A program made the position numbers and the translations under genes. This document shows positions 1 through 64,000 of a stretch of DNA of 64,000 nt, one piece after another. The stretch covers positions 1-64,000 of the forward strand of contig JAGCGA010000036.1 of the NCBI GenBank assembly GCA_017649855.1. The letters run 5' to 3'. Below the pieces are notes generated by a model. It did no database searches. It saw only the letters and a program-made list of their open reading frames with translations, and was not told the origin of the DNA. The DNA is from Bacteroidales bacterium. GTDB taxonomy: Bacteria > Bacteroidota > Bacteroidia > Bacteroidales > WCHB1-69. Position 1 is the first letter of the stretch, and the number at the start of each line of letters is the position of its first letter.

Positions 1-2279
1 AGGCCGTCGCCGTTGGGGGTGAAACTGTTGGGCATCCAGAGCTCCTGGTCGCACGGCTCGTACTCCACCACTATGTCGTCGCCATGCTCGAAGCACTGGT
101 TGCTGGCGGTCACCGAGTAGGTGCCGGGATGTCTGACCAGATAGGTGGGTTGCGTGCTGCCGTCCTGCCACTCGTAGTCGCAGAAGGGCACGCCCGCCGA
201 CAGCACTAAGGTCCTGCCCTCGCAGAGAGTCGTGTCGGGACCGAGGTCCACGGTGAAGTCAGTGAGGTATCCTATGGCGATGGTGTCGGAGGCGCCGAGG
301 CAGTGGTCGGTGACGACCACCCAGTACTGGCCGTCCTCATGGACGGTGTAGGTAGTATTGGTGCTCTGGTCCTGCCACTCGTAGGAGGCCGGGTGCGGCT
401 GGGTGGCGTCCAGCAGGAGGGTAGCCAGCTCGCAGAGTATGCTGTCGTTGCCGAACTCCACGGACGACTGCGGGTAGAGGTCGATGGTGAAGAGGTCGCT
501 CTCGGCCTTGCAGCCCAGATTGGTGACGGTCACCGAGTAGGTGCCCGCGCTGTCCACCGTGAGGGCTGGCCCGGAGGTGCCGTCGCTCCACTGGTAGCTC
601 AGCACATTGGGCTGCTCCACGGAGAGCTGCGCCCCGTGGCAGAGGGTGTCGTCATGGCACAACTCGAAGATGGGCGGGGGCACCACCACGACGAAGGTGG
701 TCGTCGTGTCGGGGCAGTTGTCGTAGTGCAGCACGAGCTGTGCGGTGAGAGTGTCCACTTGGGGGAGAAGGAAGGAGAGTTCGGAAGCCATGTAGGAGTC
801 TCCTTCTAAGATCCATTCAATCGGCACGGAGTCGGGGTTGTGGGCCACCTGCAGCAGGAGCGTGTCGCCCACGCAGCGATAGACGGTGGCGGAGTCGTTG
901 AGGCTGAGGTTGGAGTGGGCGTAAGGCCAGCTTTGCATATCATCGGTGGAAGAGTTGAGCATGCAATATACTGGTGAGATGATGTTGCCGAAAGAGGGAT
1001 AACCACTGTAACGAAAAGCATAACCTATTTCAAGGACGTTAGCAAAAAAACCATTGGGATTTTCCACTGTGATATAGTCTGGCAGACTGTCGCTATTCCA
1101 CCATGCCATCTGAGCAGAGTAGTACTCCCCATTAGTGGCCGGGAATGTATCAAAGGCCGAAGCAGGGATAAGCTGTCCGTTGAAATAAGTGCTGTTAATG
1201 CCGTCGGAATGGGTGTAAATGGTAATATCCACGTAAGTGGTGTCCAAAATATCCGTTGGTAACTGAAAAGTGTTCTTTGTGATGGGTAAAGACCATTTTT
1301 TTGTCATCACTTCCGCAGGATGAGGAAATTGTACTCTGTGCAAGAATAGAGAACGCCATACATGACTACTAAATGGCCAAATAGTATAGGGTGGGTCTGA
1401 TGACAATCTAGTCTCTAAACAATACCAAGGAGTTGCCTTTTCCTGAAATCTGGCATAAGCATAAGGAGTATTGTTCCAGTCGCCCGGCCCAGTCATGACA
1501 ACCTCTGGAGCCATTACATTTTCTGGAAAAGTGGATGCAGGAGAGGTGAATTGGATGGAAAGATGGAGCGTATGGTTCTTCGGATCTCTAAGCAGAAAAT
1601 CATGGCCACCATGTGTTTGCAAATCCATACGTTCTGTAGCCCAAAAAGTAGTGGCTTGGTATGCAATTATCTTTTTGCAATTAGTATGGATATAGTCATC
1701 TGTGAGGAGCGCATCGCCTTTGTTTAGTAGAATGGAGTCTCCTCCCCCGACAATGTAGGTGTCGTTTTCAAGAGCAATAATCCATAGTCCAAGCACAAAT
1801 GGAGGATGTGAAGTCTTCGCAGCTTCAACAGGATATAGCCTTGTCTTTTCAGCATAACCTTCATTACATATTCCATTATAATAGTTTGGAATCTGAGCCC
1901 AAACTTGGACATTCTCGGTAGTGTGAATGACGATGGATTTCCCTTGCAACACAGGTGATGTTAGTGAGAAGTTAATAACAGTGTCTGAAACTTCGTAATC
2001 CGGCACCTTAATAGTTGTCAATCCGCCAGGTTGAACACTGAAATCCACATGATAACTGGTAGCAGGATTTTCAATATAGCCAGTACAAGCAGTTTCTCCT
2101 AAAATATATACAATAAGACTATCATTATTATAGGCCGTTGTATCCCCGTCACAAATCCGGTACTTGAGATTCCTTCCTCCCATGGTATACCAAAACTCCT
2201 TGCCCTCCAATTGTGCTTGAAGCAAACCAGTGGACAAAAGCGATATGCTAAAAAAAATTATAATAACTCTACGAAGCAT
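1..2279 (-). CDS. Secreted IgGFc-binding-like protein with type B T9SS sorting domain (3' end cut by window)
   Basis: The frame is open from the ATG at 2279 to the window edge (759 codons), so the C-terminus is missing. Residues 1-22 form a signal peptide ending LLQAQ. The following part (starting GKEFWYTMGG) resembles the IgGFc-binding N-terminal domain of Bacteroidetes surface proteins; this is recognised by pattern only. Residues around 520-740 hold successive PKD/Ig-like repeats, each with a YEWQDGST-like core and a GTYSVTV-like strand and a conserved Cys. The last visible residues, MPNSFTPNGDG, are the hallmark start of the gliding-motility-associated (type B) C-terminal domain used for T9SS export. 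The start lies 5 bases after the stop of the upstream gene, so the two are probably one operon. Likely a cell-surface or secreted adhesin-like protein; the ligand is unknown. Confidence 0.75.
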   Translation of the reverse strand, partial: MLRRVIIIFFSISLLSTGLLQAQLEGKEFWYTMGGRNLKYRICDGDTTAYNNDSLIVYILGETACTGYIENPATSYHVDFSVQPGGLTTIKVPDYEVSDTVINFSLTSPVLQGKSIVIHTTENVQVWAQIPNYYNGICNEGYAEKTRLYPVEAAKTSHPPFVLGLWIIALENDTYIVGGGDSILLNKGDALLTDDYIHTNCKKIIAYQATTFWATERMDLQTHGGHDFLLRDPKNHTLHLSIQFTSPASTFPENVMAPEVVMTGPGDWNNTPYAYARFQEKATPWYCLETRLSSDPPYTIWPFSSHVWRSLFLHRVQFPHPAEVMTKKWSLPITKNTFQLPTDILDTTYVDITIYTHSDGINSTYFNGQLIPASAFDTFPATNGEYYSAQMAWWNSDSLPDYITVENPNGFFANVLEIGYAFRYSGYPSFGNIISPVYCMLNSSTDDMQSWPYAHSNLSLNDSATVYRCVGDTLLLQVAHNPDSVPIEWILEGDSYMASELSFLLPQVDTLTAQLVLHYDNCPDTTTTFVVVVPPPIFELCHDDTLCHGAQLSVEQPNVLSYQWSDGTSGPALTVDSAGTYSVTVTNLGCKAESDLFTIDLYPQSSVEFGNDSILCELATLLLDATQPHPASYEWQDQSTNTTYTVHEDGQYWVVVTDHCLGASDTIAIGYLTDFTVDLGPDTTLCEGRTLVLSAGVPFCDYEWQDGSTQPTYLVRHPGTYSVTASNQCFEHGDDIVVEYEPCDQELWMPNSFTPNGDG

Positions 2280-2284
2280 AAATA

Positions 2285-3952
2285 TTAGAATAATATAACT
2301 TTCTTAGTGACAAACAATCCAGTCCTATCTGTTGCCTTTAAAATAAAAGCACCTTGATTTTTAGGCAAGTAATTCTGAAGCCCATTATAAGTGGTGCCAG
2401 AAGCAACAGATTGACCCATCATATTATATAAGACATACGCAATCTCTCCCTCAAACCCTTGACATACAAACTGATATGAAGCATCCATTATTATGGACGG
2501 TGGATTGTTTTGAACAGAGACTAACGATTTTGTTTCAGTGGTGTCACGAGTTATGGGAGGGCAAGCATCCAGACCATAACACATAATGTTAAAATACTCA
2601 TAATCAGTCCCAATAGTACAACTCTGTGAGGTGAAAGGTACATCATTTATGGTTGTAGTCAACGGATATGGTATAATAAAAGGATTAAAGGGGGTCTCTT
2701 CGACAGGAAGGGAATAATCACAGGAGGATTGTGTTATGTCATAGGTTTCTGTTAGAATATGATACGCATGGCTATCGCTAACGCCAGCTATCATCACTGG
2801 GACACATTCATGATAAATATTCAATGCAAGATTCCCAACATGGAGACTGTTTCCATAAATATCTATATTTGGATATGCCATGCTTGGACATGAGGATGGG
2901 ATGGCAAAACCACCATCTAACTGACCTACATTCAGCCCGAGAAAAAGGTCATAAGGATTTGTTTGAGCCAATAATTTTGTTGAATATAGAGTGCAGTAAA
3001 CAATCTTTCCTAAAAAGTTAACACGCTTATGGAATGGATCATACAACATATCCCAAGGTAACAATTTGTGAGTGGGGAAATAGTAAGAATAACTTTCTTC
3101 AACGAAACAATTAGAATTACAGAAATTTTTAATTCGGGTCATCCATAGAATATCTTTGTTTTCAACACGCAGGTCTCTACACACCAACAGGTAGTTGTCG
3201 TCTAATTGTACATGCATGGCCTGATGCTCTCCCACATTTATCACAGCATTATTGTTGAGTAAATAACGGAGGCTATGGTGAACTTGTGCAATTATTCCTA
3301 AAACAGGATCTGAAGACTCAAATTTAAATAGATCCACGATTATGCCAGGATACGATTGACCATTACCCCAAGGACCTGTGGCAATAAAAAGATGGTGATC
3401 GTTGTCCCAAGAAATATCTGTATAATATTCTGAATTGTCAGGTGTAATACTTACTTGATCATTAGGCCCCATTGCAATCAATTGTCCATTATCTAGTACA
3501 AACATATATATTGGCTGATTGTTAATATCATACCCTATGCATCCATCCACGATTGCACCATAAGAAGTTAACCTATAATAAAGAAGGAGGTTGTTTTGAA
3601 TAGGGTTCCAGACAACAAATGCAGGTATAGAAGCAACAGCAGTAGGTATGAAACCATAGATGACACAATTGTGATCTGAGTCTTCAAAAGCACCTCTCAT
3701 TCGAAATTCTTGATTGAGCAATGAACAATAAGTGGCCCCCGTGGGCACCATTGTATATGGATTAATATCCATAACGGATATGTACATGTTGTCTGCTTGA
3801 AAATAATAGACTGATTCATTGCTGTGCACTAAAGACACAGCGCTATAGTTACAGGGCACCATCATAGATTGATAGTTTACATATTGGTTCTGCGCCGCCG
3901 CACACAATGAGAGAGCCAACAATGCGATGGAGAGGTTAAATGATTTTTTCAC
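2285..3952 (-). CDS. Secreted protein with type A T9SS sorting domain
   Basis: A 555-residue protein. Residues 1-20 form a signal peptide ending CAAAQ. The last ~75 residues have the Por-secretion-tail layout: a YVLYNMMGQSV strand, a turn, and a final strand ending TKKVILF, as in type A T9SS cargo. The central ~450 residues show no family I recognise; they are rich in Tyr, Asn and Asp and probably form beta strands. The gene has a clear -7 box at 3979-3986 and is followed within 5 bases by another T9SS cargo gene. Export by T9SS is inferred from the tail; the molecular role is unknown. Confidence 0.7.
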   Translation of the reverse strand: MKKSFNLSIALLALSLCAAAQNQYVNYQSMMVPCNYSAVSLVHSNESVYYFQADNMYISVMDINPYTMVPTGATYCSLLNQEFRMRGAFEDSDHNCVIYGFIPTAVASIPAFVVWNPIQNNLLLYYRLTSYGAIVDGCIGYDINNQPIYMFVLDNGQLIAMGPNDQVSITPDNSEYYTDISWDNDHHLFIATGPWGNGQSYPGIIVDLFKFESSDPVLGIIAQVHHSLRYLLNNNAVINVGEHQAMHVQLDDNYLLVCRDLRVENKDILWMTRIKNFCNSNCFVEESYSYYFPTHKLLPWDMLYDPFHKRVNFLGKIVYCTLYSTKLLAQTNPYDLFLGLNVGQLDGGFAIPSSCPSMAYPNIDIYGNSLHVGNLALNIYHECVPVMIAGVSDSHAYHILTETYDITQSSCDYSLPVEETPFNPFIIPYPLTTTINDVPFTSQSCTIGTDYEYFNIMCYGLDACPPITRDTTETKSLVSVQNNPPSIIMDASYQFVCQGFEGEIAYVLYNMMGQSVASGTTYNGLQNYLPKNQGAFILKATDRTGLFVTKKVILF

Positions 3953-3978
3953 AACCGTGATGTTTTATTATTTTGGGG

Positions 3979-3986
3979 CAAAGATA
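3979..3986 (-). promoter_or_regulatory. -7 promoter box for the T9SS cargo operon
   Basis: TATCTTTG on the minus strand, 27 bases before the ATG at 3952. It forms the promoter-proximal end of dispersed repeat copy A. Confidence 0.6.
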
Positions 3987-4096
3987 ACAAAAATGTTGAA
4001 GTGTTGAAGTGTTGAAGTGTTGGGGGCTCGTTCGTGACGTGCTTTATGGGGTGATGAGCCCGATGAAAGACTAAGAAACTAAGAAACTGAGGGGGG
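3979..4096 (-). repeat. Promoter-linked dispersed repeat, copy A
   Basis: Read toward the gene at 3952, this copy contains a TTTCTTAGTTTCTTAGTC tract, a core around CATCACCCCATAAAGCACG, then three 8-bp units ACTTCAAC, then the -7 box. It matches the sequences at 12830-12952 and 26669-26770 nearly base for base in the core. Copy A has three octamer units. Confidence 0.8.
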
Positions 4097-4129
4097 CCAA
4101 TGTGGTTTACCAATTATGCGATTAGAGAT

Positions 4130-4216
4130 TAAGAAGCCAACAGCCAATAGCTAATGGCTAACTCCAAACTTCTAACTGATCACTGTTCACTGACAACTGT
4201 TCACCATTCACTAAAA
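4130..4216. repeat. Low-complexity repeats upstream of pyrH
   Basis: Short imperfect units of the type GCCAATAGCTAATGGCTAAC followed by TCACTGTTCACTGACAACTG. Similar text recurs at 28620-28684 and in part at 12755-12812. It ends a few bases before the pyrH promoter box. Confidence 0.6.
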
Positions 4217-4221
4217 AATAT

Positions 4222-4229
4222 TATCTTTG
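4222..4229 (+). promoter_or_regulatory. -7 promoter box of pyrH
   Basis: TATCTTTG, 19 bases before the pyrH ATG. Confidence 0.65.
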
Positions 4230-4248
4230 CGCTTTAATTTTTGAGTAT

Positions 4249-4953
4249 ATGGAATACAAGCGTATATTATTAAAATTGAGTGGTGAATCCCTCATGGGCA
4301 ACGATGGTTACGGACTCAGCTACGAGCACGTGTTGCATTATGCAAAAGAAATACAGTCCGCAGTGCTAGAGGGCATCCAGGTGGGTGTCGTCATTGGCGG
4401 GGGCAACATCTTCCGTGGTGTCCAGGGCGCCGGCAAGGGCTTCGAGCGCCGCCAGGGCGACCAGATGGGCATGTTAGCCACCATCATCAACTCCATGGCT
4501 CTGCAGGGAGTGCTCGCCGAGATTGGCGTCAAGGCCAAGGTGCTCTCCGCCGCCGCCATCGAGGGGGTGAGCGAGAAGATCTCCTGGCGCAAGGCCACCG
4601 AACTGCTGGATGAAGGCTTCGTCGTCATCCTCGGCGGCGGCACCGGCAATCCCTTCTTCACCACCGACTCGGCTGCCGCCCTGCGCGCCGTCGAGATCAA
4701 GGCCGACATCCTCCTCAAGGGCACCCGCGTGGACGGCGTCTATACCGCCGACCCGGAAAAGGACCCCACCGCCACCAAATACACGACTGTCTCCTTCGAC
4801 GAGGCCTACGCCAAGAACCTCCACATCATGGACCTCACCGCCTTCACCCTCTGCAAGGAGAACAACATGCCCATCTATGTGTATAATGCCAACATCCCGG
4901 GCAACCTCCTCAAAGTCATCCATCAAGAATCTATCGGAACCTTAATCAAATAA
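4249..4953 (+). CDS. pyrH: UMP kinase
   Basis: Phosphorylates UMP to UDP with ATP in the cytoplasm, a step of pyrimidine nucleotide synthesis. At 234 residues it has the usual bacterial length. It has the amino-acid-kinase fold signature: LKLSGESLMG at residues 8-17, the glycine loop GGGNIFRG at 50-57, and FTTDSAAALRAVE with the later VDGVYTADP segment that contacts nucleotide. The start fits the -7 box 19 bases upstream. It leads a cluster with a small membrane protein and purA, pairing pyrimidine and purine nucleotide functions. Bacterial UMP kinases are typically hexameric and allosterically controlled by GTP and UTP; that is family knowledge. Confidence 0.96.
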   Translation: MEYKRILLKLSGESLMGNDGYGLSYEHVLHYAKEIQSAVLEGIQVGVVIGGGNIFRGVQGAGKGFERRQGDQMGMLATIINSMALQGVLAEIGVKAKVLSAAAIEGVSEKISWRKATELLDEGFVVILGGGTGNPFFTTDSAAALRAVEIKADILLKGTRVDGVYTADPEKDPTATKYTTVSFDEAYAKNLHIMDLTAFTLCKENNMPIYVYNANIPGNLLKVIHQESIGTLIK

Positions 4954-4957
4954 TATT

Positions 4958-5359
4958 ATGGAAGAGAACACTGACATCCAAAAAGAGATCGCCAACACCG
5001 AAGAAGAGGTGCAAATCACCAAGACCGCCAACACGCGCCGCGCCTTTTTCATCCATTTGAGTATCTTTATCTTAACTGCAGCCATCATCTGGATAATCTG
5101 GTATTTCCTCAACAACATCGTCAAAGAGGAATTTACGGGCGGACTCCTGAAGATATGTCTCTGCATCACCCTGCTCTGGCTCATCATCGTGATCTTCCAC
5201 TACCTGATTGCCTTCAAATGGACCCGCACCCGTGCCGAGAAAGAGGTGTCCAAGCTGCGCAAAAAACGCGACAAACAGCTGGAGGAGATCAGAGCCCTCA
5301 AGCAGGAGATCCAACAGAACACCGACTCCTTGAACCAAGAGGGGGAACGGAAAGCGTAG
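4958..5359 (+). CDS. Small membrane protein with C-terminal coiled coil, unknown
   Basis: A 133-residue protein starting 4 bases after the pyrH stop, so probably cotranscribed. A charged N-terminus (residues 1-28) is followed by two hydrophobic segments at about 28-50 and 62-85. A highly charged heptad-like helix (about 92-125, rich in Lys, Glu and Gln) ends the protein. This layout suggests an inner-membrane protein with a cytoplasmic coiled coil. I recognise no family. It is real rather than a shadow because it fills the gap between pyrH and the purA promoter in a consistent frame. Confidence 0.75.
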   Translation: MEENTDIQKEIANTEEEVQITKTANTRRAFFIHLSIFILTAAIIWIIWYFLNNIVKEEFTGGLLKICLCITLLWLIIVIFHYLIAFKWTRTRAEKEVSKLRKKRDKQLEEIRALKQEIQQNTDSLNQEGERKA

Positions 5360-5393
5360 GATGACGTTCCTCCCGGACATGTCATCTTTTTAC

Positions 5394-5401
5394 TATTTTT
5401 G
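5394..5401 (+). promoter_or_regulatory. -7 promoter box of purA
   Basis: TATTTTTG, 85 bases before the purA ATG, leaving an unusually long leader of about 80 bases. Confidence 0.5.
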
Positions 5402-5486
5402 CACTTGCAAACATCCGACTCTTTTGAATGAGCCGGGCTATTTTGCCATCTGATCATTTTAGAAAAAACTATAAACAAAAACGATA

Positions 5487-6758
5487 ATGAAAATAGATAT
5501 TCTGCTCGGATTGCAATGGGGTGACGAAGGAAAAGGAAAGATTGTGGATGTCGTCACACCGGATTATGACGTGGTAGCCCGTTTCCAGGGTGGTCCCAAC
5601 GCCGGACACTCGTTGGAGTTCAACGGCATCCGTCACGTATTGCACATCATCCCTTCGGGCATCTTTCATAAAGAGAAGACCAACATCATCGGCAATGGTG
5701 TCGTCATCGACCCCATCACCTTTGAGGAGGAGATCCAAGCGTTGGTCAAGATGGGGCTGACCCCCACCGACAACCTGCTCATCTCCAAGAAGGCGCACCT
5801 CATCATGCCGACGCACCGGCTGCTGGATGCCGCCCAGGAGGCCAAGAAGGGCGCCGGCAAGATCGGCTCCACCCTCAAGGGCATCGGACCGACCTATACC
5901 GACAAGACCGCCCGCTCCGGTCTGCGCGTCTGCGACCTCTACTCGGCCAATTTTGAAGAGAAATACCAGCATCTGCTGAACCAGCACAAAGAGCAGCTGC
6001 GCCAGTATCACTACGACTTCAGCGAGACGCTGCCCGAGTTGGAGACGCGTTGGAAGCAGTCGTTGGCCACGCTGCGCCAGTTCCAGGCCATCGACAGCGA
6101 GTATGTGCTCTATGAGTACCTGCAGGAGGGCCGCCGCGTGCTGGCAGAAGGCGCGCAGGGCACCCTGCTCGACCTGGAGTTCGGCGCCTACCCGTTTGTC
6201 ACCTCCTCCAACACCATCGCTGCCGGCGCCTTCACCGGCCTGGGCCTCGACCCGCACTTCGCCGGCAAGGTCATCGGCATCGTGAAGGCCTACTGCACCC
6301 GCGTGGGCAGCGGCCCCTTCCCGACCGAGCTCTTCGACGAGACCGGCGAGAGACTGCGCACCATCGGCAATGAGTTCGGCGCCACCACCGGCCGCCCGCG
6401 CCGCTGCGGATGGCTCGACCTCATCGCCCTCAAGTACGCCCTCATGATCAACGGCGTCACCGACATCGCCCTCACCAAGGCCGACGTGATGTCCGACTTC
6501 GATACCATCCACGTCTGCACCGCCTACAAGGTCAACGGCGAGCTGACCACCCGCATGCCTACCGAGAATGACGTCACCATAGAGCCCGTCTATACCGCTC
6601 TCCCCGGCTGGAAAGAGGATATCAGCCACTGCCAGAGCTATGACGAACTGCCCCAGACCTTCAAAGACTATATCCGCTACATAGAGGAGTTCACCGGCGT
6701 CAAAGTCTCCATCGTCTCCGTCGGCCCCGACCGCAAAGCCACCATCTTCAGAGACTAA
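5487..6758 (+). CDS. purA: Adenylosuccinate synthase
   Basis: Joins IMP and aspartate using GTP to make adenylosuccinate, the first committed step to AMP. The 423 residues match the family length. The N-terminal P-loop-like signature GLQWGDEGKGK lies at residues 8-18, followed by GGPNAGH; KGIGPTY and the TTGRPRRCGW segment near residue 305 form the IMP and GTP sites. Codon use is GC-rich, which leaves a long meaningless open frame on the opposite strand. An exported TldD-like protein begins 4 bases after the stop. Confidence 0.97.
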   Translation: MKIDILLGLQWGDEGKGKIVDVVTPDYDVVARFQGGPNAGHSLEFNGIRHVLHIIPSGIFHKEKTNIIGNGVVIDPITFEEEIQALVKMGLTPTDNLLISKKAHLIMPTHRLLDAAQEAKKGAGKIGSTLKGIGPTYTDKTARSGLRVCDLYSANFEEKYQHLLNQHKEQLRQYHYDFSETLPELETRWKQSLATLRQFQAIDSEYVLYEYLQEGRRVLAEGAQGTLLDLEFGAYPFVTSSNTIAAGAFTGLGLDPHFAGKVIGIVKAYCTRVGSGPFPTELFDETGERLRTIGNEFGATTGRPRRCGWLDLIALKYALMINGVTDIALTKADVMSDFDTIHVCTAYKVNGELTTRMPTENDVTIEPVYTALPGWKEDISHCQSYDELPQTFKDYIRYIEEFTGVKVSIVSVGPDRKATIFRD

Positions 6759-6762
6759 GGTC

Positions 6763-9249
6763 ATGAAAAACCTGCGCCTCCTCGTCCTGTTCCTCCTGAC
6801 CTGCAACCTGTCCGGCTATGCACAGACTGGAGTACAGGATGATTCTCTGTACCAAATTCTATACAAGGAGATTGTCCTCACGGGAGGCAGTGTGGCCAAC
6901 AGGACTTTCCCCATCAAGGATCATGCCTTTCACGTGGAAGATCTGTCCAACGACCATGTTCGGGTATCCAATGGCAGTCTTTACGACAACATGCATTACC
7001 GGCATCGGAACGCCTATGTCAGCATTTCCGTGTATCGACAGGAAACCGAGCACATCGGAATGGCCGAATATTACACGGACCTGCCTCTCGAAAACGACAT
7101 GACAACGTTGCACCGCATTCTGCAGGAAGGCTCTCAACAAGCATATACCAAGGCCGTCCGCGACTGTCGCAACAACAGCATCTTAAAACAGAAGCCCCAT
7201 TATCATTATCCTTCCTCCGACCTTCATGTGGATGAGCCCGAATATGAGCCCCCTATCCAGAACAGCTCCTTTGAGAAAGAACAGCTGATTAACAAACTCC
7301 GACGCTGCACCGGCATCCTTTCCGAAGTGCCCCACGTCATGGACTGCAGCGCCGACGTTACCTATCGTGTGGACCGAATCCACCACATCACCCATCAGAC
7401 CTATTGGGTTAAGAACTTTGTGCGCACCGATCTCCAGCTGCGCATCACCATGCTTTCCGATGACGGCCGCATCCTGTATAAAAGCCAGACCTTCCAATTC
7501 GACAATCCGGATGATATCTTCGAAGAAGAGCTGCTCCGGCAGAAAATCTGGGATCTGTATGCGATGGAAGACTCCTGCATCTCCTCCTGCACGATGAACG
7601 CCAAGGACTCCCTGCTCTATCACGACTGGTGGAAAGAATCCATGTCCGCAAATAATGACGAGTCCTTCTCCCTCAACGATGTGATGCGGGAGATGATGCT
7701 GGCTTCCAAGGACTCGCTCCACCTGGGCGACGCAGAAGCCCCATACAATTTGCGGCACTTGGTCACCGACGCCCACATAGCCTCTGCCAAAGCCACCATG
7801 GGACTGTCCATGCTGGAGATGGAATTCAACGAGCGTTATCTGGAGACCATGGTGGACGTGGGCAGTGACGTGCGCAATCAGGAAAACATGCACATTGTCT
7901 CCTCGATAGACATGATGCTGACACCGACCTCCTTTCAGGTGGAAAACAGACACTCCCTTCCGCTGGACAACCATCGGAAAAACTTCCATGACCGTCTGTG
8001 GAGAGCGGAGGCGATGGAATATCCCGAATCGCTACTGTTATTCCAACTGAAAGAAGAAAAATCCTTGTCGTTGTCTGAAACCAGCAGCAAGCCTATCCCT
8101 GACCGGTCAGAATCGTTGACCAAAAGTGTGTTCAACCCCTGGCCTATTCAGGAAGAGTGTCTGCCTCAACTGCAGAATTTCGCCTGTGAGTTTTCGCAGA
8201 TCATCGGTGAGACCCGCACGAAATCGGCTGTCAACATCCGCTACTATCAAGCCAACGCCTACTATACTGACCTTCAGGGTTTACAATACATCCAACCTTT
8301 CACGCTGGTGGAAGTGAGCATATTGGAGAATTGGACGGAAATTCTGAATCTCTATTTTAAGGATATCCGCGAGTTAGAAAAGAACCATGACACGCTGGTC
8401 GCGATCATGAAGGAGGTACAACAGTTCCTGGACGAGCGCGACAAAGCACCTGAGATGAATGAAGTCTATGACGGACCCGTCCTTTTTGTCGGAGCCGCCG
8501 CCGCCCAACTCTTCGCCAAGACATTTCTGACCGGGGAAGAGAGTCTGATTGCCCAGCGGAATCCCATGTATGACTTCTCCGACAAGTTGCCATCGCCAGA
8601 GACGCACATGTCCCGCCTGCTTGACCATCGTATCGTACATCCGGGCATCTCCATCACAGCCACTGACAGAATTTCCGAATACCAAGGCGTTTCGCTCATC
8701 GGCAGTTATGAGGTAGATGCTGAAGGGGTGGAGGTAGAGAAAAAAGTCGAATTGGTGAACCATGGCGAGTTAGTGACGTTGCTCTCGAACCGTACGCCGA
8801 CGGACAAGATCGGATACAGCAACGGTCATCAGCGCCTGGCCATGCACATGGACCATCTGGAGACCTGCTGTGGTCCGGGAGTGGTGGAGATGAGTTGCAA
8901 GAGCACCATGAGCAGAGCCAAGCTGCTGAAGCGATTGCGTGACATGGCCCGTGCCGCCGGCTATGACCACGCCTATATAGTGACGGAGATGGCCCAGGGC
9001 TTTGATGCTCAGGCCGTCTATCGCATCAACGTGCACAACGGCAAGAAGCAACTCGTCAAAAATGCCAAACTTCGTTCTGTCACCTACCGCGACTTTCAGC
9101 GGATGACCACAGCCGACCAGGTGAAAAAAGCCTACAACCTCATGGTGCCGGGCACGGAGAAAACGTATCTGATGGTGCCCTGCAGTGTCATCCTCCCCGA
9201 CGCCCTGCTCTTTGAGCACCTGGAAGTAAGCCCTGACCAAAACCACTAA
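6763..9249 (+). CDS. Exported TldD/PmbA-like protein
   Basis: An 828-residue protein with a signal peptide (residues 1-20, ending SGYA). The region from about residue 50 (VRVSNGSLYDN, then AYVSISVYRQE) resembles the N-terminal part of secreted TldD/PmbA-related proteins. The C-terminal third has the family signature: GPVLFVGAAAAQLF near 570, a GSYEVDAEGVEVEKK segment near 647, and SNRTPTDKIGYSNGHQRL after it. TldD has an HExxxH zinc site at the GPVLF segment; here it reads AAAQLFAKTF, so the metal ligands are absent, as in PmbA/TldE. The middle (about 150-450) is not recognised. No T9SS tail is seen. It follows purA by 4 bases, with no functional link evident. The family call rests on pattern memory and is moderately sure. 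Confidence 0.6.
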   Translation: MKNLRLLVLFLLTCNLSGYAQTGVQDDSLYQILYKEIVLTGGSVANRTFPIKDHAFHVEDLSNDHVRVSNGSLYDNMHYRHRNAYVSISVYRQETEHIGMAEYYTDLPLENDMTTLHRILQEGSQQAYTKAVRDCRNNSILKQKPHYHYPSSDLHVDEPEYEPPIQNSSFEKEQLINKLRRCTGILSEVPHVMDCSADVTYRVDRIHHITHQTYWVKNFVRTDLQLRITMLSDDGRILYKSQTFQFDNPDDIFEEELLRQKIWDLYAMEDSCISSCTMNAKDSLLYHDWWKESMSANNDESFSLNDVMREMMLASKDSLHLGDAEAPYNLRHLVTDAHIASAKATMGLSMLEMEFNERYLETMVDVGSDVRNQENMHIVSSIDMMLTPTSFQVENRHSLPLDNHRKNFHDRLWRAEAMEYPESLLLFQLKEEKSLSLSETSSKPIPDRSESLTKSVFNPWPIQEECLPQLQNFACEFSQIIGETRTKSAVNIRYYQANAYYTDLQGLQYIQPFTLVEVSILENWTEILNLYFKDIRELEKNHDTLVAIMKEVQQFLDERDKAPEMNEVYDGPVLFVGAAAAQLFAKTFLTGEESLIAQRNPMYDFSDKLPSPETHMSRLLDHRIVHPGISITATDRISEYQGVSLIGSYEVDAEGVEVEKKVELVNHGELVTLLSNRTPTDKIGYSNGHQRLAMHMDHLETCCGPGVVEMSCKSTMSRAKLLKRLRDMARAAGYDHAYIVTEMAQGFDAQAVYRINVHNGKKQLVKNAKLRSVTYRDFQRMTTADQVKKAYNLMVPGTEKTYLMVPCSVILPDALLFEHLEVSPDQNH

Positions 9250-9411
9250 CCCCACAACTGTATCCTATCTACATACAGCATCCTGGCATCTACTTGTCTT
9301 TAACAAACTCTTCTGAACTTGAACTTATGGTACAGCAAGTGGATAATCACGTTGAATCCATTCCTATCAACAATAAACGTTGCGCCCGACACGGATTTAG
9401 GGTTTAAAGAG

Positions 9412-10053
9412 ATGAAAAACAACAAATTGAACTTACTATTCACGGCAGTCCTGGCACTCTTGATGTTCACTGGCTGCTCAAACAAAGAAAACGACAACAA
9501 AACAGTTACCTCCGGCTCGGTTTCCTTCGATGAGGTGTTGGCAACCAGAAGAAGTGTACGCAGCTACGATGCTTCCAAGACCATCACTAAAGAAGAAGTA
9601 AAAGAATTGCTCATCGCTACGCAGGAGGCACCCTCCTGGGCCAACCAACAACCCTCCAAATACTATGTGGCCATGAGTCCTGAGAAAGTCGAGGCGGTAG
9701 CCAACCTGGTGGGCGAGCGCAACAAGCAGAACATCGCCGGCGCTCCCGTGCTGATAGTCTCAACCTTCGAAAAAGGCAAGTCGGGCTTCTTCCGCGGGGA
9801 GCAGACCAACGAGGTGGGCGACGGCTGGGGTGCGTACGACAATGGCCTTAGCAATGCCTATTTCATCCTCAAGGCCAGGGCCAAAGGTTTCGACACACTC
9901 ATCATGGGCATGCGCGATTCCGATTCCCTCCGCAAACTGTTCAACATCCCTGAGAACGAGGCGATTATGGCTGTCATCTCCTTGGGATACAGAGCAGATG
10001 AACCTCGGCAGCCGGAACATCGTCCGCTGGATGAGGTGGTGCAGTTCTTCTAA
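9412..10053 (+). CDS. Nitroreductase-family lipoprotein
   Basis: A 213-residue protein. The ATG at 9412 is chosen because it gives a lipoprotein signal ending LLMFTGC (Cys22); an in-frame start at 9319 would only add a non-signal extension. The mature part is an FMN-dependent nitroreductase domain: the ATRRSVRSYD motif contacts FMN phosphate, EAPSWANQQPS follows, and the C-terminal segment ends VISLGYRADEP. Such enzymes reduce nitro compounds, quinones or flavins with NAD(P)H. Anchoring one in the envelope is less common than the cytosolic form. The physiological substrate cannot be told from sequence. Confidence 0.85.
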   Translation: MKNNKLNLLFTAVLALLMFTGCSNKENDNKTVTSGSVSFDEVLATRRSVRSYDASKTITKEEVKELLIATQEAPSWANQQPSKYYVAMSPEKVEAVANLVGERNKQNIAGAPVLIVSTFEKGKSGFFRGEQTNEVGDGWGAYDNGLSNAYFILKARAKGFDTLIMGMRDSDSLRKLFNIPENEAIMAVISLGYRADEPRQPEHRPLDEVVQFF

Positions 10054-10221
10054 GGACCCGTGCCAGCTACGCTTGGCTCCCTCCACCGATTTCTCCCTGT
10101 TTTTGCATTTCAGTTTTCCCGTTTTGGAAAATCGAAATAGCCCCCTTTCCTCCCTAGGATTATTCAGAAATCATTGTTTATAAGTTTTTTATACGATACG
10201 GAAAGATATCGTAAAACACCG

Positions 10222-10229
10222 TATTTTTG
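10222..10229 (+). promoter_or_regulatory. -7 promoter box of the ompA-like/mutY cluster
   Basis: TATTTTTG, 20 bases before the ATG at 10250. Just upstream (10193-10212) is a short inverted repeat ACGATA-8-TATCGT that could be an operator; with 6-bp arms it may be chance. Confidence 0.6.
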
Positions 10230-10249
10230 CCCATTATGTCAAACAAGCA

Positions 10250-11233
10250 ATGATGAAAAAGTATTTTATCCTCACCACGATTTTGATAGTATGCCTTTCT
10301 GGCTGTGTTACCAAACAGAAATACAACGAGTTACAGCAGCGTTACCAGAAATGTCAGGACGAGTTGACCTATGTCAATGCGGAGAATGTGGATGCCAACA
10401 ACACCATGAAGGGATTGCGTTCCCAGTTAGAGGCTATGACCCAGCAGGTGGATCAGTTGGTCAAGGACACGCTGACCCTTTCGCGCCGCCTGCGCATGTC
10501 GGAGCGTGACCTCGCCAAGGCCACTCAGGACTATGACGACCTGTTGAAAGACTTCTCCGAACTGAATATGAGCAACCAGTCTGCGATGAACAGTCTGCTC
10601 GGCAACATCGATGCCTACAAGGATGAACTGACGGCCAAGGAGAAGCTGCTCAATGCACAGCGTGACTCCTTAGAGGCTGCCAAGGCTATCTTGGCCGAGA
10701 AAGAGGCCCGCATCAACGAGATGGAGAAGATCCTAAGCCAAAAAGACGCCGAAGTCAAGGCATTGAAAGACAAGGTGACTGCCGCCCTGAAGGGTTTTGA
10801 GGGCAGCGGTTTGAATGTGTACGAGAAAGACGGCAAGGTGTATGTCTCCATGCAGGACAAATTGCTCTTCGCCTCCGCCAGCTGGAGTCTGAACGACCAA
10901 GGCTTGAAGGCCATCCGCAACTTGGCAAGCGTCTTGGAGAATGAAAAAGACATCTCCGTCCTCATTGAAGGTCATACCGACAATGTACCTTTCAATGGCA
11001 ACGGGCAGGTCAAGGACAACTGGGACTTGAGTGTCATGCGTGCCACCTCGGTGGTCAAGGCTTTGTTGCAGAACGGCGACATTGATCCCGTCAGGTTGTC
11101 GGCTTCCGGGCGCAGCGAGTTCTTGCCCATCGATGCCAGCGACAATGCGGAGGCCCGCGCCAAGAACCGCCGCACCGAGATCATCCTGACGCCCAACCTG
11201 GATCAGCTCTTCCAACTCATCCAGGGCAACTAA
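10250..11233 (+). CDS. OmpA-family peptidoglycan-binding lipoprotein
   Basis: A 327-residue protein with a lipoprotein signal ending CLSGC (Cys19). A long Lys/Glu/Leu/Ala heptad-rich coiled coil covers roughly residues 25-180. The C-terminal OmpA domain (about 205-320) has the diaminopimelate-binding signature IEGHTDNVPFNG, followed by RATSVVKAL, LSASGRSEF and AKNRRTEIIL. It probably tethers the outer membrane to peptidoglycan. Two adjacent Met codons (10250 and 10253) are both possible starts. mutY follows after 9 bases. Confidence 0.9.
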   Translation: MMKKYFILTTILIVCLSGCVTKQKYNELQQRYQKCQDELTYVNAENVDANNTMKGLRSQLEAMTQQVDQLVKDTLTLSRRLRMSERDLAKATQDYDDLLKDFSELNMSNQSAMNSLLGNIDAYKDELTAKEKLLNAQRDSLEAAKAILAEKEARINEMEKILSQKDAEVKALKDKVTAALKGFEGSGLNVYEKDGKVYVSMQDKLLFASASWSLNDQGLKAIRNLASVLENEKDISVLIEGHTDNVPFNGNGQVKDNWDLSVMRATSVVKALLQNGDIDPVRLSASGRSEFLPIDASDNAEARAKNRRTEIILTPNLDQLFQLIQGN

Positions 11234-11242
11234 TACCCGACC

Positions 11243-12232
11243 ATGTTCGCGCAGCTGCTGCTCTCATGGTATAACGACCATCAGCGTGAGCTCCCCTGGC
11301 GGGGTGAAACAGACCCCTACAAGATATGGGTCTCGGAAATCATCCTGCAGCAGACCCGTGTACAGCAAGGGTGGGAGTACTACCAACGGTTCATCCAGAC
11401 TTTTCCCGATGTGCGTTCGTTAGCCACCGCCGACGAGCAGGAGGTGCTACGCCTATGGCAAGGACTGGGCTACTACTCCCGTGCCCGCAACATCCACCAT
11501 GCCGCCCGACAGATCATGCACGATTTTGGCGGCACCTTCCCCAGAAGCTACGAGGAGATCCGCTCCCTGAAGGGTGTGGGCGACTACACAGCTGCTGCCA
11601 TCGCGGCCTTTGCCTTCGGGCTGCCCTACCCCGCCGTGGATGGCAACATGATGCGCGTCATCTGCCGGCATTTCGGCATCCGGGAGGACATTGCAGCCCC
11701 CAAGACCCGAAAGGAGATCACCCGGATTGCCCGCCAGGAGATGGCCAACACCAACCCTGCCCTCTTCAACCAAGCCATGATGGACTTCGGGGCCACCCAG
11801 TGCACCCCCGCCAACCCCGCCTGCGAAGAGTGCCCCCTGCAAAAGAGCTGCTACGCCTTCCAAAACAGCGTGACCCATCTCCTACCCGTCAAGGTGCAGA
11901 AGATTCAAAAACGACAGCGCTATTTCCAACTCACCATGCACCTCGCCGACAACCGGACCATCCTGGAAAAACGGGTCGGCAACGACATCTGGCGCAACAT
12001 GTACCAGTTCCCGTTGACAGAATCCGAAGCCCCGACGCCGCCTCAAGAACATCATGTGGCCACTATCCATGAGACGCTGACTCACCAGCAGATACAGGCA
12101 GACTTCTATGTGAAACCCTGCAAACGGCTTCCCAAGCTCAGCGCACATCAGGAAATGGTATCCCTGGATCAGCTCTCGCAATACCCCATGCCCAAGATCA
12201 TGACCCTCTTCATTCAACAATATCTATCATAA
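11243..12232 (+). CDS. mutY: A/G-specific adenine glycosylase
   Basis: Removes adenine mispaired with 8-oxoguanine in base-excision repair. The 329 residues comprise an endonuclease III-like core with ELPWRGETDPYKIWVSEIILQ near the start. The helix-hairpin-helix LKGVGDYTAAAIAAFAFG is followed by the catalytic Asp in PAVDGN. The 4Fe-4S cluster cysteines are at 187, 194, 197 and 203 (C-x6-C-x2-C-x5-C). The C-terminal ~110 residues correspond to the NUDIX-like 8-oxoG recognition domain. It is probably cotranscribed with the lipoprotein before it and tadA after it. Confidence 0.96.
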   Translation: MFAQLLLSWYNDHQRELPWRGETDPYKIWVSEIILQQTRVQQGWEYYQRFIQTFPDVRSLATADEQEVLRLWQGLGYYSRARNIHHAARQIMHDFGGTFPRSYEEIRSLKGVGDYTAAAIAAFAFGLPYPAVDGNMMRVICRHFGIREDIAAPKTRKEITRIARQEMANTNPALFNQAMMDFGATQCTPANPACEECPLQKSCYAFQNSVTHLLPVKVQKIQKRQRYFQLTMHLADNRTILEKRVGNDIWRNMYQFPLTESEAPTPPQEHHVATIHETLTHQQIQADFYVKPCKRLPKLSAHQEMVSLDQLSQYPMPKIMTLFIQQYLS

Positions 12233-12243
12233 AAAAACTGACG

Positions 12244-12684
12244 ATGACAGCACAAGACGAACATTTCATGCAGTTAGCCTTGGAAGAGGCCCTGTTGGCA
12301 GCCGACGAAGACGAAGTGCCGGTAGGCGCGGTCGTGGTGATGGACGGACAGGTCCTCGGACGCGGACACAACCAGACAGAGACGTTGCGGGATGTGACGG
12401 CGCACGCCGAGATCATCGCCCTGACAGCCGCGGCCAACCACCTGGGCAGCAAGTACCTGCCGGGGTGCACCTTGTATGTGACGTTGGAGCCATGTGACAT
12501 GTGCGCCGGAGCCATCGCGTTGTCGCAGATCAGCCGCATCGTGTTCGGAGTGGCCGACCCCAAGCGGGGCTTCACGCGCCACCCGGACGCCCAGATCCTG
12601 CACAAGAAGGTCATCGTGGAGCATGACCTCCTCGCTGACGAGTGCAGCCGTTTGCTCAAAGAGTTCTTCGCGGGAAAACGGTAA
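12244..12684 (+). CDS. tadA: tRNA-specific adenosine deaminase
   Basis: Deaminates the wobble adenosine 34 of tRNA-Arg to inosine. The 146 residues contain the cytidine-deaminase-fold zinc site: His54-Ala-Glu56 (HAE, with Glu56 as proton shuttle) and PCDMC with Cys84 and Cys87. The start 11 bases after mutY suggests one transcript. The 3' side runs directly into low-complexity repeats. Confidence 0.93.
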   Translation: MTAQDEHFMQLALEEALLAADEDEVPVGAVVVMDGQVLGRGHNQTETLRDVTAHAEIIALTAAANHLGSKYLPGCTLYVTLEPCDMCAGAIALSQISRIVFGVADPKRGFTRHPDAQILHKKVIVEHDLLADECSRLLKEFFAGKR

Positions 12685-12685
12685 A

Positions 12686-12747
12686 GGGTACCACAAAGAC
12701 ACAAAGAGAAGACCACTAAGGCACAAAGGACACAAAGAGAAATTAAG
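12686..12747. repeat. CACAAAG-type low-complexity repeat
   Basis: Imperfect direct repeats of CACAAAG and AAGACAC/AAGGACAC directly after the tadA stop. No coding potential is seen. Confidence 0.6.
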
Positions 12748-12754
12748 GGTGGGG

Positions 12755-12812
12755 ACAGTTCACAGTCATTGTTCATTGTCAAAGTTCACAGTCAAAGTTC
12801 ACAGATAATAGT
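12755..12812. repeat. GTTCACAGTCAAA-type low-complexity repeat
   Basis: Repeats of CAGTTCACAGTCA and AAAGTTCACAG. Related text occurs at 26776-26832 (CAAAGTTCAATGTCAACGTT), also next to a copy of the dispersed promoter-linked repeat. Confidence 0.55.
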
Positions 12813-12829
12813 TTTTTGGGGAGAGGGAT

Positions 12830-12952
12830 GAGTTTCTCCTTTAGTTTCTTAATTCTCACTGGTCTTCATCACCCCATAAGGCACGACACGATGGAGTCCC
12901 CAACAATTCAACATTTCAACATTTCAACGCTTCAACATTTTTATTACCTTTG
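12830..12952 (+). repeat. Promoter-linked dispersed repeat, copy C
   Basis: Same element as at 3979-4096 and 26669-26770, here on the plus strand in front of gmk. The core CATCACCCCATAAGGCACG is followed by four 8-bp units (ATTCAAC, ATTTCAAC twice, GCTTCAAC) and then the -7 box. The copy most diverged at its upstream end. Confidence 0.8.
12945..12952 (+). promoter_or_regulatory. -7 promoter box of gmk
   Basis: TACCTTTG, 21 bases before the gmk ATG. It overlaps an upstream in-frame TTG, which argues against that start. Confidence 0.6.
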
Positions 12953-12973
12953 CCGTCTCAAAAAACAACACGT

Positions 12974-13540
12974 ATGCAAGGCAAAGTCATCATCGTTTCC
13001 GCCCCTTCCGGCACTGGCAAGACCTCCCTGGTCCGCTACCTACTGCAGGAACTTCCTGAACTCAAGTTCTCCATTTCCGCCACCACCCGCCCCAAACGCG
13101 ACTATGAGGTGGATGGCCAAGACTACTACTTCATCACCGAAGAGGAGTTCCACCAGCATCGCGACAACGACGCCTTTCTGGAATGGCAGGAGGTGTATGC
13201 GCACCAATTCTACGGCTCCCTGAAGAGTGAGGTGGAACGCATCTGGGAAGAGGGCAACACCGTCATCTTCGATGTTGATGTGCTCGGCGGTCTCAACATC
13301 AAGAAGTTCTATGGTGACCAGGCCTTGGCCATCTTCATCAAGGCTCCCTCCATGGAGGAGCTGAGGAGACGCCTGCTCAACCGGGGCAGCGAGACGGAGG
13401 AGACCCTCAAAAAAAGGCTGGACAAGGCTGAATACGAGATCTCTTTCGCCCCACAGTTCGATGTCACCGTCCTCAACGACGACCTTTTCACGGCCCAGCA
13501 GGAGATCTGCCAGCTGGTGAAGAATTTCCTGGACCAATAG
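12974..13540 (+). CDS. gmk: Guanylate kinase
   Basis: Phosphorylates GMP to GDP. From the ATG at 12974 it is 188 residues, the usual length; the upstream TTG lies inside the promoter box. The P-loop APSGTGKT is at residues 10-17. TTRPKRDYEVDGQDYYFITEEEF is the GMP-binding region, and FDVDVLGG and SETEETLKKRL follow as in the family. A flavoprotein gene starts 11 bases after the stop. Confidence 0.96.
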   Translation: MQGKVIIVSAPSGTGKTSLVRYLLQELPELKFSISATTRPKRDYEVDGQDYYFITEEEFHQHRDNDAFLEWQEVYAHQFYGSLKSEVERIWEEGNTVIFDVDVLGGLNIKKFYGDQALAIFIKAPSMEELRRRLLNRGSETEETLKKRLDKAEYEISFAPQFDVTVLNDDLFTAQQEICQLVKNFLDQ

Positions 13541-13551
13541 CCCCTCCATTC

Positions 13552-14691
13552 ATGAAAAATGTCGCCATCATCGGGGCCGGCGCGTCCGGACTGTTTCTCT
13601 CCCGACTGTTGAGGGAGCGTCCAGGCGTGGAGATCTATCTCTTTGAACGCTGCAAGCAGGTGGGCACCAAGTTGCGCGCCTCCGGCGGCGGCAAGGCCAA
13701 CATCTTCAACACCCTTGTCACCCCCGACTGCTACAATCACCCCGAATTCGCGACCAAGATTCTGGAAAAGGTCACCCCGAAAGATATGCGCAAAACCTTC
13801 GAGTCGTTTGGCTTGGAGATGTGCGTCGACGAGGAAGGTCGCGTCTATCCGCTGACACAGTTTTCCCAGACAGTAGTCGATATCTTATGGAATCCTGAGC
13901 ATCCTCGTATTCATCCTGTAATGGAATATGAGGTCTCACAGCTTATACGCAAGGGCGAACAGTGGTTTGTCAACGACTTCCCCACCGCCTTTGACACGGT
14001 GGTGCTGGCATCGGGCACTCCGGCTAACATAATCCCCAAAAACCGTCGGCATTACAACTCCTATCTCTCCGACCTCCAACTGGAGATCCATCCCTGGCAG
14101 CCCTCCCTGGTAGGCTTCAAGATTAAAGACTATCCCAAAAGTCTCGCTGGCTGCCGGGTGAAAGCCATCGCAAGTCTCTATCAAGGGCAGCAGCTGATCC
14201 ATGAAGAATTTGGAGAGATCACTTTCAAGGATGACGGCGTCTCGGGCATCGTGATCCTCAACTTGTCGGCCTATTACAACCGGCTGGACGACAAGCAGGA
14301 CTGCCGTATCGCCTTGAACTTCCTCTATGGCCGTGACTCCTTCGATGTGGCCGCGCACCTTCAGCAGCACGGCTCTTTGCAAGGCATCCTCCACCCCAAG
14401 CTGAATGCCCTGTACGAGCGCAAGCCTTTTGACATCCGCAACTTTATCCTCAAGGTGGAGGAACCTTATGACCTCACCTTCGCGCAGGTGTGCCACGGCG
14501 GCATTGACGTGAAGGAGATTGATGAACATCTGGCCATAAAGAAACACCCGTCTCTCTACGCCATGGGAGAGATGCTGGACATGGACGGCATCTGCGGGGG
14601 CTACAACCTCTTCTTCGCTTTCGCCACGGCCCTCATCGTTGCCGAGGAACTGTGCAAACCCTCAAAATATTCCCGCAGACCACGCAGATGA
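13552..14691 (+). CDS. BaiN/HI0933-family flavoprotein
   Basis: A 379-residue FAD-dependent oxidoreductase. The N-terminal Rossmann motif GAGASG (residues 8-13) binds FAD. The SGGGKANIFNT segment matches the SGGGRCNxTN motif of the HI0933-like family, and near the C-terminus GEMLDMDGICGGYNLFFAFA matches its closing FAD-contact motif. Cellular substrates are unknown for most members; BaiN reduces bile-acid intermediates in clostridia, but that role should not be assumed here. Likely cotranscribed with gmk. Confidence 0.88.
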   Translation: MKNVAIIGAGASGLFLSRLLRERPGVEIYLFERCKQVGTKLRASGGGKANIFNTLVTPDCYNHPEFATKILEKVTPKDMRKTFESFGLEMCVDEEGRVYPLTQFSQTVVDILWNPEHPRIHPVMEYEVSQLIRKGEQWFVNDFPTAFDTVVLASGTPANIIPKNRRHYNSYLSDLQLEIHPWQPSLVGFKIKDYPKSLAGCRVKAIASLYQGQQLIHEEFGEITFKDDGVSGIVILNLSAYYNRLDDKQDCRIALNFLYGRDSFDVAAHLQQHGSLQGILHPKLNALYERKPFDIRNFILKVEEPYDLTFAQVCHGGIDVKEIDEHLAIKKHPSLYAMGEMLDMDGICGGYNLFFAFATALIVAEELCKPSKYSRRPRR

Positions 14692-14753
14692 ACGCGGAGA
14701 TCCCACTTCCTGAACATCTATTTGTTTCAGGTGTGGTCATATTAGATTTTTGT

Positions 14754-14761
14754 TATTTTTG
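14754..14761 (+). promoter_or_regulatory. -7 promoter box of module 1
   Basis: TATTTTTG, 26 bases before the ATG of the truncated protease gene, so the remnant is probably still transcribed. Confidence 0.55.
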
Positions 14762-14787
14762 CTTTCTGTTATGATCTGCTTTTTGCC

Positions 14788-15048
14788 ATGAAAATATTTA
14801 TCCCCGTTATCGGTTTCGCAACCCTCCTTGCTTTTTCCTTTTTCGGATGCGAAAAGGATAAAGACCTGCATCCCGCCTCTCTGAAAAACTCCTCTTTTGA
14901 CTTCAACTCCATCATGCTCTATGGCTCCACCGCTTGTCAGAAAAACAGTTCGGTTTATACCCTGGTAAAACTAGATAGTACACACTTCACTTCACCTCTC
15001 TATATTTCGGAGACAGATGAGTATGTTATACAACAGATTTATGATTAA
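14788..15048 (+). pseudogene. Truncated astacin-type protease lipoprotein (module 1)
   Basis: An 86-residue open frame. The lipoprotein signal ends FSFFGC (Cys21) and is followed by ASLKNSSF, as in the full gene at 15944. The frame then jumps to FDFNSIMLYG, the astacin Met-turn (Met43), and the last ~50 residues of the protease. Relative to the downstream gene, 948 bp (316 codons) carrying the whole zinc site are missing, and the frame is kept. The junction falls at a TTTGA present at both borders in the intact gene. The product could still be an exported lipidated peptide, but it cannot be a protease. It keeps its promoter and is followed at once by a partner gene. Confidence 0.85.
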
Positions 15049-15062
15049 TAACAATCTCTATC
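14932..15062 (+). repeat. 131-bp identical direct repeat, copy 1
   Basis: Identical base for base to 17042-17172. It covers the 3' end of the truncated protease frame and the spacer up to the base before the partner start codon. Flanking sequence is diverged. Confidence 0.9.
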
Positions 15063-15779
15063 ATGAAAAAATACATTTGTCTATTATCACTGGTTTTATT
15101 GGCAAGTTTGACATTTGACACTTGTGCTGTTGATCCCATTTGTGCTTTTCCTTATGATTACGCCTCCTTGGCAACGACATATGAGACTTATCTTATAAAT
15201 ACGCTGGAATACCCTATAATAGTTCAGTCTTATTATGTCCCTTTTCACAACAATATGAACTGGGCATCCGAAAATGAGGAGAAAACATTCGGCTCACCCG
15301 TCACCATCCAGCCCGGAGAAGCCAAAGTTATTATGGATTACGTTCACCCTACCAGAATAGTCATATGGGCTGATCAGACTGGAGATCTTTTATATGAATA
15401 CCAACAGAAAGCTCCCTTTCAAGAAATGTATCCCATAGACGACACGGTTCTGAAGAGAATCGTCAAGCCTGATTCAAGTTTTGGATTCCTACCTGTAGAA
15501 GCAGTTTTGTTGGATCTGGAGCACTGTCAGTATGGCTACTATTGGAATGCCTCTTTTGAGAAGAATGATCGATATCTATCTCAGAATATTGATTGGGAGG
15601 AATATCCTATTTGGTATCAATTTTCAGATGTAAACCGATATTTTTTTAACAGTATCTATCCAGAAGAAGAACGTCTGTCAAGACTTGAAGAAGATCGCTT
15701 AGGTCATTATCTCAACGGCTATACATTAGTCCAGTTCCTGACCACCAACAACGCCGCGGCCTGCTTCCAGCGCAAATGA
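15063..15779 (+). CDS. Protease-partner protein (module 1)
   Basis: A 238-residue protein beginning with a hydrophobic export signal; Cys21 (FDTC) might be a lipid-attachment site, but the lipobox is poor. It is homologous over its whole length to the protein at 17173. Shared blocks are INTLEYPI, TIQPGEAKVIMDY, YEYQQK with PFxEMYP, FGFLP, QNIDWEEYPIWYQ and the closing VQFLTTNNAAACFQ. I recognise no family. It follows the truncated protease gene by 14 bases. Its consistent pairing with an exported astacin-type protease suggests a partner role such as inhibitor, chaperone or substrate; this is inference. Confidence 0.8.
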   Translation: MKKYICLLSLVLLASLTFDTCAVDPICAFPYDYASLATTYETYLINTLEYPIIVQSYYVPFHNNMNWASENEEKTFGSPVTIQPGEAKVIMDYVHPTRIVIWADQTGDLLYEYQQKAPFQEMYPIDDTVLKRIVKPDSSFGFLPVEAVLLDLEHCQYGYYWNASFEKNDRYLSQNIDWEEYPIWYQFSDVNRYFFNSIYPEEERLSRLEEDRLGHYLNGYTLVQFLTTNNAAACFQRK

Positions 15780-15910
15780 TAGAAGACTGCATTCCTTAAT
15801 TCCCACATTCTTTCTGCCCATCCAGCGGTTCCGCAACAGATTTTAACGCGGAAATAACGGCAATGCACGGAAAAAATTTCTGGATAATTATGTTATAGGT
15901 AAATAATTTG

Positions 15911-15918
15911 TATTTTTG
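15911..15918 (+). promoter_or_regulatory. -7 promoter box of module 2
   Basis: TATTTTTG, 25 bases before the ATG at 15944. An upstream in-frame TTG at 15908 overlaps it and is therefore rejected as start. Confidence 0.6.
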
Positions 15919-15943
15919 CTGGATGAATTCATATCTCTTTATC

Positions 15944-17158
15944 ATGAAAAGGACTTTCCTCGTATTTCTATTTGCCCTCACCTGCCTATTTTCTGTTTTC
16001 TTCTTCGGATGTGGAAAGGAAGAAATATCGAATCACGCCTCTCTAAAAAACTGTTCTTTTGAGGACAATCCCTATTCTTATCTTCAAAACAAATATGCAG
16101 ATTCCATTCTTAGTTATGAGTATAGAAAAATGGGATTGACGTATGTTTCGGACATGTTTCTCTTGGAAGAGAAGATTGCAGCAATTCTGGCGTTAGATGA
16201 AGAGCTCTCGGCTAACGAAGAAGACGAGTCCCGCGAAGATGCGCTTTTCTATAACAGGTTGTCACAATCCCTCATGACAGAAATCAACCATCATCCTTAT
16301 ATTCAAGATATTGTCAGCCGTTATGCCATATTGGAAGACTATGATGCAAACGATATCAACATGCCTTTCGGTTATGATTGCAACGACTTCATTTCCAAAC
16401 TTCAAATCTTGAAATATTATGAAGAAGACTTAGATGTGGCTGATTATTTTGACCAACGAAATGAATTAACAGGAAACGAGGTGTGGGGTGGTATAGAAGA
16501 ATTTTGGACGACTTCCAATCCGAGAGGAATACAGTACACGTTACATAACAAATGGGCAAATAACACGGTAGATTATATGTGGAACACCTCAAACTCCACA
16601 ATCAGATCCAACATGCAAACAGCCATGCAAGATTGGAGGTCGGCCAGCAACAGCCATATCACCTTTAAAGAGATAACCAAACACAAATCAAGGAACATTA
16701 CGCTATGGTTGTTGGGATGGAAATACTTTATTCGCATAAACGCTTCCAATTCACACAATTACCAAGGAAGATCCACCTTGGGAATGGTACCTTGGGCTAC
16801 CATAAGAATAAAGCCCCCTACGGGTGACAACACCGTAATTTCCACCTGCCGTCATGAAATGGGACATTCCTTGGGACTCCTGCATGAGCACCAGCGGCCC
16901 GACAGGGATGATTACATCATTTACCAACCTCAAAACGTTAAAATTGGAATGAGGGCCCAATTTGTAAAGCCTCCAGCCGGCTCTTACAACTATCATAGCT
17001 CCACCTTTGATTTTGAATCCATTATGCTTTATGGATCCACTGCTTGTCAGAAAAACAGTTCGGTTTATACCCTGGTAAAACTAGATAGTACACACTTCAC
17101 TTCACCTCTCTATATTTCGGAGACAGATGAGTATGTTATACAACAGATTTATGATTAA
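15944..17158 (+). CDS. Astacin-family (M12A) zinc metalloprotease lipoprotein (module 2)
   Basis: A 404-residue protein. The lipoprotein signal ends VFFFGC (Cys23). Residues ~30-190 form a charged pro-region-like part. The catalytic domain follows (about 200-404), with the full astacin signature HEMGHSLGLLHEHQRPDRD: His304, His308 and His314 are zinc ligands, Glu305 the catalytic base. The Met-turn SIMLYG has Met361. Astacins are endopeptidases usually made as inactive precursors. Lipidation would place it at the envelope, perhaps the outer membrane. The partner gene begins 14 bases after the stop. The unit is the intact copy of a tandem duplication. Confidence 0.88.
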   Translation: MKRTFLVFLFALTCLFSVFFFGCGKEEISNHASLKNCSFEDNPYSYLQNKYADSILSYEYRKMGLTYVSDMFLLEEKIAAILALDEELSANEEDESREDALFYNRLSQSLMTEINHHPYIQDIVSRYAILEDYDANDINMPFGYDCNDFISKLQILKYYEEDLDVADYFDQRNELTGNEVWGGIEEFWTTSNPRGIQYTLHNKWANNTVDYMWNTSNSTIRSNMQTAMQDWRSASNSHITFKEITKHKSRNITLWLLGWKYFIRINASNSHNYQGRSTLGMVPWATIRIKPPTGDNTVISTCRHEMGHSLGLLHEHQRPDRDDYIIYQPQNVKIGMRAQFVKPPAGSYNYHSSTFDFESIMLYGSTACQKNSSVYTLVKLDSTHFTSPLYISETDEYVIQQIYD

Positions 17159-17172
17159 TAACAATCTCTATC
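17042..17172 (+). repeat. 131-bp identical direct repeat, copy 2
   Basis: Identical to 14932-15062, 2110 bp downstream. Ends one base before the TTG start of the second partner gene, where copy 1 continues with ATG. Confidence 0.9.
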
Positions 17173-17856
17173 TTGAAAAAACTTATCCATCTATTTATAT
17201 GTCTGCTTGCCTTTTTGACAATTTCATGCATCTGTGTATATCCAGATGATACATTTGGGTATATGGAAATTCCTTTTCCCGTCGAGACCTTTTTGCTAAA
17301 CACTTTGGATTATCCTATCGAAGTGCAATGCTACTACATTCCTTACAACAACAACCACACTTCAGGTTGGATTAACCATGAAGAGAAAATTTTTGGAGAC
17401 CCCGTCATCATTCAGCCAAGGGAGGCCAAAGTCATTATGGATTATGTTCTCCCCACAAAACTTGTCATCCGGAATGCGAATTCAGGCACACTTTTGTGGG
17501 AATATCAACAAAAACCTCCTTTCAAAGAGATGTATCCTACCCATGATGAAGCCTTGATAAGATTGGCAATGCCCGAAGAATCTTATGGCTTTTTGCCTAC
17601 AGATTCAGTTTTGCATATATATCCCCTCAACCCCGATGATTTTGCAACGGCTTGGTGGGACAAACAAGACCGGTATTTAGCACAAAACATTGACTGGGCG
17701 GAATATCCCATTTGGTACCAATATTTTTACGAAATAGACAACTCTTCCCATACGGAAAGTGGTAGAGTTAACTTCTATAGAGAAAACGCCAACGGTTATG
17801 CGGTAGTCCAGTTCCTGACCACCAACCATGCCGCGGCCTGCTTCCAGTGCCAATAA
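17173..17856 (+). CDS. Protease-partner protein (module 2), TTG start
   Basis: A 227-residue homologue of the protein at 15063, about half identical by eye. The TTG start at 17173 is chosen because the signal-like MKKLIHLFICLLAFLTISC follows directly and aligns with the ATG of the first copy; no ATG is suitably placed. Cys19 after LTIS is a plausible lipid-attachment site. Most divergence is in the middle and before the C-terminus, while the closing VQFLTTNHAAACFQ block is nearly identical, also in DNA. The stop lies 4 bases from the stop of the convergent bifunctional-nuclease gene, with no terminator between. Function unknown. Confidence 0.8.
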   Translation: MKKLIHLFICLLAFLTISCICVYPDDTFGYMEIPFPVETFLLNTLDYPIEVQCYYIPYNNNHTSGWINHEEKIFGDPVIIQPREAKVIMDYVLPTKLVIRNANSGTLLWEYQQKPPFKEMYPTHDEALIRLAMPEESYGFLPTDSVLHIYPLNPDDFATAWWDKQDRYLAQNIDWAEYPIWYQYFYEIDNSSHTESGRVNFYRENANGYAVVQFLTTNHAAACFQCQ

Positions 17857-17860
17857 CAAC

Positions 17861-18559
17861 TCACCCCCGCTTGTCAAGCTCCTGCTGGATCTTCTCCGCG
17901 AGTTCGTAGTCCTCGCTGTCCACCGCGGCATCCAACAGTTCCAGCAGCTCCTCCTTCGACATCTCAGCCAACTCGATACTGAACTCCGCTTCCCTCGATT
18001 CATTTTCTTCTTCAAGCAATCCTTCATGGTCATAAACCTCCATTGGGGCATTAAATGCGGGTCCTTCCTCAGGCTTTTCGTCATCTGCTTGATAATTCTC
18101 CTCGAAAATGTCGGAGCGGATATGGATCATCACCCCCAACTTTAAGGCTAATGCGATAGCATCGGAGGGACGGGCATCGATGTGGATGGTCTTGCCGTTC
18201 TGGTGGTTGATCAACACCATGTCTGCGTAATAGACCCCGTTTTCATAATGGATGATATTGACCATCAGCAGATCGCAGCGCGTATGCAGCGACAGCGTGT
18301 GGAAGAGTTCGTGGGTGAGCGGCCGATGCGTGGGCAACTTGTTCAGCTCCACCAGTATAGCTCTCGCCTCACTTTGGCCAATAATGATGGAGATGTAGCG
18401 GTTTGTGGGAACCTGATGGGTGCCTTGCTCGTCTTGCTCTTCACGGAGCTCCCGCAGGATGAGGGAAAAGGCATCCGTGGTTTGCGGAGAAGGCAAGACA
18501 TCCTCCACTCTCAGCTCTATCAGGCCGTTTTGCTCGGTGTTGGGGTTTGGAGTTTCCAT
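17861..18559 (-). CDS. Bifunctional nuclease-family (DUF151) protein with UVR motif
   Basis: A 232-residue protein. Residues ~15-150 form the DUF151/bifunctional-nuclease domain (RYISIIIGQSEARAI and the conserved IDARPSDAIALAL block). An acidic linker follows, and the last ~35 residues (EELLELLDAAVDSEDYELA) form a UvrB/UvrC-type helical hairpin. Family members have been described with RNase and DNase activity in plants; bacterial roles are poorly known. The ATG overlaps the purL stop by one base (TAATG), so translation is probably coupled to purL. Confidence 0.85.
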   Translation of the reverse strand: METPNPNTEQNGLIELRVEDVLPSPQTTDAFSLILRELREEQDEQGTHQVPTNRYISIIIGQSEARAILVELNKLPTHRPLTHELFHTLSLHTRCDLLMVNIIHYENGVYYADMVLINHQNGKTIHIDARPSDAIALALKLGVMIHIRSDIFEENYQADDEKPEEGPAFNAPMEVYDHEGLLEEENESREAEFSIELAEMSKEELLELLDAAVDSEDYELAEKIQQELDKRG

Positions 18560-21500
18560 TATTTCGTGAAATACTCTACCGCATTGCGGAAGATATCCTG
18601 ATCCTTGTTGCCGTCCACATTCTTGAAAAGATTCTCGCCCTTGCGCTCACTGTGACCCATCTTGCCAAGAATCAGACCGTCAGGGGAGATGATACCCTCA
18701 ATGGCATAGAAGGAGCCGTTGGGATTGTCGGCGGGATTCATCGTTGGATTGCCATGTTCATCACAATACTGGAAGGCGACCTGCCCGTTCTCGAAGAGAC
18801 GTTGGGCCATCTCCTTGGTGACGATGAACTTGCCTTCGCCATGGCTGACGGCGATGGTGTGAACATCCCCGACTTGGAAAGAGGAGAGCCACGGCGAGTG
18901 GACCGAAGCCACACGCGTGCGCACCAGACGGGAAATGTGACGGTTGATGTTGTTTCGATAGAGGGTCGGCGACTGCGCATTGACCTCCCCTATCTTGCCG
19001 TCAGGCAGCAAGCCTGACTTCACCAGGGCTTGGAATCCGTTACAGATACCCAAGATCAACCCTTTGCGTTGCAAAAGGCCCTCCACCGCAGCTTTTATCT
19101 TAGCCTGGTTCAAGACATTGGCAATGAATTTACCACTGCCGTCGGGCTCATCTCCCAGACTGAAGCCACCACACAACGCCAAGATATGGGATTCCTCAAT
19201 GGCCGATGCCAACTCGTCAATAGAATCATTGATCTCTTTTTCGTTCAGGTTGCGGAAGACAAAGATCCGCGGCTCGGCTCCGGCATCCTCAAAGGCCTTG
19301 GCCGTATCGTAGTCGCAGTTGGTTCCCGGGAAGACCGGCAGGATGACCTTGGGCTTAGCCACTTTGACTTCCTTCGCAGCGGTCTTGACAGAGGCCATCT
19401 TGGAGGAGAACTCTTCGCCCACCGACTGGGTCTCGTTGGCACACATCTCCGGATAGAGACGGTCATAGAGCCCTCGCCAAGCAGCCAAACAAGCGGCCTT
19501 GTCTAGCTGCTCGCCATTGACGACAAACTGCTCGTCCACCTTGCCCAGCAAGATGGCATACTCGGCATCCAGGGGAGTAGTGCTCTCCACCACGAAACTG
19601 CCATAGCCGTAGTCAAACAGGTTGAGGTCCGTTTGGATGTTGAAGCCGAGGTCGTTGCCGAAGCTCATCTTGCAGAGAGCTTCCATGATGCCGCCAAACT
19701 GCAGGGTGAAAGCCGAACAGATGTGGCCTTGGCTTATCTCACGATGAACGAAGTCGAAGATGCGCTTGGTCTGGTCGATATTGGGAAGACTGTTTTCTAT
19801 CTTGTTTTGGATGAAGTAGATATAATTACCCTTCTGCTTGAATTCCGGGGAGATGATCTGTCGGGCATCGGCGGGAGTGATCGCGAAAGAGACAAAGGTA
19901 GGCGGCACATGCATATCCTTAAAGGTGCCACTCATGGAGTCCTTGCCACCCAACGATGCCAATTCAAAGGCTTTGAGCATCCAGACAGAGCCGAGCATGG
20001 CAGCCACGGGCTTGCCCCAGCGCTCGGGCACACCGGCCATCTTCTCGAAATACTCCTGGAAGGTGAAACGGATGGTCTTGTAGTCGGCACCGGTGGCCAC
20101 CACCTTGGACATCGATTCGAGGATCGCGAAGATGGAAGCATGGAAGGGCGACTTGCAGGCGATGAAGGGGTTATAGCCAAAGGCCATCACTGAGCAGGTG
20201 TTGGTATGTCCGTGCAGCACAGGCAATTTCTGTACAGAGGCCTGCGCCTCGGTGAGTTGGTGTTTGCCACCGAATGGCATCAGCACGGTAGTGGCGCCGA
20301 TGGTGGCGTCAAACATCTCGATGAGGCCCTTCTGAGAGGCCACATTGGGGTTGGTAAGACAGTTGATGACACGCTCTTGCATGGTGTTGCCTTTCACAGG
20401 CTCCGCCGCCAACACATCCTCGGGAATCTCATTGACCACCGCCTCCGTCTTCTGGCGCACACCATTGGTGTTGATGAAGTCGCGGCTCAGACTGACGATG
20501 GTCTTGCCGCGCCACGTCATGGTGAGACGGTTGTCGTCGGTAACGTAGGCGATAATGTTGGCTTCCAGATTCTCCTGACGGCAATACTCGAAGAACTGAT
20601 CCACATCTTGTTTGTCCACCACCACGCTCATCCGTTCTTGGGATTCGCTGATAGCCACCTCGGTGCCGTTAAGGCCCTTGTATTTGGTTCTGACCGTATC
20701 CAAGTCGATGATGAGGCCGTCGGCCAGCTCACCGATGGCGACGCTGACGCCGCCGGCGCCGAAGTCGTTGGACTTCTTGATGAGACGAGTCACCTCGGGA
20801 CGACGGAAGAGGTGTTGGATTTTGCGCTCTTCGGGAGCGTTACCCTTCTGCACCTCCGCGGCGCAGGTGTCGAGGGATTTCTCGTTATGCTCTTTGGAAG
20901 AACCTGTGGCACCGCCGATGCCGTCACGGCCCGTGCGGCCGCCGAACATGATGATGACATCGCCGGGCTGCGGCCGCTCACGGCGCACATGGTCTTGCGG
21001 GGCCGCACCGACCACCGCACCGATCTCCAGACGCTTGGCACGGTAATTCTGATGATAGAGCTCGCGCACGTGCGTGGTGGCCAGACCAATCTGGTTGCCA
21101 TAGGAAGAATAACCCGCCGCGGCACTCTTGGAGATCACTGACTGCGGCAACTTGCCCTCGATAGTCTCACTGATGGGCGCGTTGATGTCACCGGCACCCG
21201 TCACGCGCAACGCCTGATAGACGTAGCTACGACCACTCAGAGGGTCGCGGATGGCTCCGCCCACACAGGTGGCAGCACCGCCAAAAGGCTCTATCTCCGT
21301 AGGATGGTTGTGAGTCTCGTTCTTGTACATCAACAGCCATGGCTCCTTCTTGCCATCCACCTCCACGGTGATGCAGATGCTGCACGCATTGTTCTCCTCC
21401 GAAACCTCCATGTCGGGCAGATTACCCGCCTTGCGCTCGTATTTGCCGTTGATGGAGGCCATGTCCATCAACGTCTGAGGTTTCTCACGGTCGCCATAGA

Positions 21501-22272
21501 CCTCCTTGCGCAAAGCAAGGTACTGATTGTAAGCGTCCTGCAACTGCTGCTGGAAGGTTGACGGCTTGAAGATGATCTTTGTCAACTCCGTTTCGAAGGT
21601 GGTATGACGACAATGGTCGCTCCAATAGGTGTCCAACAGCCGGATCTCCGTATCGGTGGGGTTGCGATGCTCTTCATCGCGGAAATAGGTCTGGATGAAC
21701 ACCAAATCTTCCAGCGACATGGCCAATCCCATCGTCTGTCGAAACTCTTGCAGGCGCTCCCGGGACCATTGGATGAAGTCCTCATAAACGGGCACATCCT
21801 GCACCTCGGGAGTCTCCGTCAACTCCAACACCTGCATGTTCTTCTCACGGGCCTCCACCTCGTTGATACAATACTTCTTGATCTGTTGATACTGGACATC
21901 TGTTAGGTCGGCATCCAGAATATACAGCGTGGAGCTCTTGATCACCGCCTGGGTCTTGGGATCCAATAGGGCAAGACACTGCATGGCGCTGTCCGCACGC
22001 TGGTCAAACTGGCCGGGCAGGAACTCCACGGCCACAAACGGATGTCCGGCATAGTCCACCGACTCATACACATTGTCCGTCACAGGCTCGGAAAAGATGA
22101 CAGACTTGGCCTGCTCCAACAGCGACTCCTCAATATGGAAGATGTCATACACCTTCAGCAGACGGAGCTGCCGAATATGCAAGTTGAAGTTAGTATTCAG
22201 GGTGTTTTTCAGACTCTCGGCCTCCACATTGAAGCCTTGTTTTTTTTCTACGAAGATTCGGGCATTAAGCAT
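18559..22272 (-). CDS. purL: Phosphoribosylformylglycinamidine synthase
   Basis: Converts FGAR, glutamine and ATP to FGAM in purine synthesis. This is the large single-chain form (1237 residues) with N-terminal, two AIR-synthase-like and C-terminal glutaminase domains. ATG 22272 is chosen because it gives MLNARIFVEKK and lies 25 bases after a -7 box at 22297-22304; the frame continues upstream through the promoter and is rejected. The glutaminase has FPGTNCDYDTA, the nucleophile Cys1077 in GICNGFQ, and SHGEGKF with the His and Glu partners. It is followed by the bifunctional-nuclease gene in a TAATG overlap. Confidence 0.97.
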   Translation of the reverse strand: MLNARIFVEKKQGFNVEAESLKNTLNTNFNLHIRQLRLLKVYDIFHIEESLLEQAKSVIFSEPVTDNVYESVDYAGHPFVAVEFLPGQFDQRADSAMQCLALLDPKTQAVIKSSTLYILDADLTDVQYQQIKKYCINEVEAREKNMQVLELTETPEVQDVPVYEDFIQWSRERLQEFRQTMGLAMSLEDLVFIQTYFRDEEHRNPTDTEIRLLDTYWSDHCRHTTFETELTKIIFKPSTFQQQLQDAYNQYLALRKEVYGDREKPQTLMDMASINGKYERKAGNLPDMEVSEENNACSICITVEVDGKKEPWLLMYKNETHNHPTEIEPFGGAATCVGGAIRDPLSGRSYVYQALRVTGAGDINAPISETIEGKLPQSVISKSAAAGYSSYGNQIGLATTHVRELYHQNYRAKRLEIGAVVGAAPQDHVRRERPQPGDVIIMFGGRTGRDGIGGATGSSKEHNEKSLDTCAAEVQKGNAPEERKIQHLFRRPEVTRLIKKSNDFGAGGVSVAIGELADGLIIDLDTVRTKYKGLNGTEVAISESQERMSVVVDKQDVDQFFEYCRQENLEANIIAYVTDDNRLTMTWRGKTIVSLSRDFINTNGVRQKTEAVVNEIPEDVLAAEPVKGNTMQERVINCLTNPNVASQKGLIEMFDATIGATTVLMPFGGKHQLTEAQASVQKLPVLHGHTNTCSVMAFGYNPFIACKSPFHASIFAILESMSKVVATGADYKTIRFTFQEYFEKMAGVPERWGKPVAAMLGSVWMLKAFELASLGGKDSMSGTFKDMHVPPTFVSFAITPADARQIISPEFKQKGNYIYFIQNKIENSLPNIDQTKRIFDFVHREISQGHICSAFTLQFGGIMEALCKMSFGNDLGFNIQTDLNLFDYGYGSFVVESTTPLDAEYAILLGKVDEQFVVNGEQLDKAACLAAWRGLYDRLYPEMCANETQSVGEEFSSKMASVKTAAKEVKVAKPKVILPVFPGTNCDYDTAKAFEDAGAEPRIFVFRNLNEKEINDSIDELASAIEESHILALCGGFSLGDEPDGSGKFIANVLNQAKIKAAVEGLLQRKGLILGICNGFQALVKSGLLPDGKIGEVNAQSPTLYRNNINRHISRLVRTRVASVHSPWLSSFQVGDVHTIAVSHGEGKFIVTKEMAQRLFENGQVAFQYCDEHGNPTMNPADNPNGSFYAIEGIISPDGLILGKMGHSERKGENLFKNVDGNKDQDIFRNAVEYFTK

Positions 22273-22296
22273 AAGACGGTGTTTTTTTTCAGGTGG

Positions 22297-22304
22297 CAAA
22301 AATA
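22297..22304 (-). promoter_or_regulatory. -7 promoter box of purL
   Basis: TATTTTTG on the minus strand. It diverges from the envC-like promoter at 22385 within a 141-base intergenic region. Confidence 0.6.
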
Positions 22305-22384
22305 ATAAAAAATATCGGGTGTCAATTAACGTTATTCTGTTTATAAAATAATTCATCAGATAAAAAAAACATTGGGCAATAACG

Positions 22385-22392
22385 TATCTTTG
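22385..22392 (+). promoter_or_regulatory. -7 promoter box of the envC-like/engB operon
   Basis: TATCTTTG, 21 bases before the ATG at 22414. Confidence 0.6.
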
Positions 22393-22413
22393 CAACTTTA
22401 ATATTCCCGTATT

Positions 22414-23733
22414 ATGCAATATCACGCTCGATATATTCCAAAATGGCTGTTTTTGTGGGTCATCATCCTCGGATTATGCGCCTATTCTCCCGTCTATGGG
22501 CAAAAGAAAAGCAGTTCACAGCTCAAGCAGGAGAAGCAAAAACTGGAAAAAGAGATAGCCAACACGCAGAGTCTGTTGAAGAAGACGGAGAAAAACCAGC
22601 AAGCCTCCCTGCAGCAGGCGGCAGTTTTACGGCAGCAGATCAACAACCGGGAGAAATATATCACCACCCTCAACAACGAGATCTTGCAGATAGAGGTGCA
22701 ACAAGAAGACAACCAGCAGACCATCAACACTTTGCAGAAGAAGTTGGAATATATGAAAACCGACTATGCGCAGATGGTCTATATGGCTTATCGCCATCGC
22801 AGGCTGATGGACAAGATCACCTTTGTTTTGGCAGCGGACAATTTCCGGCAGATGTTCCACCGCCTCCGATACTATGCCATGATTTCCAAAAGTATGCACG
22901 ATCAGGTGGCACAGATCAACAGCACCCGGGATGAGTTGCAGCAGAAAAACGAGGAGATCATCCAACTGAAAGGGCAGAAACTGAACGTCCTGTCTGGCAA
23001 AGAGAGGGAGATCAAACAGTTGGAGAAAGACCGGAATCAGAAGACCAAGAATGCTGAAGCCCTGAAGAAGAAATCGCAGCAGCTGAGTGCGGAGTTGAAG
23101 AAAAAACAGCAGGAGCGCAAGAAGATAGATGCGGCCATCCAGGCAGCCATCAAAGCGGAGATTGCGGCGGCCAATGCCAAGAGCGGCAAGAGCTCTTCGG
23201 GAAGTGCCAGTTCCGCCTCCTCCAGCAGTAAGAGCAGCAGCAGCTCCGCCTCCACCACCACCAGCATCTCCACCAGAAGTTCCGCCACCATCACCCTCAC
23301 CCCTGAGGAAAAGAGCCTCAACAACTCCTTCATCAACAACAAAGGCAGCCTTCCATGGCCTGTCGCCAAAGGTGCCAAGGTGGGTGACTACGGCAACTAC
23401 CCGCATCCTGACGTGCCTTCCGTGACGGTAGAGAGCCATGGCATCGACATTATGACCGAGGCCGGCACGCCCGTCCGGGCCATCTTCCAAGGGGAAGTGA
23501 CGGCCGTGCTGGACATTATGGGCTCCAAGGTGGTCATGATCCGCCACGGTGAATATATCTCCGTATATCAAAATGTCACCGGCGTCAAGGTGAAGAAGGG
23601 CGACAAAGTGACAACCAAACAGACCATCGGGACCGTGGCGAAAAACAGCGCCACCAACACCTATGAATTACATTTCGAGCTATGGAGAAACGATGCACAT
23701 GTAAATCCGAATAGCTGGTTAGCAAGAAGATAA
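22414..23733 (+). CDS. EnvC-like murein hydrolase activator with degenerate LytM domain
   Basis: A 439-residue protein. A signal peptide (about 1-29, ending YSPVYG) precedes a long coiled coil (about 35-250, rich in Lys, Gln and Glu). A Ser/Thr-rich linker (about 255-300) leads to a C-terminal M23/LytM domain. The metal-site motif HxxxD is broken (Ser341 where His is expected before GID345) and the usual HLHFE reads ELHFE (Glu418). Catalysis is therefore unlikely. Such degenerate LytM factors activate amidases during cell separation, as EnvC does. It starts the operon with engB, 2 bases downstream. Confidence 0.85.
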   Translation: MQYHARYIPKWLFLWVIILGLCAYSPVYGQKKSSSQLKQEKQKLEKEIANTQSLLKKTEKNQQASLQQAAVLRQQINNREKYITTLNNEILQIEVQQEDNQQTINTLQKKLEYMKTDYAQMVYMAYRHRRLMDKITFVLAADNFRQMFHRLRYYAMISKSMHDQVAQINSTRDELQQKNEEIIQLKGQKLNVLSGKEREIKQLEKDRNQKTKNAEALKKKSQQLSAELKKKQQERKKIDAAIQAAIKAEIAAANAKSGKSSSGSASSASSSSKSSSSSASTTTSISTRSSATITLTPEEKSLNNSFINNKGSLPWPVAKGAKVGDYGNYPHPDVPSVTVESHGIDIMTEAGTPVRAIFQGEVTAVLDIMGSKVVMIRHGEYISVYQNVTGVKVKKGDKVTTKQTIGTVAKNSATNTYELHFELWRNDAHVNPNSWLARR

Positions 23734-23735
23734 TT

Positions 23736-24353
23736 ATGATCATCAAGCAAGCTGAATACATACAAAGCACCACAGACTGGCGTAAATGTCCGCCGGCAAC
23801 CATGCCGGAGTATGCCTTTATTGGCCGCTCCAATGTGGGCAAGTCTTCCCTCATCAACATGCTGGTGAACAACAAAAAGCTGGCCAAGACCTCCTCAAAG
23901 CCTGGCAAAACACAGACTATTAACCACTTCCTTATCAACAAGAGCTGGTATCTGGTGGACCTGCCCGGATACGGCTATGCAACCATCTCCAAGACAGTAC
24001 GCGACAGATGGAGGAAGATGATCTCCGACTATCTGCAATTACGCGAGAACCTGCAGATTGTCTTCGTTCTCATCGACTCCCGACTGGAACCGCAAAAGAT
24101 AGACCTGGAGTTCATCAACAGCCTCGGCGAGCGGGAGATTCCCTTTGCCCTGATCTTCACCAAAGCCGACAAGATCTCAGGCGGCAAGGTGCAGGGCAAT
24201 ATGCAACGAATGAAAAATGCGCTCTCAGAACAATGGGAAGAGATGCCCTTGATGATAGCCACCTCTGCTGAGACATGCTACGGAAAAGACCGTGTACTCA
24301 ATCTGATTGAAGAGATAAACCAACAATATTCAACCCAACAATCCGAACAATGA
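23736..24353 (+). CDS. engB: Ribosome biogenesis GTPase YsxC/EngB
   Basis: A 205-residue GTPase needed for assembly of the large ribosomal subunit. The G1 P-loop GRSNVGKSS spans residues 30-38, G3 is in DLPGYGYA, and G4 is in FTKADK. Length and motif order fit the family. It is preceded by the envC-like gene and overlaps the next gene by 4 bases (ATGA), indicating one mRNA. Confidence 0.95.
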   Translation: MIIKQAEYIQSTTDWRKCPPATMPEYAFIGRSNVGKSSLINMLVNNKKLAKTSSKPGKTQTINHFLINKSWYLVDLPGYGYATISKTVRDRWRKMISDYLQLRENLQIVFVLIDSRLEPQKIDLEFINSLGEREIPFALIFTKADKISGGKVQGNMQRMKNALSEQWEEMPLMIATSAETCYGKDRVLNLIEEINQQYSTQQSEQ

Positions 24354-24781
24354 AAAGAATCATCTTCATTTTATGTGTAGGCCTTATGTGTTTCACCTGT
24401 TGTAAAACCTCAAAAAAAGCTACTTCCAACGACATGCCTCTTTGTGGCACCCAATGGAACCTGGTGGATATTGAGCAGACCCCCCTCCCCGAGAAGCTGC
24501 CTGTCCAGCCCTTCATCATCTTTGATGAGGAGGGTGGCTATCATGGCAACCTGGGGTGCAATGAATTCATGGGCACCTATTACCTGAACAAGCAGAAGAT
24601 GAAGATGGAGTATTCCGGAGCCACCAAGAAACTCTGCAAAGATATGGAAACAGAGAAAGCCTTCTTAAAGGCTTTGAAGGCTTCCATCAACAATTTCTAC
24701 ATTGACGGAAACATCTTGATCTTATCGGAAGGTTCCAAGGAGATCATGCGGTTTGAAGGCACCACTCCTACAGAAGAGTAG
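24350..24781 (+). CDS. META-domain (HslJ-like) lipoprotein
   Basis: A 143-residue protein with a lipoprotein signal ending MCFTCC (Cys17 or Cys18). The META-domain pattern follows: GTQWNLVDIE, FDEEGGYHGNLGCNEFMGTYYL and EKAFLKAL. HslJ proteins are envelope proteins linked to stress or antibiotic tolerance in enterobacteria; the role here is unknown. Its ATG overlaps the engB stop. A strong bidirectional terminator follows. Confidence 0.85.
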   Translation: MKRIIFILCVGLMCFTCCKTSKKATSNDMPLCGTQWNLVDIEQTPLPEKLPVQPFIIFDEEGGYHGNLGCNEFMGTYYLNKQKMKMEYSGATKKLCKDMETEKAFLKALKASINNFYIDGNILILSEGSKEIMRFEGTTPTEE

Positions 24782-24835
24782 GCGTTTGCATTTCCTCTAA
24801 AATGCCATCCAAGAGAATAGTGAAGGCATTTATCA

Positions 24836-24865
24836 AAGAAGCGTGCTGAGAACAGCACGCTTCTT
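24836..24865. terminator. Bidirectional terminator
   Basis: Perfect 12-bp stem AAGAAGCGTGCT / AGCACGCTTCTT with loop GAGAAC, between convergent genes ending at 24781 and 24887. Confidence 0.85.
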
Positions 24866-24886
24866 ATTATTTGATGAATCCCCGTT

Positions 24887-26629
24887 TTACTTGGCCTGGA
24901 TATTGTTTCCGCAATCATCGACAATCATCTTGTACCACTTCTGCGGATATTCCGGCTGGTCAGGAAATACAACCTGCGGGTTGGCGGTTCCGTTGGTCAG
25001 GAATTTGCCGTTCTCCTCTTTCTTGACGTTACCATCGTGATATTTCACCAGCAGGTATTCAAACAGATGGTTCCACTCGTTGACCACATTGGAGGCAGCC
25101 TGAGCGGAGTACTGGTTGAGTTGGATGCGGGCCTTCTCAGGATCAGACTTACAAAGATCGGCCAGCTTGTTGGAAAGTTCGTTGGTCTCTTTGATGAAAT
25201 GGTTCTCCCAATAGTCCTGTTTCTCATTGATATGCTTGATCATATCGCTATAGCGGGTATAGGCATAGTTGCTGACTTTGGTAAAGGTCCAGAAGGCGGC
25301 GGTAGGGGAATACTCGAACATGGAGCCATTGCCTTCAGCGTATTGCATCGGTATTTTGTTGATGCCGCAGAACATGGGCACGAAGCAGGAGCTGGCGCAG
25401 TCGTCCACGCCAAACCAGAAGATACCGCCCACCATGTCGGGGAGCCAGTTACGGCATTGTGCCACGAAGGTGAAGCCAGTCTGTTGGGTTGCTGTAGCGC
25501 GCTCGTGGATATAGTCTTTCCCGTTATAGGACCACGTCATAGGTCTCCAGCGGTAAGGGCAGGCGTAGGGGCCGGCACCAAGGTCTTTGGTCATGTCCAT
25601 GGAGGAGCCCTCATAGTGGTCGCGCATCAAGTTCATCACAAAGCGCACATCGATCTGGTTCTTGTTGGCTGGTTTGATCCAGAGGGGCATGCGGTGGCTG
25701 AGGTTGTCGCCACGAGCATAGTCTTCATATTGGGCCATCTGACCCGGGTTGCAGCGGTAGAAGCCCATCCAGACGCGAGCGTCACAGAAGCGGGCACCGC
25801 TGAAGTCGATGGGGTTGAACGCATCACAGAAGCTGAAGTCGGCGGGTTTGCCATCCTTGGGATAGAGGCCGGCCAACTTGGCAAAGTCCACAATCTCGGC
25901 AGAGTAGACAGTCTCCACGGTGGGAAGGAAGATCTTGCTCAGCTCCTTGCTGGTGATGGAGGTCTTGCCATCACGCATGGGGAACGTGCTGATACGAGAC
26001 TGGTTGGCATGTCCGCAGATATAGCCATCAGGGATGCGACGGGCCACCCACACGGCGCCGGTGCTCCACTCTTTGGCCACCTTACCTTTGGCATCATAGA
26101 GGGTCTCTCCCTTGCCGATCAGGTCCATGACCCAAGCCTCGTTGGGATCCACGAAGGAGAAGGACTCACCCTCGCTGGCATAGCCATATTGGGCAATCAA
26201 CTCCACCATCACCTTGATAGCCTCACGGGCATTGCGTGCACGCTGCAGCGTGATGTAGATCAGAGAACCATAGTCGAGCAGACCATGTCCCTCCTCCAGC
26301 TGCTTGATACCGCCATAGGTGGTCTCTCCAATAGCCAACTGGAATTCGTTCATGTTGCCTACCACAGAATAGGTGTGCGGCACCTGCGGGATCTGACCGA
26401 GCAGCTTGCCTGAATCCCACTCGATGACATTCATCATGGAGCCCACGGGATGATCAGCGGCAGGACGATAATACAGTTCACCATAGAGCTGATGAGAGTC
26501 AGCCGAATAGGTCAGCATGCAGGAGCCATCCTTGCTAGCCCCCTTGGTGATGATAAAGTTGGTACAAGCCATCGTGGTGCCGATACAGAGCAAACCACAC
26601 AGCCAAGTCAAAAGGAATGCTTTTTTCAT
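24887..26629 (-). CDS. Secreted C69-family dipeptidase
   Basis: A 580-residue peptidase of family C69 (U34). The signal peptide ends at Ala21 and is followed directly by CTNFIITKGASKDGS, so cleavage exposes Cys22 as the N-terminal nucleophile. This Ntn-hydrolase layout is typical of exported dipeptidases. Family residues such as TYSADSHQLYG, GETTYGG and DPNEAWVMD are present. Probably releases or degrades dipeptides in the periplasm, fitting a peptide-fermenting lifestyle together with the S46 peptidase at 42801. The promoter lies in dispersed repeat copy B. Confidence 0.92.
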   Translation of the reverse strand: MKKAFLLTWLCGLLCIGTTMACTNFIITKGASKDGSCMLTYSADSHQLYGELYYRPAADHPVGSMMNVIEWDSGKLLGQIPQVPHTYSVVGNMNEFQLAIGETTYGGIKQLEEGHGLLDYGSLIYITLQRARNAREAIKVMVELIAQYGYASEGESFSFVDPNEAWVMDLIGKGETLYDAKGKVAKEWSTGAVWVARRIPDGYICGHANQSRISTFPMRDGKTSITSKELSKIFLPTVETVYSAEIVDFAKLAGLYPKDGKPADFSFCDAFNPIDFSGARFCDARVWMGFYRCNPGQMAQYEDYARGDNLSHRMPLWIKPANKNQIDVRFVMNLMRDHYEGSSMDMTKDLGAGPYACPYRWRPMTWSYNGKDYIHERATATQQTGFTFVAQCRNWLPDMVGGIFWFGVDDCASSCFVPMFCGINKIPMQYAEGNGSMFEYSPTAAFWTFTKVSNYAYTRYSDMIKHINEKQDYWENHFIKETNELSNKLADLCKSDPEKARIQLNQYSAQAASNVVNEWNHLFEYLLVKYHDGNVKKEENGKFLTNGTANPQVVFPDQPEYPQKWYKMIVDDCGNNIQAK

Positions 26630-26668
26630 ATTTTACTTTTTTAGAAATTAGAATTTCGAATGAAAGCG

Positions 26669-26676
26669 CAAAGATA
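26669..26676 (-). promoter_or_regulatory. -7 promoter box of the C69 dipeptidase
   Basis: TATCTTTG on the minus strand, 40 bases before the ATG at 26629; forms the end of repeat copy B. Confidence 0.6.
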
Positions 26677-26770
26677 ATAAAAATGTTGAATTGTTGGGGG
26701 CTCGTTCGTGTCGTGCCCTATGGGGTGATGAACCCGATGAAAGACTAAGAAACTAAGAAATGAAGGGGTA
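26669..26770 (-). repeat. Promoter-linked dispersed repeat, copy B
   Basis: Same element as 3979-4096 and 12830-12952. It carries the TTTCTTAGTTTCTTAGTC tract and the core CATCACCCCATAGGGCACG. It has a single octamer-like unit (ATTCAAC) before the -7 box. Confidence 0.8.
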
Positions 26771-26775
26771 TCTCC

Positions 26776-26832
26776 GTAGTTCAATATTCATAGTCAAAGT
26801 TCAATGTCAACGTTCATATAGTAAATAATAAA
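26776..26832. repeat. GTTCAATGTCAA-type low-complexity repeat
   Basis: Imperfect units of TTCAATATTCATAGTCAAAG, next to repeat copy B. The rest of the gap to 26909 shows nothing recognisable. Confidence 0.5.
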
Positions 26833-26909
26833 CAAAAAGTTGGAAAATATAATTGTTTTTATAACTCTGGAGAGGGTTGTCACTTATATGGCAGCTGTGC
26901 TCGAAGTGA

Positions 26910-27635
26910 TTACAGGCGTAAAAAATCGCGAGTCAGTGTCAGATAGTCGGAAGTATATTGCCCCTTTTCATCCCGGATGATCAACAAGGAGGGTTCTTCC
27001 ATCCTGATGGGTGAAAGACTATACTCCCGCACATGACGATAGGCGGGTTTGTGGGCGGTAGGGCGCACAGCGATGGTTTTGTGGCAGTAGAGTTTCCCAG
27101 ACGCAACACGCTGAAACTCATCGCTTTCCACCGGAGGCAGGATGATGGAGAACTTCCCATCGGAAGCCAGAAGACGCACGACACTGTCCACCAACGCTTC
27201 AAAGGGGAGCTGTCCATCGCGGTGACGGCTCTTGAGCCGATCTTCCCGCGAGGGCTTGAGGTCTTGGTTGTAAAACGGTGGATTGGAGACGATGAGGTCG
27301 AATTTGGACATCTCATCTCGTTGGGCAAAGGTCTGGATGGTAGTGTACTCAAAATGAAAGCAGGACTCGGGCAGCAACCGGAAGGCGGCAGCATTGGCCC
27401 GTGCCTCCAGGATAGAGGGCTCGTCGGGGTCCACGCCAAAGATGCGGGCTTGGTCGCCCCACGCCTGCATCCGCTGGGCCATACAGAAGGCCACCACCCC
27501 GCAGCCTGTGCCAATATCCAGCAGGGAACGCGCCTGCCCGATGTCGGTCAGGGTGGCCAGCAGCACCGCATCCGTGCCGATCTTCATCGTGCTACGGTCA
27601 TGGGCCAAGGTGAAGTGTTGGAATCGGAACTCCAT
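26910..27635 (-). CDS. trmN6: tRNA1(Val) A37 N6-methyltransferase-like
   Basis: A 241-residue SAM-dependent methyltransferase. The ATG at 27635 is chosen because the sequence from MEFRFQHFTL aligns with the family; the frame runs further upstream only inside manA. Motif I DIGTGCG is at residues 40-46 and the N6-adenine methylase motif NPPF at 118-121. Family members methylate A37 of tRNA-Val. The start overlaps the manA stop by one base (TGATG), so the two are probably coupled. Confidence 0.88.
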   Translation of the reverse strand: MEFRFQHFTLAHDRSTMKIGTDAVLLATLTDIGQARSLLDIGTGCGVVAFCMAQRMQAWGDQARIFGVDPDEPSILEARANAAAFRLLPESCFHFEYTTIQTFAQRDEMSKFDLIVSNPPFYNQDLKPSREDRLKSRHRDGQLPFEALVDSVVRLLASDGKFSIILPPVESDEFQRVASGKLYCHKTIAVRPTAHKPAYRHVREYSLSPIRMEEPSLLIIRDEKGQYTSDYLTLTRDFLRL

Positions 27636-28618
27636 CAACAGTGGATTTCCAACAGGGTGGAAGTACGGGCCGGCTCCAAGGTGAGCATGTCGATGGCGGC
27701 GGGCACCAAGGTCACGTCGCCAGTCTTCAATCGCGTGCGCCCGCCGCCGTACACCAAGTCCAAATCGCCATCCAGGCACATGTAGATGATGAAGGAATCC
27801 AACTCGCCATAGCGTTTCTGGATGGGCTGGTCACAAACCAGCACACTGGTGTTGAAGTAGGGGGAACGCACCAACTCCACCGTCCGGTTCAGCTTCGGGG
27901 TGTAATGGACCTGGAAATCAGCCGTGTTCTCTTCAAAATGGATGGCCTCCAAGGCCTCCTCAGTATGCAGCTCGCGCGGGTTGCCCTCGTCATCCAGACG
28001 GTCCCAGTCGTAAATGCGGAAAGTCACGTCAGAAGGCTGCTGGATCTCGGCCACGAGCACGCCTTTGCCGATAGCATGGACCGTGCCCGCCGGGATCATG
28101 AAGGTATCCCCGGGCTTGACGGGATAGAAGCGCATCAGCGCGGCGAGCGTGCCCTCCGCCACCGCCTTCGCGTACTGCTGCGGGGTGACGGCCTCCTTGA
28201 AGCCCACATACAAGCCCGCCCCCTCCTCGGCATCCACCACATACCACATCTCCGTTTTACCATTCTGACCATATTTGCGCTGCGCCAACTCATCGTCAGG
28301 ATGCACCTGCACCGACAAGTCGTCCTGCGCATCGATAAACTTGATAAGCAACGGGAATCCCAACCCGTACTTCTCGTAGTTTTTCTCCCCTACTATCTCG
28401 GTAAGGTAAATCTCCATCAACTCATTCAGGTTGTTTTCAGCCAGAAAGCCATTGGCTACAACCGACTCATCGCCGATAAGGCCGGAAAGCTCCCAGCTCT
28501 CGCCGCAATGGTCCATGTCTCCGATTTCTTTGCCCAAGACGGTGGCAAAACGACGTCCGCCCCAGATCTTCTCCTTGAAGATGGGCTCAAACAGAAAGGG
28601 ATAAAGAGATGTGTTCAT
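27635..28618 (-). CDS. manA: Mannose-6-phosphate isomerase, class I
   Basis: Interconverts mannose-6-phosphate and fructose-6-phosphate, linking glycolysis to mannose-containing glycans. At 327 residues it is the short bacterial form. The cupin metal site is visible: QVHPDDE (His106), EMWYVVDAEEGA, and GTVHAIGKGVLVAEIQQ with VTFRIYDW. The start at 28618 lies just after low-complexity repeats with no clear -7 box. trmN6 overlaps its stop. Confidence 0.93.
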   Translation of the reverse strand: MNTSLYPFLFEPIFKEKIWGGRRFATVLGKEIGDMDHCGESWELSGLIGDESVVANGFLAENNLNELMEIYLTEIVGEKNYEKYGLGFPLLIKFIDAQDDLSVQVHPDDELAQRKYGQNGKTEMWYVVDAEEGAGLYVGFKEAVTPQQYAKAVAEGTLAALMRFYPVKPGDTFMIPAGTVHAIGKGVLVAEIQQPSDVTFRIYDWDRLDDEGNPRELHTEEALEAIHFEENTADFQVHYTPKLNRTVELVRSPYFNTSVLVCDQPIQKRYGELDSFIIYMCLDGDLDLVYGGGRTRLKTGDVTLVPAAIDMLTLEPARTSTLLEIHC

Positions 28619-28619
28619 A

Positions 28620-28684
28620 TCAGTTGTCAGTTTTCAGTTGTCAGTTTTCAGTTAACGGCTAATGGCTAATAGCCAACGGCCAAA
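28620..28684. repeat. Low-complexity repeats between manA and the upstream gene
   Basis: CAGTTGTCAGTTTT repeated, followed by GGCTAATGGCTAATAGCCAA. The second part resembles the repeats at 4130-4216. Confidence 0.6.
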
Positions 28685-28687
28685 GTG

Positions 28688-29638
28688 TCAAGGATTATAA
28701 ATCTCCCTCGGCTTATACTGGTAGCTGGGCTTGGGCTTGTCCGGATTGGTGCCACGCACACGCTTCATGTAGTGCCACTGGCCATCCTGCTCCAGAAAAC
28801 CCTGGCTCAGACTGGACTCGGGCACCATGTAGGCCGCAAGTCCTTCCATACCCTCTTCCATGGGTATCAATTCATCGTAGATGATCATCGGACTGTTGAT
28901 GAGCTTATACTCCGTCTGCTGCGTCTTGGGGTTGAACTTACCCGTGCTGACCATGTACTGCTGCTCTTCGTAGTTGAGATGCAGGGAGGCATTCTTGGAA
29001 TACTCCAGGATGACACGAGTGACGCGCTCGGGATAACCCTTGAAGACACGCGCCCCGAAAACCGGCGTCATGTCCTTGTTGAAGTGCAAAATCTCAATGA
29101 TCTTCTGGTTGGTGAACAGGTTGTTGCCATTCCAACCCAACAGTGTATAGTAGGTGGCATTCTTCTCCTTGATGGGGATCATCTTGTAATACACCGCCCC
29201 ATACCATTTGTTGTGGTTGCCGATGAGCGACTTGGGAAAGTCAATGACCGCCCGTTTGTCGTACAACGGAAAGAGGATATACTTTTTACGGGCTTCGTTA
29301 TAGACCTGTATGAAGCCGAAGTTCTCCACCGTCTGGTTGGCTTTCACGATGTACCAGGTGAAGATCTTGAAGAGATTGTCCGGAGAAGCCAGCACCGCGA
29401 AGTTGTGGATGGAGTCCCAGCCATATTGGAAAGAGTTGGGCATCTGCAACACCTCTTCGAGCAGCGACATGAAATCCTCGTTCAGGGAGAGCCTTGTCGT
29501 CTCATCCGGCTCCTGCATCACCTGATCACGCAAAGAAATCAGGGAGTCCTCCCAGAATCTGAACGCAGAGGCATTTTTCTGGGCATGACCCACCAGCAGG
29601 AGAGTCGTCAGGATGATATAACAGAGTATCTTTCTCAT
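28688..29638 (-). CDS. Exported protein of unknown function
   Basis: A 316-residue protein with a signal peptide (about 1-19, ending LLVGHAQ). The rest is soluble, with mixed alpha/beta character and several aromatic-rich strands (WYGAVYYKMIP, YYTLLGWNGNN). The end is basic and proline-rich (RGTNPDKPKPSYQYKPREIYNP). No T9SS tail, lipobox or catalytic motif is seen and I recognise no family. It lies 17 bases downstream of the small membrane-protein gene and probably shares the valS transcript. Confidence 0.75.
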   Translation of the reverse strand: MRKILCYIILTTLLLVGHAQKNASAFRFWEDSLISLRDQVMQEPDETTRLSLNEDFMSLLEEVLQMPNSFQYGWDSIHNFAVLASPDNLFKIFTWYIVKANQTVENFGFIQVYNEARKKYILFPLYDKRAVIDFPKSLIGNHNKWYGAVYYKMIPIKEKNATYYTLLGWNGNNLFTNQKIIEILHFNKDMTPVFGARVFKGYPERVTRVILEYSKNASLHLNYEEQQYMVSTGKFNPKTQQTEYKLINSPMIIYDELIPMEEGMEGLAAYMVPESSLSQGFLEQDGQWHYMKRVRGTNPDKPKPSYQYKPREIYNP

Positions 29639-29655
29639 TCAGCGTGTTGGCCGGA

Positions 29656-29838
29656 CTAGCGGTCCTGATCCTGCTGTTTCCTTTTCTTCTCGATATAGGC
29701 ATAGCTGCCCCAATAGGCGATGGTCACAGCCAGCACAATGCCGATGACGATGGGAAAACGTTCAGGAATATAAGGCATAAACGTAATAGGCACCAAACAT
29801 ATTGCCATGATGAGCAGATATCGGAAGGCAGCTTTCAT
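29656..29838 (-). CDS. Small two-helix membrane protein
   Basis: A 60-residue protein starting 3 bases after the valS stop. Two hydrophobic helices (about 5-22 and 30-48) are followed by a basic tail ending EKKRKQQDQDR. No family recognised. Tight spacing and a credible membrane topology support it as a real gene. Confidence 0.6.
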   Translation of the reverse strand: MKAAFRYLLIMAICLVPITFMPYIPERFPIVIGIVLAVTIAYWGSYAYIEKKRKQQDQDR

Positions 29839-29841
29839 ATC

Positions 29842-32475
29842 TTATTGAAGTTTGGAGAGTTGCTCTTTGATCAAACGGATCTTCTCTTCCGCATCAGCCT
29901 GTTTTTTACGCTCCATATCGACCACCTTCTGCGGGGCATTGTTGACGAAGTTCTCGTTCGAGAGTTTTTTCATCACCCCTTGCAGGAAGCCTTCCGCGTA
30001 CTTCAAGTCGGCCTCCAGCTTCTTGATCTCTTCAGCTGCATCCACCAGTCCGGTAAGCGGAACCGCATATTTGACATTCTGGAGGATGAAGGAGGCGCCA
30101 TTCACCTCTGCATCCGGAGCCACATGGCAGATTTGTTCCACATTGGCCAGCTTGCGGACGACGGCATCCAGACCTTCGTCGGCAGCCTTGGCGCTAAGAA
30201 CATGCAATGTGAGAGCCTGTTTGTTGGCGATGTTCTTTTCAGAGCGAATACGGCGCACCTGCTCGATGACCTCGCGGGCATTGGCAAAGTCGTCCAACAG
30301 CTGCTGGTTGACGGCACCCGTCGCCTTAGGCATCGGGGTGACCATGATGCTGGCATCGGCGGGACGCTCGCGGAGCTCATGCCACAGTTCTTCGGTGATG
30401 AAGGGCATGAAAGGATGCAAGATCTCCATCAGCGTCTCAAAGAGGTTGATGATCTCATCGTAGGTCTTCTGGTCAACAGGTTGCAAGTAGGCAGCCTTGA
30501 CCACCTCGAGGAAGCAAGAACAGAAGTCGTCCCAAATCAGCTTGTAGATGGCCATCAATGCTTCGGAGAGGCGGTAGTCTTCGAAAGATTCTTCCACCTT
30601 GACGAGCACCTCCTGGATACGTTCGCGCATCCAGAGGACAGCGGTGGCGGAGTGCAAAGGCTGCGAGAGCGTCGGATCGATGGTCCACCCTTTGACGAGA
30701 CGGAAGGCGTTCCACAGCTTGTTGCTGAAGTTACGTCCCTGCTCGCACAACGACTCATCGAAGAGAAGGTCGTTGCCGGCGGGCGAGCTGAGCATCATGC
30801 CGAAGCGGACGCCATCGGCGCCATATTGTTCCATCAGCAGGATGGGGTCGGGGGAGTTGCCCAGCTGCTTCGACATCTTGCGATGCAGCTTGTCGCGCAC
30901 AGTGCCCGTGAAATAGACATCCTTGAACGGGATGGTGCCGCGCCACTCAAAACCGGCCATGATCATACGCGCCACCCAGAAGAAGATGATGTCGGGGGCA
31001 GTGATCAACGCGGAGGTCGGATAGTAGTAGTTGATCTCGGGATTGTCGGGATGGCGGATGCCGTCGAAGACCGACAAAGGCCAGAGCCATGAGCTGAACC
31101 AGGTGTCCATCACGTCCTCGTCTTGCTTCAGATCAGCAGCAGTCAGGTTGAGGTCCGGATACTTCTCTTGGGCGATCTGCAAAGCCTCTTCGGCATTGTG
31201 CGCCACCACAAACTCATGGTTGGGCAGATGCCAGGCCGGGATGCGGTGTCCCCACCAGAGCTGACGGCTGATACACCAGTCCTTCACATTCTCCATCCAG
31301 TGAGAGTAGGTGTTCTTGAACTTGTCTGGATAGAAGCGGATGTCGTCTTTCATGACAGCCTCCAAGGCGGGTTTGGCCAGACTATCCATCTTGCAGAACC
31401 ACTGCAGGGACAACTTGGGCTCTATCACCTCGTTGGTACGCTCTGAAAAGCCCACCTTGTTGGTGTAGTCCTCGATCTTCACGAGGCTGCCGGCCTCTTC
31501 CAGCAACGGGATGATCGCCTTGCGGGCCTCGAAACGGTCCATACCGACCAGAAATTGAGCCGCCTCGCTGAGCGTACCGTTGTCATTGAAGATGTTGATA
31601 GTCTCCAAATGGTGCTTGATGCCGAGGTTATAGTCGTTGATGTCGTGGGCAGGCGTGATCTTGAGGGCACCCGTACCGAACTCGCGCTCCACATACTCAT
31701 CATAAATCAAGGGGATGGAACGGTTGACGAGCGGCACGATGGCCCGCTTGCCCTTGTATTTCGCATAACGCTCATCTTCAGGGTGCATACAGATGGCCGT
31801 ATCGCCCAGGATGGTCTCCGGACGCGTGGTGGCAATGGTGATATACTCGCCAGGCTCACCCTCAATCTGATAGCGTACGTAGTAGAGCTTGGACTGCAAT
31901 TCTTTATAGATGACCTCCTCGTCAGAGACGGCCGTCAGTGCCTTGGGGTCCCAGTTGACCATCCGCACGCCACGGTAGATGAGGCCTTTGTTGTACAAAT
32001 CGACAAACACATCAATAACGGCTTCCGAAAGCTCCTCGTCCATGGTGAACTTGGTGCGGTCCCAGTCGCAGGAGGCACCCAGCTTGCGGAGTTGCTTGAG
32101 GATGATGCCGCCATGTTTCTCCTTCCACTCCCATGCATACTTCAGGAACTCCTCGCGGGTGAGGTCTTTCTTGTCAATACCCTTCTCTTTCAACATGTTG
32201 ACCACCTTGGCTTCCGTAGCGATGGAGGCATGGTCGGTACCCGGCACCCAAACAGCGTTGAAACCCATCTTGCGGGCGCGACGAATCAGGATGTCCTGGA
32301 TGGTGTTGTTCAGCATGTGCCCCATGTGCAAAATGCCCGTCACATTGGGCGGCGGAATCACAATGGTGTAAGCCGGACGGCCGTCAGGCTCCGAATGAAA
32401 GAACTTGTGCTCCATCCAATATTGATACCATTTGTCTTCTACTTCCTGGGGATTGTACTTTGTTGCTAATTCCAT
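29842..32475 (-). CDS. valS: Valyl-tRNA synthetase
   Basis: Charges tRNA-Val. From the ATG at 32475 it has 877 residues; the frame extends upstream through the -7 box at 32502-32509, so that part is rejected. Class I motifs are present: [15 protein letters not shown] (HIGH-type, residues 50-53) and the KMSKQLGNS loop near residue 530. The C-terminal ~65 residues form the ValRS coiled-coil arm ([15 protein letters not shown]). It heads a transcript that probably includes the two genes after it. Confidence 0.97.
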
Positions 32476-32501
32476 TATTGATGTCAATTTTTTAAAGGTT
32501 G

Positions 32502-32509
32502 CAAAAATA
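32502..32509 (-). promoter_or_regulatory. -7 promoter box of valS
   Basis: TATTTTTG on the minus strand, 26 bases before the valS ATG. Confidence 0.6.
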
Positions 32510-32553
32510 CACATTTTTCAGCACTTTTGTGCAACAATAATCTCTTTGATGCG

Positions 32554-32698
32554 GAAATAAACGGAAATAGCGAAATACGCGGGAATATTATGGCTTATTG
32601 TATCCTTGAGTTTCCGCATTTCTTCCGCAGATTCCGCTCTTTTTCGCAACCAGTTTTTAAGATGCGGAAATATCAGAAATACGTGGAAATCATTTACC
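32554..32698. repeat. GCGGAAAT-type low-complexity repeat
   Basis: Recurring words GCGGAAATA, CGGAAATAG and, inverted, TTTCCGCA, TTCCGCAGATTCCGC. Fragments of similar text occur at 14666-14700 (CCGCAGACCACGCAGATG) and 15828-15882 (ACGCGGAAATAACGG). A 60-codon frame across it is not credible as a gene. It extends into the 3' end of the O-antigen-ligase-like gene. Confidence 0.5.
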
Positions 32699-34168
32699 TA
32701 CGTCCTTAGTCTGCTGAGGTTCCTTCATCCTCAAATTCGTCATGGTGATGACGGCAAAGGCGCCCCAGAAGGGCAACGACAGCTTGTCGGTATCGAGGAA
32801 GTTATTCAGGCCACCGTGCACAAAATAGGTGACCAAGGCCAAGGTCATCATCAGGGCCAAGAGCCGGTCATAGGGGTCATGGGTATGGTTGTAGGTGCGC
32901 AGACCGGTGTAAAGGACAATGATAAACATCACCACGACCGTCAGGGCACCAGGGATGCCGGTCTCGGCGCAGGGACCGATATATTCGCTATGCGCATTGC
33001 CACCGTCACCGAAATTGGTGGAGATAATGGTCTTGTACTTACTCTTCTGATAGGGGGCATACTCAAACTGGTAGGTGCCTGGCCCCCACCCCAACACGGG
33101 CCGCTCCCTGATCATGGAGAAGGCCGAGTTCCACCGGTTCAGTCGCTCCACATTAGAGGCGTCGGTGGAGATGTTGGACATAGACTGGATATGCTCCACA
33201 AATGAGGTAGAGGAGTCCTGGCTGTTACGGCTCATCTTATAGAGGATGTCATCAGCATAGAAATACAAGAAACCGCCGATGATCAGTCCGCCGACCACCA
33301 CCCATGAGAACTTGATGCGCAACTTCAGGATAACCCATACGCCGATGGCGATGACGAGGCTGATCCAGGCAGCGCGACTGAAGGAGAGATATAAGGCCAA
33401 CGTAAAAAGAGCCGTGAGGGAGGCGTAGAAAATCCGCCGGAAAAGATTGTTGCCTGGCAGAAAAAAGCAACATGCCGTGATGGGCAAGAAGAAGGCCAAC
33501 ACGGCACCATACGCCGTATGATCGTTGTAGAATGGACTCATCACCCAGTGGGCATAATGCTTGTCAAAACCACTTCCCGCATGCTTGATGGTGGTGATGA
33601 GCACCACGATGGCCAAGGCCGCCGCATAGCAGTTGAAGAAGCGGATCGCCTTGGCATGGTCGCCCTGCGCCAACACCATCAGCATCCAGTAACAAGAGGT
33701 GGTAAACCACAACTTGGAAGCCCAGAACTTGAACGACACCACCGGCAACTCCGAGGTGATGCAAGTCAGCAACATCCACAGCAGATATACATATAACGCG
33801 ATGGATATAGGATGCGTGAGCAACCGCCGGTCCAGGCGCAAATCATAAAGGATGCGGAACAAAAACATCAAAGAGATGGCAATCATGAAAGCCTCCGCCG
33901 GCAACGAGAGCCCCAGATGTATCTCTTTGTGACTGAAAATGATAGAGAAAGGGGTGCTAAAAGCCATCAGGTACATGGCCAAGTCCAAACGGAAGATGAC
34001 CACATAAACCAAGAAGGCCGCAGCCGTAATCAAAGGGATGACCGGCAACTCCTTCATGACGGCAAAGCCATTCACCAGGAGCACCAACACGCCGACCCCG
34101 ATGAACACGTAGTGCTGTAGGGTGAGCCTACTGACCCACTGTTTCAACCTTTCTGTCAGTCGGCTCAT
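32690..34168 (-). CDS. O-antigen ligase/polymerase-like membrane protein
   Basis: A 492-residue protein with about 11 hydrophobic segments over its whole length. A large extracytoplasmic loop (about residues 315-395) holds the O-antigen ligase (Wzy_C/WaaL) signature RLNRWNSAFSMIRERPVLGWGPG and NAHSEY. It probably joins or polymerises surface glycan, in an operon with the Wzz-like gene upstream, which it overlaps by 41 bases. Whether it is ligase or polymerase cannot be decided from sequence. Confidence 0.82.
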   Translation of the reverse strand: MSRLTERLKQWVSRLTLQHYVFIGVGVLVLLVNGFAVMKELPVIPLITAAAFLVYVVIFRLDLAMYLMAFSTPFSIIFSHKEIHLGLSLPAEAFMIAISLMFLFRILYDLRLDRRLLTHPISIALYVYLLWMLLTCITSELPVVSFKFWASKLWFTTSCYWMLMVLAQGDHAKAIRFFNCYAAALAIVVLITTIKHAGSGFDKHYAHWVMSPFYNDHTAYGAVLAFFLPITACCFFLPGNNLFRRIFYASLTALFTLALYLSFSRAAWISLVIAIGVWVILKLRIKFSWVVVGGLIIGGFLYFYADDILYKMSRNSQDSSTSFVEHIQSMSNISTDASNVERLNRWNSAFSMIRERPVLGWGPGTYQFEYAPYQKSKYKTIISTNFGDGGNAHSEYIGPCAETGIPGALTVVVMFIIVLYTGLRTYNHTHDPYDRLLALMMTLALVTYFVHGGLNNFLDTDKLSLPFWGAFAVITMTNLRMKEPQQTKDVGK

Positions 34169-35156
34169 TAATTCTTTCGAAGATTAATAATGCGAGGATG
34201 GATAAGAGGAGAACACAGAAGGTGGAGACGATCATGATGATCGACTTTTTGGGATAGTATTTCTTGTCGGCCGGCGCGGGGTTGTCCACCACGAACTTGA
34301 CAGGGATACGGTTCGACATGTCGAGTTTGGCATCCATCATCTTCTGTTTGCAGAGGGATTGATACTGGATGAAGAAATACTGCAGGTTCTGGGCGGCATC
34401 GAGTTTCGGGCCCCATTCGGCCATGTTCTTCATCTCCTCCTTGATGCGGTTGATGGCGGCGGTGTTTCCACCCGCGACGGCAATCGCATACTGTTGCATC
34501 ATGCGTTCCGACTGCTTCTCCACGTCATAGACGCCATGTTCCATGCAGAGCTTGATGGTGTCGTCCACGCGGGCGATCTCACGATCGATGGAGTCCAATT
34601 GGTCCACCAAAGCATAGTAGGAGGCGGCAGCACGCTCATGCTCGGCACGGTTCTTGACCGTATCAAGCAAACGAAGAATGTCTTGCGTCATATTGCAGGC
34701 CATCTGGGGATCCTCATCCGACACGGCAATGGTGATAGCCCCATATTCTGTGCGCTTGATGGTGATGTTGTTGGTCAACACCTTGTTCAGCTTGGTCTTC
34801 CAGCCTTTGCTGCTCGTGTTGATGTCGTAATAGGTGGCCAAATCATATTTGGAAATGAGCGAGTCTTTGATCTCCTGGGCATTCAGCAGCTGCATCATCT
34901 GCTCGGTCTCCTCCTCGATGGCATAGGCCTTCATGTCCAAGCGCTCGTTGTAGTTCTCCTCGTTGAGCAGGATCTTCGCTGTCGAGTTGGTACGCGGAGC
35001 GTAGATGGTGGCGGTGGACTTAAACCGAGGTTTGATCAGCATGGAGCATCCCAGGGAGATGATCATCGTGGCGAGGCAGATGGCCACAAGCCACCATTTC
35101 CAGCGCCATAGGAACTGTATTAGACTGAATGCGTTGTATTGTTCTTTATTTTCCAT
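34128..35156 (-). CDS. Wzz-type polysaccharide chain-length determinant
   Basis: A 342-residue protein with the Wzz/co-polymerase layout. One N-terminal membrane helix (about 22-42) is followed by a proline-bounded [13 protein letters not shown] strand. A long, mostly helical periplasmic part ends in a second helix (about 308-328) preceded by [13 protein letters not shown]. No kinase domain is attached. It sits between aspS (11-base overlap) and the O-antigen-ligase-like gene (41-base overlap), so the three probably share one mRNA. Confidence 0.85.
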
Positions 35157-36906
35157 TCGGGATAGGTTTTATGTCGATATAAAGTTCTTCCAGCTGCTTG
35201 GGATCGATGGGGGTCGGGGCGGGCAGCATGGTGTCGCGACCGGCATTGTTCTTCGGGAAGGCGATGAAGTCGCGGATGGAGTCGCAGTCGGACAGCACAG
35301 CACACAAACGGTCAAAACCGAAAGCGATGCCACCGTGCGGGGGTGCGCCATACTGGAAGGCATTCATCAGGAAGCCAAACTGAGCCTGAGCCTGCTCTTC
35401 GGTGAAGTTGAGGGCCTTGAACATCCGTTTCTGCAGCTCCTGGTCGTGAATACGGATGGAGCCGCCGCCGATTTCGGAACCGTTGATGACGAGGTCGTAA
35501 GCGTTGGCGTTGACAGCGCCGGGGTCGCTCTCCAACATGCTTTCATGCTCCGGCTTGGGTGCCGTGAACGGGTGGTGCATGGCGTAGAAACGCTGTGTCT
35601 CCTCATCCCACTCCAACAAGGGGAAGTCGATGACCCAGAGGAGCTTGTACTCGCCAGCCTTGCGCAATCCAAGACGGTCGCCCATCTCCAGACGGAGGGT
35701 GCCTAACTGCTTGCGGGTCTTCATGGCCTTGCCCGACATGATCAGGATCAGGTCTCCAGCCTTGGCCTCGCAGCGCTCGGCCACTGCCTTCAAGTCAGCT
35801 TGATCGTAGAACTTGTCCACAGAGGACTTGAACGTGCCGTCGGCATTGCAGAGGATATAGACCAGTCCGCCGGCGCCCACCTGCGGGCTCTTGACGAACT
35901 CGACCAAGCCGTCGAGTTGCTTGCGGGAGTAGTTGCCACAGCCGTCCACTTTGATGCCGGCGACGAGCTCGGCCTCGTTGAAGACCTTGAAGTCTTTGTG
36001 CTGCAGCAGGTCGTTGAGTTCCACGAAGCGCATGCCGAAGCGGGCGTCGGGCTTGTCGGAACCATAGTATTTCATGGCATCGGCCCAGGTGATGCGCTCA
36101 ATGGGCTCAATGTCGATATTCTTGAATTTTTTGAAGATGTCTTTCACCAATCCTTCGAACATCTGCAGGATGTCCTCCTGCTCGATGAACGACATCTCAC
36201 AGTCTATCTGGGTGAACTCGGGCTGGCGGTCGGCGCGGAGGTCCTCATCGCGGAAGCAGCGCACAATCTGGAAGTAGCGGTCCATGCCGGAGATCATCAG
36301 GAGCTGTTTGAGGGTCTGGGGCGACTGCGGGAGAGCGTAGAACTCGCCCGGGTTCATGCGGGAGGGCACGAGGAAGTCGCGCGCGCCTTCGGGGGTGCTG
36401 TTGACGAGGAAGGGGGTCTCAATCTCCAAGAAGCCTTGCTCGCTCAGATACTTGCGGATCTCCAAGCCCAGCTTGTGGCGGAAGATGAGGTTCTCCTTCA
36501 CGGGACGGCGGCGGATGTCCAAGTATCGGTATTTCATGCGCAGCTCATCACCACCATCAGAGACATCCTCGATGGTGAACGGGGGCACCAGTGATTTGTT
36601 GAGCACCTTCAGGGCCTCCACATCGATCTCGATATCACCGGTGGGGATGTTCTTGTTCTTGCTGTAGCGTTCGATGACCTGGCCGGTCACTTGGATGACC
36701 CACTCGCGACCCATCTCTTCGGCCTGGGCGCAGAGTTCCGGGCGGGTCTCATGGTTGAAGGCTAATTGGGTGATGCCATAGCGGTCTCTCAAGTCAATGA
36801 AAATCATGCCGCCCAGGTGGCGGATTTTCTGGATCCAGCCGCACAAAGTGACAGTCTGCTGGATGTTGGCGGCGTTCAGTTCACCGCAGGTATGAGTTCT
36901 ATACAT
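35146..36906 (-). CDS. aspS: Aspartyl-tRNA synthetase
   Basis: Charges tRNA-Asp. The 586 residues are the bacterial type. An N-terminal OB-fold ([19 protein letters not shown]) is followed by class II motif 2 ([26 protein letters not shown]), the bacterial insertion domain, and motif 3 (GIAFGFDRL). The promoter is at 36938-36945. Its 3' end overlaps the Wzz-like gene, an unexpected housekeeping/surface-glycan pairing. Confidence 0.97.
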
Positions 36907-36937
36907 AGTATCGGATATTGTTTTTTAAAAGAAACTG

Positions 36938-36945
36938 CAAAAATA
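36938..36945 (-). promoter_or_regulatory. -7 promoter box of aspS
   Basis: TATTTTTG on the minus strand, 31 bases before the ATG; divergent to the radA promoter. Confidence 0.6.
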
Positions 36946-36986
36946 CAAAAAAAAGAAAGGGGTTTTCATGGCAAAGGGGATTTTTC

Positions 36987-36994
36987 TATCTTTG
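36987..36994 (+). promoter_or_regulatory. -7 promoter box of radA
   Basis: TATCTTTG, 19 bases before the radA ATG. Confidence 0.65.
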
Positions 36995-37013
36995 CCGTCC
37001 ATAATTTTTCCAG

Positions 37014-38384
37014 ATGGCAAAAAACAAAACCCTATATTATTGCAAGAATTGCGGAGCGCAGTCGGCACAGTGGCTGGGCCGCTGCCCCTCCTGCGGCGAG
37101 TGGAACACCTTCGAGGAGGAGGTGATCGTGCGTGAGACGCCCGCCCCCAAAGGACGCTCCACGGCGGAGGTCTTCCAGAGCACACCCAAGCCCATCGACG
37201 AGATCTCCCTCACCCAGCTGCCCCGCATCTCCACCGGCTTCACGGAATTTGACAACGTGCTGGGCGGGGGCATCGTGCCAGGCTCTATCATCCTGCTGGG
37301 CGGTGAGCCGGGCATCGGCAAGTCCACCCTCCTGCTTCAGATGGCCCTGCGCATGCGCGACTGCAAGGTGCTCTACATCTCCGGTGAGGAGAGCGAGACG
37401 CAACTCAAGATGCGCGCCGCCCGCCTCTCCGACGTGAAGGCTCCCCACTGCTATGTGCTGACCGAGACCAACACCCAGCAGATCTTCAAGCATGTGGAGG
37501 TGGAGAAAACCGACCTCATCATCGTGGATTCCATCCAGACGCTGCAGAGCTCCCTCATAGACTCCGCCGCGGCTTCTATCTCCCAGCTCAAGGAGTGCGC
37601 CGCCGAATTCCAGCATCTTGCCAAAACCACCGGCATCCCCGTCTTCCTCATCGGCCATATCACCAAGGAGGGCAGCCTCGCGGGCCCCAAGATCCTCGAA
37701 CATATCGTGGATACCGTGCTGCAGTTCGAGGGCGACCAGCACTATGGTTATCGCATGGTGCGCTGCATCAAGAACCGTTTCGGCTCCACCTCCGAGATGG
37801 GTATCTTCGAGATGACGCAGAACGGCCTTCTCGAGATCCACAACCCGTCGGAGATATTGTTGTCGCAGCATGACGAGGACTATAGCGGCGTGGCCGTGGC
37901 CACCATCCTGGAGGGCAACCGCCCGATGCTCATCGAGGTGCAGGCGCTGGTCAGCACCGCCGTCTATGGCATGCCCCAACGCTCCGCCACCGGCTACGAC
38001 ATCCGCCGGATGAACATGCTGCTGGCCGTCCTGGAGAAACGATGCAACTTCAAATTGGGCGCCAAGGATGTGTTCCTCAACATCGCGGGCGGCCTGCGCG
38101 TGGAGGACCCAGCCATCAACCTCTCCGTGGTTGCTGCCATCCTCTCCTCCGCCACCGACATCGCCATCGACGCCAAGACCTGCTTCTCCGGCGAGATGGG
38201 CCTAAACGGGGAGGTGCGCCCCGTGTCACGCATCACCCAAAGAATCGCTGAAGCCGACAAACTCGGATTTACCCGCATGTTTGTCTCCAAATATAATATG
38301 AAGGGGATCAACCCCAAAGACTACAACCTCCGACTGATCCCCATCGCCCGCGTGGAGGAGATGTTCAGAAACCTCTTTGAATAG
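37014..38384 (+). CDS. radA: DNA repair protein RadA
   Basis: A 456-residue RecA-like ATPase that promotes branch migration in recombination. The N-terminal zinc finger has Cys10, Cys13, Cys24 and Cys27. Walker A GEPGIGKST lies at 97-105, the RadA-specific KNRFG motif is in RCIKNRFGS, and the C-terminal ~150 residues form the Lon-like domain. Length and order are standard. An RseC-like gene begins 3 bases after the stop. Confidence 0.97.
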   Translation: MAKNKTLYYCKNCGAQSAQWLGRCPSCGEWNTFEEEVIVRETPAPKGRSTAEVFQSTPKPIDEISLTQLPRISTGFTEFDNVLGGGIVPGSIILLGGEPGIGKSTLLLQMALRMRDCKVLYISGEESETQLKMRAARLSDVKAPHCYVLTETNTQQIFKHVEVEKTDLIIVDSIQTLQSSLIDSAAASISQLKECAAEFQHLAKTTGIPVFLIGHITKEGSLAGPKILEHIVDTVLQFEGDQHYGYRMVRCIKNRFGSTSEMGIFEMTQNGLLEIHNPSEILLSQHDEDYSGVAVATILEGNRPMLIEVQALVSTAVYGMPQRSATGYDIRRMNMLLAVLEKRCNFKLGAKDVFLNIAGGLRVEDPAINLSVVAAILSSATDIAIDAKTCFSGEMGLNGEVRPVSRITQRIAEADKLGFTRMFVSKYNMKGINPKDYNLRLIPIARVEEMFRNLFE

Positions 38385-38387
38385 ATT

Positions 38388-38813
38388 ATGGAAACACAAC
38401 CCATCTGCCGTGACGGCATCGTTAGAAAGATAGAAGACGGACATCTGTGGGTGGAGATCACCATCAGCTCCGCCTGCGGTCAGTGCCGCGCCAAGAGCAT
38501 CTGTATGCCCTCTGAACGAAAACAGGAACTGATAGAAGCTCAGAATCCCTATAACCAAACTTTTACGATTGGAGAGGTGGTGACGCTGAACCTTCAGTCG
38601 TCGGCAGGACGCAAAGCAGTGGTGCTAGGCTACCTGATGCCCTTTGTGGTGCTCCTCGCCTCCTTTCTGCTCACCTTCCTGCTCACCGACAAGGAGTGGA
38701 TCCCCGTGCTGGTAAGCCTGGTCTGCACCTTCCTCTACTTTGTGGTGCTCTACCGCTTCAAAAAAAGGATGGATGAGCAGTTTACCTTCTATGTGACGAA
38801 GAAGGAATGTTAA
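38388..38813 (+). CDS. RseC/MucC-family membrane protein
   Basis: A 141-residue protein. The N-terminal ~70 residues carry the RseC-type cysteine pattern: Cys7, then Cys30, Cys33 and Cys39 in SACGQCRAKSIC. Two membrane helices follow (about 80-100 and 105-122). Homologues in proteobacteria act in sigma-E control and SoxR reduction. In Bacteroidetes the gene usually precedes the Rnf electron-transport operon, but here it follows radA by 3 bases and no rnf gene is in view. Confidence 0.82.
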   Translation: METQPICRDGIVRKIEDGHLWVEITISSACGQCRAKSICMPSERKQELIEAQNPYNQTFTIGEVVTLNLQSSAGRKAVVLGYLMPFVVLLASFLLTFLLTDKEWIPVLVSLVCTFLYFVVLYRFKKRMDEQFTFYVTKKEC

Positions 38814-38903
38814 ACTGACAACTGATATTCTACCGGGCTCTTACCCCTGACGGGGCTGCTCAAGGAATACTTGTAACTTCTAACTCTCAACTCCTAACTC
38901 TTT
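38811..38903. repeat. Low-complexity CTAACTC-type repeat
   Basis: Runs such as AACTTCTAACTCTCAACTCC and CTAACTC, plus a short palindrome TACCGGGCTC / CTGACGGGGC region. It extends into the 3' end of the P-loop kinase gene. No gene is seen on the plus strand. Confidence 0.4.
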
Positions 38904-39443
38904 AAAGTATTCTTCCACCTGTCGGTACAGGTCTTCAAAGTCTCCGTTGTTCAGGAAGACCTTGTCGGCCATCTCCATGCATCGTCCGATGTTCTGGTGG
39001 TTGGGGTCGGTGGAGTCCATCTCGCGTTGTTCGTTCTCAAGGAAGGTCTCAAAGGAGACGTGGTCTGTCTCGGAGCCACGCAGCACAATGCGCTCATAGC
39101 GGATCTTCGGATCGGCATCGACGGCAAAGAGGAGGAAGTGCTCGTTCTGACGGAGGGAGAGAACCTCGCCCGGGGTGCGCACGCTCTCGATGATAGCGTC
39201 CGTGCCTGCGGCCTCGGCCTGCTTGTAGAGCTCGTCCGTGATAAAGGAGGGACTATGGGTGGCGCGCAAGTCGTTGGCCACCACCACGAAGGTGTCGCGG
39301 TTGAGGGGCAAGCCCCGCCGCTCAGCCTCTTCAATCAGATAGCCCCGCACCGAGTAGTGCTGGTATCCGTAATGTTCCATCAGATAGTCAACCAACGTGC
39401 CTTTCCCCGCACCCAAGGTGCCTGTAATACCGATGATCTTCAT
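38880..39443 (-). CDS. P-loop nucleoside/dephospho-CoA kinase-like protein
   Basis: A 187-residue protein from the ATG at 39443; the TTG 21 bases upstream adds nothing recognisable. The P-loop GTLGAGKGT is at residues 8-16, and the GAGKGT form is typical of nucleotide-kinase folds. Later residues SVRTPGEV and VDADPKIRYERI resemble dephospho-CoA-kinase-like and UPF0200 proteins. The phosphate acceptor is unknown. The promoter is at 39473-39480. Its 3' end lies in low-complexity sequence, and the last residues (FKELGVES) may be poorly conserved. Confidence 0.75.
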   Translation of the reverse strand: MKIIGITGTLGAGKGTLVDYLMEHYGYQHYSVRGYLIEEAERRGLPLNRDTFVVVANDLRATHSPSFITDELYKQAEAAGTDAIIESVRTPGEVLSLRQNEHFLLFAVDADPKIRYERIVLRGSETDHVSFETFLENEQREMDSTDPNHQNIGRCMEMADKVFLNNGDFEDLYRQVEEYFKELGVES

Positions 39444-39472
39444 GTGTTTGGTGTTTTTATACAATAATGGCG

Positions 39473-39480
39473 CAAAAATA
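39473..39480 (-). promoter_or_regulatory. -7 promoter box of the P-loop kinase
   Basis: TATTTTTG on the minus strand, 29 bases before the ATG. Confidence 0.55.
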
Positions 39481-39497
39481 AGAAAAAATGACGAAAG

Positions 39498-41204
39498 CTA
39501 CGCAGCACGTCTTGCGCAACGCAATCTTGGAATGGCCACTCCCGCCATGATGGCTAAAAGAGCTAAGGGGATGACTATGATCCATGGGAAGCGACGCGCT
39601 GGGAAATGTTCCCCATAACGCTTATTGATGGCCTTTATCCACTCTTTTTGAAAGGTACGGCTTCGATGCTTCCAAAACTTCTTCTGATGCTTCACGGCAT
39701 GCTGCCACCTTCGATCACTCTTGGGAAAGCCAAAGCGGGCACACTGACTGGCAATCTCGGGCTTTAGGGTGACAACCATCCGGTCAAACTGACGGCGCAG
39801 AGAGGAATGGCGGGTAAAAGCAAGTTCCTTGGCCATCTCCCGCATACGGTTCACAAGGTAAACACGATAAGCATGGTTATCCAAGAGCCGACGCAACAGC
39901 AACGTAGCTTCAGCAGAGGTGGGCCATGTCAAACTATCGCCACTATACAAGGCCTGAGCCACGGCCTCATATTCACCATTGCGCACTGCATCGCCATCAA
40001 AAAAAACAAAACGCCACGGAGAACCTAGAGCCGACCAACAACGCATATTGTTGGATGGCCAGTCACGGTTGCCAATATAGGTCTCAAATAGCACATAATC
40101 GGTAAAAGAGGGAACATCCACCCAACGACACAACTGCTGATATTGGCGGTCATCTGCCAAATTGGCATGCTGAAGCCAGTCCATCAGCGCCACAAAGGCA
40201 CTGTCAAAATCGAGATTCTTATTATGACCGGCCCAGTCGCGTACGAGCCTGACCTGCTTGTCGTCTATGCCAAAATGGTCCTGCACGAAGTGCTCGTCAG
40301 GCTTTTCTTCCAAAAAGTAGATTCCCCAATACTCACCATTGAGGAACAGGACAACTGGGCGGGAGGCCAGCGAGGAAAAAGAGCTGAAGGATTTCGCCAG
40401 CTGCTGGCACCAATGATCTTGGAAGCCCGCTGGGGTCCATGCACACGCAAAAGGCCTTAACACTAGATGCTTACAGCGAAGGTCCGGATCGTCAAAAAAA
40501 GCCGAGAATTTTTTCTTCCCATACTTCTTGCGGGCATGTAACGAAAGACCTTTCTGCGCATAACGCCGCCCAATATCACCGTGGGTTCTCACGCCACACT
40601 CCTGCGCCTCTATCTCATGTCCCTCAATAAACTCCACATATCCCTCCTTTTCATGGGCCTGACCGGAGAAGTAATAATTACCGGTCACATAGGGCCTGGC
40701 CGGATCGTAAGAGTCACCCGGTATGAAGACACCCTGTTTATGGTCAAATAAATCCATGGAATCCACGCACAAGGAGACAATAGGCAAAGCTATAGTCCTG
40801 CCCGACGAGAAAGGCAGCACGTAAGATGCGGTGGCAACACTGGAACAGCGTCGACCCTGTTGGTCAAAAGCCGCCGCCCGGACGACCACAATCCGCTCCA
40901 CATCCTCCGGCAGGGGTGTACGGTATTCTTCTATGGTATTCGGAATCTTGTAGATGCAGGAGCGAGAATAGAGCCGCTGATCTAACGGCAAAGGGTGCTC
41001 ATACAAAAAACTCCCAACGGTAGGAAGACTACCGTTGAGAGTGTAACGTATCTGACAAGTTTGGCGCTCATCGCCTTCAACCCGGATGGACAAGGTGTCG
41101 TTCTCCGCATAAAAGCCGCCAGGCTTTGAGAAGAAAACCGTGACCTGTGCATTCAATTGAACAAGACAACCACACAATCCGAACAGAAAGAGCAACTGCC
41201 TCAT
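39498..41204 (-). CDS. CotH-kinase-family exported protein
   Basis: A 568-residue protein from the ATG at 41204, with a signal peptide (about 1-19, ending LVQLNAQ). Residues ~20-130 look like a beta-rich domain with a chitobiase-C-terminal-like IRYTLNGSLPTVGS motif. The CotH region follows: VLFLNGEYWGIYFLEEKPDEH, YIGNRDWPSNNMR and WRFVFFDGDAV, which carry the kinase-like acidic residues. A C-terminal membrane helix and Arg-rich end (IPRLRCARRAA) would anchor it. CotH proteins phosphorylate spore-coat proteins in Bacillus; the target here is unknown. It starts 25 bases after the DUF937 gene. Confidence 0.82.
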   Translation of the reverse strand: MRQLLFLFGLCGCLVQLNAQVTVFFSKPGGFYAENDTLSIRVEGDERQTCQIRYTLNGSLPTVGSFLYEHPLPLDQRLYSRSCIYKIPNTIEEYRTPLPEDVERIVVVRAAAFDQQGRRCSSVATASYVLPFSSGRTIALPIVSLCVDSMDLFDHKQGVFIPGDSYDPARPYVTGNYYFSGQAHEKEGYVEFIEGHEIEAQECGVRTHGDIGRRYAQKGLSLHARKKYGKKKFSAFFDDPDLRCKHLVLRPFACAWTPAGFQDHWCQQLAKSFSSFSSLASRPVVLFLNGEYWGIYFLEEKPDEHFVQDHFGIDDKQVRLVRDWAGHNKNLDFDSAFVALMDWLQHANLADDRQYQQLCRWVDVPSFTDYVLFETYIGNRDWPSNNMRCWSALGSPWRFVFFDGDAVRNGEYEAVAQALYSGDSLTWPTSAEATLLLRRLLDNHAYRVYLVNRMREMAKELAFTRHSSLRRQFDRMVVTLKPEIASQCARFGFPKSDRRWQHAVKHQKKFWKHRSRTFQKEWIKAINKRYGEHFPARRFPWIIVIPLALLAIMAGVAIPRLRCARRAA

Positions 41205-41229
41205 GTCTTGCCAAACTCTGATCAAAGAA

Positions 41230-41733
41230 TTATTTCTTAATCAGCTTTCCAAATAGACCACCGAGGATCTTGCCGGCTCCGGAAGCGGAAGAAGAACCGC
41301 TGCCACCACCGAGCAAAGAGCCCAGCACATTGCCGATATTGCTGCCAGCAGAGCCATGGTTCTTGCCAAGGATAGACAACAAGTTGGGGGCGATGGAAGC
41401 CAAGATGTTGGATACCTGGTCGTTCGTAGTGCTCGTCTGAGAGGAAAGGCCTGAGATAACAGAGGACAAATTGCCACCAAAGACTTTACCCAAGATCTTC
41501 ATACCATCTTCAATGTTTAAGCCGAGGGCCTGGCCTGCATGGTTGTTGAGAGCCTGAGACAAGGCAGAGGCACCGGCAGCCGTAGAAGCATTCTTCTGCA
41601 TAGCGCTGAGGAACTTCGGAATGGCAGCCTTGATGACCGCAATGATCTTGCTGGAATCAATGTTGAACTTCTTGCTGATTTCCCCAATCAGGTTGTTACC
41701 TGTGAGCATTTTGATAATATTCGTTAAATCCAT
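41230..41733 (-). CDS. DUF937-family protein
   Basis: A 167-residue protein. The N-terminal ~110 residues (ISKKFNIDSSKIIAVIKAAIPKFLSAM and a following QALGLNIEDGMKILGKVFGG) match the DUF937 helical pattern. The C-terminus is a Gly/Ser-rich tail ending GKILGGLFGKLIKK, with amphipathic character. No signal peptide is present. Function unknown. It leads a two-gene unit with the CotH-like gene and has a -7 box at 41769-41776. Confidence 0.8.
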   Translation of the reverse strand: MDLTNIIKMLTGNNLIGEISKKFNIDSSKIIAVIKAAIPKFLSAMQKNASTAAGASALSQALNNHAGQALGLNIEDGMKILGKVFGGNLSSVISGLSSQTSTTNDQVSNILASIAPNLLSILGKNHGSAGSNIGNVLGSLLGGGSGSSSASGAGKILGGLFGKLIKK

Positions 41734-41768
41734 AATTTGAAAATTTAAGGTTATAAATTAAGAAAGCG

Positions 41769-41776
41769 CAAAGGTA
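41769..41776 (-). promoter_or_regulatory. -7 promoter box of the DUF937/CotH unit
   Basis: TACCTTTG on the minus strand, 35 bases before the ATG; divergent to the vanX-like promoter. Confidence 0.55.
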
Positions 41777-41811
41777 AAAAAAAGATTGAAAAATTGTTCA
41801 AAAAAAACCGC

Positions 41812-41819
41812 TATTTTTG
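41812..41819 (+). promoter_or_regulatory. -7 promoter box of the VanX-like gene
   Basis: TATTTTTG, 21 bases before the ATG at 41841; rules out the in-frame TTG at 41817. Confidence 0.6.
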
Positions 41820-41840
41820 CTGCTTGTTTTTGAAGCGAAT

Positions 41841-42683
41841 ATGAAGAAGAAAATATGGATTGGCTTGATGGTCGCTATCTGGGTTGTTCTGTTGGTGGTT
41901 ATTCTGGGCATACTTGGAGGTGGGACAGCTTGGAAGAAGTTAAATTCTCGGGCTTCCAAAGAGGTCGTTTGCCCAGCGGACTCCCTTCCGAATATGATGG
42001 CCGGTGACAGCCTCCAGCCAACATCATCCGACAGCACAACAGGAAAGACATCGCTCTGTTCCGATGGAAGCGAAGGCTTTGTCATGCTCTCGGAGGTGGC
42101 TCCAGAGATCCTTCAAGAGATTCGTTATTACAGTTCTTACAACTTTGTGGGAACCCGTATTGAGGGCTACGAGGAGCCCGTGGCCCTGCTCACCAAAGAG
42201 GCGGCAGCAGCCCTCAAAGCGGTCAGCGACGAGGTGAACCAAAAGGGCTACCGGCTGAAAATCTACGACGCCTACCGGCCCATGTCGGCCGTACAGCATT
42301 TCAGACGCTGGGCTGCCGACCTCAACGACACCTTGATGAAGGCCGACTTCTACCCCAACCTGCCCAAATCGATGATCTTCCACAAAGGCTATCTAAGCAG
42401 TCGCAGCGGCCACGCGCGCGGCTCCACCGTCGACCTCACCCTCGTTGATATGGCCACAGGACAGGATGTGGATATGGGCGGCACCTTCGACCTCCTCGAC
42501 CCGCAGTCGAACTCCCTGCGCCGCGATGGCATCACGGAGCAGCAATTCCAAAACCGCATGATCCTGCGCAACGCCATGGTCCGCCACGGCTTCAGACCCG
42601 TTTCTTCCGAATGGTGGCATTTCACCCTCCGCAACGAGCCCTACCCCGACACCTATTTCAACTTCCCAGTGAAATCGTTGTGA
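41841..42683 (+). CDS. D-Ala-D-Ala dipeptidase (VanX/DdpX-like, M15D)
   Basis: A 280-residue protein from the ATG at 41841. An N-terminal membrane helix (about 5-27) anchors it outside the cytoplasm. The M15 zinc site is complete: His191 and Asp198 in SGHARGSTVD, then Glu257 and His260 in EWWH. YDAYRPMSAVQHF precedes them, as in VanX. Cleaves D-Ala-D-Ala. Being anchored and alone, with no vanH or ligase beside it, it more likely serves peptidoglycan turnover or nutrient use than vancomycin resistance. Confidence 0.9.
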   Translation: MKKKIWIGLMVAIWVVLLVVILGILGGGTAWKKLNSRASKEVVCPADSLPNMMAGDSLQPTSSDSTTGKTSLCSDGSEGFVMLSEVAPEILQEIRYYSSYNFVGTRIEGYEEPVALLTKEAAAALKAVSDEVNQKGYRLKIYDAYRPMSAVQHFRRWAADLNDTLMKADFYPNLPKSMIFHKGYLSSRSGHARGSTVDLTLVDMATGQDVDMGGTFDLLDPQSNSLRRDGITEQQFQNRMILRNAMVRHGFRPVSSEWWHFTLRNEPYPDTYFNFPVKSL

Positions 42684-42748
42684 AAAACAAACGGTTTTGC
42701 TCGCGGCTGACGACACTCGCTTTAGACCTACGGTTTCCTCTCACAAAA

Positions 42749-42778
42749 AAGGGTGGAGAAATTGCTTTCCCCACCCTT
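42749..42778. terminator. Bidirectional terminator
   Basis: Stem AAGGGTGG / CCACCCTT around a 14-base loop, flanked by A-rich sequence, between convergent genes ending at 42683 and 42801. Confidence 0.7.
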
Positions 42779-42800
42779 ATAGGATTCTGCGATGAGCGGA

Positions 42801-44963
42801 TTATCTTCTGATATCCATCTCGTTGAGCAAATAGCCAGCGCCACCGAACTTGTCGATGACAAACAGCACGTAGCGAACATCCACGTTGATACAACGTTGC
42901 AACTCCGTATTGAACACGATATCGCTACTCAGCGCCTCATAGTTGCCGTCGAAGGCCAAGCCGAGGAGCTCGCCGTCGCCGTTCATAATCGGGCTGCCGG
43001 AGTTACCACCGGTGATGTCATTGTTGGAGAGGAAGCAGACGTGCATGGAGCCATCCTTATCCAGATATTGACCGAAGTCCTTGTTCAGGATAAGTTGTTT
43101 CAGTCTTGCCGGCACGTCAAACTCAGGATCGCCAGGGATCTCTTTTTCCAAGATGCCTTGGGTGGTGGTATAGTAGTTGTAATGCACACCGTCGGCCGGA
43201 TAGTAGTCTCTGACCGTTCCATAGGTGCAACGCATGGTAGAGTTGGCATCCGGATAAATCGGGGTGTCTTTCTTCATCTCTTTGTAAGCGGCGATGAATT
43301 GACGACGCGGCACATCCACCTCATTCATGGTAGCAAACACACCTTGATTCTTCATGATAACCGGCGTGATCAGGTTGGCATAACGCACCACAGGGTCGTT
43401 GATCAACACCTTGTTGCTCGGCTTCTGCAAGAAAGCCTCGAAATTCTCAGGAGAGATGAAAATGGAGTTGGCCAAAGCCTTCTCGAAATTGTCTCTGCTG
43501 CCTTTGTAATATTTGTTCAACATCGCGGTCACCTCAGGACGATAGCTCTCTGGAACACCATGGAAAGCATCCATCGTGGCCATGATGATTTTGGCCTCCG
43601 TTTGAGGATCCTTATCATCCCAATAGCCTTTATATCCTTTCTTCAGCTGATCGATCTTCACATCTTTATAAGCTTTTTCTCCTTTGGCGAGCGTCATTGC
43701 GTTCTGCAAACGGAAAGCGGCCAGCAAGGTGGGGGAAGAGGAGAGGCTCAAGCTAGCGGCATAGACCGTCTTCAAAGCATTGCCGTCGATGTTCTTGCAA
43801 GCCTTCTCAATATCGCCCAGGCTGCTAGCATACTTCTCTTTGCGGGACTCATTGGTGTTAATCCACTTGGTAAGCTCGGCTTCCTGTTTTTGCTTCGTCT
43901 CCACAACTTTCAGAGCCTTCAAGCTGGAAACCATACCATGTTGGTTTTTCCAAGTGTTGGCCAAGCTGGCATGATCATCAGCATATTGCAAGCGGACAGC
44001 AGGATCAGCATTCATAGCATCGCTGATAACGGGAAGGATTACATCTAGGGGCTCATAAATAGCCGGTCCGGTAATGTCGATGGCGTTCTGCACCTCGTAG
44101 GAGGTCATGAAGCGCTCCGTAGTGCCAGGATAACCCCAGATCATCGTGTAGTCGTTGGGCTGATAGCCTTTCAAGCTGATGGGCAGGAAATGCTTCGGGT
44201 GGAAAGGCACATTGTCCTCGGAATATTTGGCAGGGGAGCCGTCCGGAGCTGTATAGATACGGAATAAGGTGAAGTCACCGGTATGGCGCGGCCACATCCA
44301 GTTGTCGGTGTCGCCACCGAACTTGCCGATTGCACTCGGGGGAGCCACCACAAGACGTACATCCTCATAGGTGGTGTAGATGAACATGTAATACTCATTG
44401 CCTTCGTAGAAGGATTTCACCACCACTTTGTAACGGTTGTTCTCGGAGTTTTCCTTTTTCAGTTTCTCCACGGCAGCCTTGATGGTCTTTTCACGTTCAC
44501 TCTCCGTCATCTTGGTGGTCACATCGGCCAGCACGATCTCCGTCACGTCCTCCATTCTCTCGAGGAAGTTGACATGGAAGTTGGCGGGAAGTTCGTCTTT
44601 CTTGCTCATAGCAAAGAAACCATTGGTCAGGTAGTCGTGCTCAATGGTGGAGAGTTCCACCACAGAGGAGTAACCGCAGTGATGGTTGGTGAACATCAGA
44701 CCATCGCGGGACACCATCTCACCCGTGCAGAAGCCGTCGCCCAATTGGACGATAGCATCCTTCAAGGAAGAGTTGTTGATGTCATACAACTGCTCAGGGG
44801 TCAGGTGCAAACCCAGATGCTGCATCTCTGCATAGTTGTAATTTTTGATGAACATAGGCAGCCACATGCCCTCATCGGGAGGGTTCACCGCGAAGGTGGT
44901 GGCGCTGAATGCTACTGCCAACAGCAGCAAAAAGCTTTTCTTCAGGGATGTAAATAAACGCAT
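42801..44963 (-). CDS. S46-family dipeptidyl-peptidase (DPP7-like)
   Basis: A 720-residue exported serine peptidase with a signal peptide (about 1-25, ending ATTFA). The chymotrypsin-type triad is visible: His in TNHHCGYSS (94-100), Ser655 in TGGNSGSP, with the Asp between. Residue 673 is Gly (FDGNYE). In Porphyromonas, Gly at this position marks DPP7 (hydrophobic P1) and Arg marks DPP11 (Asp/Glu P1), so DPP7-like specificity is inferred. It releases dipeptides from oligopeptides in the periplasm. No clear -7 box is seen before it. Confidence 0.93.
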   Translation of the reverse strand: MRLFTSLKKSFLLLLAVAFSATTFAVNPPDEGMWLPMFIKNYNYAEMQHLGLHLTPEQLYDINNSSLKDAIVQLGDGFCTGEMVSRDGLMFTNHHCGYSSVVELSTIEHDYLTNGFFAMSKKDELPANFHVNFLERMEDVTEIVLADVTTKMTESEREKTIKAAVEKLKKENSENNRYKVVVKSFYEGNEYYMFIYTTYEDVRLVVAPPSAIGKFGGDTDNWMWPRHTGDFTLFRIYTAPDGSPAKYSEDNVPFHPKHFLPISLKGYQPNDYTMIWGYPGTTERFMTSYEVQNAIDITGPAIYEPLDVILPVISDAMNADPAVRLQYADDHASLANTWKNQHGMVSSLKALKVVETKQKQEAELTKWINTNESRKEKYASSLGDIEKACKNIDGNALKTVYAASLSLSSSPTLLAAFRLQNAMTLAKGEKAYKDVKIDQLKKGYKGYWDDKDPQTEAKIIMATMDAFHGVPESYRPEVTAMLNKYYKGSRDNFEKALANSIFISPENFEAFLQKPSNKVLINDPVVRYANLITPVIMKNQGVFATMNEVDVPRRQFIAAYKEMKKDTPIYPDANSTMRCTYGTVRDYYPADGVHYNYYTTTQGILEKEIPGDPEFDVPARLKQLILNKDFGQYLDKDGSMHVCFLSNNDITGGNSGSPIMNGDGELLGLAFDGNYEALSSDIVFNTELQRCINVDVRYVLFVIDKFGGAGYLLNEMDIRR

Positions 44964-45014
44964 AGTGTTATGTTTTTTTGTTAATAATATTTATGAACCA
45001 ATTATTCCTTTTCG

Positions 45015-45689
45015 TTAATCCTTGCTGACTGGCTTAGCATCAGCCATGACTTCAGGCTTCACCTCCGCATCTGAACTGGTCTTCTTCTCTTCTGCAAAGA
45101 AGCGCTTGTTAAAGATCAGCATCATCACGAGTCCCACCGTAATGCAGGAATCCGCGAAATTGAAGATGGCGGGGAAGAAGTAGCTGCCTCCCCATATTGG
45201 GAAGCCTTCCGGTATTGGGAAGAGGGGAAAATAGAACATGTCCACCACCTTGCCGAACAGCAAAGGAGCGTACCCACCCGCAAAGGCCTTCGCCACCTCC
45301 AACGGAGTGCTCTCCGTGAAGACAAGGCCATAGAATAGCGAGTCGATGATGTTGCCGAGAGCTCCGGCAATCACCAGACAGAAGATGGCCAGTTGCAAAC
45401 CATCCATCTTCTCTTCTTTAATACGCTTATGCAAATACCAGCACAACAAAACGACCAAGGCCACGCGCAGTAGCGACAATAACAATTTGCCCAGGTTGTG
45501 GCCCAGACTCAGTCCGAAAGCCATCCCTTCATTCTCTACAAAACAGAGGTTGAACCAATGCCCGATAACGGGAATAGTCTCCCCGATGCACATGTGAGTC
45601 TTGACCAAAATCTTGATGATTTGGTCCATCACAATCAAGGCAAGGATAACACCGATAGAGACTATCGTGTAACGACGCTGCTTGTCCAC
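45015..45689 (-). CDS. lspA: Lipoprotein signal peptidase (signal peptidase II)
   Basis: A 224-residue inner-membrane aspartic protease that removes signal peptides from prolipoproteins; it serves the many lipoproteins in this window. Four hydrophobic helices are visible. The catalytic Asp residues lie in GNIIDSLFYG and FNFADSCITVG. The charged C-terminal tail (after about 195) is longer than in E. coli, as is common in Bacteroidetes. It begins 3 bases after the DksA-like gene, a conserved pairing in this phylum. Confidence 0.95.
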   Translation of the reverse strand: MDKQRRYTIVSIGVILALIVMDQIIKILVKTHMCIGETIPVIGHWFNLCFVENEGMAFGLSLGHNLGKLLLSLLRVALVVLLCWYLHKRIKEEKMDGLQLAIFCLVIAGALGNIIDSLFYGLVFTESTPLEVAKAFAGGYAPLLFGKVVDMFYFPLFPIPEGFPIWGGSYFFPAIFNFADSCITVGLVMMLIFNKRFFAEEKKTSSDAEVKPEVMADAKPVSKD

Positions 45690-45692
45690 CGG

Positions 45693-46100
45693 TTATTTCC
45701 GCTTTTCGTTAAGTTTGGAATCGACATCCAGCGTGGCATGAGGCACAATTCTCAAGCGTTCTTTGGAGATGAGCTTGCCCGTGATGCGGTCAATGCCGTA
45801 GGTCTTGTTCTCAATACGGACCAGCGCAGCCTCCAAGTTAGCGATATACTTGTCCAAACGGCCTGCCAAACGGCTGTTTTCCTCTTTGGACAGCACTTGG
45901 TTGCCCTCTTCCATATTTTTGAACGTGGGAGCCGTGTCTGAGGTGTCGTTGCCTACTCCACTATAAGCCTCCTGATATACCTCCATAGCCTTCTTGGCAT
46001 CCTCAATCTTTTTTTCTATAAGAGCCTTGAATTCAGCTAAATCTTCATCAGAATATCGATTCACTACAGGTTCTACGGTTTTTTCTGTCATATCAGCCAT
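45693..46100 (-). CDS. TraR/DksA-family protein lacking zinc-finger cysteines
   Basis: A 135-residue protein from the ATG at 46100; the frame upstream runs through the -7 box. An N-terminal helical hairpin leads to the globular end YGIDRITGKLISKERLRIVPHAT, which matches the TraR/DksA zinc-finger region. All cysteines are missing; even the single Cys usual in Bacteroidetes versions (YGIC) is Asp. DksA proteins bind RNA polymerase and modify its response to ppGpp. A regulatory role is inferred. It is cotranscribed with lspA. Confidence 0.85.
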   Translation of the reverse strand: MADMTEKTVEPVVNRYSDEDLAEFKALIEKKIEDAKKAMEVYQEAYSGVGNDTSDTAPTFKNMEEGNQVLSKEENSRLAGRLDKYIANLEAALVRIENKTYGIDRITGKLISKERLRIVPHATLDVDSKLNEKRK

Positions 46101-46134
46101 AATAAATAGATTTTTATAGGTTAATAATGAAGTG

Positions 46135-46142
46135 CAAAGATA
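46135..46142 (-). promoter_or_regulatory. -7 promoter box of the dksA-like/lspA operon
   Basis: TATCTTTG on the minus strand, 34 bases before the ATG at 46100. Confidence 0.6.
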
Positions 46143-46166
46143 TATTTTTTTAGGATACAACGCATC

Positions 46167-47441
46167 CTATCGAACTATTTTCTGAATATATTGCTGATGC
46201 TTTTCATTAGTGGCTTTCAAGACATATATGCCGTGCGGGAGATCAAAAGGATGGGTGATCTGCTGCCTTCCCTCGGAAAGATGCTGTTCGAAGGAGCTCA
46301 AAAGCTGGCCATTGGCTGCATAGATTTCGAAGGTGAACACACTCTCTTCCTCCACCTGGAGGGATACCTGCAACTGGTCACGGACGGGGTTCACGACGCT
46401 CATCAGAAAACGGTTCTCCCGATCGGCAATTCCAGTGGTGGCGTTCAGCTTGAAATCCACGACGACGGGCAGGTGGTCCGACATCTGATAGAGCGCCGTA
46501 GCCACATTGCTCGGGACACTGTTGTTTTGGGGACTCGTGACACTGCCATTAAACCGGTGTCCATCCTGTCCCAAAGCATGGTAACTCCCAGAAATCACCT
46601 GCATATCCATACTGCCATAATAGAGGTACGGCGACACCATCACCAGGTCGAAACGGTCGTCCAACCCACCCGTCACGAAACAGCCGTCTGAGGACGTGTG
46701 TGTGGACTGGGTATGGCAAGCGGCATACTGAGCGTTGTTGTTCCAGTGCCCCTCTTGCTGGATGGGATCATAAAAACAGTATAGACTGTTCTCGTACTCC
46801 ACCATCTCCTGGTAGCCCGGTTCCTCGGCGCCCACCATGTTAAAGTCGCCGGAGAAGATGTAGTTGCCCGGCATGCCCATACTCTCGATACGGGCCATCA
46901 GCTGCCGCACCTGCGTGCGACGAACCTCCTCATAGCCACTGCCCGCCTTGAGATGCGCCACCCAGAAGGTCATAAAAACCGTATCTCCCTGCGCAAGCTC
47001 GGCCGAGTTGTAGTAAAATCGATACCCATTGATGTCACGATACGAGGTGCTTATATAATAATTGTTACACAAGGTCAACTTGCGAGTATCATAGTAAATC
47101 ATATTGGCGATGTTGCCGCCCGAATAGTTGGTCAACAATCCATGTCCATAGTAGTTCACCCCATCCGTATTGATGACATTGTCCAGTATCCGGTTGACAT
47201 AGGTCATGGATGGTCCTATCTCATTAACACACAACACCGTAGGCTTAACATACTGGAAGATTGTCTTCAAGGCAGCATCTTTGACATTCAGATTGTTGGT
47301 GGTGGAGTTGCAGTCGGAGATGCCGGAGTTGTTGGTGTAATACATCAGATTGTACTGCATCATCCGGATCGTGTCTTGGGCCCGTGCGGCAAAATGAAAA
47401 ACCGTAAAGGCAAGGAATAAGAAAAGTAGCTTTTTCCTCAT
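46167..47441 (-). CDS. Secreted endonuclease/exonuclease/phosphatase-fold protein with T9SS tail
   Basis: A 424-residue protein from the ATG at 47441; a Met 12 bases upstream lies inside gldD and spoils the signal. The signal peptide ends HFAARAQ. The EEP fold is marked by MQYNLMYY, VNEIG (metal-binding Glu), FSGDFNMVG and the terminal MSDHLPVVVDF. The last ~85 residues (NPVRDQLQVSL, FEIYAANGQLLSSFE, YIQKIVR) form a type A T9SS sorting domain. Probably a secreted nuclease or phosphodiesterase. Its transcript is shared with rpoD and gldD. Confidence 0.85.
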   Translation of the reverse strand: MRKKLLFLFLAFTVFHFAARAQDTIRMMQYNLMYYTNNSGISDCNSTTNNLNVKDAALKTIFQYVKPTVLCVNEIGPSMTYVNRILDNVINTDGVNYYGHGLLTNYSGGNIANMIYYDTRKLTLCNNYYISTSYRDINGYRFYYNSAELAQGDTVFMTFWVAHLKAGSGYEEVRRTQVRQLMARIESMGMPGNYIFSGDFNMVGAEEPGYQEMVEYENSLYCFYDPIQQEGHWNNNAQYAACHTQSTHTSSDGCFVTGGLDDRFDLVMVSPYLYYGSMDMQVISGSYHALGQDGHRFNGSVTSPQNNSVPSNVATALYQMSDHLPVVVDFKLNATTGIADRENRFLMSVVNPVRDQLQVSLQVEEESVFTFEIYAANGQLLSSFEQHLSEGRQQITHPFDLPHGIYVLKATNEKHQQYIQKIVR

Positions 47442-47443
47442 AC

Positions 47444-48028
47444 TCACTTCCATTCAAAGGTGTTGATATAATGCAGGGCATCTTCACGCAAGTAATCGAT
47501 AACCGGCTGCAGGGAGTCGTTATTCGGTGTGAAGTTGAAGTAGAGGGTGGCCCTGACAAAGTGCCGGGTGCTATCGGTAAGCCAGAACTGGAAAGGGGTG
47601 GCCACCTCTTTACCCTTGATGTCGTAAATCTGTCCCCACAGGTGCGCATCTTCATCCCGCACCACCGAGTACTCCACATCGTCCGCCTTCTGATAATGGA
47701 ACTTCACCATCTTCTCTTCGCTGTATATCAGGCTTCGCAGGCTGTCGGGCGTGGGAATGGTCAGGCAAGTCATCTTAAGGGTGGCATTCAAGTCCGGATA
47801 GTCTATGTCCACCCAACAGTTGCCCTGTGCGTGCTGTGTGATCACCAGTTTGGTCCGGTCAGACTGCTCAAAGGTGAAGGGCAATGTCGTGTCCACCCTA
47901 CTATACTGGCGTTCAGGAAGGTCGAGGCGGAAATAGCCTAGCGGCTTAGGGGCTTCAGGATTGGTTTGACGGCAGGCTGACAACATAAGCAACATGCCCA
48001 GCAGGAGATAGTACAGTCGATGTTTCAT
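47444..48028 (-). CDS. gldD: Gliding-motility lipoprotein GldD
   Basis: A 194-residue lipoprotein (signal ending LMLSAC, Cys19). Family features are PKPLGYFRLDLPERQY near the start, WVDIDYPDLNATLKM, and the C-terminal FWLTDSTRHFVRATLYFNFTPNNDS followed by YLREDALHYINTFEW. In Flavobacterium, GldD is needed for gliding and for T9SS function. Its ATG overlaps the rpoD stop (TAATG), so synthesis is probably coupled to the housekeeping sigma factor. Confidence 0.88.
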   Translation of the reverse strand: MKHRLYYLLLGMLLMLSACRQTNPEAPKPLGYFRLDLPERQYSRVDTTLPFTFEQSDRTKLVITQHAQGNCWVDIDYPDLNATLKMTCLTIPTPDSLRSLIYSEEKMVKFHYQKADDVEYSVVRDEDAHLWGQIYDIKGKEVATPFQFWLTDSTRHFVRATLYFNFTPNNDSLQPVIDYLREDALHYINTFEWK

Positions 48029-48888
48029 TAAAGATAGGATCTAAGGTTGTTGGAACTGTTCTGTTTCAGATGTTTGAGCCCGTTGTCGCGCAACTGGCGC
48101 ACACGCTCGCGGGAAAGGCCTAGCACGATGCCAATCTCCTCCATGGTATGCTCATAGTTGGCATCGATGCCATAGCAGAGCTTCAGCACTTGCTGCTCCT
48201 TTTCGGGGATGGTCTCCAAAAGGCCACGCACCTCCATGGAGAGTGACTCTTTCATCATGATGGTGTCCGTGTCCTCCTGGTTCTGCTTGGTCACAAAGGT
48301 CTCCACGAAGGTGGTATCGTCATCGGGTGAAATGGGAGAGTCCAACGACTGGACATGGGAGCTGACGCGCTTCAACTCGTTGACGGCATCCACAGACAGG
48401 CTCATGGCCTCAGCGATCTCGTCATTTGTGGGAATGCGTCCGTACTCTTGCTCCAGCCGAGCCGTCACCTTTTTAATCCTGTTGATGTTGCCCACCTGGT
48501 TGAGAGGGAGTCGCACAATACGGGACTGGTTGGCGATGGCCTGCATGATGGCCTGCCGGATCCACCACACCGCGTATGAGATGAACTTGAAACCGCGGGT
48601 CTCGTCAAAACGCTGTGCCGCCTTGATCAACCCGATGTTGCCTTCGTTGATCAGATCCTGAATGCCCAAGCCCTGATTCTGGTATTGCTTGGCCACTGAA
48701 ACGACAAACCGGAGATTGGCACGCGTCATCTTGTCCAAAGCCGCCTCATCCCCCGCCTTGATCCTGCGGGCCAACTCAACCTCCTCCTCCGGCGTGATCA
48801 TCGGCTCTTTGCTGACATCCGCCAGAAAGCGCTCCAAAGACTCCGTCTGCCTATTGGTGATCTGTTTGTAAATTCTTAATTGTTGCAT
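48028..48888 (-). CDS. rpoD: Primary sigma factor RpoD/SigA (Bacteroidetes type)
   Basis: A 286-residue sigma-70 factor of the short Bacteroidetes type, which lacks region 1.1. Region 2 is marked by NLRFVVSVAKQYQNQGLGIQDLINEGNIGL and FISYAVWWIRQAIMQAI. Region 4 holds TMEEIGIVLGLSRERVRQL, the -33 recognition helix. It is expected to read the TAnnTTTG boxes found before many genes here. It is followed without gap by gldD, then by a T9SS-exported nuclease-fold protein. Confidence 0.96.
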   Translation of the reverse strand: MQQLRIYKQITNRQTESLERFLADVSKEPMITPEEEVELARRIKAGDEAALDKMTRANLRFVVSVAKQYQNQGLGIQDLINEGNIGLIKAAQRFDETRGFKFISYAVWWIRQAIMQAIANQSRIVRLPLNQVGNINRIKKVTARLEQEYGRIPTNDEIAEAMSLSVDAVNELKRVSSHVQSLDSPISPDDDTTFVETFVTKQNQEDTDTIMMKESLSMEVRGLLETIPEKEQQVLKLCYGIDANYEHTMEEIGIVLGLSRERVRQLRDNGLKHLKQNSSNNLRSYL

Positions 48889-48917
48889 GGATAATAAGGT
48901 ATATTTTATTTGATGGA

Positions 48918-50018
48918 TTATTTGACTATCTCTGTCGTTCCATTTTCATTTAACAACATGATAGTCTGTGTTTTTCTCTCCCCGTTGCGCTGGAAAGTCA
49001 CCCGGACCTTGTCGCCAGGGGATTTGGTATTGAGCACGCCGAGCACCTCAGCGAAGCTGTTGACCGGGACATTCTCTATGGAGAGGATAACGTCGCCCTC
49101 CTGCAGGCCGTTCTGTATGGCGGCGCCCTTCTCGTCCACATCGGCCACATAGATGCCCTTGATCTCCGACAGGTTATACTCTTTGGCCGTCTCCGCATTG
49201 ACCTCTATCATGGAGAGACCCATATAAGCTTTCTGCATCTTGCCGTACTCCTTCAAGTCGTGGTAAACCTTCTTGGCAATATTGGAGGGGATGGCAAAAG
49301 AGTAGCCCGTGAAGTAGCCGTCACCGGAGGCGATGGCGGAGTTGATGCCGATCAGCTTGCCCTGTGCATTGACAAGGGCGCCACCGCTGTTACCCGGGTT
49401 GATGGCAGCATCCGTCTGCAGATAGGACTCCTCGGTGGTCCTATTGCGAGACAGGGAAAGCTGGCGCGCCTTGGCGCTGATGATGCCCGCCGTCACAGTC
49501 GTATGCAACGACAACGGGTTGCCCACCGCCAGCACCCACTCTCCCAAGCGGACAGAGTCGGAATTTGCAAACTGCAAGTAGGGCAGGTTGGTCTCTTCAA
49601 TCTTGATGAGGGCCAAGTCTGACTTGGGGTCTGTGCCCACTACGGTTCCCGTGTACTCCCGCTTGTCATAGAGGGTGATGGTAACCTTCACCGCATCCTC
49701 CACCACATGATTGTTGGTCAGGATATAACCATCCGGGGAAACGATGACGCCGGAGCCGGCCGCCTGCAAGGGATAAATGCTCGGCGCGGAACCGAAGAAA
49801 TTATCCCAAAAGGAACCGCTGAAAAAATCGTCCCAAAGTGAGTTTTTCTGCACAAATTCTGTCTTGATATAGGTCACCGCCTGAACCGAATGCTCGGCCG
49901 CATCCGTCAGATCCACATATCGGGCACCGCCCTGCGCAAAGGTGGAACTCACAACGGTAAAGGATAGTAACAATGTTAAAACCAATGATTTAAGAGCAAT
50001 ATTCGACTTCATCTTCAT
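48918..50018 (-). CDS. HtrA/DegP-type serine protease
   Basis: A 366-residue periplasmic protease and chaperone of family S1C. The signal peptide ends SSTFAQ. The catalytic triad is His104 (TNNHVVEDA), Asp134 (SDLALIKI) and Ser211 (NPGNSGGAL). One PDZ domain (about 265-355) follows, with KGAAIQNGLQEGDVILSIEN. A single PDZ makes it more DegS-like in layout, but there is no membrane anchor beyond the signal. It lies 29 bases upstream of rpoD on the same strand. Confidence 0.93.
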   Translation of the reverse strand: MKMKSNIALKSLVLTLLLSFTVVSSTFAQGGARYVDLTDAAEHSVQAVTYIKTEFVQKNSLWDDFFSGSFWDNFFGSAPSIYPLQAAGSGVIVSPDGYILTNNHVVEDAVKVTITLYDKREYTGTVVGTDPKSDLALIKIEETNLPYLQFANSDSVRLGEWVLAVGNPLSLHTTVTAGIISAKARQLSLSRNRTTEESYLQTDAAINPGNSGGALVNAQGKLIGINSAIASGDGYFTGYSFAIPSNIAKKVYHDLKEYGKMQKAYMGLSMIEVNAETAKEYNLSEIKGIYVADVDEKGAAIQNGLQEGDVILSIENVPVNSFAEVLGVLNTKSPGDKVRVTFQRNGERKTQTIMLLNENGTTEIVK

Positions 50019-50101
50019 ACAATATTTATAATAACAAGTAACCCTATAAACGAAGAAGAATAAAAAAAATTGCAGGGTGTGAAATTAAAATGAAAATTTT
50101 T

Positions 50102-50109
50102 TATTTTTG
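50102..50109 (+). promoter_or_regulatory. -7 promoter box of rplU-rpmA
   Basis: TATTTTTG, 36 bases before the rplU ATG. Confidence 0.65.
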
Positions 50110-50145
50110 CGGCCCGAAATTTTAATAACCAAATTCATAAAAAAA

Positions 50146-50457
50146 ATGTACGCAATTGTAGAAATAGCCGGGCAACAATTCAAGATTGAAAAAGACCGTC
50201 GCGTCTATGTTCAACGCCTCCAGGCTGAAGAAGGATCCCAAGTGAAATTCGATCGCGTGATGCTGATCGGTAACGACGGTGATGTGAAAGTGGGTACGCC
50301 TACCGTTGATGGTGCTTCCGTAACCGCTACCGTCCTCAAACATCTTAAAGGTGACAAAGTTCTTGTTTTCAAGAAGAAAAGAAGAAAAGGTTATCAGAAA
50401 CTGAATGGCCATCGTCAATATCTGACCGCCATCAAGATTGATGACATTGCTTTATAA
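50146..50457 (+). CDS. rplU: 50S ribosomal protein L21
   Basis: A 103-residue L21 starting MYAIVEIAGQQFKIEKD, with the L21 signature KHLKGDKVLVFKKKRRKGYQ near the C-terminus. The ATG at 50146 gives the standard length; the frame extends upstream through the promoter box. It is followed by rpmA in the universal L21-L27 order. Confidence 0.98.
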   Translation: MYAIVEIAGQQFKIEKDRRVYVQRLQAEEGSQVKFDRVMLIGNDGDVKVGTPTVDGASVTATVLKHLKGDKVLVFKKKRRKGYQKLNGHRQYLTAIKIDDIAL

Positions 50458-50488
50458 ATTGATTATTAACGAAAAAATACAATAAGTT

Positions 50489-50746
50489 ATGGCACATAAA
50501 AAAGGTGTCGGTAGTTCACAGAACGGCCGCGAATCACATAGCAAGAGATTAGGTTTGAAGATCTTTGGCGGTCAATTCGCCAAGGCTGGTAACATTATCG
50601 TTCGCCAAAGAGGCACCGTCCACAACCCTGGCCAGAATGTAGGCATGGGCAAAGACCATACCCTCTATGCACTTTGCGATGGTATCGTTTCCTTCAGAAA
50701 AACCTATAAAGACAAATCATTCGTTTCCATTATTCCTCAAGAGTAG
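50489..50746 (+). CDS. rpmA: 50S ribosomal protein L27
   Basis: An 85-residue L27 with the [18 protein letters not shown]-terminus that reaches the peptidyl transferase centre, followed by [10 protein letters not shown] and the GKDHTLYAL block. There is no cleavable N-terminal extension of the Firmicutes kind. A strong terminator follows. Confidence 0.98.
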
Positions 50747-50788
50747 TGTAATCGCAATGTTTTATTCATAATGTTTGATTTTTTGGTG

Positions 50789-50815
50789 AAAAGCTGTTCC
50801 TTGTGAACAGCTTTT
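50789..50815 (+). terminator. Terminator of rplU-rpmA
   Basis: 11-bp stem AAAAGCTGTTC / GAACAGCTTTT with loop CTTGT, followed by a T-rich tract. Confidence 0.85.
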
Positions 50816-50841
50816 TGCTTTATAGGTCTTGACTAATTTTG

Positions 50842-50849
50842 TATCTTTG
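50842..50849 (+). promoter_or_regulatory. -7 promoter box of holA
   Basis: TATCTTTG, 23 bases before the holA ATG. Confidence 0.65.
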
Positions 50850-50872
50850 CCGCCGCACACAACACCATCACG

Positions 50873-51874
50873 ATGATCAAATACGAGGAACTCAACAAAC
50901 AATTGGACCGTAAGGACTACCAGCCCCTGTACCTGCTCATGGGTGAAGAGCCCTATTATATCGATCGCCTCTGCGAACGGTTTGAAAACGAAGTGATTGA
51001 CGCTGACAGCCGCAACTTCAACCAGCTGGTTTTTTATGGCCAGGACAGTGCCGGCACCGACATTGCCGCTTCCGCCAAACAATATCCTTTCGGCAGCGAC
51101 CGCCTGCTGGTCGTCGTCAAGGAGGCCAAGAAACTGAAGGAGTTCAATGCGCTGGTGGAATATGCCAAGAATCCGATCCCGTCCACCATCTTGGTGGTCT
51201 GCTACAAATATGGCAAAGCGGTGAAAGAGGCCGTGAAGGCTTTCGAGTCTGCCGGGGTCGTCTTCCAGTCCGATCCCGTCCGCGACTGGGACATCCCGAA
51301 GTGGATTCTCGGCCTCGCAAAGGAGTTCCAGTTCCAGCTAGACGCGAACACCGCAGAACTGCTGGCTGAGCATATGGGCAACGACCTGTCGCACATCTAC
51401 AGCGAATTCGGCAAGCTGCGCCTCGTGTTGCCAGCAGGCAGCACCATCACCCCCGATGTGGTAGAACAACACATCGGCATCAACAAGGAATACAATATCT
51501 TCGAATTACAGGAGGCCCTAGGCGCCAAGAACAAAGCTCGCGCTTATAAGATCACGCTCAACTTCACCCAGCACCTGAAGGAAAACCCCAACATCAAGAC
51601 CATCGCCATGCTGAGCCGCTTCTTCGGCAACATGATCGCCTTCCATCTCACCCCTAACAAGAACGACAAAGAGGCCGTGATGGCCGCCTTCAACACCAAA
51701 AATGCCTTCATTGCCAACAAGAATACCGGCTATGCCCGCAACTACTCCCTGCCGGAACTCACCAATATCATCTCCATCCTCCGTGAATATGACCTGAAGT
51801 CCAAAGGCCTCGGCTCCAACGCCGACGACGGAGAACTGCTGAAAGAGATGATGATGAAAATTATGGAACGATAA
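50873..51874 (+). CDS. holA: DNA polymerase III delta subunit
   Basis: A 333-residue clamp-loader subunit that opens the beta clamp. The AAA+-like N-terminal region contains PLYLLMGEEPYYIDRLCERFEN and the later YAKNPIPSTILVVCYK strand. LAEHMGNDLSHIYSEFGKL and EYNIFELQEALGAKNK are typical of the family, which lacks a working Walker A. The gene stands alone between two terminators. Confidence 0.93.
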   Translation: MIKYEELNKQLDRKDYQPLYLLMGEEPYYIDRLCERFENEVIDADSRNFNQLVFYGQDSAGTDIAASAKQYPFGSDRLLVVVKEAKKLKEFNALVEYAKNPIPSTILVVCYKYGKAVKEAVKAFESAGVVFQSDPVRDWDIPKWILGLAKEFQFQLDANTAELLAEHMGNDLSHIYSEFGKLRLVLPAGSTITPDVVEQHIGINKEYNIFELQEALGAKNKARAYKITLNFTQHLKENPNIKTIAMLSRFFGNMIAFHLTPNKNDKEAVMAAFNTKNAFIANKNTGYARNYSLPELTNIISILREYDLKSKGLGSNADDGELLKEMMMKIMER

Positions 51875-51897
51875 CTTCCGGCAAACGGAGAGACACA

Positions 51898-51927
51898 AAA
51901 AAAGAGCATCATTAGGATGCTCTTTTT
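51898..51927. terminator. Bidirectional terminator
   Basis: Stem AAAAAGAGCATC / GATGCTCTTTTT with loop ATTAG, flanked by A and T runs. It serves holA on one side and the tRNA-Cys on the other. Confidence 0.9.
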
Positions 51928-51931
51928 TTTG

Positions 51932-52002
51932 AGGTCTCTTCCAGATTCGAACTGGAGTCAACGGTTTTGCAGACCGGTACCTAACCACTCGGCCAAGAGA
52001 CC
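51932..52002 (-). tRNA. tRNA-Cys (GCA)
   Basis: A 71-base cloverleaf. The acceptor stem is GGTCTCT / AGAGACC, the anticodon loop CTGCAAA contains GCA, and the T-arm is CTCCAGTTCGAATCTGGA-like. Discriminator U73 is the Cys identity base. CCA is not encoded. A -7 box lies at 52018-52025. Confidence 0.95.
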
Positions 52003-52017
52003 TTCACATTGAGGCTG

Positions 52018-52025
52018 CAAAAATA
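52018..52025 (-). promoter_or_regulatory. -7 promoter box of tRNA-Cys
   Basis: TATTTTTG on the minus strand, 15 bases before the tRNA 5' end. Confidence 0.6.
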
Positions 52026-52127
52026 CAATTCTTTTTTGAAAAAACAAAGGGATGCCTCAATTTTCTTATCCGACTGACAAACAGTCAAATAAGATTTATT
52101 TAGAAGGAGGATTCTGTCGTTGCCAGA

Positions 52128-52562
52128 CTATTTGATCGGGAATGGCACCACAATATCATCACAATAGGCGCAACGATAGGAGCGTTTCTTTTTGTCCACC
52201 AAATGGAACTCGTGGTCGAAATAGTGCTCCACGGAAGTCACGCAACGCGGGTTCTTGCAGTGGATGATGTTGATGACCTTCTCGGGCACTTCCAGCTTCA
52301 CCTTCTTGACTGTCTTGCCGTCCTCAATGATATTGACGGTGGCATTAGGATCAATCAAGCCTAAAAAGTCGTAATTGATATCAATGACATTGTTGATCTT
52401 GATAATATCTTTCTTTCCCATCTTGGCGCTGTAGGCATTGATGATGAGTGCCACGTTATAGTCAGCCTTGTCCAGATTCAGATAGTTGAACACCTGGATG
52501 CCATAGCCGGCGGTGATATGATCGATAACGATACCTTTTTCTATACTTGTAACCTCTAACAT
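52128..52562 (-). CDS. pyrI: Aspartate carbamoyltransferase regulatory chain
   Basis: A 144-residue regulatory subunit of ATCase. The N-terminal nucleotide-binding domain carries KGIVIDHITAGYG. The C-terminal zinc domain has Cys102, Cys107, Cys131 and Cys134. From the ATG at 52562 it starts 13 bases after the pyrB stop; the frame's upstream TTG overlaps pyrB. Together with pyrB it forms the allosteric enzyme controlled by CTP and ATP in the E. coli class. Confidence 0.95.
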   Translation of the reverse strand: MLEVTSIEKGIVIDHITAGYGIQVFNYLNLDKADYNVALIINAYSAKMGKKDIIKINNVIDINYDFLGLIDPNATVNIIEDGKTVKKVKLEVPEKVINIIHCKNPRCVTSVEHYFDHEFHLVDKKKRSYRCAYCDDIVVPFPIK

Positions 52563-52575
52563 AACGTTTGAATTT

Positions 52576-53499
52576 TTAGTAAATACCAAGCAGTTTACAG
52601 ATAAGGGCCATACGGACGAACATGCCGTTTCTGGCCTGGTTGAAATATTGGGCGCGCGGGTCGTTGTCCACCTCCACGCTAATCTCGTTCACACGTGGCA
52701 GCGGGTGAAGGATGTAGGTGTCGGGACGGGCGTAGGTCATCTTCTCGGCATCCAGGATGAAACGGTCTTTCAGTCGGATATAGTCCTCCTCGTTAAAGAA
52801 ACGCTCACGTTGCACACGAGTCATGTACAGGAAGTCGAGCTGACCCATATAGGGTTCCATCTTATCCACCTCCTGGAAGGGGATACCTTTTTTCTTGACC
52901 ACCTCCTCGCGGATATACTCGGGCACGCGCAACTCTTCCGGAGAGATGAAGATGAACTTGACACCTTCGTAGTTGCTGAGGAACTTGACCAGGGAGTGCA
53001 CCGTGCGGCCGAACTTAAGGTCACCGCAGAAGCCATAGGTCTTGTTCTCCACGCCTCCGCGCAGTCTTTCGATAGTCAGAATATCGGTCAAGGTCTGCGT
53101 AGGGTGCTGGTGTCCGCCGTCACCGGCGTTGATCAGCGGCATGTGGATGTAATGGGAAGCCATGCGGGGCGCACCCTCTTTGGGATGGCGCATGGCCGCA
53201 ATATCAGCATAGCACTCGATGGTGCGCAGGGTGTCGGCGATGCTCTCTCCCTTGGCTGTGGAGCTGGAATTAGGCTCCGAAAAGCCTATCACCTTGCCAC
53301 CCAAACGCAACATGGCAGCCTCAAAGCTGAAGCGCGTGCGCGTGCTCGGCTCATAAAAAAGAGTTGCCAGGATTTTTCCCTCACAACTCTTACTGTATTT
53401 CTCCGGATCGGCGATGATTTGATGCGCCAGATCAAAGATCTCACGAAATTCCTCACGCGTGAAATCGGACGGGTCTATCAAACTTCTGTTCTTTAACAC
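52576..53499 (-). CDS. pyrB: Aspartate carbamoyltransferase catalytic chain
   Basis: A 307-residue enzyme that condenses carbamoyl phosphate with aspartate, the committed step of pyrimidine synthesis. The carbamoyl-phosphate site STRTRFSFE and the later HPTQTLTDI and [10 protein letters not shown] segments are intact. It forms an operon with pyrI. The -7 box at 53573-53580 leaves a leader of about 70 bases. Confidence 0.97.
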
Positions 53500-53572
53500 G
53501 ATGAATCCTCCTATTATTTATTATGATGAATAATTAAATGATACTCTTATCAAACCCCTGCAAACGACTTTG

Positions 53573-53580
53573 CAAAAATA
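53573..53580 (-). promoter_or_regulatory. -7 promoter box of pyrBI
   Basis: TATTTTTG on the minus strand, 74 bases before the pyrB ATG. Confidence 0.5.
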
Positions 53581-53653
53581 GGAAAATATCTACATATTTT
53601 TTGCATTGTTGAAAAAAAAAATCTCACGGGCTGTGAAAAGTCCCACTCCTCCG

Positions 53654-56600
53654 CTATAAAATCACCAGTTTTTCAACCGTTTCAGCTGTTTCCAGATTCT
53701 CATTGCGCACACGCAGACGGTACATGTAAACCCCTTTGCCGATCTTGTCGCCTGCATCGTCGAGACCATCCCAGGGGATCGGCTGACTCCTGTTGCCTTC
53801 CAGCACCTGGGTGGTGTTGATCGTCTTCAACAGCTTGCCGGAGATGGTGTACACCTGCACCTGCACATCAAAGACCCCGCCCGGCAGGTTGTGTTCAAAG
53901 AAGAACTCGGTATGGGTGGTGAAAGGATTCGGATAGTTCAACACATGACTCAGCATGAGTTTCTGATCGGAAATCACCTCAAAGGTCAGTTCCTTCTCCG
54001 AATGATTGTTGTTGATATCCCAGGCCCGCAACATGATGGTGTGTTTCCCGGCAGTCTGCTCCCCTAGCTGATAGCGGACCGTACCCATGTTGAAACTGTC
54101 TTTCTCCGTCTGATAGAAGTCGTTGAGGATGACCTGCGAATCGGAAAGCCCGTCCATGACAGCCGTCAGGTCGTGGCCGATACCGTTGCCCGTGGTGTTG
54201 ATACCATAGTTGTCTTTGATTTTGGCGATCAGCATCGGCGTACTGTTGACGATACCGCCATTGACAAAAGACTCATCGTTCAGATATAACTCTATCTCGG
54301 GTCCCTCCTTGTCATCCAGCCCCGAGGTGTCTGTGCCACCGATGATAATATCGGTATAGGCTCCTGCCGCATCACTACTACTGCTACGTGCATAGTAGCT
54401 GATCTTGCCATTGCCATAATCGTAGTTGATGTCTTTGGGTAGATAAAAGGAAAAGGTGAAATAACCGTTTTTGACCGTGTTGTTGCCCTTGAACAGAATG
54501 CTTTTCTGGACCTCAAAACTGAACGGGTAACTAGTCGGATCATTCTCCAGGGTGGAAACCATCATGCTCTTGTCATAAACAGACGGGAAAATTGTGCCAT
54601 TGAAATCTTGTTGAAGCACATTCTGTTCGTCGGCGATATGCCCACATACGGTAACCTTGGAGAAAGCCCGGAGGGTATCGGAGACCGTTCCGACCGCATG
54701 CTGGTTGATGGAATCCGTGACAACCTTATAATGCGGAATGGCCAACGGCATGGAGGGATCACCATAGAGCACGAACATACCCAAACTGGAGGTGGAACCG
54801 CCGTATTGGTTTTTGCCATAGAGCATGATCTCCCCAACAGTCGGATAGCGGCCATAGTCCTCCTTGTTAAAGACAAACTTGAAGATGTTCTTTCCGAAGT
54901 TATTATTCGAGAGAGACCATGCCTCGCGAGCAGCCGTGATCAAGGCCGACGCCCCACCATGGTTGTTGAAATAGACGATGTCAGCCGGTGAGAGAGTGGG
55001 CCGGTCATAGAAGCCGAAAGTACAAGAGAGCGTGAGCATCAACGGTTGATTGTACCGGTTGGTCCAACTGTTGATGTCGGAATTCTCCAAGATACGTTCC
55101 GCAGCCCATCCATCTTTGCCGCTATGCCCTATGTAAGTCATCATCAGGGCACCGCGGTTCATGCGGTTATTGATATCTTTGGTCACCTCCGGATAGCGCT
55201 GCCCGCCCGCGTTAGAGACCTGCTGGTATGCATCCAGGTAAATCTTGTCAAAATTGATATTCGGATTGGCCTCCTGGACAAACATCGTGAATGAATCCGC
55301 ATTGGAGATGAAGTCATTACCCTCCTCATCATCAGCCACGAAGGCCATGACGTTACGCCAGTCGGCCAGATTGGAGATGGCCGACGACTGTTCGGGAACA
55401 AGATTGGTGCGGGTGGTGTATTGGATGCTCTTTTCCACTGCCGTGTTCGCCTGTGCGGCTGTCGCAGCAGGGAAGCGCCCTACCGGCACATCGAACAGGC
55501 CGGCCCCATTCTCTCCTTCGTTGTCATCCAACAATCCCAAAACATCATCACAAGCATAAAAATAGATTTCCGATATGCTGGAATTTCTGGTTGTCGGTTG
55601 GTAATTAGGAACAAATGATTTTGTATTGGCCACCCGACCACGATAGTCATAGCAGGGACGACCGAAGAGAAGCAGGTAGCGGGGATATTGCCCATTGGTA
55701 CGGTCGTAGATCATCTTCGCATAATCGCGAATGGCCATCGGGTCCTGCGAGCCGCTGGAGAATTCGTTATAGACCTGTTGGGTCGTCACCACCTTGACGT
55801 TCATGCCGTCATTACTGCGTCGGAAGGCGGCGAGACGGTCAGCTTGGGTCTGGAAATCCGGATGGGTCACAATGATCATATCGACATTGGAGGTGGCGTG
55901 GAGATTCTGGTTGGCCACCCGCCCGGCAGGGGTCACTGACAAGTAGTCCGTCCCGGAAAAGGCGATAAAATAGCGCAACGTATCGGTCAAGACCTTGAAA
56001 GAGGCACCCTCGGCGGTGGATTGCAACGCATACTGTACGCTCTTTGAGGGATCTGTGACATCCCAAACGTAAGTGGCTGGAGTAGCCCCCTTGATGTGGA
56101 ACTCGGTCACCTGGCCGCTTCCAACCGTTGATGGATTACAAAAGGGAACCTGGGCCGCATACATCGACAACCGGCATGGCACCTGCAACTCTATCCAGTC
56201 CAGATAGGCCAGCGAAGTGGTGCTGGGCTTGTTGTATTCCAAGGTGACAATCTGTAACGAGCCGGAGGGGGTATAGGAAAAAGTACCTTTAGCCATATTG
56301 GCCATTTGCTGCGAGTTCAACGAGGGGAGCACGACATTCCCAATCAAGTGATTGTTGACAGACACATTCATTCGGGACACGACCTTGGAAACACCCGCCA
56401 CTGCAACGGACACCATGGCTTCTCCTCCTTGGACTTCGGGAGTATTAAAACGATATTGCCGAGAGGTGGTGATGTCAAAAAGATCCCCGAACCAGTCGCG
56501 ACCAGACTCTCCAAAATTATTCAAATCATCCTCCACAAAATCGTAATAAATGTATTCTGAGGTAGTGTTGTTGGCCTGCAATGAGCTGTTATCCATCACC

Positions 56601-57493
56601 GTGATGCGCTTCTTCTCCCCCACCCCGGGCGTGTTGGTAATAAAATAATAGGAAGTGTCGGTATAGACATTGGTCATATGGGTGAATTTCTGATAGTCAG
56701 CACTATATGACCATGAGTGGGGTGACTGCCCATAGAAGACCAGATAGTCGCCGTTATCCAGGGTGCCGTCTCCATTATCAAAGATACGGACAGGGAGTTC
56801 CATCAGATCCTCGGGACGAGGAGCGGCATTGGCCTCCGGGAGCATGGCCCCGCCATTACCGAAGACCGCCAGTTGGGAAGAGCTGATAGGAGCCTGCATG
56901 CCCATGGCTATCAGATCCTGATAGGTAACCTTGTGCATGCCTGTCTGGGTGACCCCGCAACGGTACCATTGGCCCGTGGCGAGCACCGACTGGCTGACAT
57001 GGTCCTTGCCCGACTTGGCACGCGCCGGCTGGGCACCTTCCACCGTTAACGTCAACGAAACAAGACGCCGGTATTGACCGGAACCACTTTCCACGATGGG
57101 GACAAACGAGAGGAGGAGATATGGCTTTTTTCGGGAATAAGCCGACACCGCGTTGATTTTCAGTGTTTTCGACTGGAAATCTTCTGGGATCAACTGGACC
57201 TCTCCCGCCTTGACATCCTCATATTCGGTTTGTATAATGGAAACTTGATACGATTCATAAAAATCCTGTACAGGGATCATCTCGTAAAATGAGGGTACAC
57301 CTGGATCCGTTTGGAGATAAACACAATCCTCAAAGGACAAAAAAGAAAGGACCCGATCTTCTGAAATGTGGTGCGTGATGGGGTCTTTCCATTGGATATT
57401 TATTTTTTTTTCGATTCTTTGTGCCTGAGCATCAGTCAATTGAAAGATTGCACAGATAAAAAAAAGTATGGCCACCCAATATTTGTATCTCAT
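53654..57493 (-). CDS. porU: Type IX secretion system sortase PorU
   Basis: A 1279-residue protein with a signal peptide (about 1-24, ending LTDAQA). A beta-rich N-terminal part leads to a C25 (gingipain-like) protease domain. Its dyad is visible as His790 in YIGHSGKDGWA and Cys824 in TLSCTFGFYDRP. The C-terminus (NYPNPFTTHTEFFF to TVEKLVIL) is a FlgD-like T9SS tail that PorU is known to retain. PorU removes the sorting domain of T9SS cargo and joins it to A-LPS at the cell surface. It diverges from the porP-gldJ pair. Confidence 0.93.
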   Translation of the reverse strand: MRYKYWVAILFFICAIFQLTDAQAQRIEKKINIQWKDPITHHISEDRVLSFLSFEDCVYLQTDPGVPSFYEMIPVQDFYESYQVSIIQTEYEDVKAGEVQLIPEDFQSKTLKINAVSAYSRKKPYLLLSFVPIVESGSGQYRRLVSLTLTVEGAQPARAKSGKDHVSQSVLATGQWYRCGVTQTGMHKVTYQDLIAMGMQAPISSSQLAVFGNGGAMLPEANAAPRPEDLMELPVRIFDNGDGTLDNGDYLVFYGQSPHSWSYSADYQKFTHMTNVYTDTSYYFITNTPGVGEKKRITVMDNSSLQANNTTSEYIYYDFVEDDLNNFGESGRDWFGDLFDITTSRQYRFNTPEVQGGEAMVSVAVAGVSKVVSRMNVSVNNHLIGNVVLPSLNSQQMANMAKGTFSYTPSGSLQIVTLEYNKPSTTSLAYLDWIELQVPCRLSMYAAQVPFCNPSTVGSGQVTEFHIKGATPATYVWDVTDPSKSVQYALQSTAEGASFKVLTDTLRYFIAFSGTDYLSVTPAGRVANQNLHATSNVDMIIVTHPDFQTQADRLAAFRRSNDGMNVKVVTTQQVYNEFSSGSQDPMAIRDYAKMIYDRTNGQYPRYLLLFGRPCYDYRGRVANTKSFVPNYQPTTRNSSISEIYFYACDDVLGLLDDNEGENGAGLFDVPVGRFPAATAAQANTAVEKSIQYTTRTNLVPEQSSAISNLADWRNVMAFVADDEEGNDFISNADSFTMFVQEANPNINFDKIYLDAYQQVSNAGGQRYPEVTKDINNRMNRGALMMTYIGHSGKDGWAAERILENSDINSWTNRYNQPLMLTLSCTFGFYDRPTLSPADIVYFNNHGGASALITAAREAWSLSNNNFGKNIFKFVFNKEDYGRYPTVGEIMLYGKNQYGGSTSSLGMFVLYGDPSMPLAIPHYKVVTDSINQHAVGTVSDTLRAFSKVTVCGHIADEQNVLQQDFNGTIFPSVYDKSMMVSTLENDPTSYPFSFEVQKSILFKGNNTVKNGYFTFSFYLPKDINYDYGNGKISYYARSSSSDAAGAYTDIIIGGTDTSGLDDKEGPEIELYLNDESFVNGGIVNSTPMLIAKIKDNYGINTTGNGIGHDLTAVMDGLSDSQVILNDFYQTEKDSFNMGTVRYQLGEQTAGKHTIMLRAWDINNNHSEKELTFEVISDQKLMLSHVLNYPNPFTTHTEFFFEHNLPGGVFDVQVQVYTISGKLLKTINTTQVLEGNRSQPIPWDGLDDAGDKIGKGVYMYRLRVRNENLETAETVEKLVIL

Positions 57494-57566
57494 TCTTCGT
57501 TTTTTTTAGAAAATGCATTTGCATGATAATAACGCACTGCAGTTGTTATTATTGCAATGTTTGTAA

Positions 57567-57574
57567 CAAAATTA
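57567..57574 (-). promoter_or_regulatory. -7 promoter box of porU
   Basis: TAATTTTG on the minus strand, 74 bases before the porU ATG; a weaker match of the TAnnTTTG type. Confidence 0.4.
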
Positions 57575-57605
57575 TATTTATTAAAGTATAATATAAACTT
57601 TTTTG

Positions 57606-57613
57606 TATTTTTG
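57606..57613 (+). promoter_or_regulatory. -7 promoter box of porP-gldJ
   Basis: TATTTTTG, 22 bases before the ATG at 57636. Confidence 0.65.
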
Positions 57614-57635
57614 CACGCTACAAAAGTTTTAAGAT

Positions 57636-58679
57636 ATGCGTAACCGAATCATAATCCTTTTCACCGCAATTTTGTCGATTGGCTTCTTCCAGGCCAACGC
57701 GCAAGATGCTCTATTTTCGCAGTTCTATGCGAATCCGTTATACTTGAATCCTGCCATGGCTGGAACCAATGTATGTCCGCGCGTCGCATTCAATTTCCGC
57801 GACCAATGGCCAGCCGCATCCGGCACATTCATGACCTACACAGCATCTTATGACGAGCATTTCGACAAGCTTTCCGGTGGTATCGGCGTTTTGTTGTTTG
57901 GCGACCGTGCCGGTGAGGGCGGTTGTATCAACACTTATAATGCCAGCTTTATGTATTCCTTCAAAGTGAAGGTTGCCAAAAAATTCAACTTGCGCCTGGC
58001 TTTGCAGGCCACCTATCAAAACAAGTCATTGGATTGGAACAAGTTGACATTCGGGGACATGATAGATCCAAAATATGGTTTCGTATATCAGACCAACGAA
58101 CAACAACCTGGCAAGTTGAGCCGTAGCATCTTCGACATGTCTGCAGGACTTTTGGGCTACACGCCCCATGTCTATTTCGGCATGGCAGCGCACCACATCA
58201 CCCGTCCATACCAAGGATTCCTCGTCCAGAGCGGCTCGGATGCTCCCGAGGCCCGTCTTCCGGTAAAATGGACTGCCCACGTGGGTGCCTATTTCGATCT
58301 GAAACGCAAGAGCAAAAAGGAGACCTCTTTTGGTGATATCTCCATCAGCCCGAACTTCATCTATGAGCATCAGATGTGCTTCAACTACTTCAACGAAGGT
58401 TTCTACCTGAACTTCTACCCCTTCACGGTAGGTGCTTGGTTGCGCCATGGTTTGACCTATCGGAATAAAGAAGAGGAGATCTCCACCTACAATCTGGATG
58501 CCTTCATCGTGATGTTCGGTATTGAATACAACTGGTTCAAGATCGGTTACTCCTACGATGTCACTATCAGCCAATTGGCAAATGTCACAGGTGGCAGCCA
58601 CGAGGTCTCTCTGCAATTGCTTCTGCCGTGTCCTAACAAGAAACAGGCTTTGAAAGACCTCAAGTGCCCGTCCTTCTAA
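57636..58679 (+). CDS. PorP/SprF-family T9SS outer-membrane protein
   Basis: A 347-residue protein with a signal peptide (about 1-22, ending QANAQ). It is followed by the family hallmark ALFSQFYANPLYLNPAMAG and RVAFNFRDQWPA. The rest alternates strands expected of an outer-membrane beta-barrel. PorP/SprF proteins help anchor or export specific T9SS products, particularly type B cargo such as that at position 1. It precedes gldJ by 51 bases on the same transcript. Confidence 0.9.
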   Translation: MRNRIIILFTAILSIGFFQANAQDALFSQFYANPLYLNPAMAGTNVCPRVAFNFRDQWPAASGTFMTYTASYDEHFDKLSGGIGVLLFGDRAGEGGCINTYNASFMYSFKVKVAKKFNLRLALQATYQNKSLDWNKLTFGDMIDPKYGFVYQTNEQQPGKLSRSIFDMSAGLLGYTPHVYFGMAAHHITRPYQGFLVQSGSDAPEARLPVKWTAHVGAYFDLKRKSKKETSFGDISISPNFIYEHQMCFNYFNEGFYLNFYPFTVGAWLRHGLTYRNKEEEISTYNLDAFIVMFGIEYNWFKIGYSYDVTISQLANVTGGSHEVSLQLLLPCPNKKQALKDLKCPSF

Positions 58680-58730
58680 TTGTCTAACACCTTTCAGAAA
58701 TTTAATAAACGGAAATAATTACATAAAACA

Positions 58731-60245
58731 ATGAATACAATCAAAAACGTATCAACTGTATTATTCATCATGGCCCTTGTGTTTGGCCTGAGCTCCTGCA
58801 AAAAAGAGTCTTCCCCCACTACTGGTTGGACCTATAATGATGCTAAGAACGGTGGTTTTGAAGTGGCTCCTTTCGAAGAGCAAGCTACAGGACCCGGTCT
58901 CGTCTTCATTGAGGGTGGTACCTTTGTGATGGGTCAGATGGAAGAAGATGTGATGAAAGACTGGAACAACACCCCGCGCCGTGTGTCTGTCGCCTCTTTC
59001 TACATGGACGAGTGCGAGATTTCCAATGTGGACTATCTCGAATACCTTTATTGGCTGGAGAGAGTCTTCATCCCGCAAGACTTGAAGGTGGTTTACGACA
59101 ATGCCGTACCTGATGAGAATGTTTGGCGTGATCGTCTCGGCTACAATGAGCCGGATGTGGAATACTACTTCCGTCATCCTGCCTACAGACATTATCCCGT
59201 GGTGGGCGTCAACTGGCTTCAAGCCACCAACTACGCTGCTTGGCGTACCGACCGTGTCAACGAGAAGATCCTCGCCGACCGCGGCTATGTGGACTATGCC
59301 GAGACCCCGACCGCTGAAGGTTACTTCAACACGGATGCTTACTTGACTTATGAGACCTACGAGGCAGAAGGCCAAAAGCGTCTCCGCTATATCTCTTCCG
59401 GTGAGTACCGCAATGTAAAGATGGAAGACGGCATCCTGCTGCCCAAATACCGCCTCCCTACCGAGGCTGAGTGGGAATACGCCGCCTACGGTCTGATCGG
59501 CAACACCCTCAACGAGCGCGTGCTCGAACGTAAAGTATATCCTTGGAACGGACAACAACTCCGTACCGAAGACAAGAAATACTATGGTAACTTCATGACC
59601 AACATCCGTAGAGGACGCGGTGACTATATGGGTATCGCCAGCTCCTTGAACGATGCCGGTTTCAAGACCAAAGAGGTCTACTCCGACTGGCCAAACGACT
59701 ACGGCTTGTATCAAATGGCTGGTAACGTTGCCGAATGGGTGATGGATGTATACAGACAAAGCTCCCACGACGATGTGACCGAATACAACCCGTTCCGTGG
59801 TAACTACTTCGAGACCAAACAGCTCCTCGAAGACGGAACCGTGGCTGAACGTGATAGCGTCGGTAAGATCCCGATGGTTCCCGTTTCTGACTTCAAAAAC
59901 GACAGAAGACGTAACTATCGTGCTGCCGACAACAAGAACTATCTCGATGGCGACTGGCAGTCTCTGCAAGACATGGACAGCTGGACCAATGCCACCACCA
60001 ACACGGAAGCTACCGAGCAGATGTACCGCAAGAGCACTAATAACTACGAGTGGTCTCTGGTCAGCGACCAAGCCCGTGTTTACAAGGGCGGTTCTTGGCG
60101 AGACATCCCCTACTGGTCAGCTCCTGGTTCCCGCCGTTACCTGGACGAGGATGAGGCTACCGACTATATCGGATTCCGTTGTGCCATGGCCCGCGTAGGC
60201 AGCCAAACCCAAGGCACGAAAGCCTCTAAAAAGAGAAAGAAATAG
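58731..60245 (+). CDS. gldJ: Gliding-motility/T9SS lipoprotein GldJ
   Basis: A 504-residue lipoprotein (signal ending FGLSSC, Cys23). The mature part begins TGWTYNDAKNGGFEV and continues GPGLVFIEGGTFVMG, then DWNNTPRRVSVASFYMDE, a pattern specific to GldJ rather than GldK. It has the formylglycine-generating-enzyme (SUMF1) fold: RLPTEAEWEYAAYG, MAGNVAEWVMDVY and GGSWRD near the end. GldJ stabilises GldK and is needed for gliding and secretion in Flavobacterium. The end is basic (KASKKRKK). Followed by a strong terminator. Confidence 0.9.
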   Translation: MNTIKNVSTVLFIMALVFGLSSCKKESSPTTGWTYNDAKNGGFEVAPFEEQATGPGLVFIEGGTFVMGQMEEDVMKDWNNTPRRVSVASFYMDECEISNVDYLEYLYWLERVFIPQDLKVVYDNAVPDENVWRDRLGYNEPDVEYYFRHPAYRHYPVVGVNWLQATNYAAWRTDRVNEKILADRGYVDYAETPTAEGYFNTDAYLTYETYEAEGQKRLRYISSGEYRNVKMEDGILLPKYRLPTEAEWEYAAYGLIGNTLNERVLERKVYPWNGQQLRTEDKKYYGNFMTNIRRGRGDYMGIASSLNDAGFKTKEVYSDWPNDYGLYQMAGNVAEWVMDVYRQSSHDDVTEYNPFRGNYFETKQLLEDGTVAERDSVGKIPMVPVSDFKNDRRRNYRAADNKNYLDGDWQSLQDMDSWTNATTNTEATEQMYRKSTNNYEWSLVSDQARVYKGGSWRDIPYWSAPGSRRYLDEDEATDYIGFRCAMARVGSQTQGTKASKKRKK

Positions 60246-60265
60246 TCTCTAACCTTGATCACCAC

Positions 60266-60303
60266 AAAAAAAGAGGATGTCCTATTGGTCATCCTCTTTT
60301 TTT
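60266..60303. terminator. Bidirectional terminator overlapping a coding end
   Basis: Stem AAAAAAAGAGGATG / CATCCTCTTTTTTT with a 10-base loop. It ends gldJ transcription. On the minus strand it contains the last codons and stop of the gene at 60282. Confidence 0.85.
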
Positions 60304-60728
60304 GTCTCTTCAACCCTCGAGTAGGTATGAATGATGAAATACTTCTTGCGAATCAGGTATTCATAAAGCAGCCATATCACGAAGTAACCGTTGGTGAAGA
60401 TCTTATACACCAGTCCCCAAGGATGTGGCAGGGTGAAGAAAAAGTCGGCAAGCCAAAGGATAATGTCCACCACAAAAAGATAATCCCACCATTTTTCGCG
60501 ATCATGGAACTCCGCATAGTTCACCACCCCCTCCTGCACATGGATCATACGGGAGGCCGAGATAAAAGGGATCATACTCTGAATGGTCAACTCATAGTGT
60601 CCGGCAGGCATCTGAATTTGGACCTCTGGAGTTTGCATGATGCCCAACAGTTGGCGGTTGATGCAGATCTTGTGCGGGATCCGCATAGAGAACTTGGCGC
60701 GTTTCTGGACGATCTTCAGCAATGCCAT
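60282..60728 (-). CDS. Membrane protein of unknown function
   Basis: A 148-residue protein. The N-terminal ~65 residues look soluble and beta-rich (EVQIQMPAGHYELTIQSMIPF), like a small carbohydrate- or PEGA-type strand domain. Two hydrophobic segments follow (about 82-100 and 107-125). The end is charged. No family recognised. Its stop codon lies inside the gldJ terminator. It starts 1 base after the preceding gene's stop. Confidence 0.7.
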   Translation of the reverse strand: MALLKIVQKRAKFSMRIPHKICINRQLLGIMQTPEVQIQMPAGHYELTIQSMIPFISASRMIHVQEGVVNYAEFHDREKWWDYLFVVDIILWLADFFFTLPHPWGLVYKIFTNGYFVIWLLYEYLIRKKYFIIHTYSRVEETKKEDDQ

Positions 60729-60729
60729 A

Positions 60730-60984
60730 TTATTGGTTTTTGAGCCATTGGTCCATCTCTTTTATCTTACCACGGTATTTCTCAATCTGGGCATCTAAAA
60801 AGCTCTCACTGAATTTAGAATCGCAGAAGCCATTGCCGCGGGCCACATAATCATCATCTTCCATGGAGCTGTATAGCTCCAGATAATTTTGAAGATAGGT
60901 CTCATATTGGGCGCGCAGGGTCTGAAGCTCTTCAGGCGTCGCCTCGATGGTGTCTCCGGAGGAAAAGGTATAGCGTGTTTTCAT
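60730..60984 (-). CDS. Small soluble protein of unknown function
   Basis: An 84-residue protein from the ATG at 60984; an in-frame TTG upstream is less likely. Mostly helical and acidic, with aromatic pairs (YETYLQNYLELYSS) and a charged end (EKYRGKIKEMDQWLKNQ). No family recognised. Paired with the membrane-protein gene 1 base downstream and separated from atpC by a terminator. Confidence 0.6.
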   Translation of the reverse strand: MKTRYTFSSGDTIEATPEELQTLRAQYETYLQNYLELYSSMEDDDYVARGNGFCDSKFSESFLDAQIEKYRGKIKEMDQWLKNQ

Positions 60985-61008
60985 ATTTTCTTTGGCATTC
61001 AAATAAAA

Positions 61009-61031
61009 AAGAGGGTGCTTTCCACCCTCTT
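61009..61031 (-). terminator. Terminator of atpDC
   Basis: 7-bp stem GAGGGTG / CACCCTC with loop CTTTC, followed by a T run on the minus strand, 25 bases past the atpC stop. Confidence 0.75.
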
Positions 61032-61054
61032 ACCTATTATATATATTGTATCGG

Positions 61055-61294
61055 TTATTCAGCAAGGACGAGGATTTTATCATGGAGGACTTCCACCACT
61101 CCACCGTTGATGTCAAAGGTCTGAGTCTGTTTATCCTCTTTGGTCTCGATTTTGACTTGGCCTTTTTGGAGGGCGGCCACCAGAGGGGCATGGTGCTCGA
61201 GGATCTCGAACAGGCCATCGATGCCCGGAAGCTGGACTAAGGAAACCTCTCCAGCATACACTTCATTTGCGGGTGTTCTGATCTCTAACTTCAT
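61055..61294 (-). CDS. atpC: ATP synthase epsilon subunit (short form)
   Basis: A 79-residue F1 epsilon subunit that contains only the N-terminal beta-sandwich: TPANEVYAGEVSLVQLPGIDGLFEILEHHAPLVAAL. The C-terminal helical hairpin of E. coli epsilon is absent, as is usual in Bacteroidetes, so inhibition by that hairpin cannot occur. It follows atpD by 6 bases. Confidence 0.93.
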   Translation of the reverse strand: MKLEIRTPANEVYAGEVSLVQLPGIDGLFEILEHHAPLVAALQKGQVKIETKEDKQTQTFDINGGVVEVLHDKILVLAE

Positions 61295-61300
61295 AACTCG

Positions 61301-62821
<1,521 letters not shown>

Positions 62822-62842
62822 TCAATAAATAATTTGAGCCGC

Positions 62843-62850
62843 CAAAGATA
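62843..62850 (-). promoter_or_regulatory. -7 promoter box of atpDC
   Basis: TATCTTTG on the minus strand, 36 bases before the atpD ATG. Confidence 0.65.
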
Positions 62851-62921
62851 GTAAAAAATGTGATAGACCATACCAGTAAAATTTTTTTTTAGACAAGTGT
62901 TGGAGGAATTGAAAAAAAGTG

Positions 62922-62929
62922 TATTTTTG
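62922..62929 (+). promoter_or_regulatory. -7 promoter box of tRNA-Gly
   Basis: TATTTTTG, 15 bases before the tRNA 5' end, the same spacing as for tRNA-Cys. Confidence 0.65.
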
Positions 62930-62944
62930 CCGCCGATTTCGCAA

Positions 62945-63017
<73 letters not shown>

Positions 63018-63023
63018 CTTTGT

Positions 63024-63047
63024 AGAGACGTTCTGTGGAACGTCTCT
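63024..63047 (+). terminator. Terminator of tRNA-Gly
   Basis: 10-bp stem AGAGACGTTC / GAACGTCTCT with loop TGTG, followed by a T run. Confidence 0.9.
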
Positions 63048-63109
63048 TTTTTTTTATCCAGATATCCAGCACCCATCTGACAACAATGTTTCTTGCAAAG
63101 AAAAATTCG

Positions 63110-63117
63110 TATTTTTG
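63110..63117 (+). promoter_or_regulatory. -7 promoter box of the PAD-like gene
   Basis: TATTTTTG, 49 bases before the ATG at 63167. Confidence 0.55.
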
Positions 63118-63166
63118 CAGCCTTTTTATAATAAACACGCAGTCATTATCCCTTTACAACAATCTT

Positions 63167-64000
63167 ATGCTGAAGAAATTTTTCCTTTTCATCACGATAT
63201 GTGCGCTGTATGCAATCGCATACGGCCAGTCTGAGCATTATGACGTGCATCCCAAGTTCACCCACGAGGCCACGCCTGCGGAGCGCGTCTTGCTGCAACA
63301 TTGGTATCAGAACGCCAAGGGCACCACACCGCCTGTCGCCCCTGTGACAGCCATTTCAGAGTTCCAGCCCATGAGCGGCGTGCTCATCGCCTACCCGCTA
63401 GGCATCCCCGTCGACTTGGTGCGTGAGCTGTCGCTCGTGACCCAGGTGACGGTCATCGTCTCTTCCGGTCAAGACAGCACCTCCGCCAAGTATTACTTCG
63501 CATCCAATGGCGTTAACAGCAACAATGTGCGTTATTGGCTTGTCAACCACGACTCCTACTGGGTGCGCGACTACGGTCCATGGTTCATTCTGGACGGCAA
63601 CGACCAGATCGGCATTGTGGATTTCACCTACAACCGGCCCTCTCGTCCGCACGACGATGCCGCCATGCAATATTTCATCCAAAACTTGAACGTCCCCTCC
63701 TATGAGATGTCCTTGGTGCACACCGGCGGCAACTACATGGTGGACGGCTATGGCACGGCGGCCTCCACAGATCTTGTGCTGGAAGAGAACCCCAACATGA
63801 CGGCCGCCTCTGTGCAATCGACAGCGCATGACTATCTCGGCATCGACAATTACATGCTGCTGAATGACCCTCTGGGAGAATACATTGCCCACATCGACTG
63901 CTGGGGCAAGTTCTTGAATGTCAACAAAGTGCTCATCGCTCAGGTGTCGGCCAACGATCCCCGCTACAACAATTACGAGGCAGTGGCCAACACCTTCGCC
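63167..64000 (+). CDS. Secreted peptidylarginine deiminase-like protein (3' end cut by window)
   Basis: The first 278 codons of a gene open at the window end. The signal peptide ends ALYAIAYG (about residue 20). The agmatine-deiminase/PPAD fold is clear: YWVRDYGPWF with Asp135, VHTGGNYMVDGYGT, and HIDCWGKFL with His242 and Asp244. These match Asp130, His236 and Asp238 of Porphyromonas gingivalis PPAD in order and spacing. The catalytic Cys lies beyond the window. The signal peptide favours an extracellular arginine deiminase over a cytosolic agmatine deiminase. Whether a T9SS tail follows cannot be seen. Confidence 0.85.
   Translation, partial: MLKKFFLFITICALYAIAYGQSEHYDVHPKFTHEATPAERVLLQHWYQNAKGTTPPVAPVTAISEFQPMSGVLIAYPLGIPVDLVRELSLVTQVTVIVSSGQDSTSAKYYFASNGVNSNNVRYWLVNHDSYWVRDYGPWFILDGNDQIGIVDFTYNRPSRPHDDAAMQYFIQNLNVPSYEMSLVHTGGNYMVDGYGTAASTDLVLEENPNMTAASVQSTAHDYLGIDNYMLLNDPLGEYIAHIDCWGKFLNVNKVLIAQVSANDPRYNNYEAVANTFA

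Follow-up and report, generated by a model that had tools for sequence, protein, structure and literature searches.

It was found that a window of 64,000 nucleotides from a Bacteroidales bacterium (the whole stretch of DNA analyzed here) contains two consecutive units, each with a gene for an astacin-type lipoprotein, a 14-bp spacer, and a gene for an exported partner protein. The astacin gene is complete in unit 2 and reduced to a remnant in unit 1, while both partner genes are intact. This order and spacing had been claimed in the original prediction, and both were confirmed, with the coordinates, in the two units. I tentatively propose, with a probability of about 40%, that the partner may restrain the protease or protect its producer by a logic like that of the potempins, and that orphan copies of the partner would be immunity genes. 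The features of the locus are as follows.

13552–14691, plus strand: oxidoreductase gene, left flank, convergent with the right flank
14754–14761, plus strand: TATTTTTG, Bacteroidota -7-like box, 34 bp 5′ of the unit 1 start
14788–15048, plus strand: unit 1 astacin remnant, 86 aa
14931–15062, plus strand: 132-bp tract that recurs with 100% identity in unit 2, where it comprises the 3′ end of the astacin gene and the spacer (blastn, unit 1 vs. unit 2)
15049–15062: spacer of unit 1, 14 bp between the remnant and partner 1
15063–15779, plus strand: partner 1, exported protein, 238 aa
15911–15918, plus strand: TATTTTTG, -7-like box, 33 bp 5′ of the unit 2 start
15944–17158, plus strand: unit 2 astacin (M12A) lipoprotein, 404 aa, MKRTF start, inside a 416-aa ORF from 15908
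17159–17172, plus strand: spacer of unit 2, 14 bp between the astacin and partner 2, same sequence as the unit 1 spacer
17173–17856, plus strand: partner 2, exported protein with the lipobox TISC, 227 aa, TTG start
17861–18559, minus strand: nuclease-like gene, right flank

A Complete Astacin and a Protease Remnant

The zinc site of unit 2 had been predicted to be intact, and this is the case. The sequence HEMGHSLGLLHEHQRPDRD is present at residue 304 of the astacin and agrees with HEXXHXXGXXH followed by EXXRXDRD, and SIMLY at residue 359 is a Met-turn of the SIMHY type. These are the motifs that define the M12A astacins (PMC9848320). The Pfam Astacin model PF01400 matches the protein with E = 6e-23 and 81.9 bits (cut-off 22.5), which places it in the family, and a profile search of the PDB with it retrieved myroilysin and animal astacins. 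The protein thus shares HEXXHXXGXXHEXXRXDRD, the SIM-Y Met-turn, and the PF01400 match with the bacterial M12A astacins myroilysin, flavastacin, and LegP. Unlike these, it is a lipoprotein, has a long helical pro-region with an LTG-x-E-x-W motif, and is coupled to an exported partner. The residues C-G-K-E-E after the lipidated Cys fit, as a motif match, the surface-export (LES) signal C-X-K-(D/E)2-X. This signal was defined in Capnocytophaga as the optimal one for lipoproteins (PMC5080379); other Bacteroidetes use other consensus forms. The unit 2 product is probably a lipid-anchored astacin exposed on the cell surface. None of the partners carries C-X-K-(D/E)2.

The pro-region of the astacin is long and mostly helical, and it is the only part visible in a poor structure model (mean pLDDT 42.2). 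The aspartate-switch motif FXGD(I) of animal astacins was not found in the pro-regions of the four members of this astacin subfamily (0/4), in which LTG-x-E-x-W is invariant. The bacterial myroilysin likewise has no FXGD (PMC9848320). The lack of this motif leaves room for another way of controlling the astacin.

In the unit 1 remnant, a lipoprotein signal peptide and lipobox are joined in frame to the last ~50 residues of the astacin, from the Met-turn SIMLY onward. A TTTGA microhomology marks the deletion joint, at which the pro-region and the catalytic zinc site have gone. HEXXH is missing from the 86-aa product, and with it the zinc-binding site of an active astacin; the PF01400 score of the remnant, 20.1 bits, is below the cut-off of 22.5. 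The identity between the units is about 80% just 5′ of the 132-bp tract and about 70% in the partner genes 3′ of it, and the tract ends exactly at the start codon of the partner. Since 132 bp are identical up to this point, this junction was homogenized recently; the tract is a signature of gene conversion or unequal exchange in the recent past. The C-terminus and the stop codon of the partners are spanned by another well-conserved block (57/65 bp). At position 17173, partner 2 has TTG where unit 1 and a sister species have ATG in an otherwise identical junction, so translation of partner 2 is possibly lowered. The -7-like boxes were found with the pattern TANNTTTG and are consensus matches; no -33 box was found at a fixed spacing to them. 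With a -7-like box in front of each unit, partner 1 may still be expressible behind the remnant.

The Partner Family and Its Distribution

Partners 1 and 2 are homologous over their entire length, with 52% identity by search and 55% in the alignment, a similarity far above chance level (E = 9e-61 in a tblastn-type search), and both end in VQFLTTN-AAACFQ, as had been noticed before. The family was predicted to be an unrecognized one; indeed, partner 1 has no match in Pfam, NCBIfam, or PADLOC. A lipobox is clear in partner 2 (TISC) and in the G024 partner (TSC), is seen by eye in G001 (GTSC), and is doubtful in partner 1 (FDTC). A profile built from five partners found no PDB chain at E ≤ 10, a search that covers sequence relation and that a shared fold could escape. 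The AlphaFold model of the partner is poor (mean pLDDT 43.7); in it, residues 38–112 form a beta unit of six strands, for most of which the pLDDT is about 60–78. Foldseek gave no match below E = 0.2 with this model. VIA-align of the same low-confidence model matched a variety of beta-sandwiches, C2 domains among them, with Z ≤ 5.2, which is uninformative. Two other ideas on the partner were dropped. VQFLTTN-AAACFQ as an element for mobility or sorting was rejected, since 5/5 proteins of the family share it as their C-terminus (VQFLTTNxxAxCF) and searches with the partner proteins found only two copies in the genome. A phage or plasmid origin was rejected, as there was no match in plasmids, viral contigs, or PADLOC, and one noise-level match in PHROGs (E = 0.2).

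The partner was searched by single sequence and by profile in 148 relatives, 104 genomes of the family, and 393 genomes of the order. The partner family was found in only four of the 40 genomes of the genus, namely the window genome, G038, G001, and G024. Profile matches outside the genus were partial and at noise level (E ≥ 0.0045, 13–18 bits). All five partner copies are intact.

The array lies at an insertion site. In four congeners, the oxidoreductase and nuclease-like genes adjoin each other, with 8–12 bp between them in G024, G010, and G037 and 87 bp in G001. Thus, the 3.1-kb array is an insertion, carried by the window genome and by its sister species G038 (RGIG7025, sheep rumen). The insertion has replaced the end of the oxidoreductase gene (14650–14691), whose product ends in KPSKYSRRPRR, unlike those of all four empty-site relatives. 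At the other end, the stop codon of partner 2 lies 4 bp from the convergent nuclease gene. In G038, the array has a frameshifted astacin remnant and, after it, a partner that shares 99% identity with partner 2. Over 227 codons, these two partner genes are separated by two substitutions, both nonsynonymous, whereas identity in the DNA on either side is about 92–93.5%; this suggests a recent exchange between the species. Two G038 contigs (C80 and C109; L009 and L023) break inside the remnant and overlap as 99% identical variants, one of which has a -7-like box short of one base. C109 stops exactly at the spacer, and this break may reflect strain differences in the downstream content.

G001 and G024 each have one solitary partner, located between an acyltransferase gene and a FISUMP-type gene; the same site in G000 and G010 has no partner. 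A PF01400 search of G001 (84% complete) and G024 (98% complete) gave no match. The dN/dS ratio between their partners is 0.14 at a dS of 1.76, which is near saturation. Thus, purifying selection acts on the partner even in genomes that have no astacin.

Another Partner Family behind Related Astacins

The only full-length relatives of the unit 2 astacin subfamily were found in G054 (50% identity) and G072 (45% identity), which belong to the same family outside the genus. In both, a small lipoprotein gene (142–146 aa) lies 11–12 bp 3′ of the astacin gene, compared with 14 bp in the window. Homology of the window partner to this lipoprotein was considered and rejected (hhalign probability 2%). 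Among the 104 genomes of the family, searches detected close relatives of this lipoprotein in G054 and G072 only, and the G054 protein alone has a weak likeness, below the model cut-off, to TIGR04134 (‘radical SAM-associated putative lipoprotein’). Since the G054 and G072 lipoproteins form one family, the comparison includes two independent partner families, and one stands in place of the other. What is conserved is therefore the arrangement of a surface astacin followed by a small exported protein, rather than a partner family. Ten more distant Bacteroidia astacins that could be evaluated, judged by eye from ORF translations, have no exported ORF on the same strand within 60 bp (0/10). The tightly coupled exported partner is thus found in 3/3 vs. 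0/10 cases (Fisher p about 0.0035, a statistic that ignores relatedness). The solitary partners and the other partner family together indicate that neither is the partner obligate for the protease nor the protease for the partner, and the pairing looks like an optional one of a protease with its restraint.

Two further loci of this kind were noted. G047 has an astacin pseudogene consisting of the pro-region only (L022, 2237–2920), the reverse of the window remnant, with no lipoprotein partner beside it. In G054, a large gene, M64/IgA-peptidase-like by eye, lies directly 3′ of the astacin/lipoprotein pair (L020, 3270–6419).

Proposed Restraint of the Protease and Other Explanations

In the potempin/KLIKK pairs of Tannerella forsythia, small inhibitory lipoproteins are encoded directly 5′ of their own proteases, and each is specific to the neighboring protease (PMC7296668). 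The locus resembles these operons in that an exported protease gene of Bacteroidales adjoins a gene for a small exported protein, a probable lipoprotein in partner 2 and a doubtful one in partner 1, and in that one genome has several protease/partner pairs. It differs in that the partner gene lies 3′ of the protease gene, whereas the potempin gene lies 5′. The KLIKK proteases are not known to belong to the same astacin subfamily as the protease of unit 2. The partner has no detectable sequence relation to any PDB chain, and hence to any inhibitor among these chains. For this reason, it is only proposed that the partner works like the potempins, and no membership is claimed. Among the papers searched, none relevant to Bacteroidetes astacin lipoproteins with inhibitors was found.

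In the proposed mechanism, unit 2 would co-express a surface astacin with a small exported partner, which would bind the protease and restrain it on the producing cell. Either the protease would be blocked until it has reached the surface, or the envelope of the producer would be protected, as with immunity and inhibitor lipoproteins. A surface protease whose partner stays behind on the periplasmic side of the outer membrane, or is not anchored, would be consistent with restraint ahead of export or with a protective role for the producing cell. Partner genes would be gained, exchanged, and kept after the loss of the protease, and the partners of unit 1, of the sister species, and of G001 and G024 would provide orphan protection against the astacins of relatives. 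The persistence of the partner under constraint without a protease is as expected of orphan protection genes. The recurrence of the arrangement with a different partner in the related operons argues that the slot itself matters. Counting against restraint, the partner sequence has no similarity to known inhibitors, and the family, as far as the searched sequences tell, is next to an intact astacin in one genome only. Two of the four partner genomes have no astacin at all, which also counts against restraint.

The main rival explanation, which is only somewhat less probable, is that the partner is a stand-alone, genus-specific lipoprotein of the envelope, for example one that binds surface glycans or proteins. 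In the window lineage, an insertion or duplication would have brought it behind an astacin, with the tight spacing being incidental. The partners of G001 and G024, which occupy the acyltransferase/FISUMP site by themselves, in genomes where PF01400 has no match, and are yet constrained (dN/dS 0.14), are well explained in this way, and so are the related astacins that manage without the partner family. Incidental placement does not predict, however, that the independent G054 and G072 operons also have a tightly coupled small lipoprotein, and the coupling to astacin sequence is common to the two window units and one sister unit. The partner as a helper of the protease is unlikely. It might assist folding, export, or anchoring, or it might bind the substrate as a subunit of a surface complex; the order of protease then partner in co-expression and the export of both fit such a role, and the exchange of partners between lineages also fits an adaptor. 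A dedicated helper would not be expected to be kept where the protease has gone (G001 and G024) or is a remnant (unit 1 and G038), and astacins normally fold via their own pro-region, which is present here. It is a little less likely still that the locus is a genomic island in decay that at present serves no adaptive purpose, in which the remnant, the TTG start, and the sister frameshift are signs of ongoing loss. The lost base of the -7-like box on one sister contig with a frameshifted remnant, the remnant in the window, and the pro-region-only astacin of G047 are consistent with decay. So is the presence of the array in only two of the congeners examined, against an empty site in four others. 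On the other hand, the unit 2 astacin is complete with all its catalytic motifs, the partner is intact in every copy, and dN/dS is well under 1 between diverged copies.

The original prediction held that the partner serves the protease, which is partly supported. The 14-bp coupling and the G054/G072 layout support this, while the solitary partners without an astacin and the different partner family in those operons weaken it. Partner homologs lying mostly away from astacins had been named as evidence against it, and this is partly what was found, with an adjoining intact astacin in one of the four genomes. The predicted resemblance to orphan immunity genes of toxin loci holds in that an intact protector-like gene lies beside the remnant of a lost protease, as in the window and in G038, or stands by itself, as in G001 and G024, although this fits an independent function equally. 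The locus is unlike toxin loci in having no polymorphic toxin or secretion signature; any action would be via the protease.

If the partner is an inhibitor, it would represent a new, genus-restricted family of protease inhibitors. The protease-plus-lipoprotein-inhibitor layout of Tannerella would then extend to astacins of gut Bacteroidales, and the orphan copies would point to proteolytic competition. I consider it rather improbable, but worth stating, that every member of this surface-anchored astacin subfamily in gut Bacteroidales comes with a small exported protector, that unrelated families can be swapped into the slot, and that protectors outlive their protease and spread as orphans against the proteases of congeners, as in a protease-based rivalry. 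If the partner is not an inhibitor, it is still a new family of small lipoproteins with a clear evolutionary record of insertion, decay, gene conversion, and solitary copies, and a reminder that close spacing of genes in a single genome is no proof of functional dependence.

Genes around the Solitary Partners

In G024, the solitary partner is separated from the acyltransferase gene by an ORF that by eye resembles a RelE/ParE toxin (L008, 8197–8502, minus strand); no such ORF is seen at the same place in G001. The FISUMP-type gene by the solitary partner (L007, 6882–8279; L008, 9762–11159; L093 and L094) is near-identical between G001 and G024, with a dS of 0.05, while the acyltransferase gene adjoining it has a dS of 0.87. 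This difference suggests that the FISUMP-type gene was exchanged between the species.
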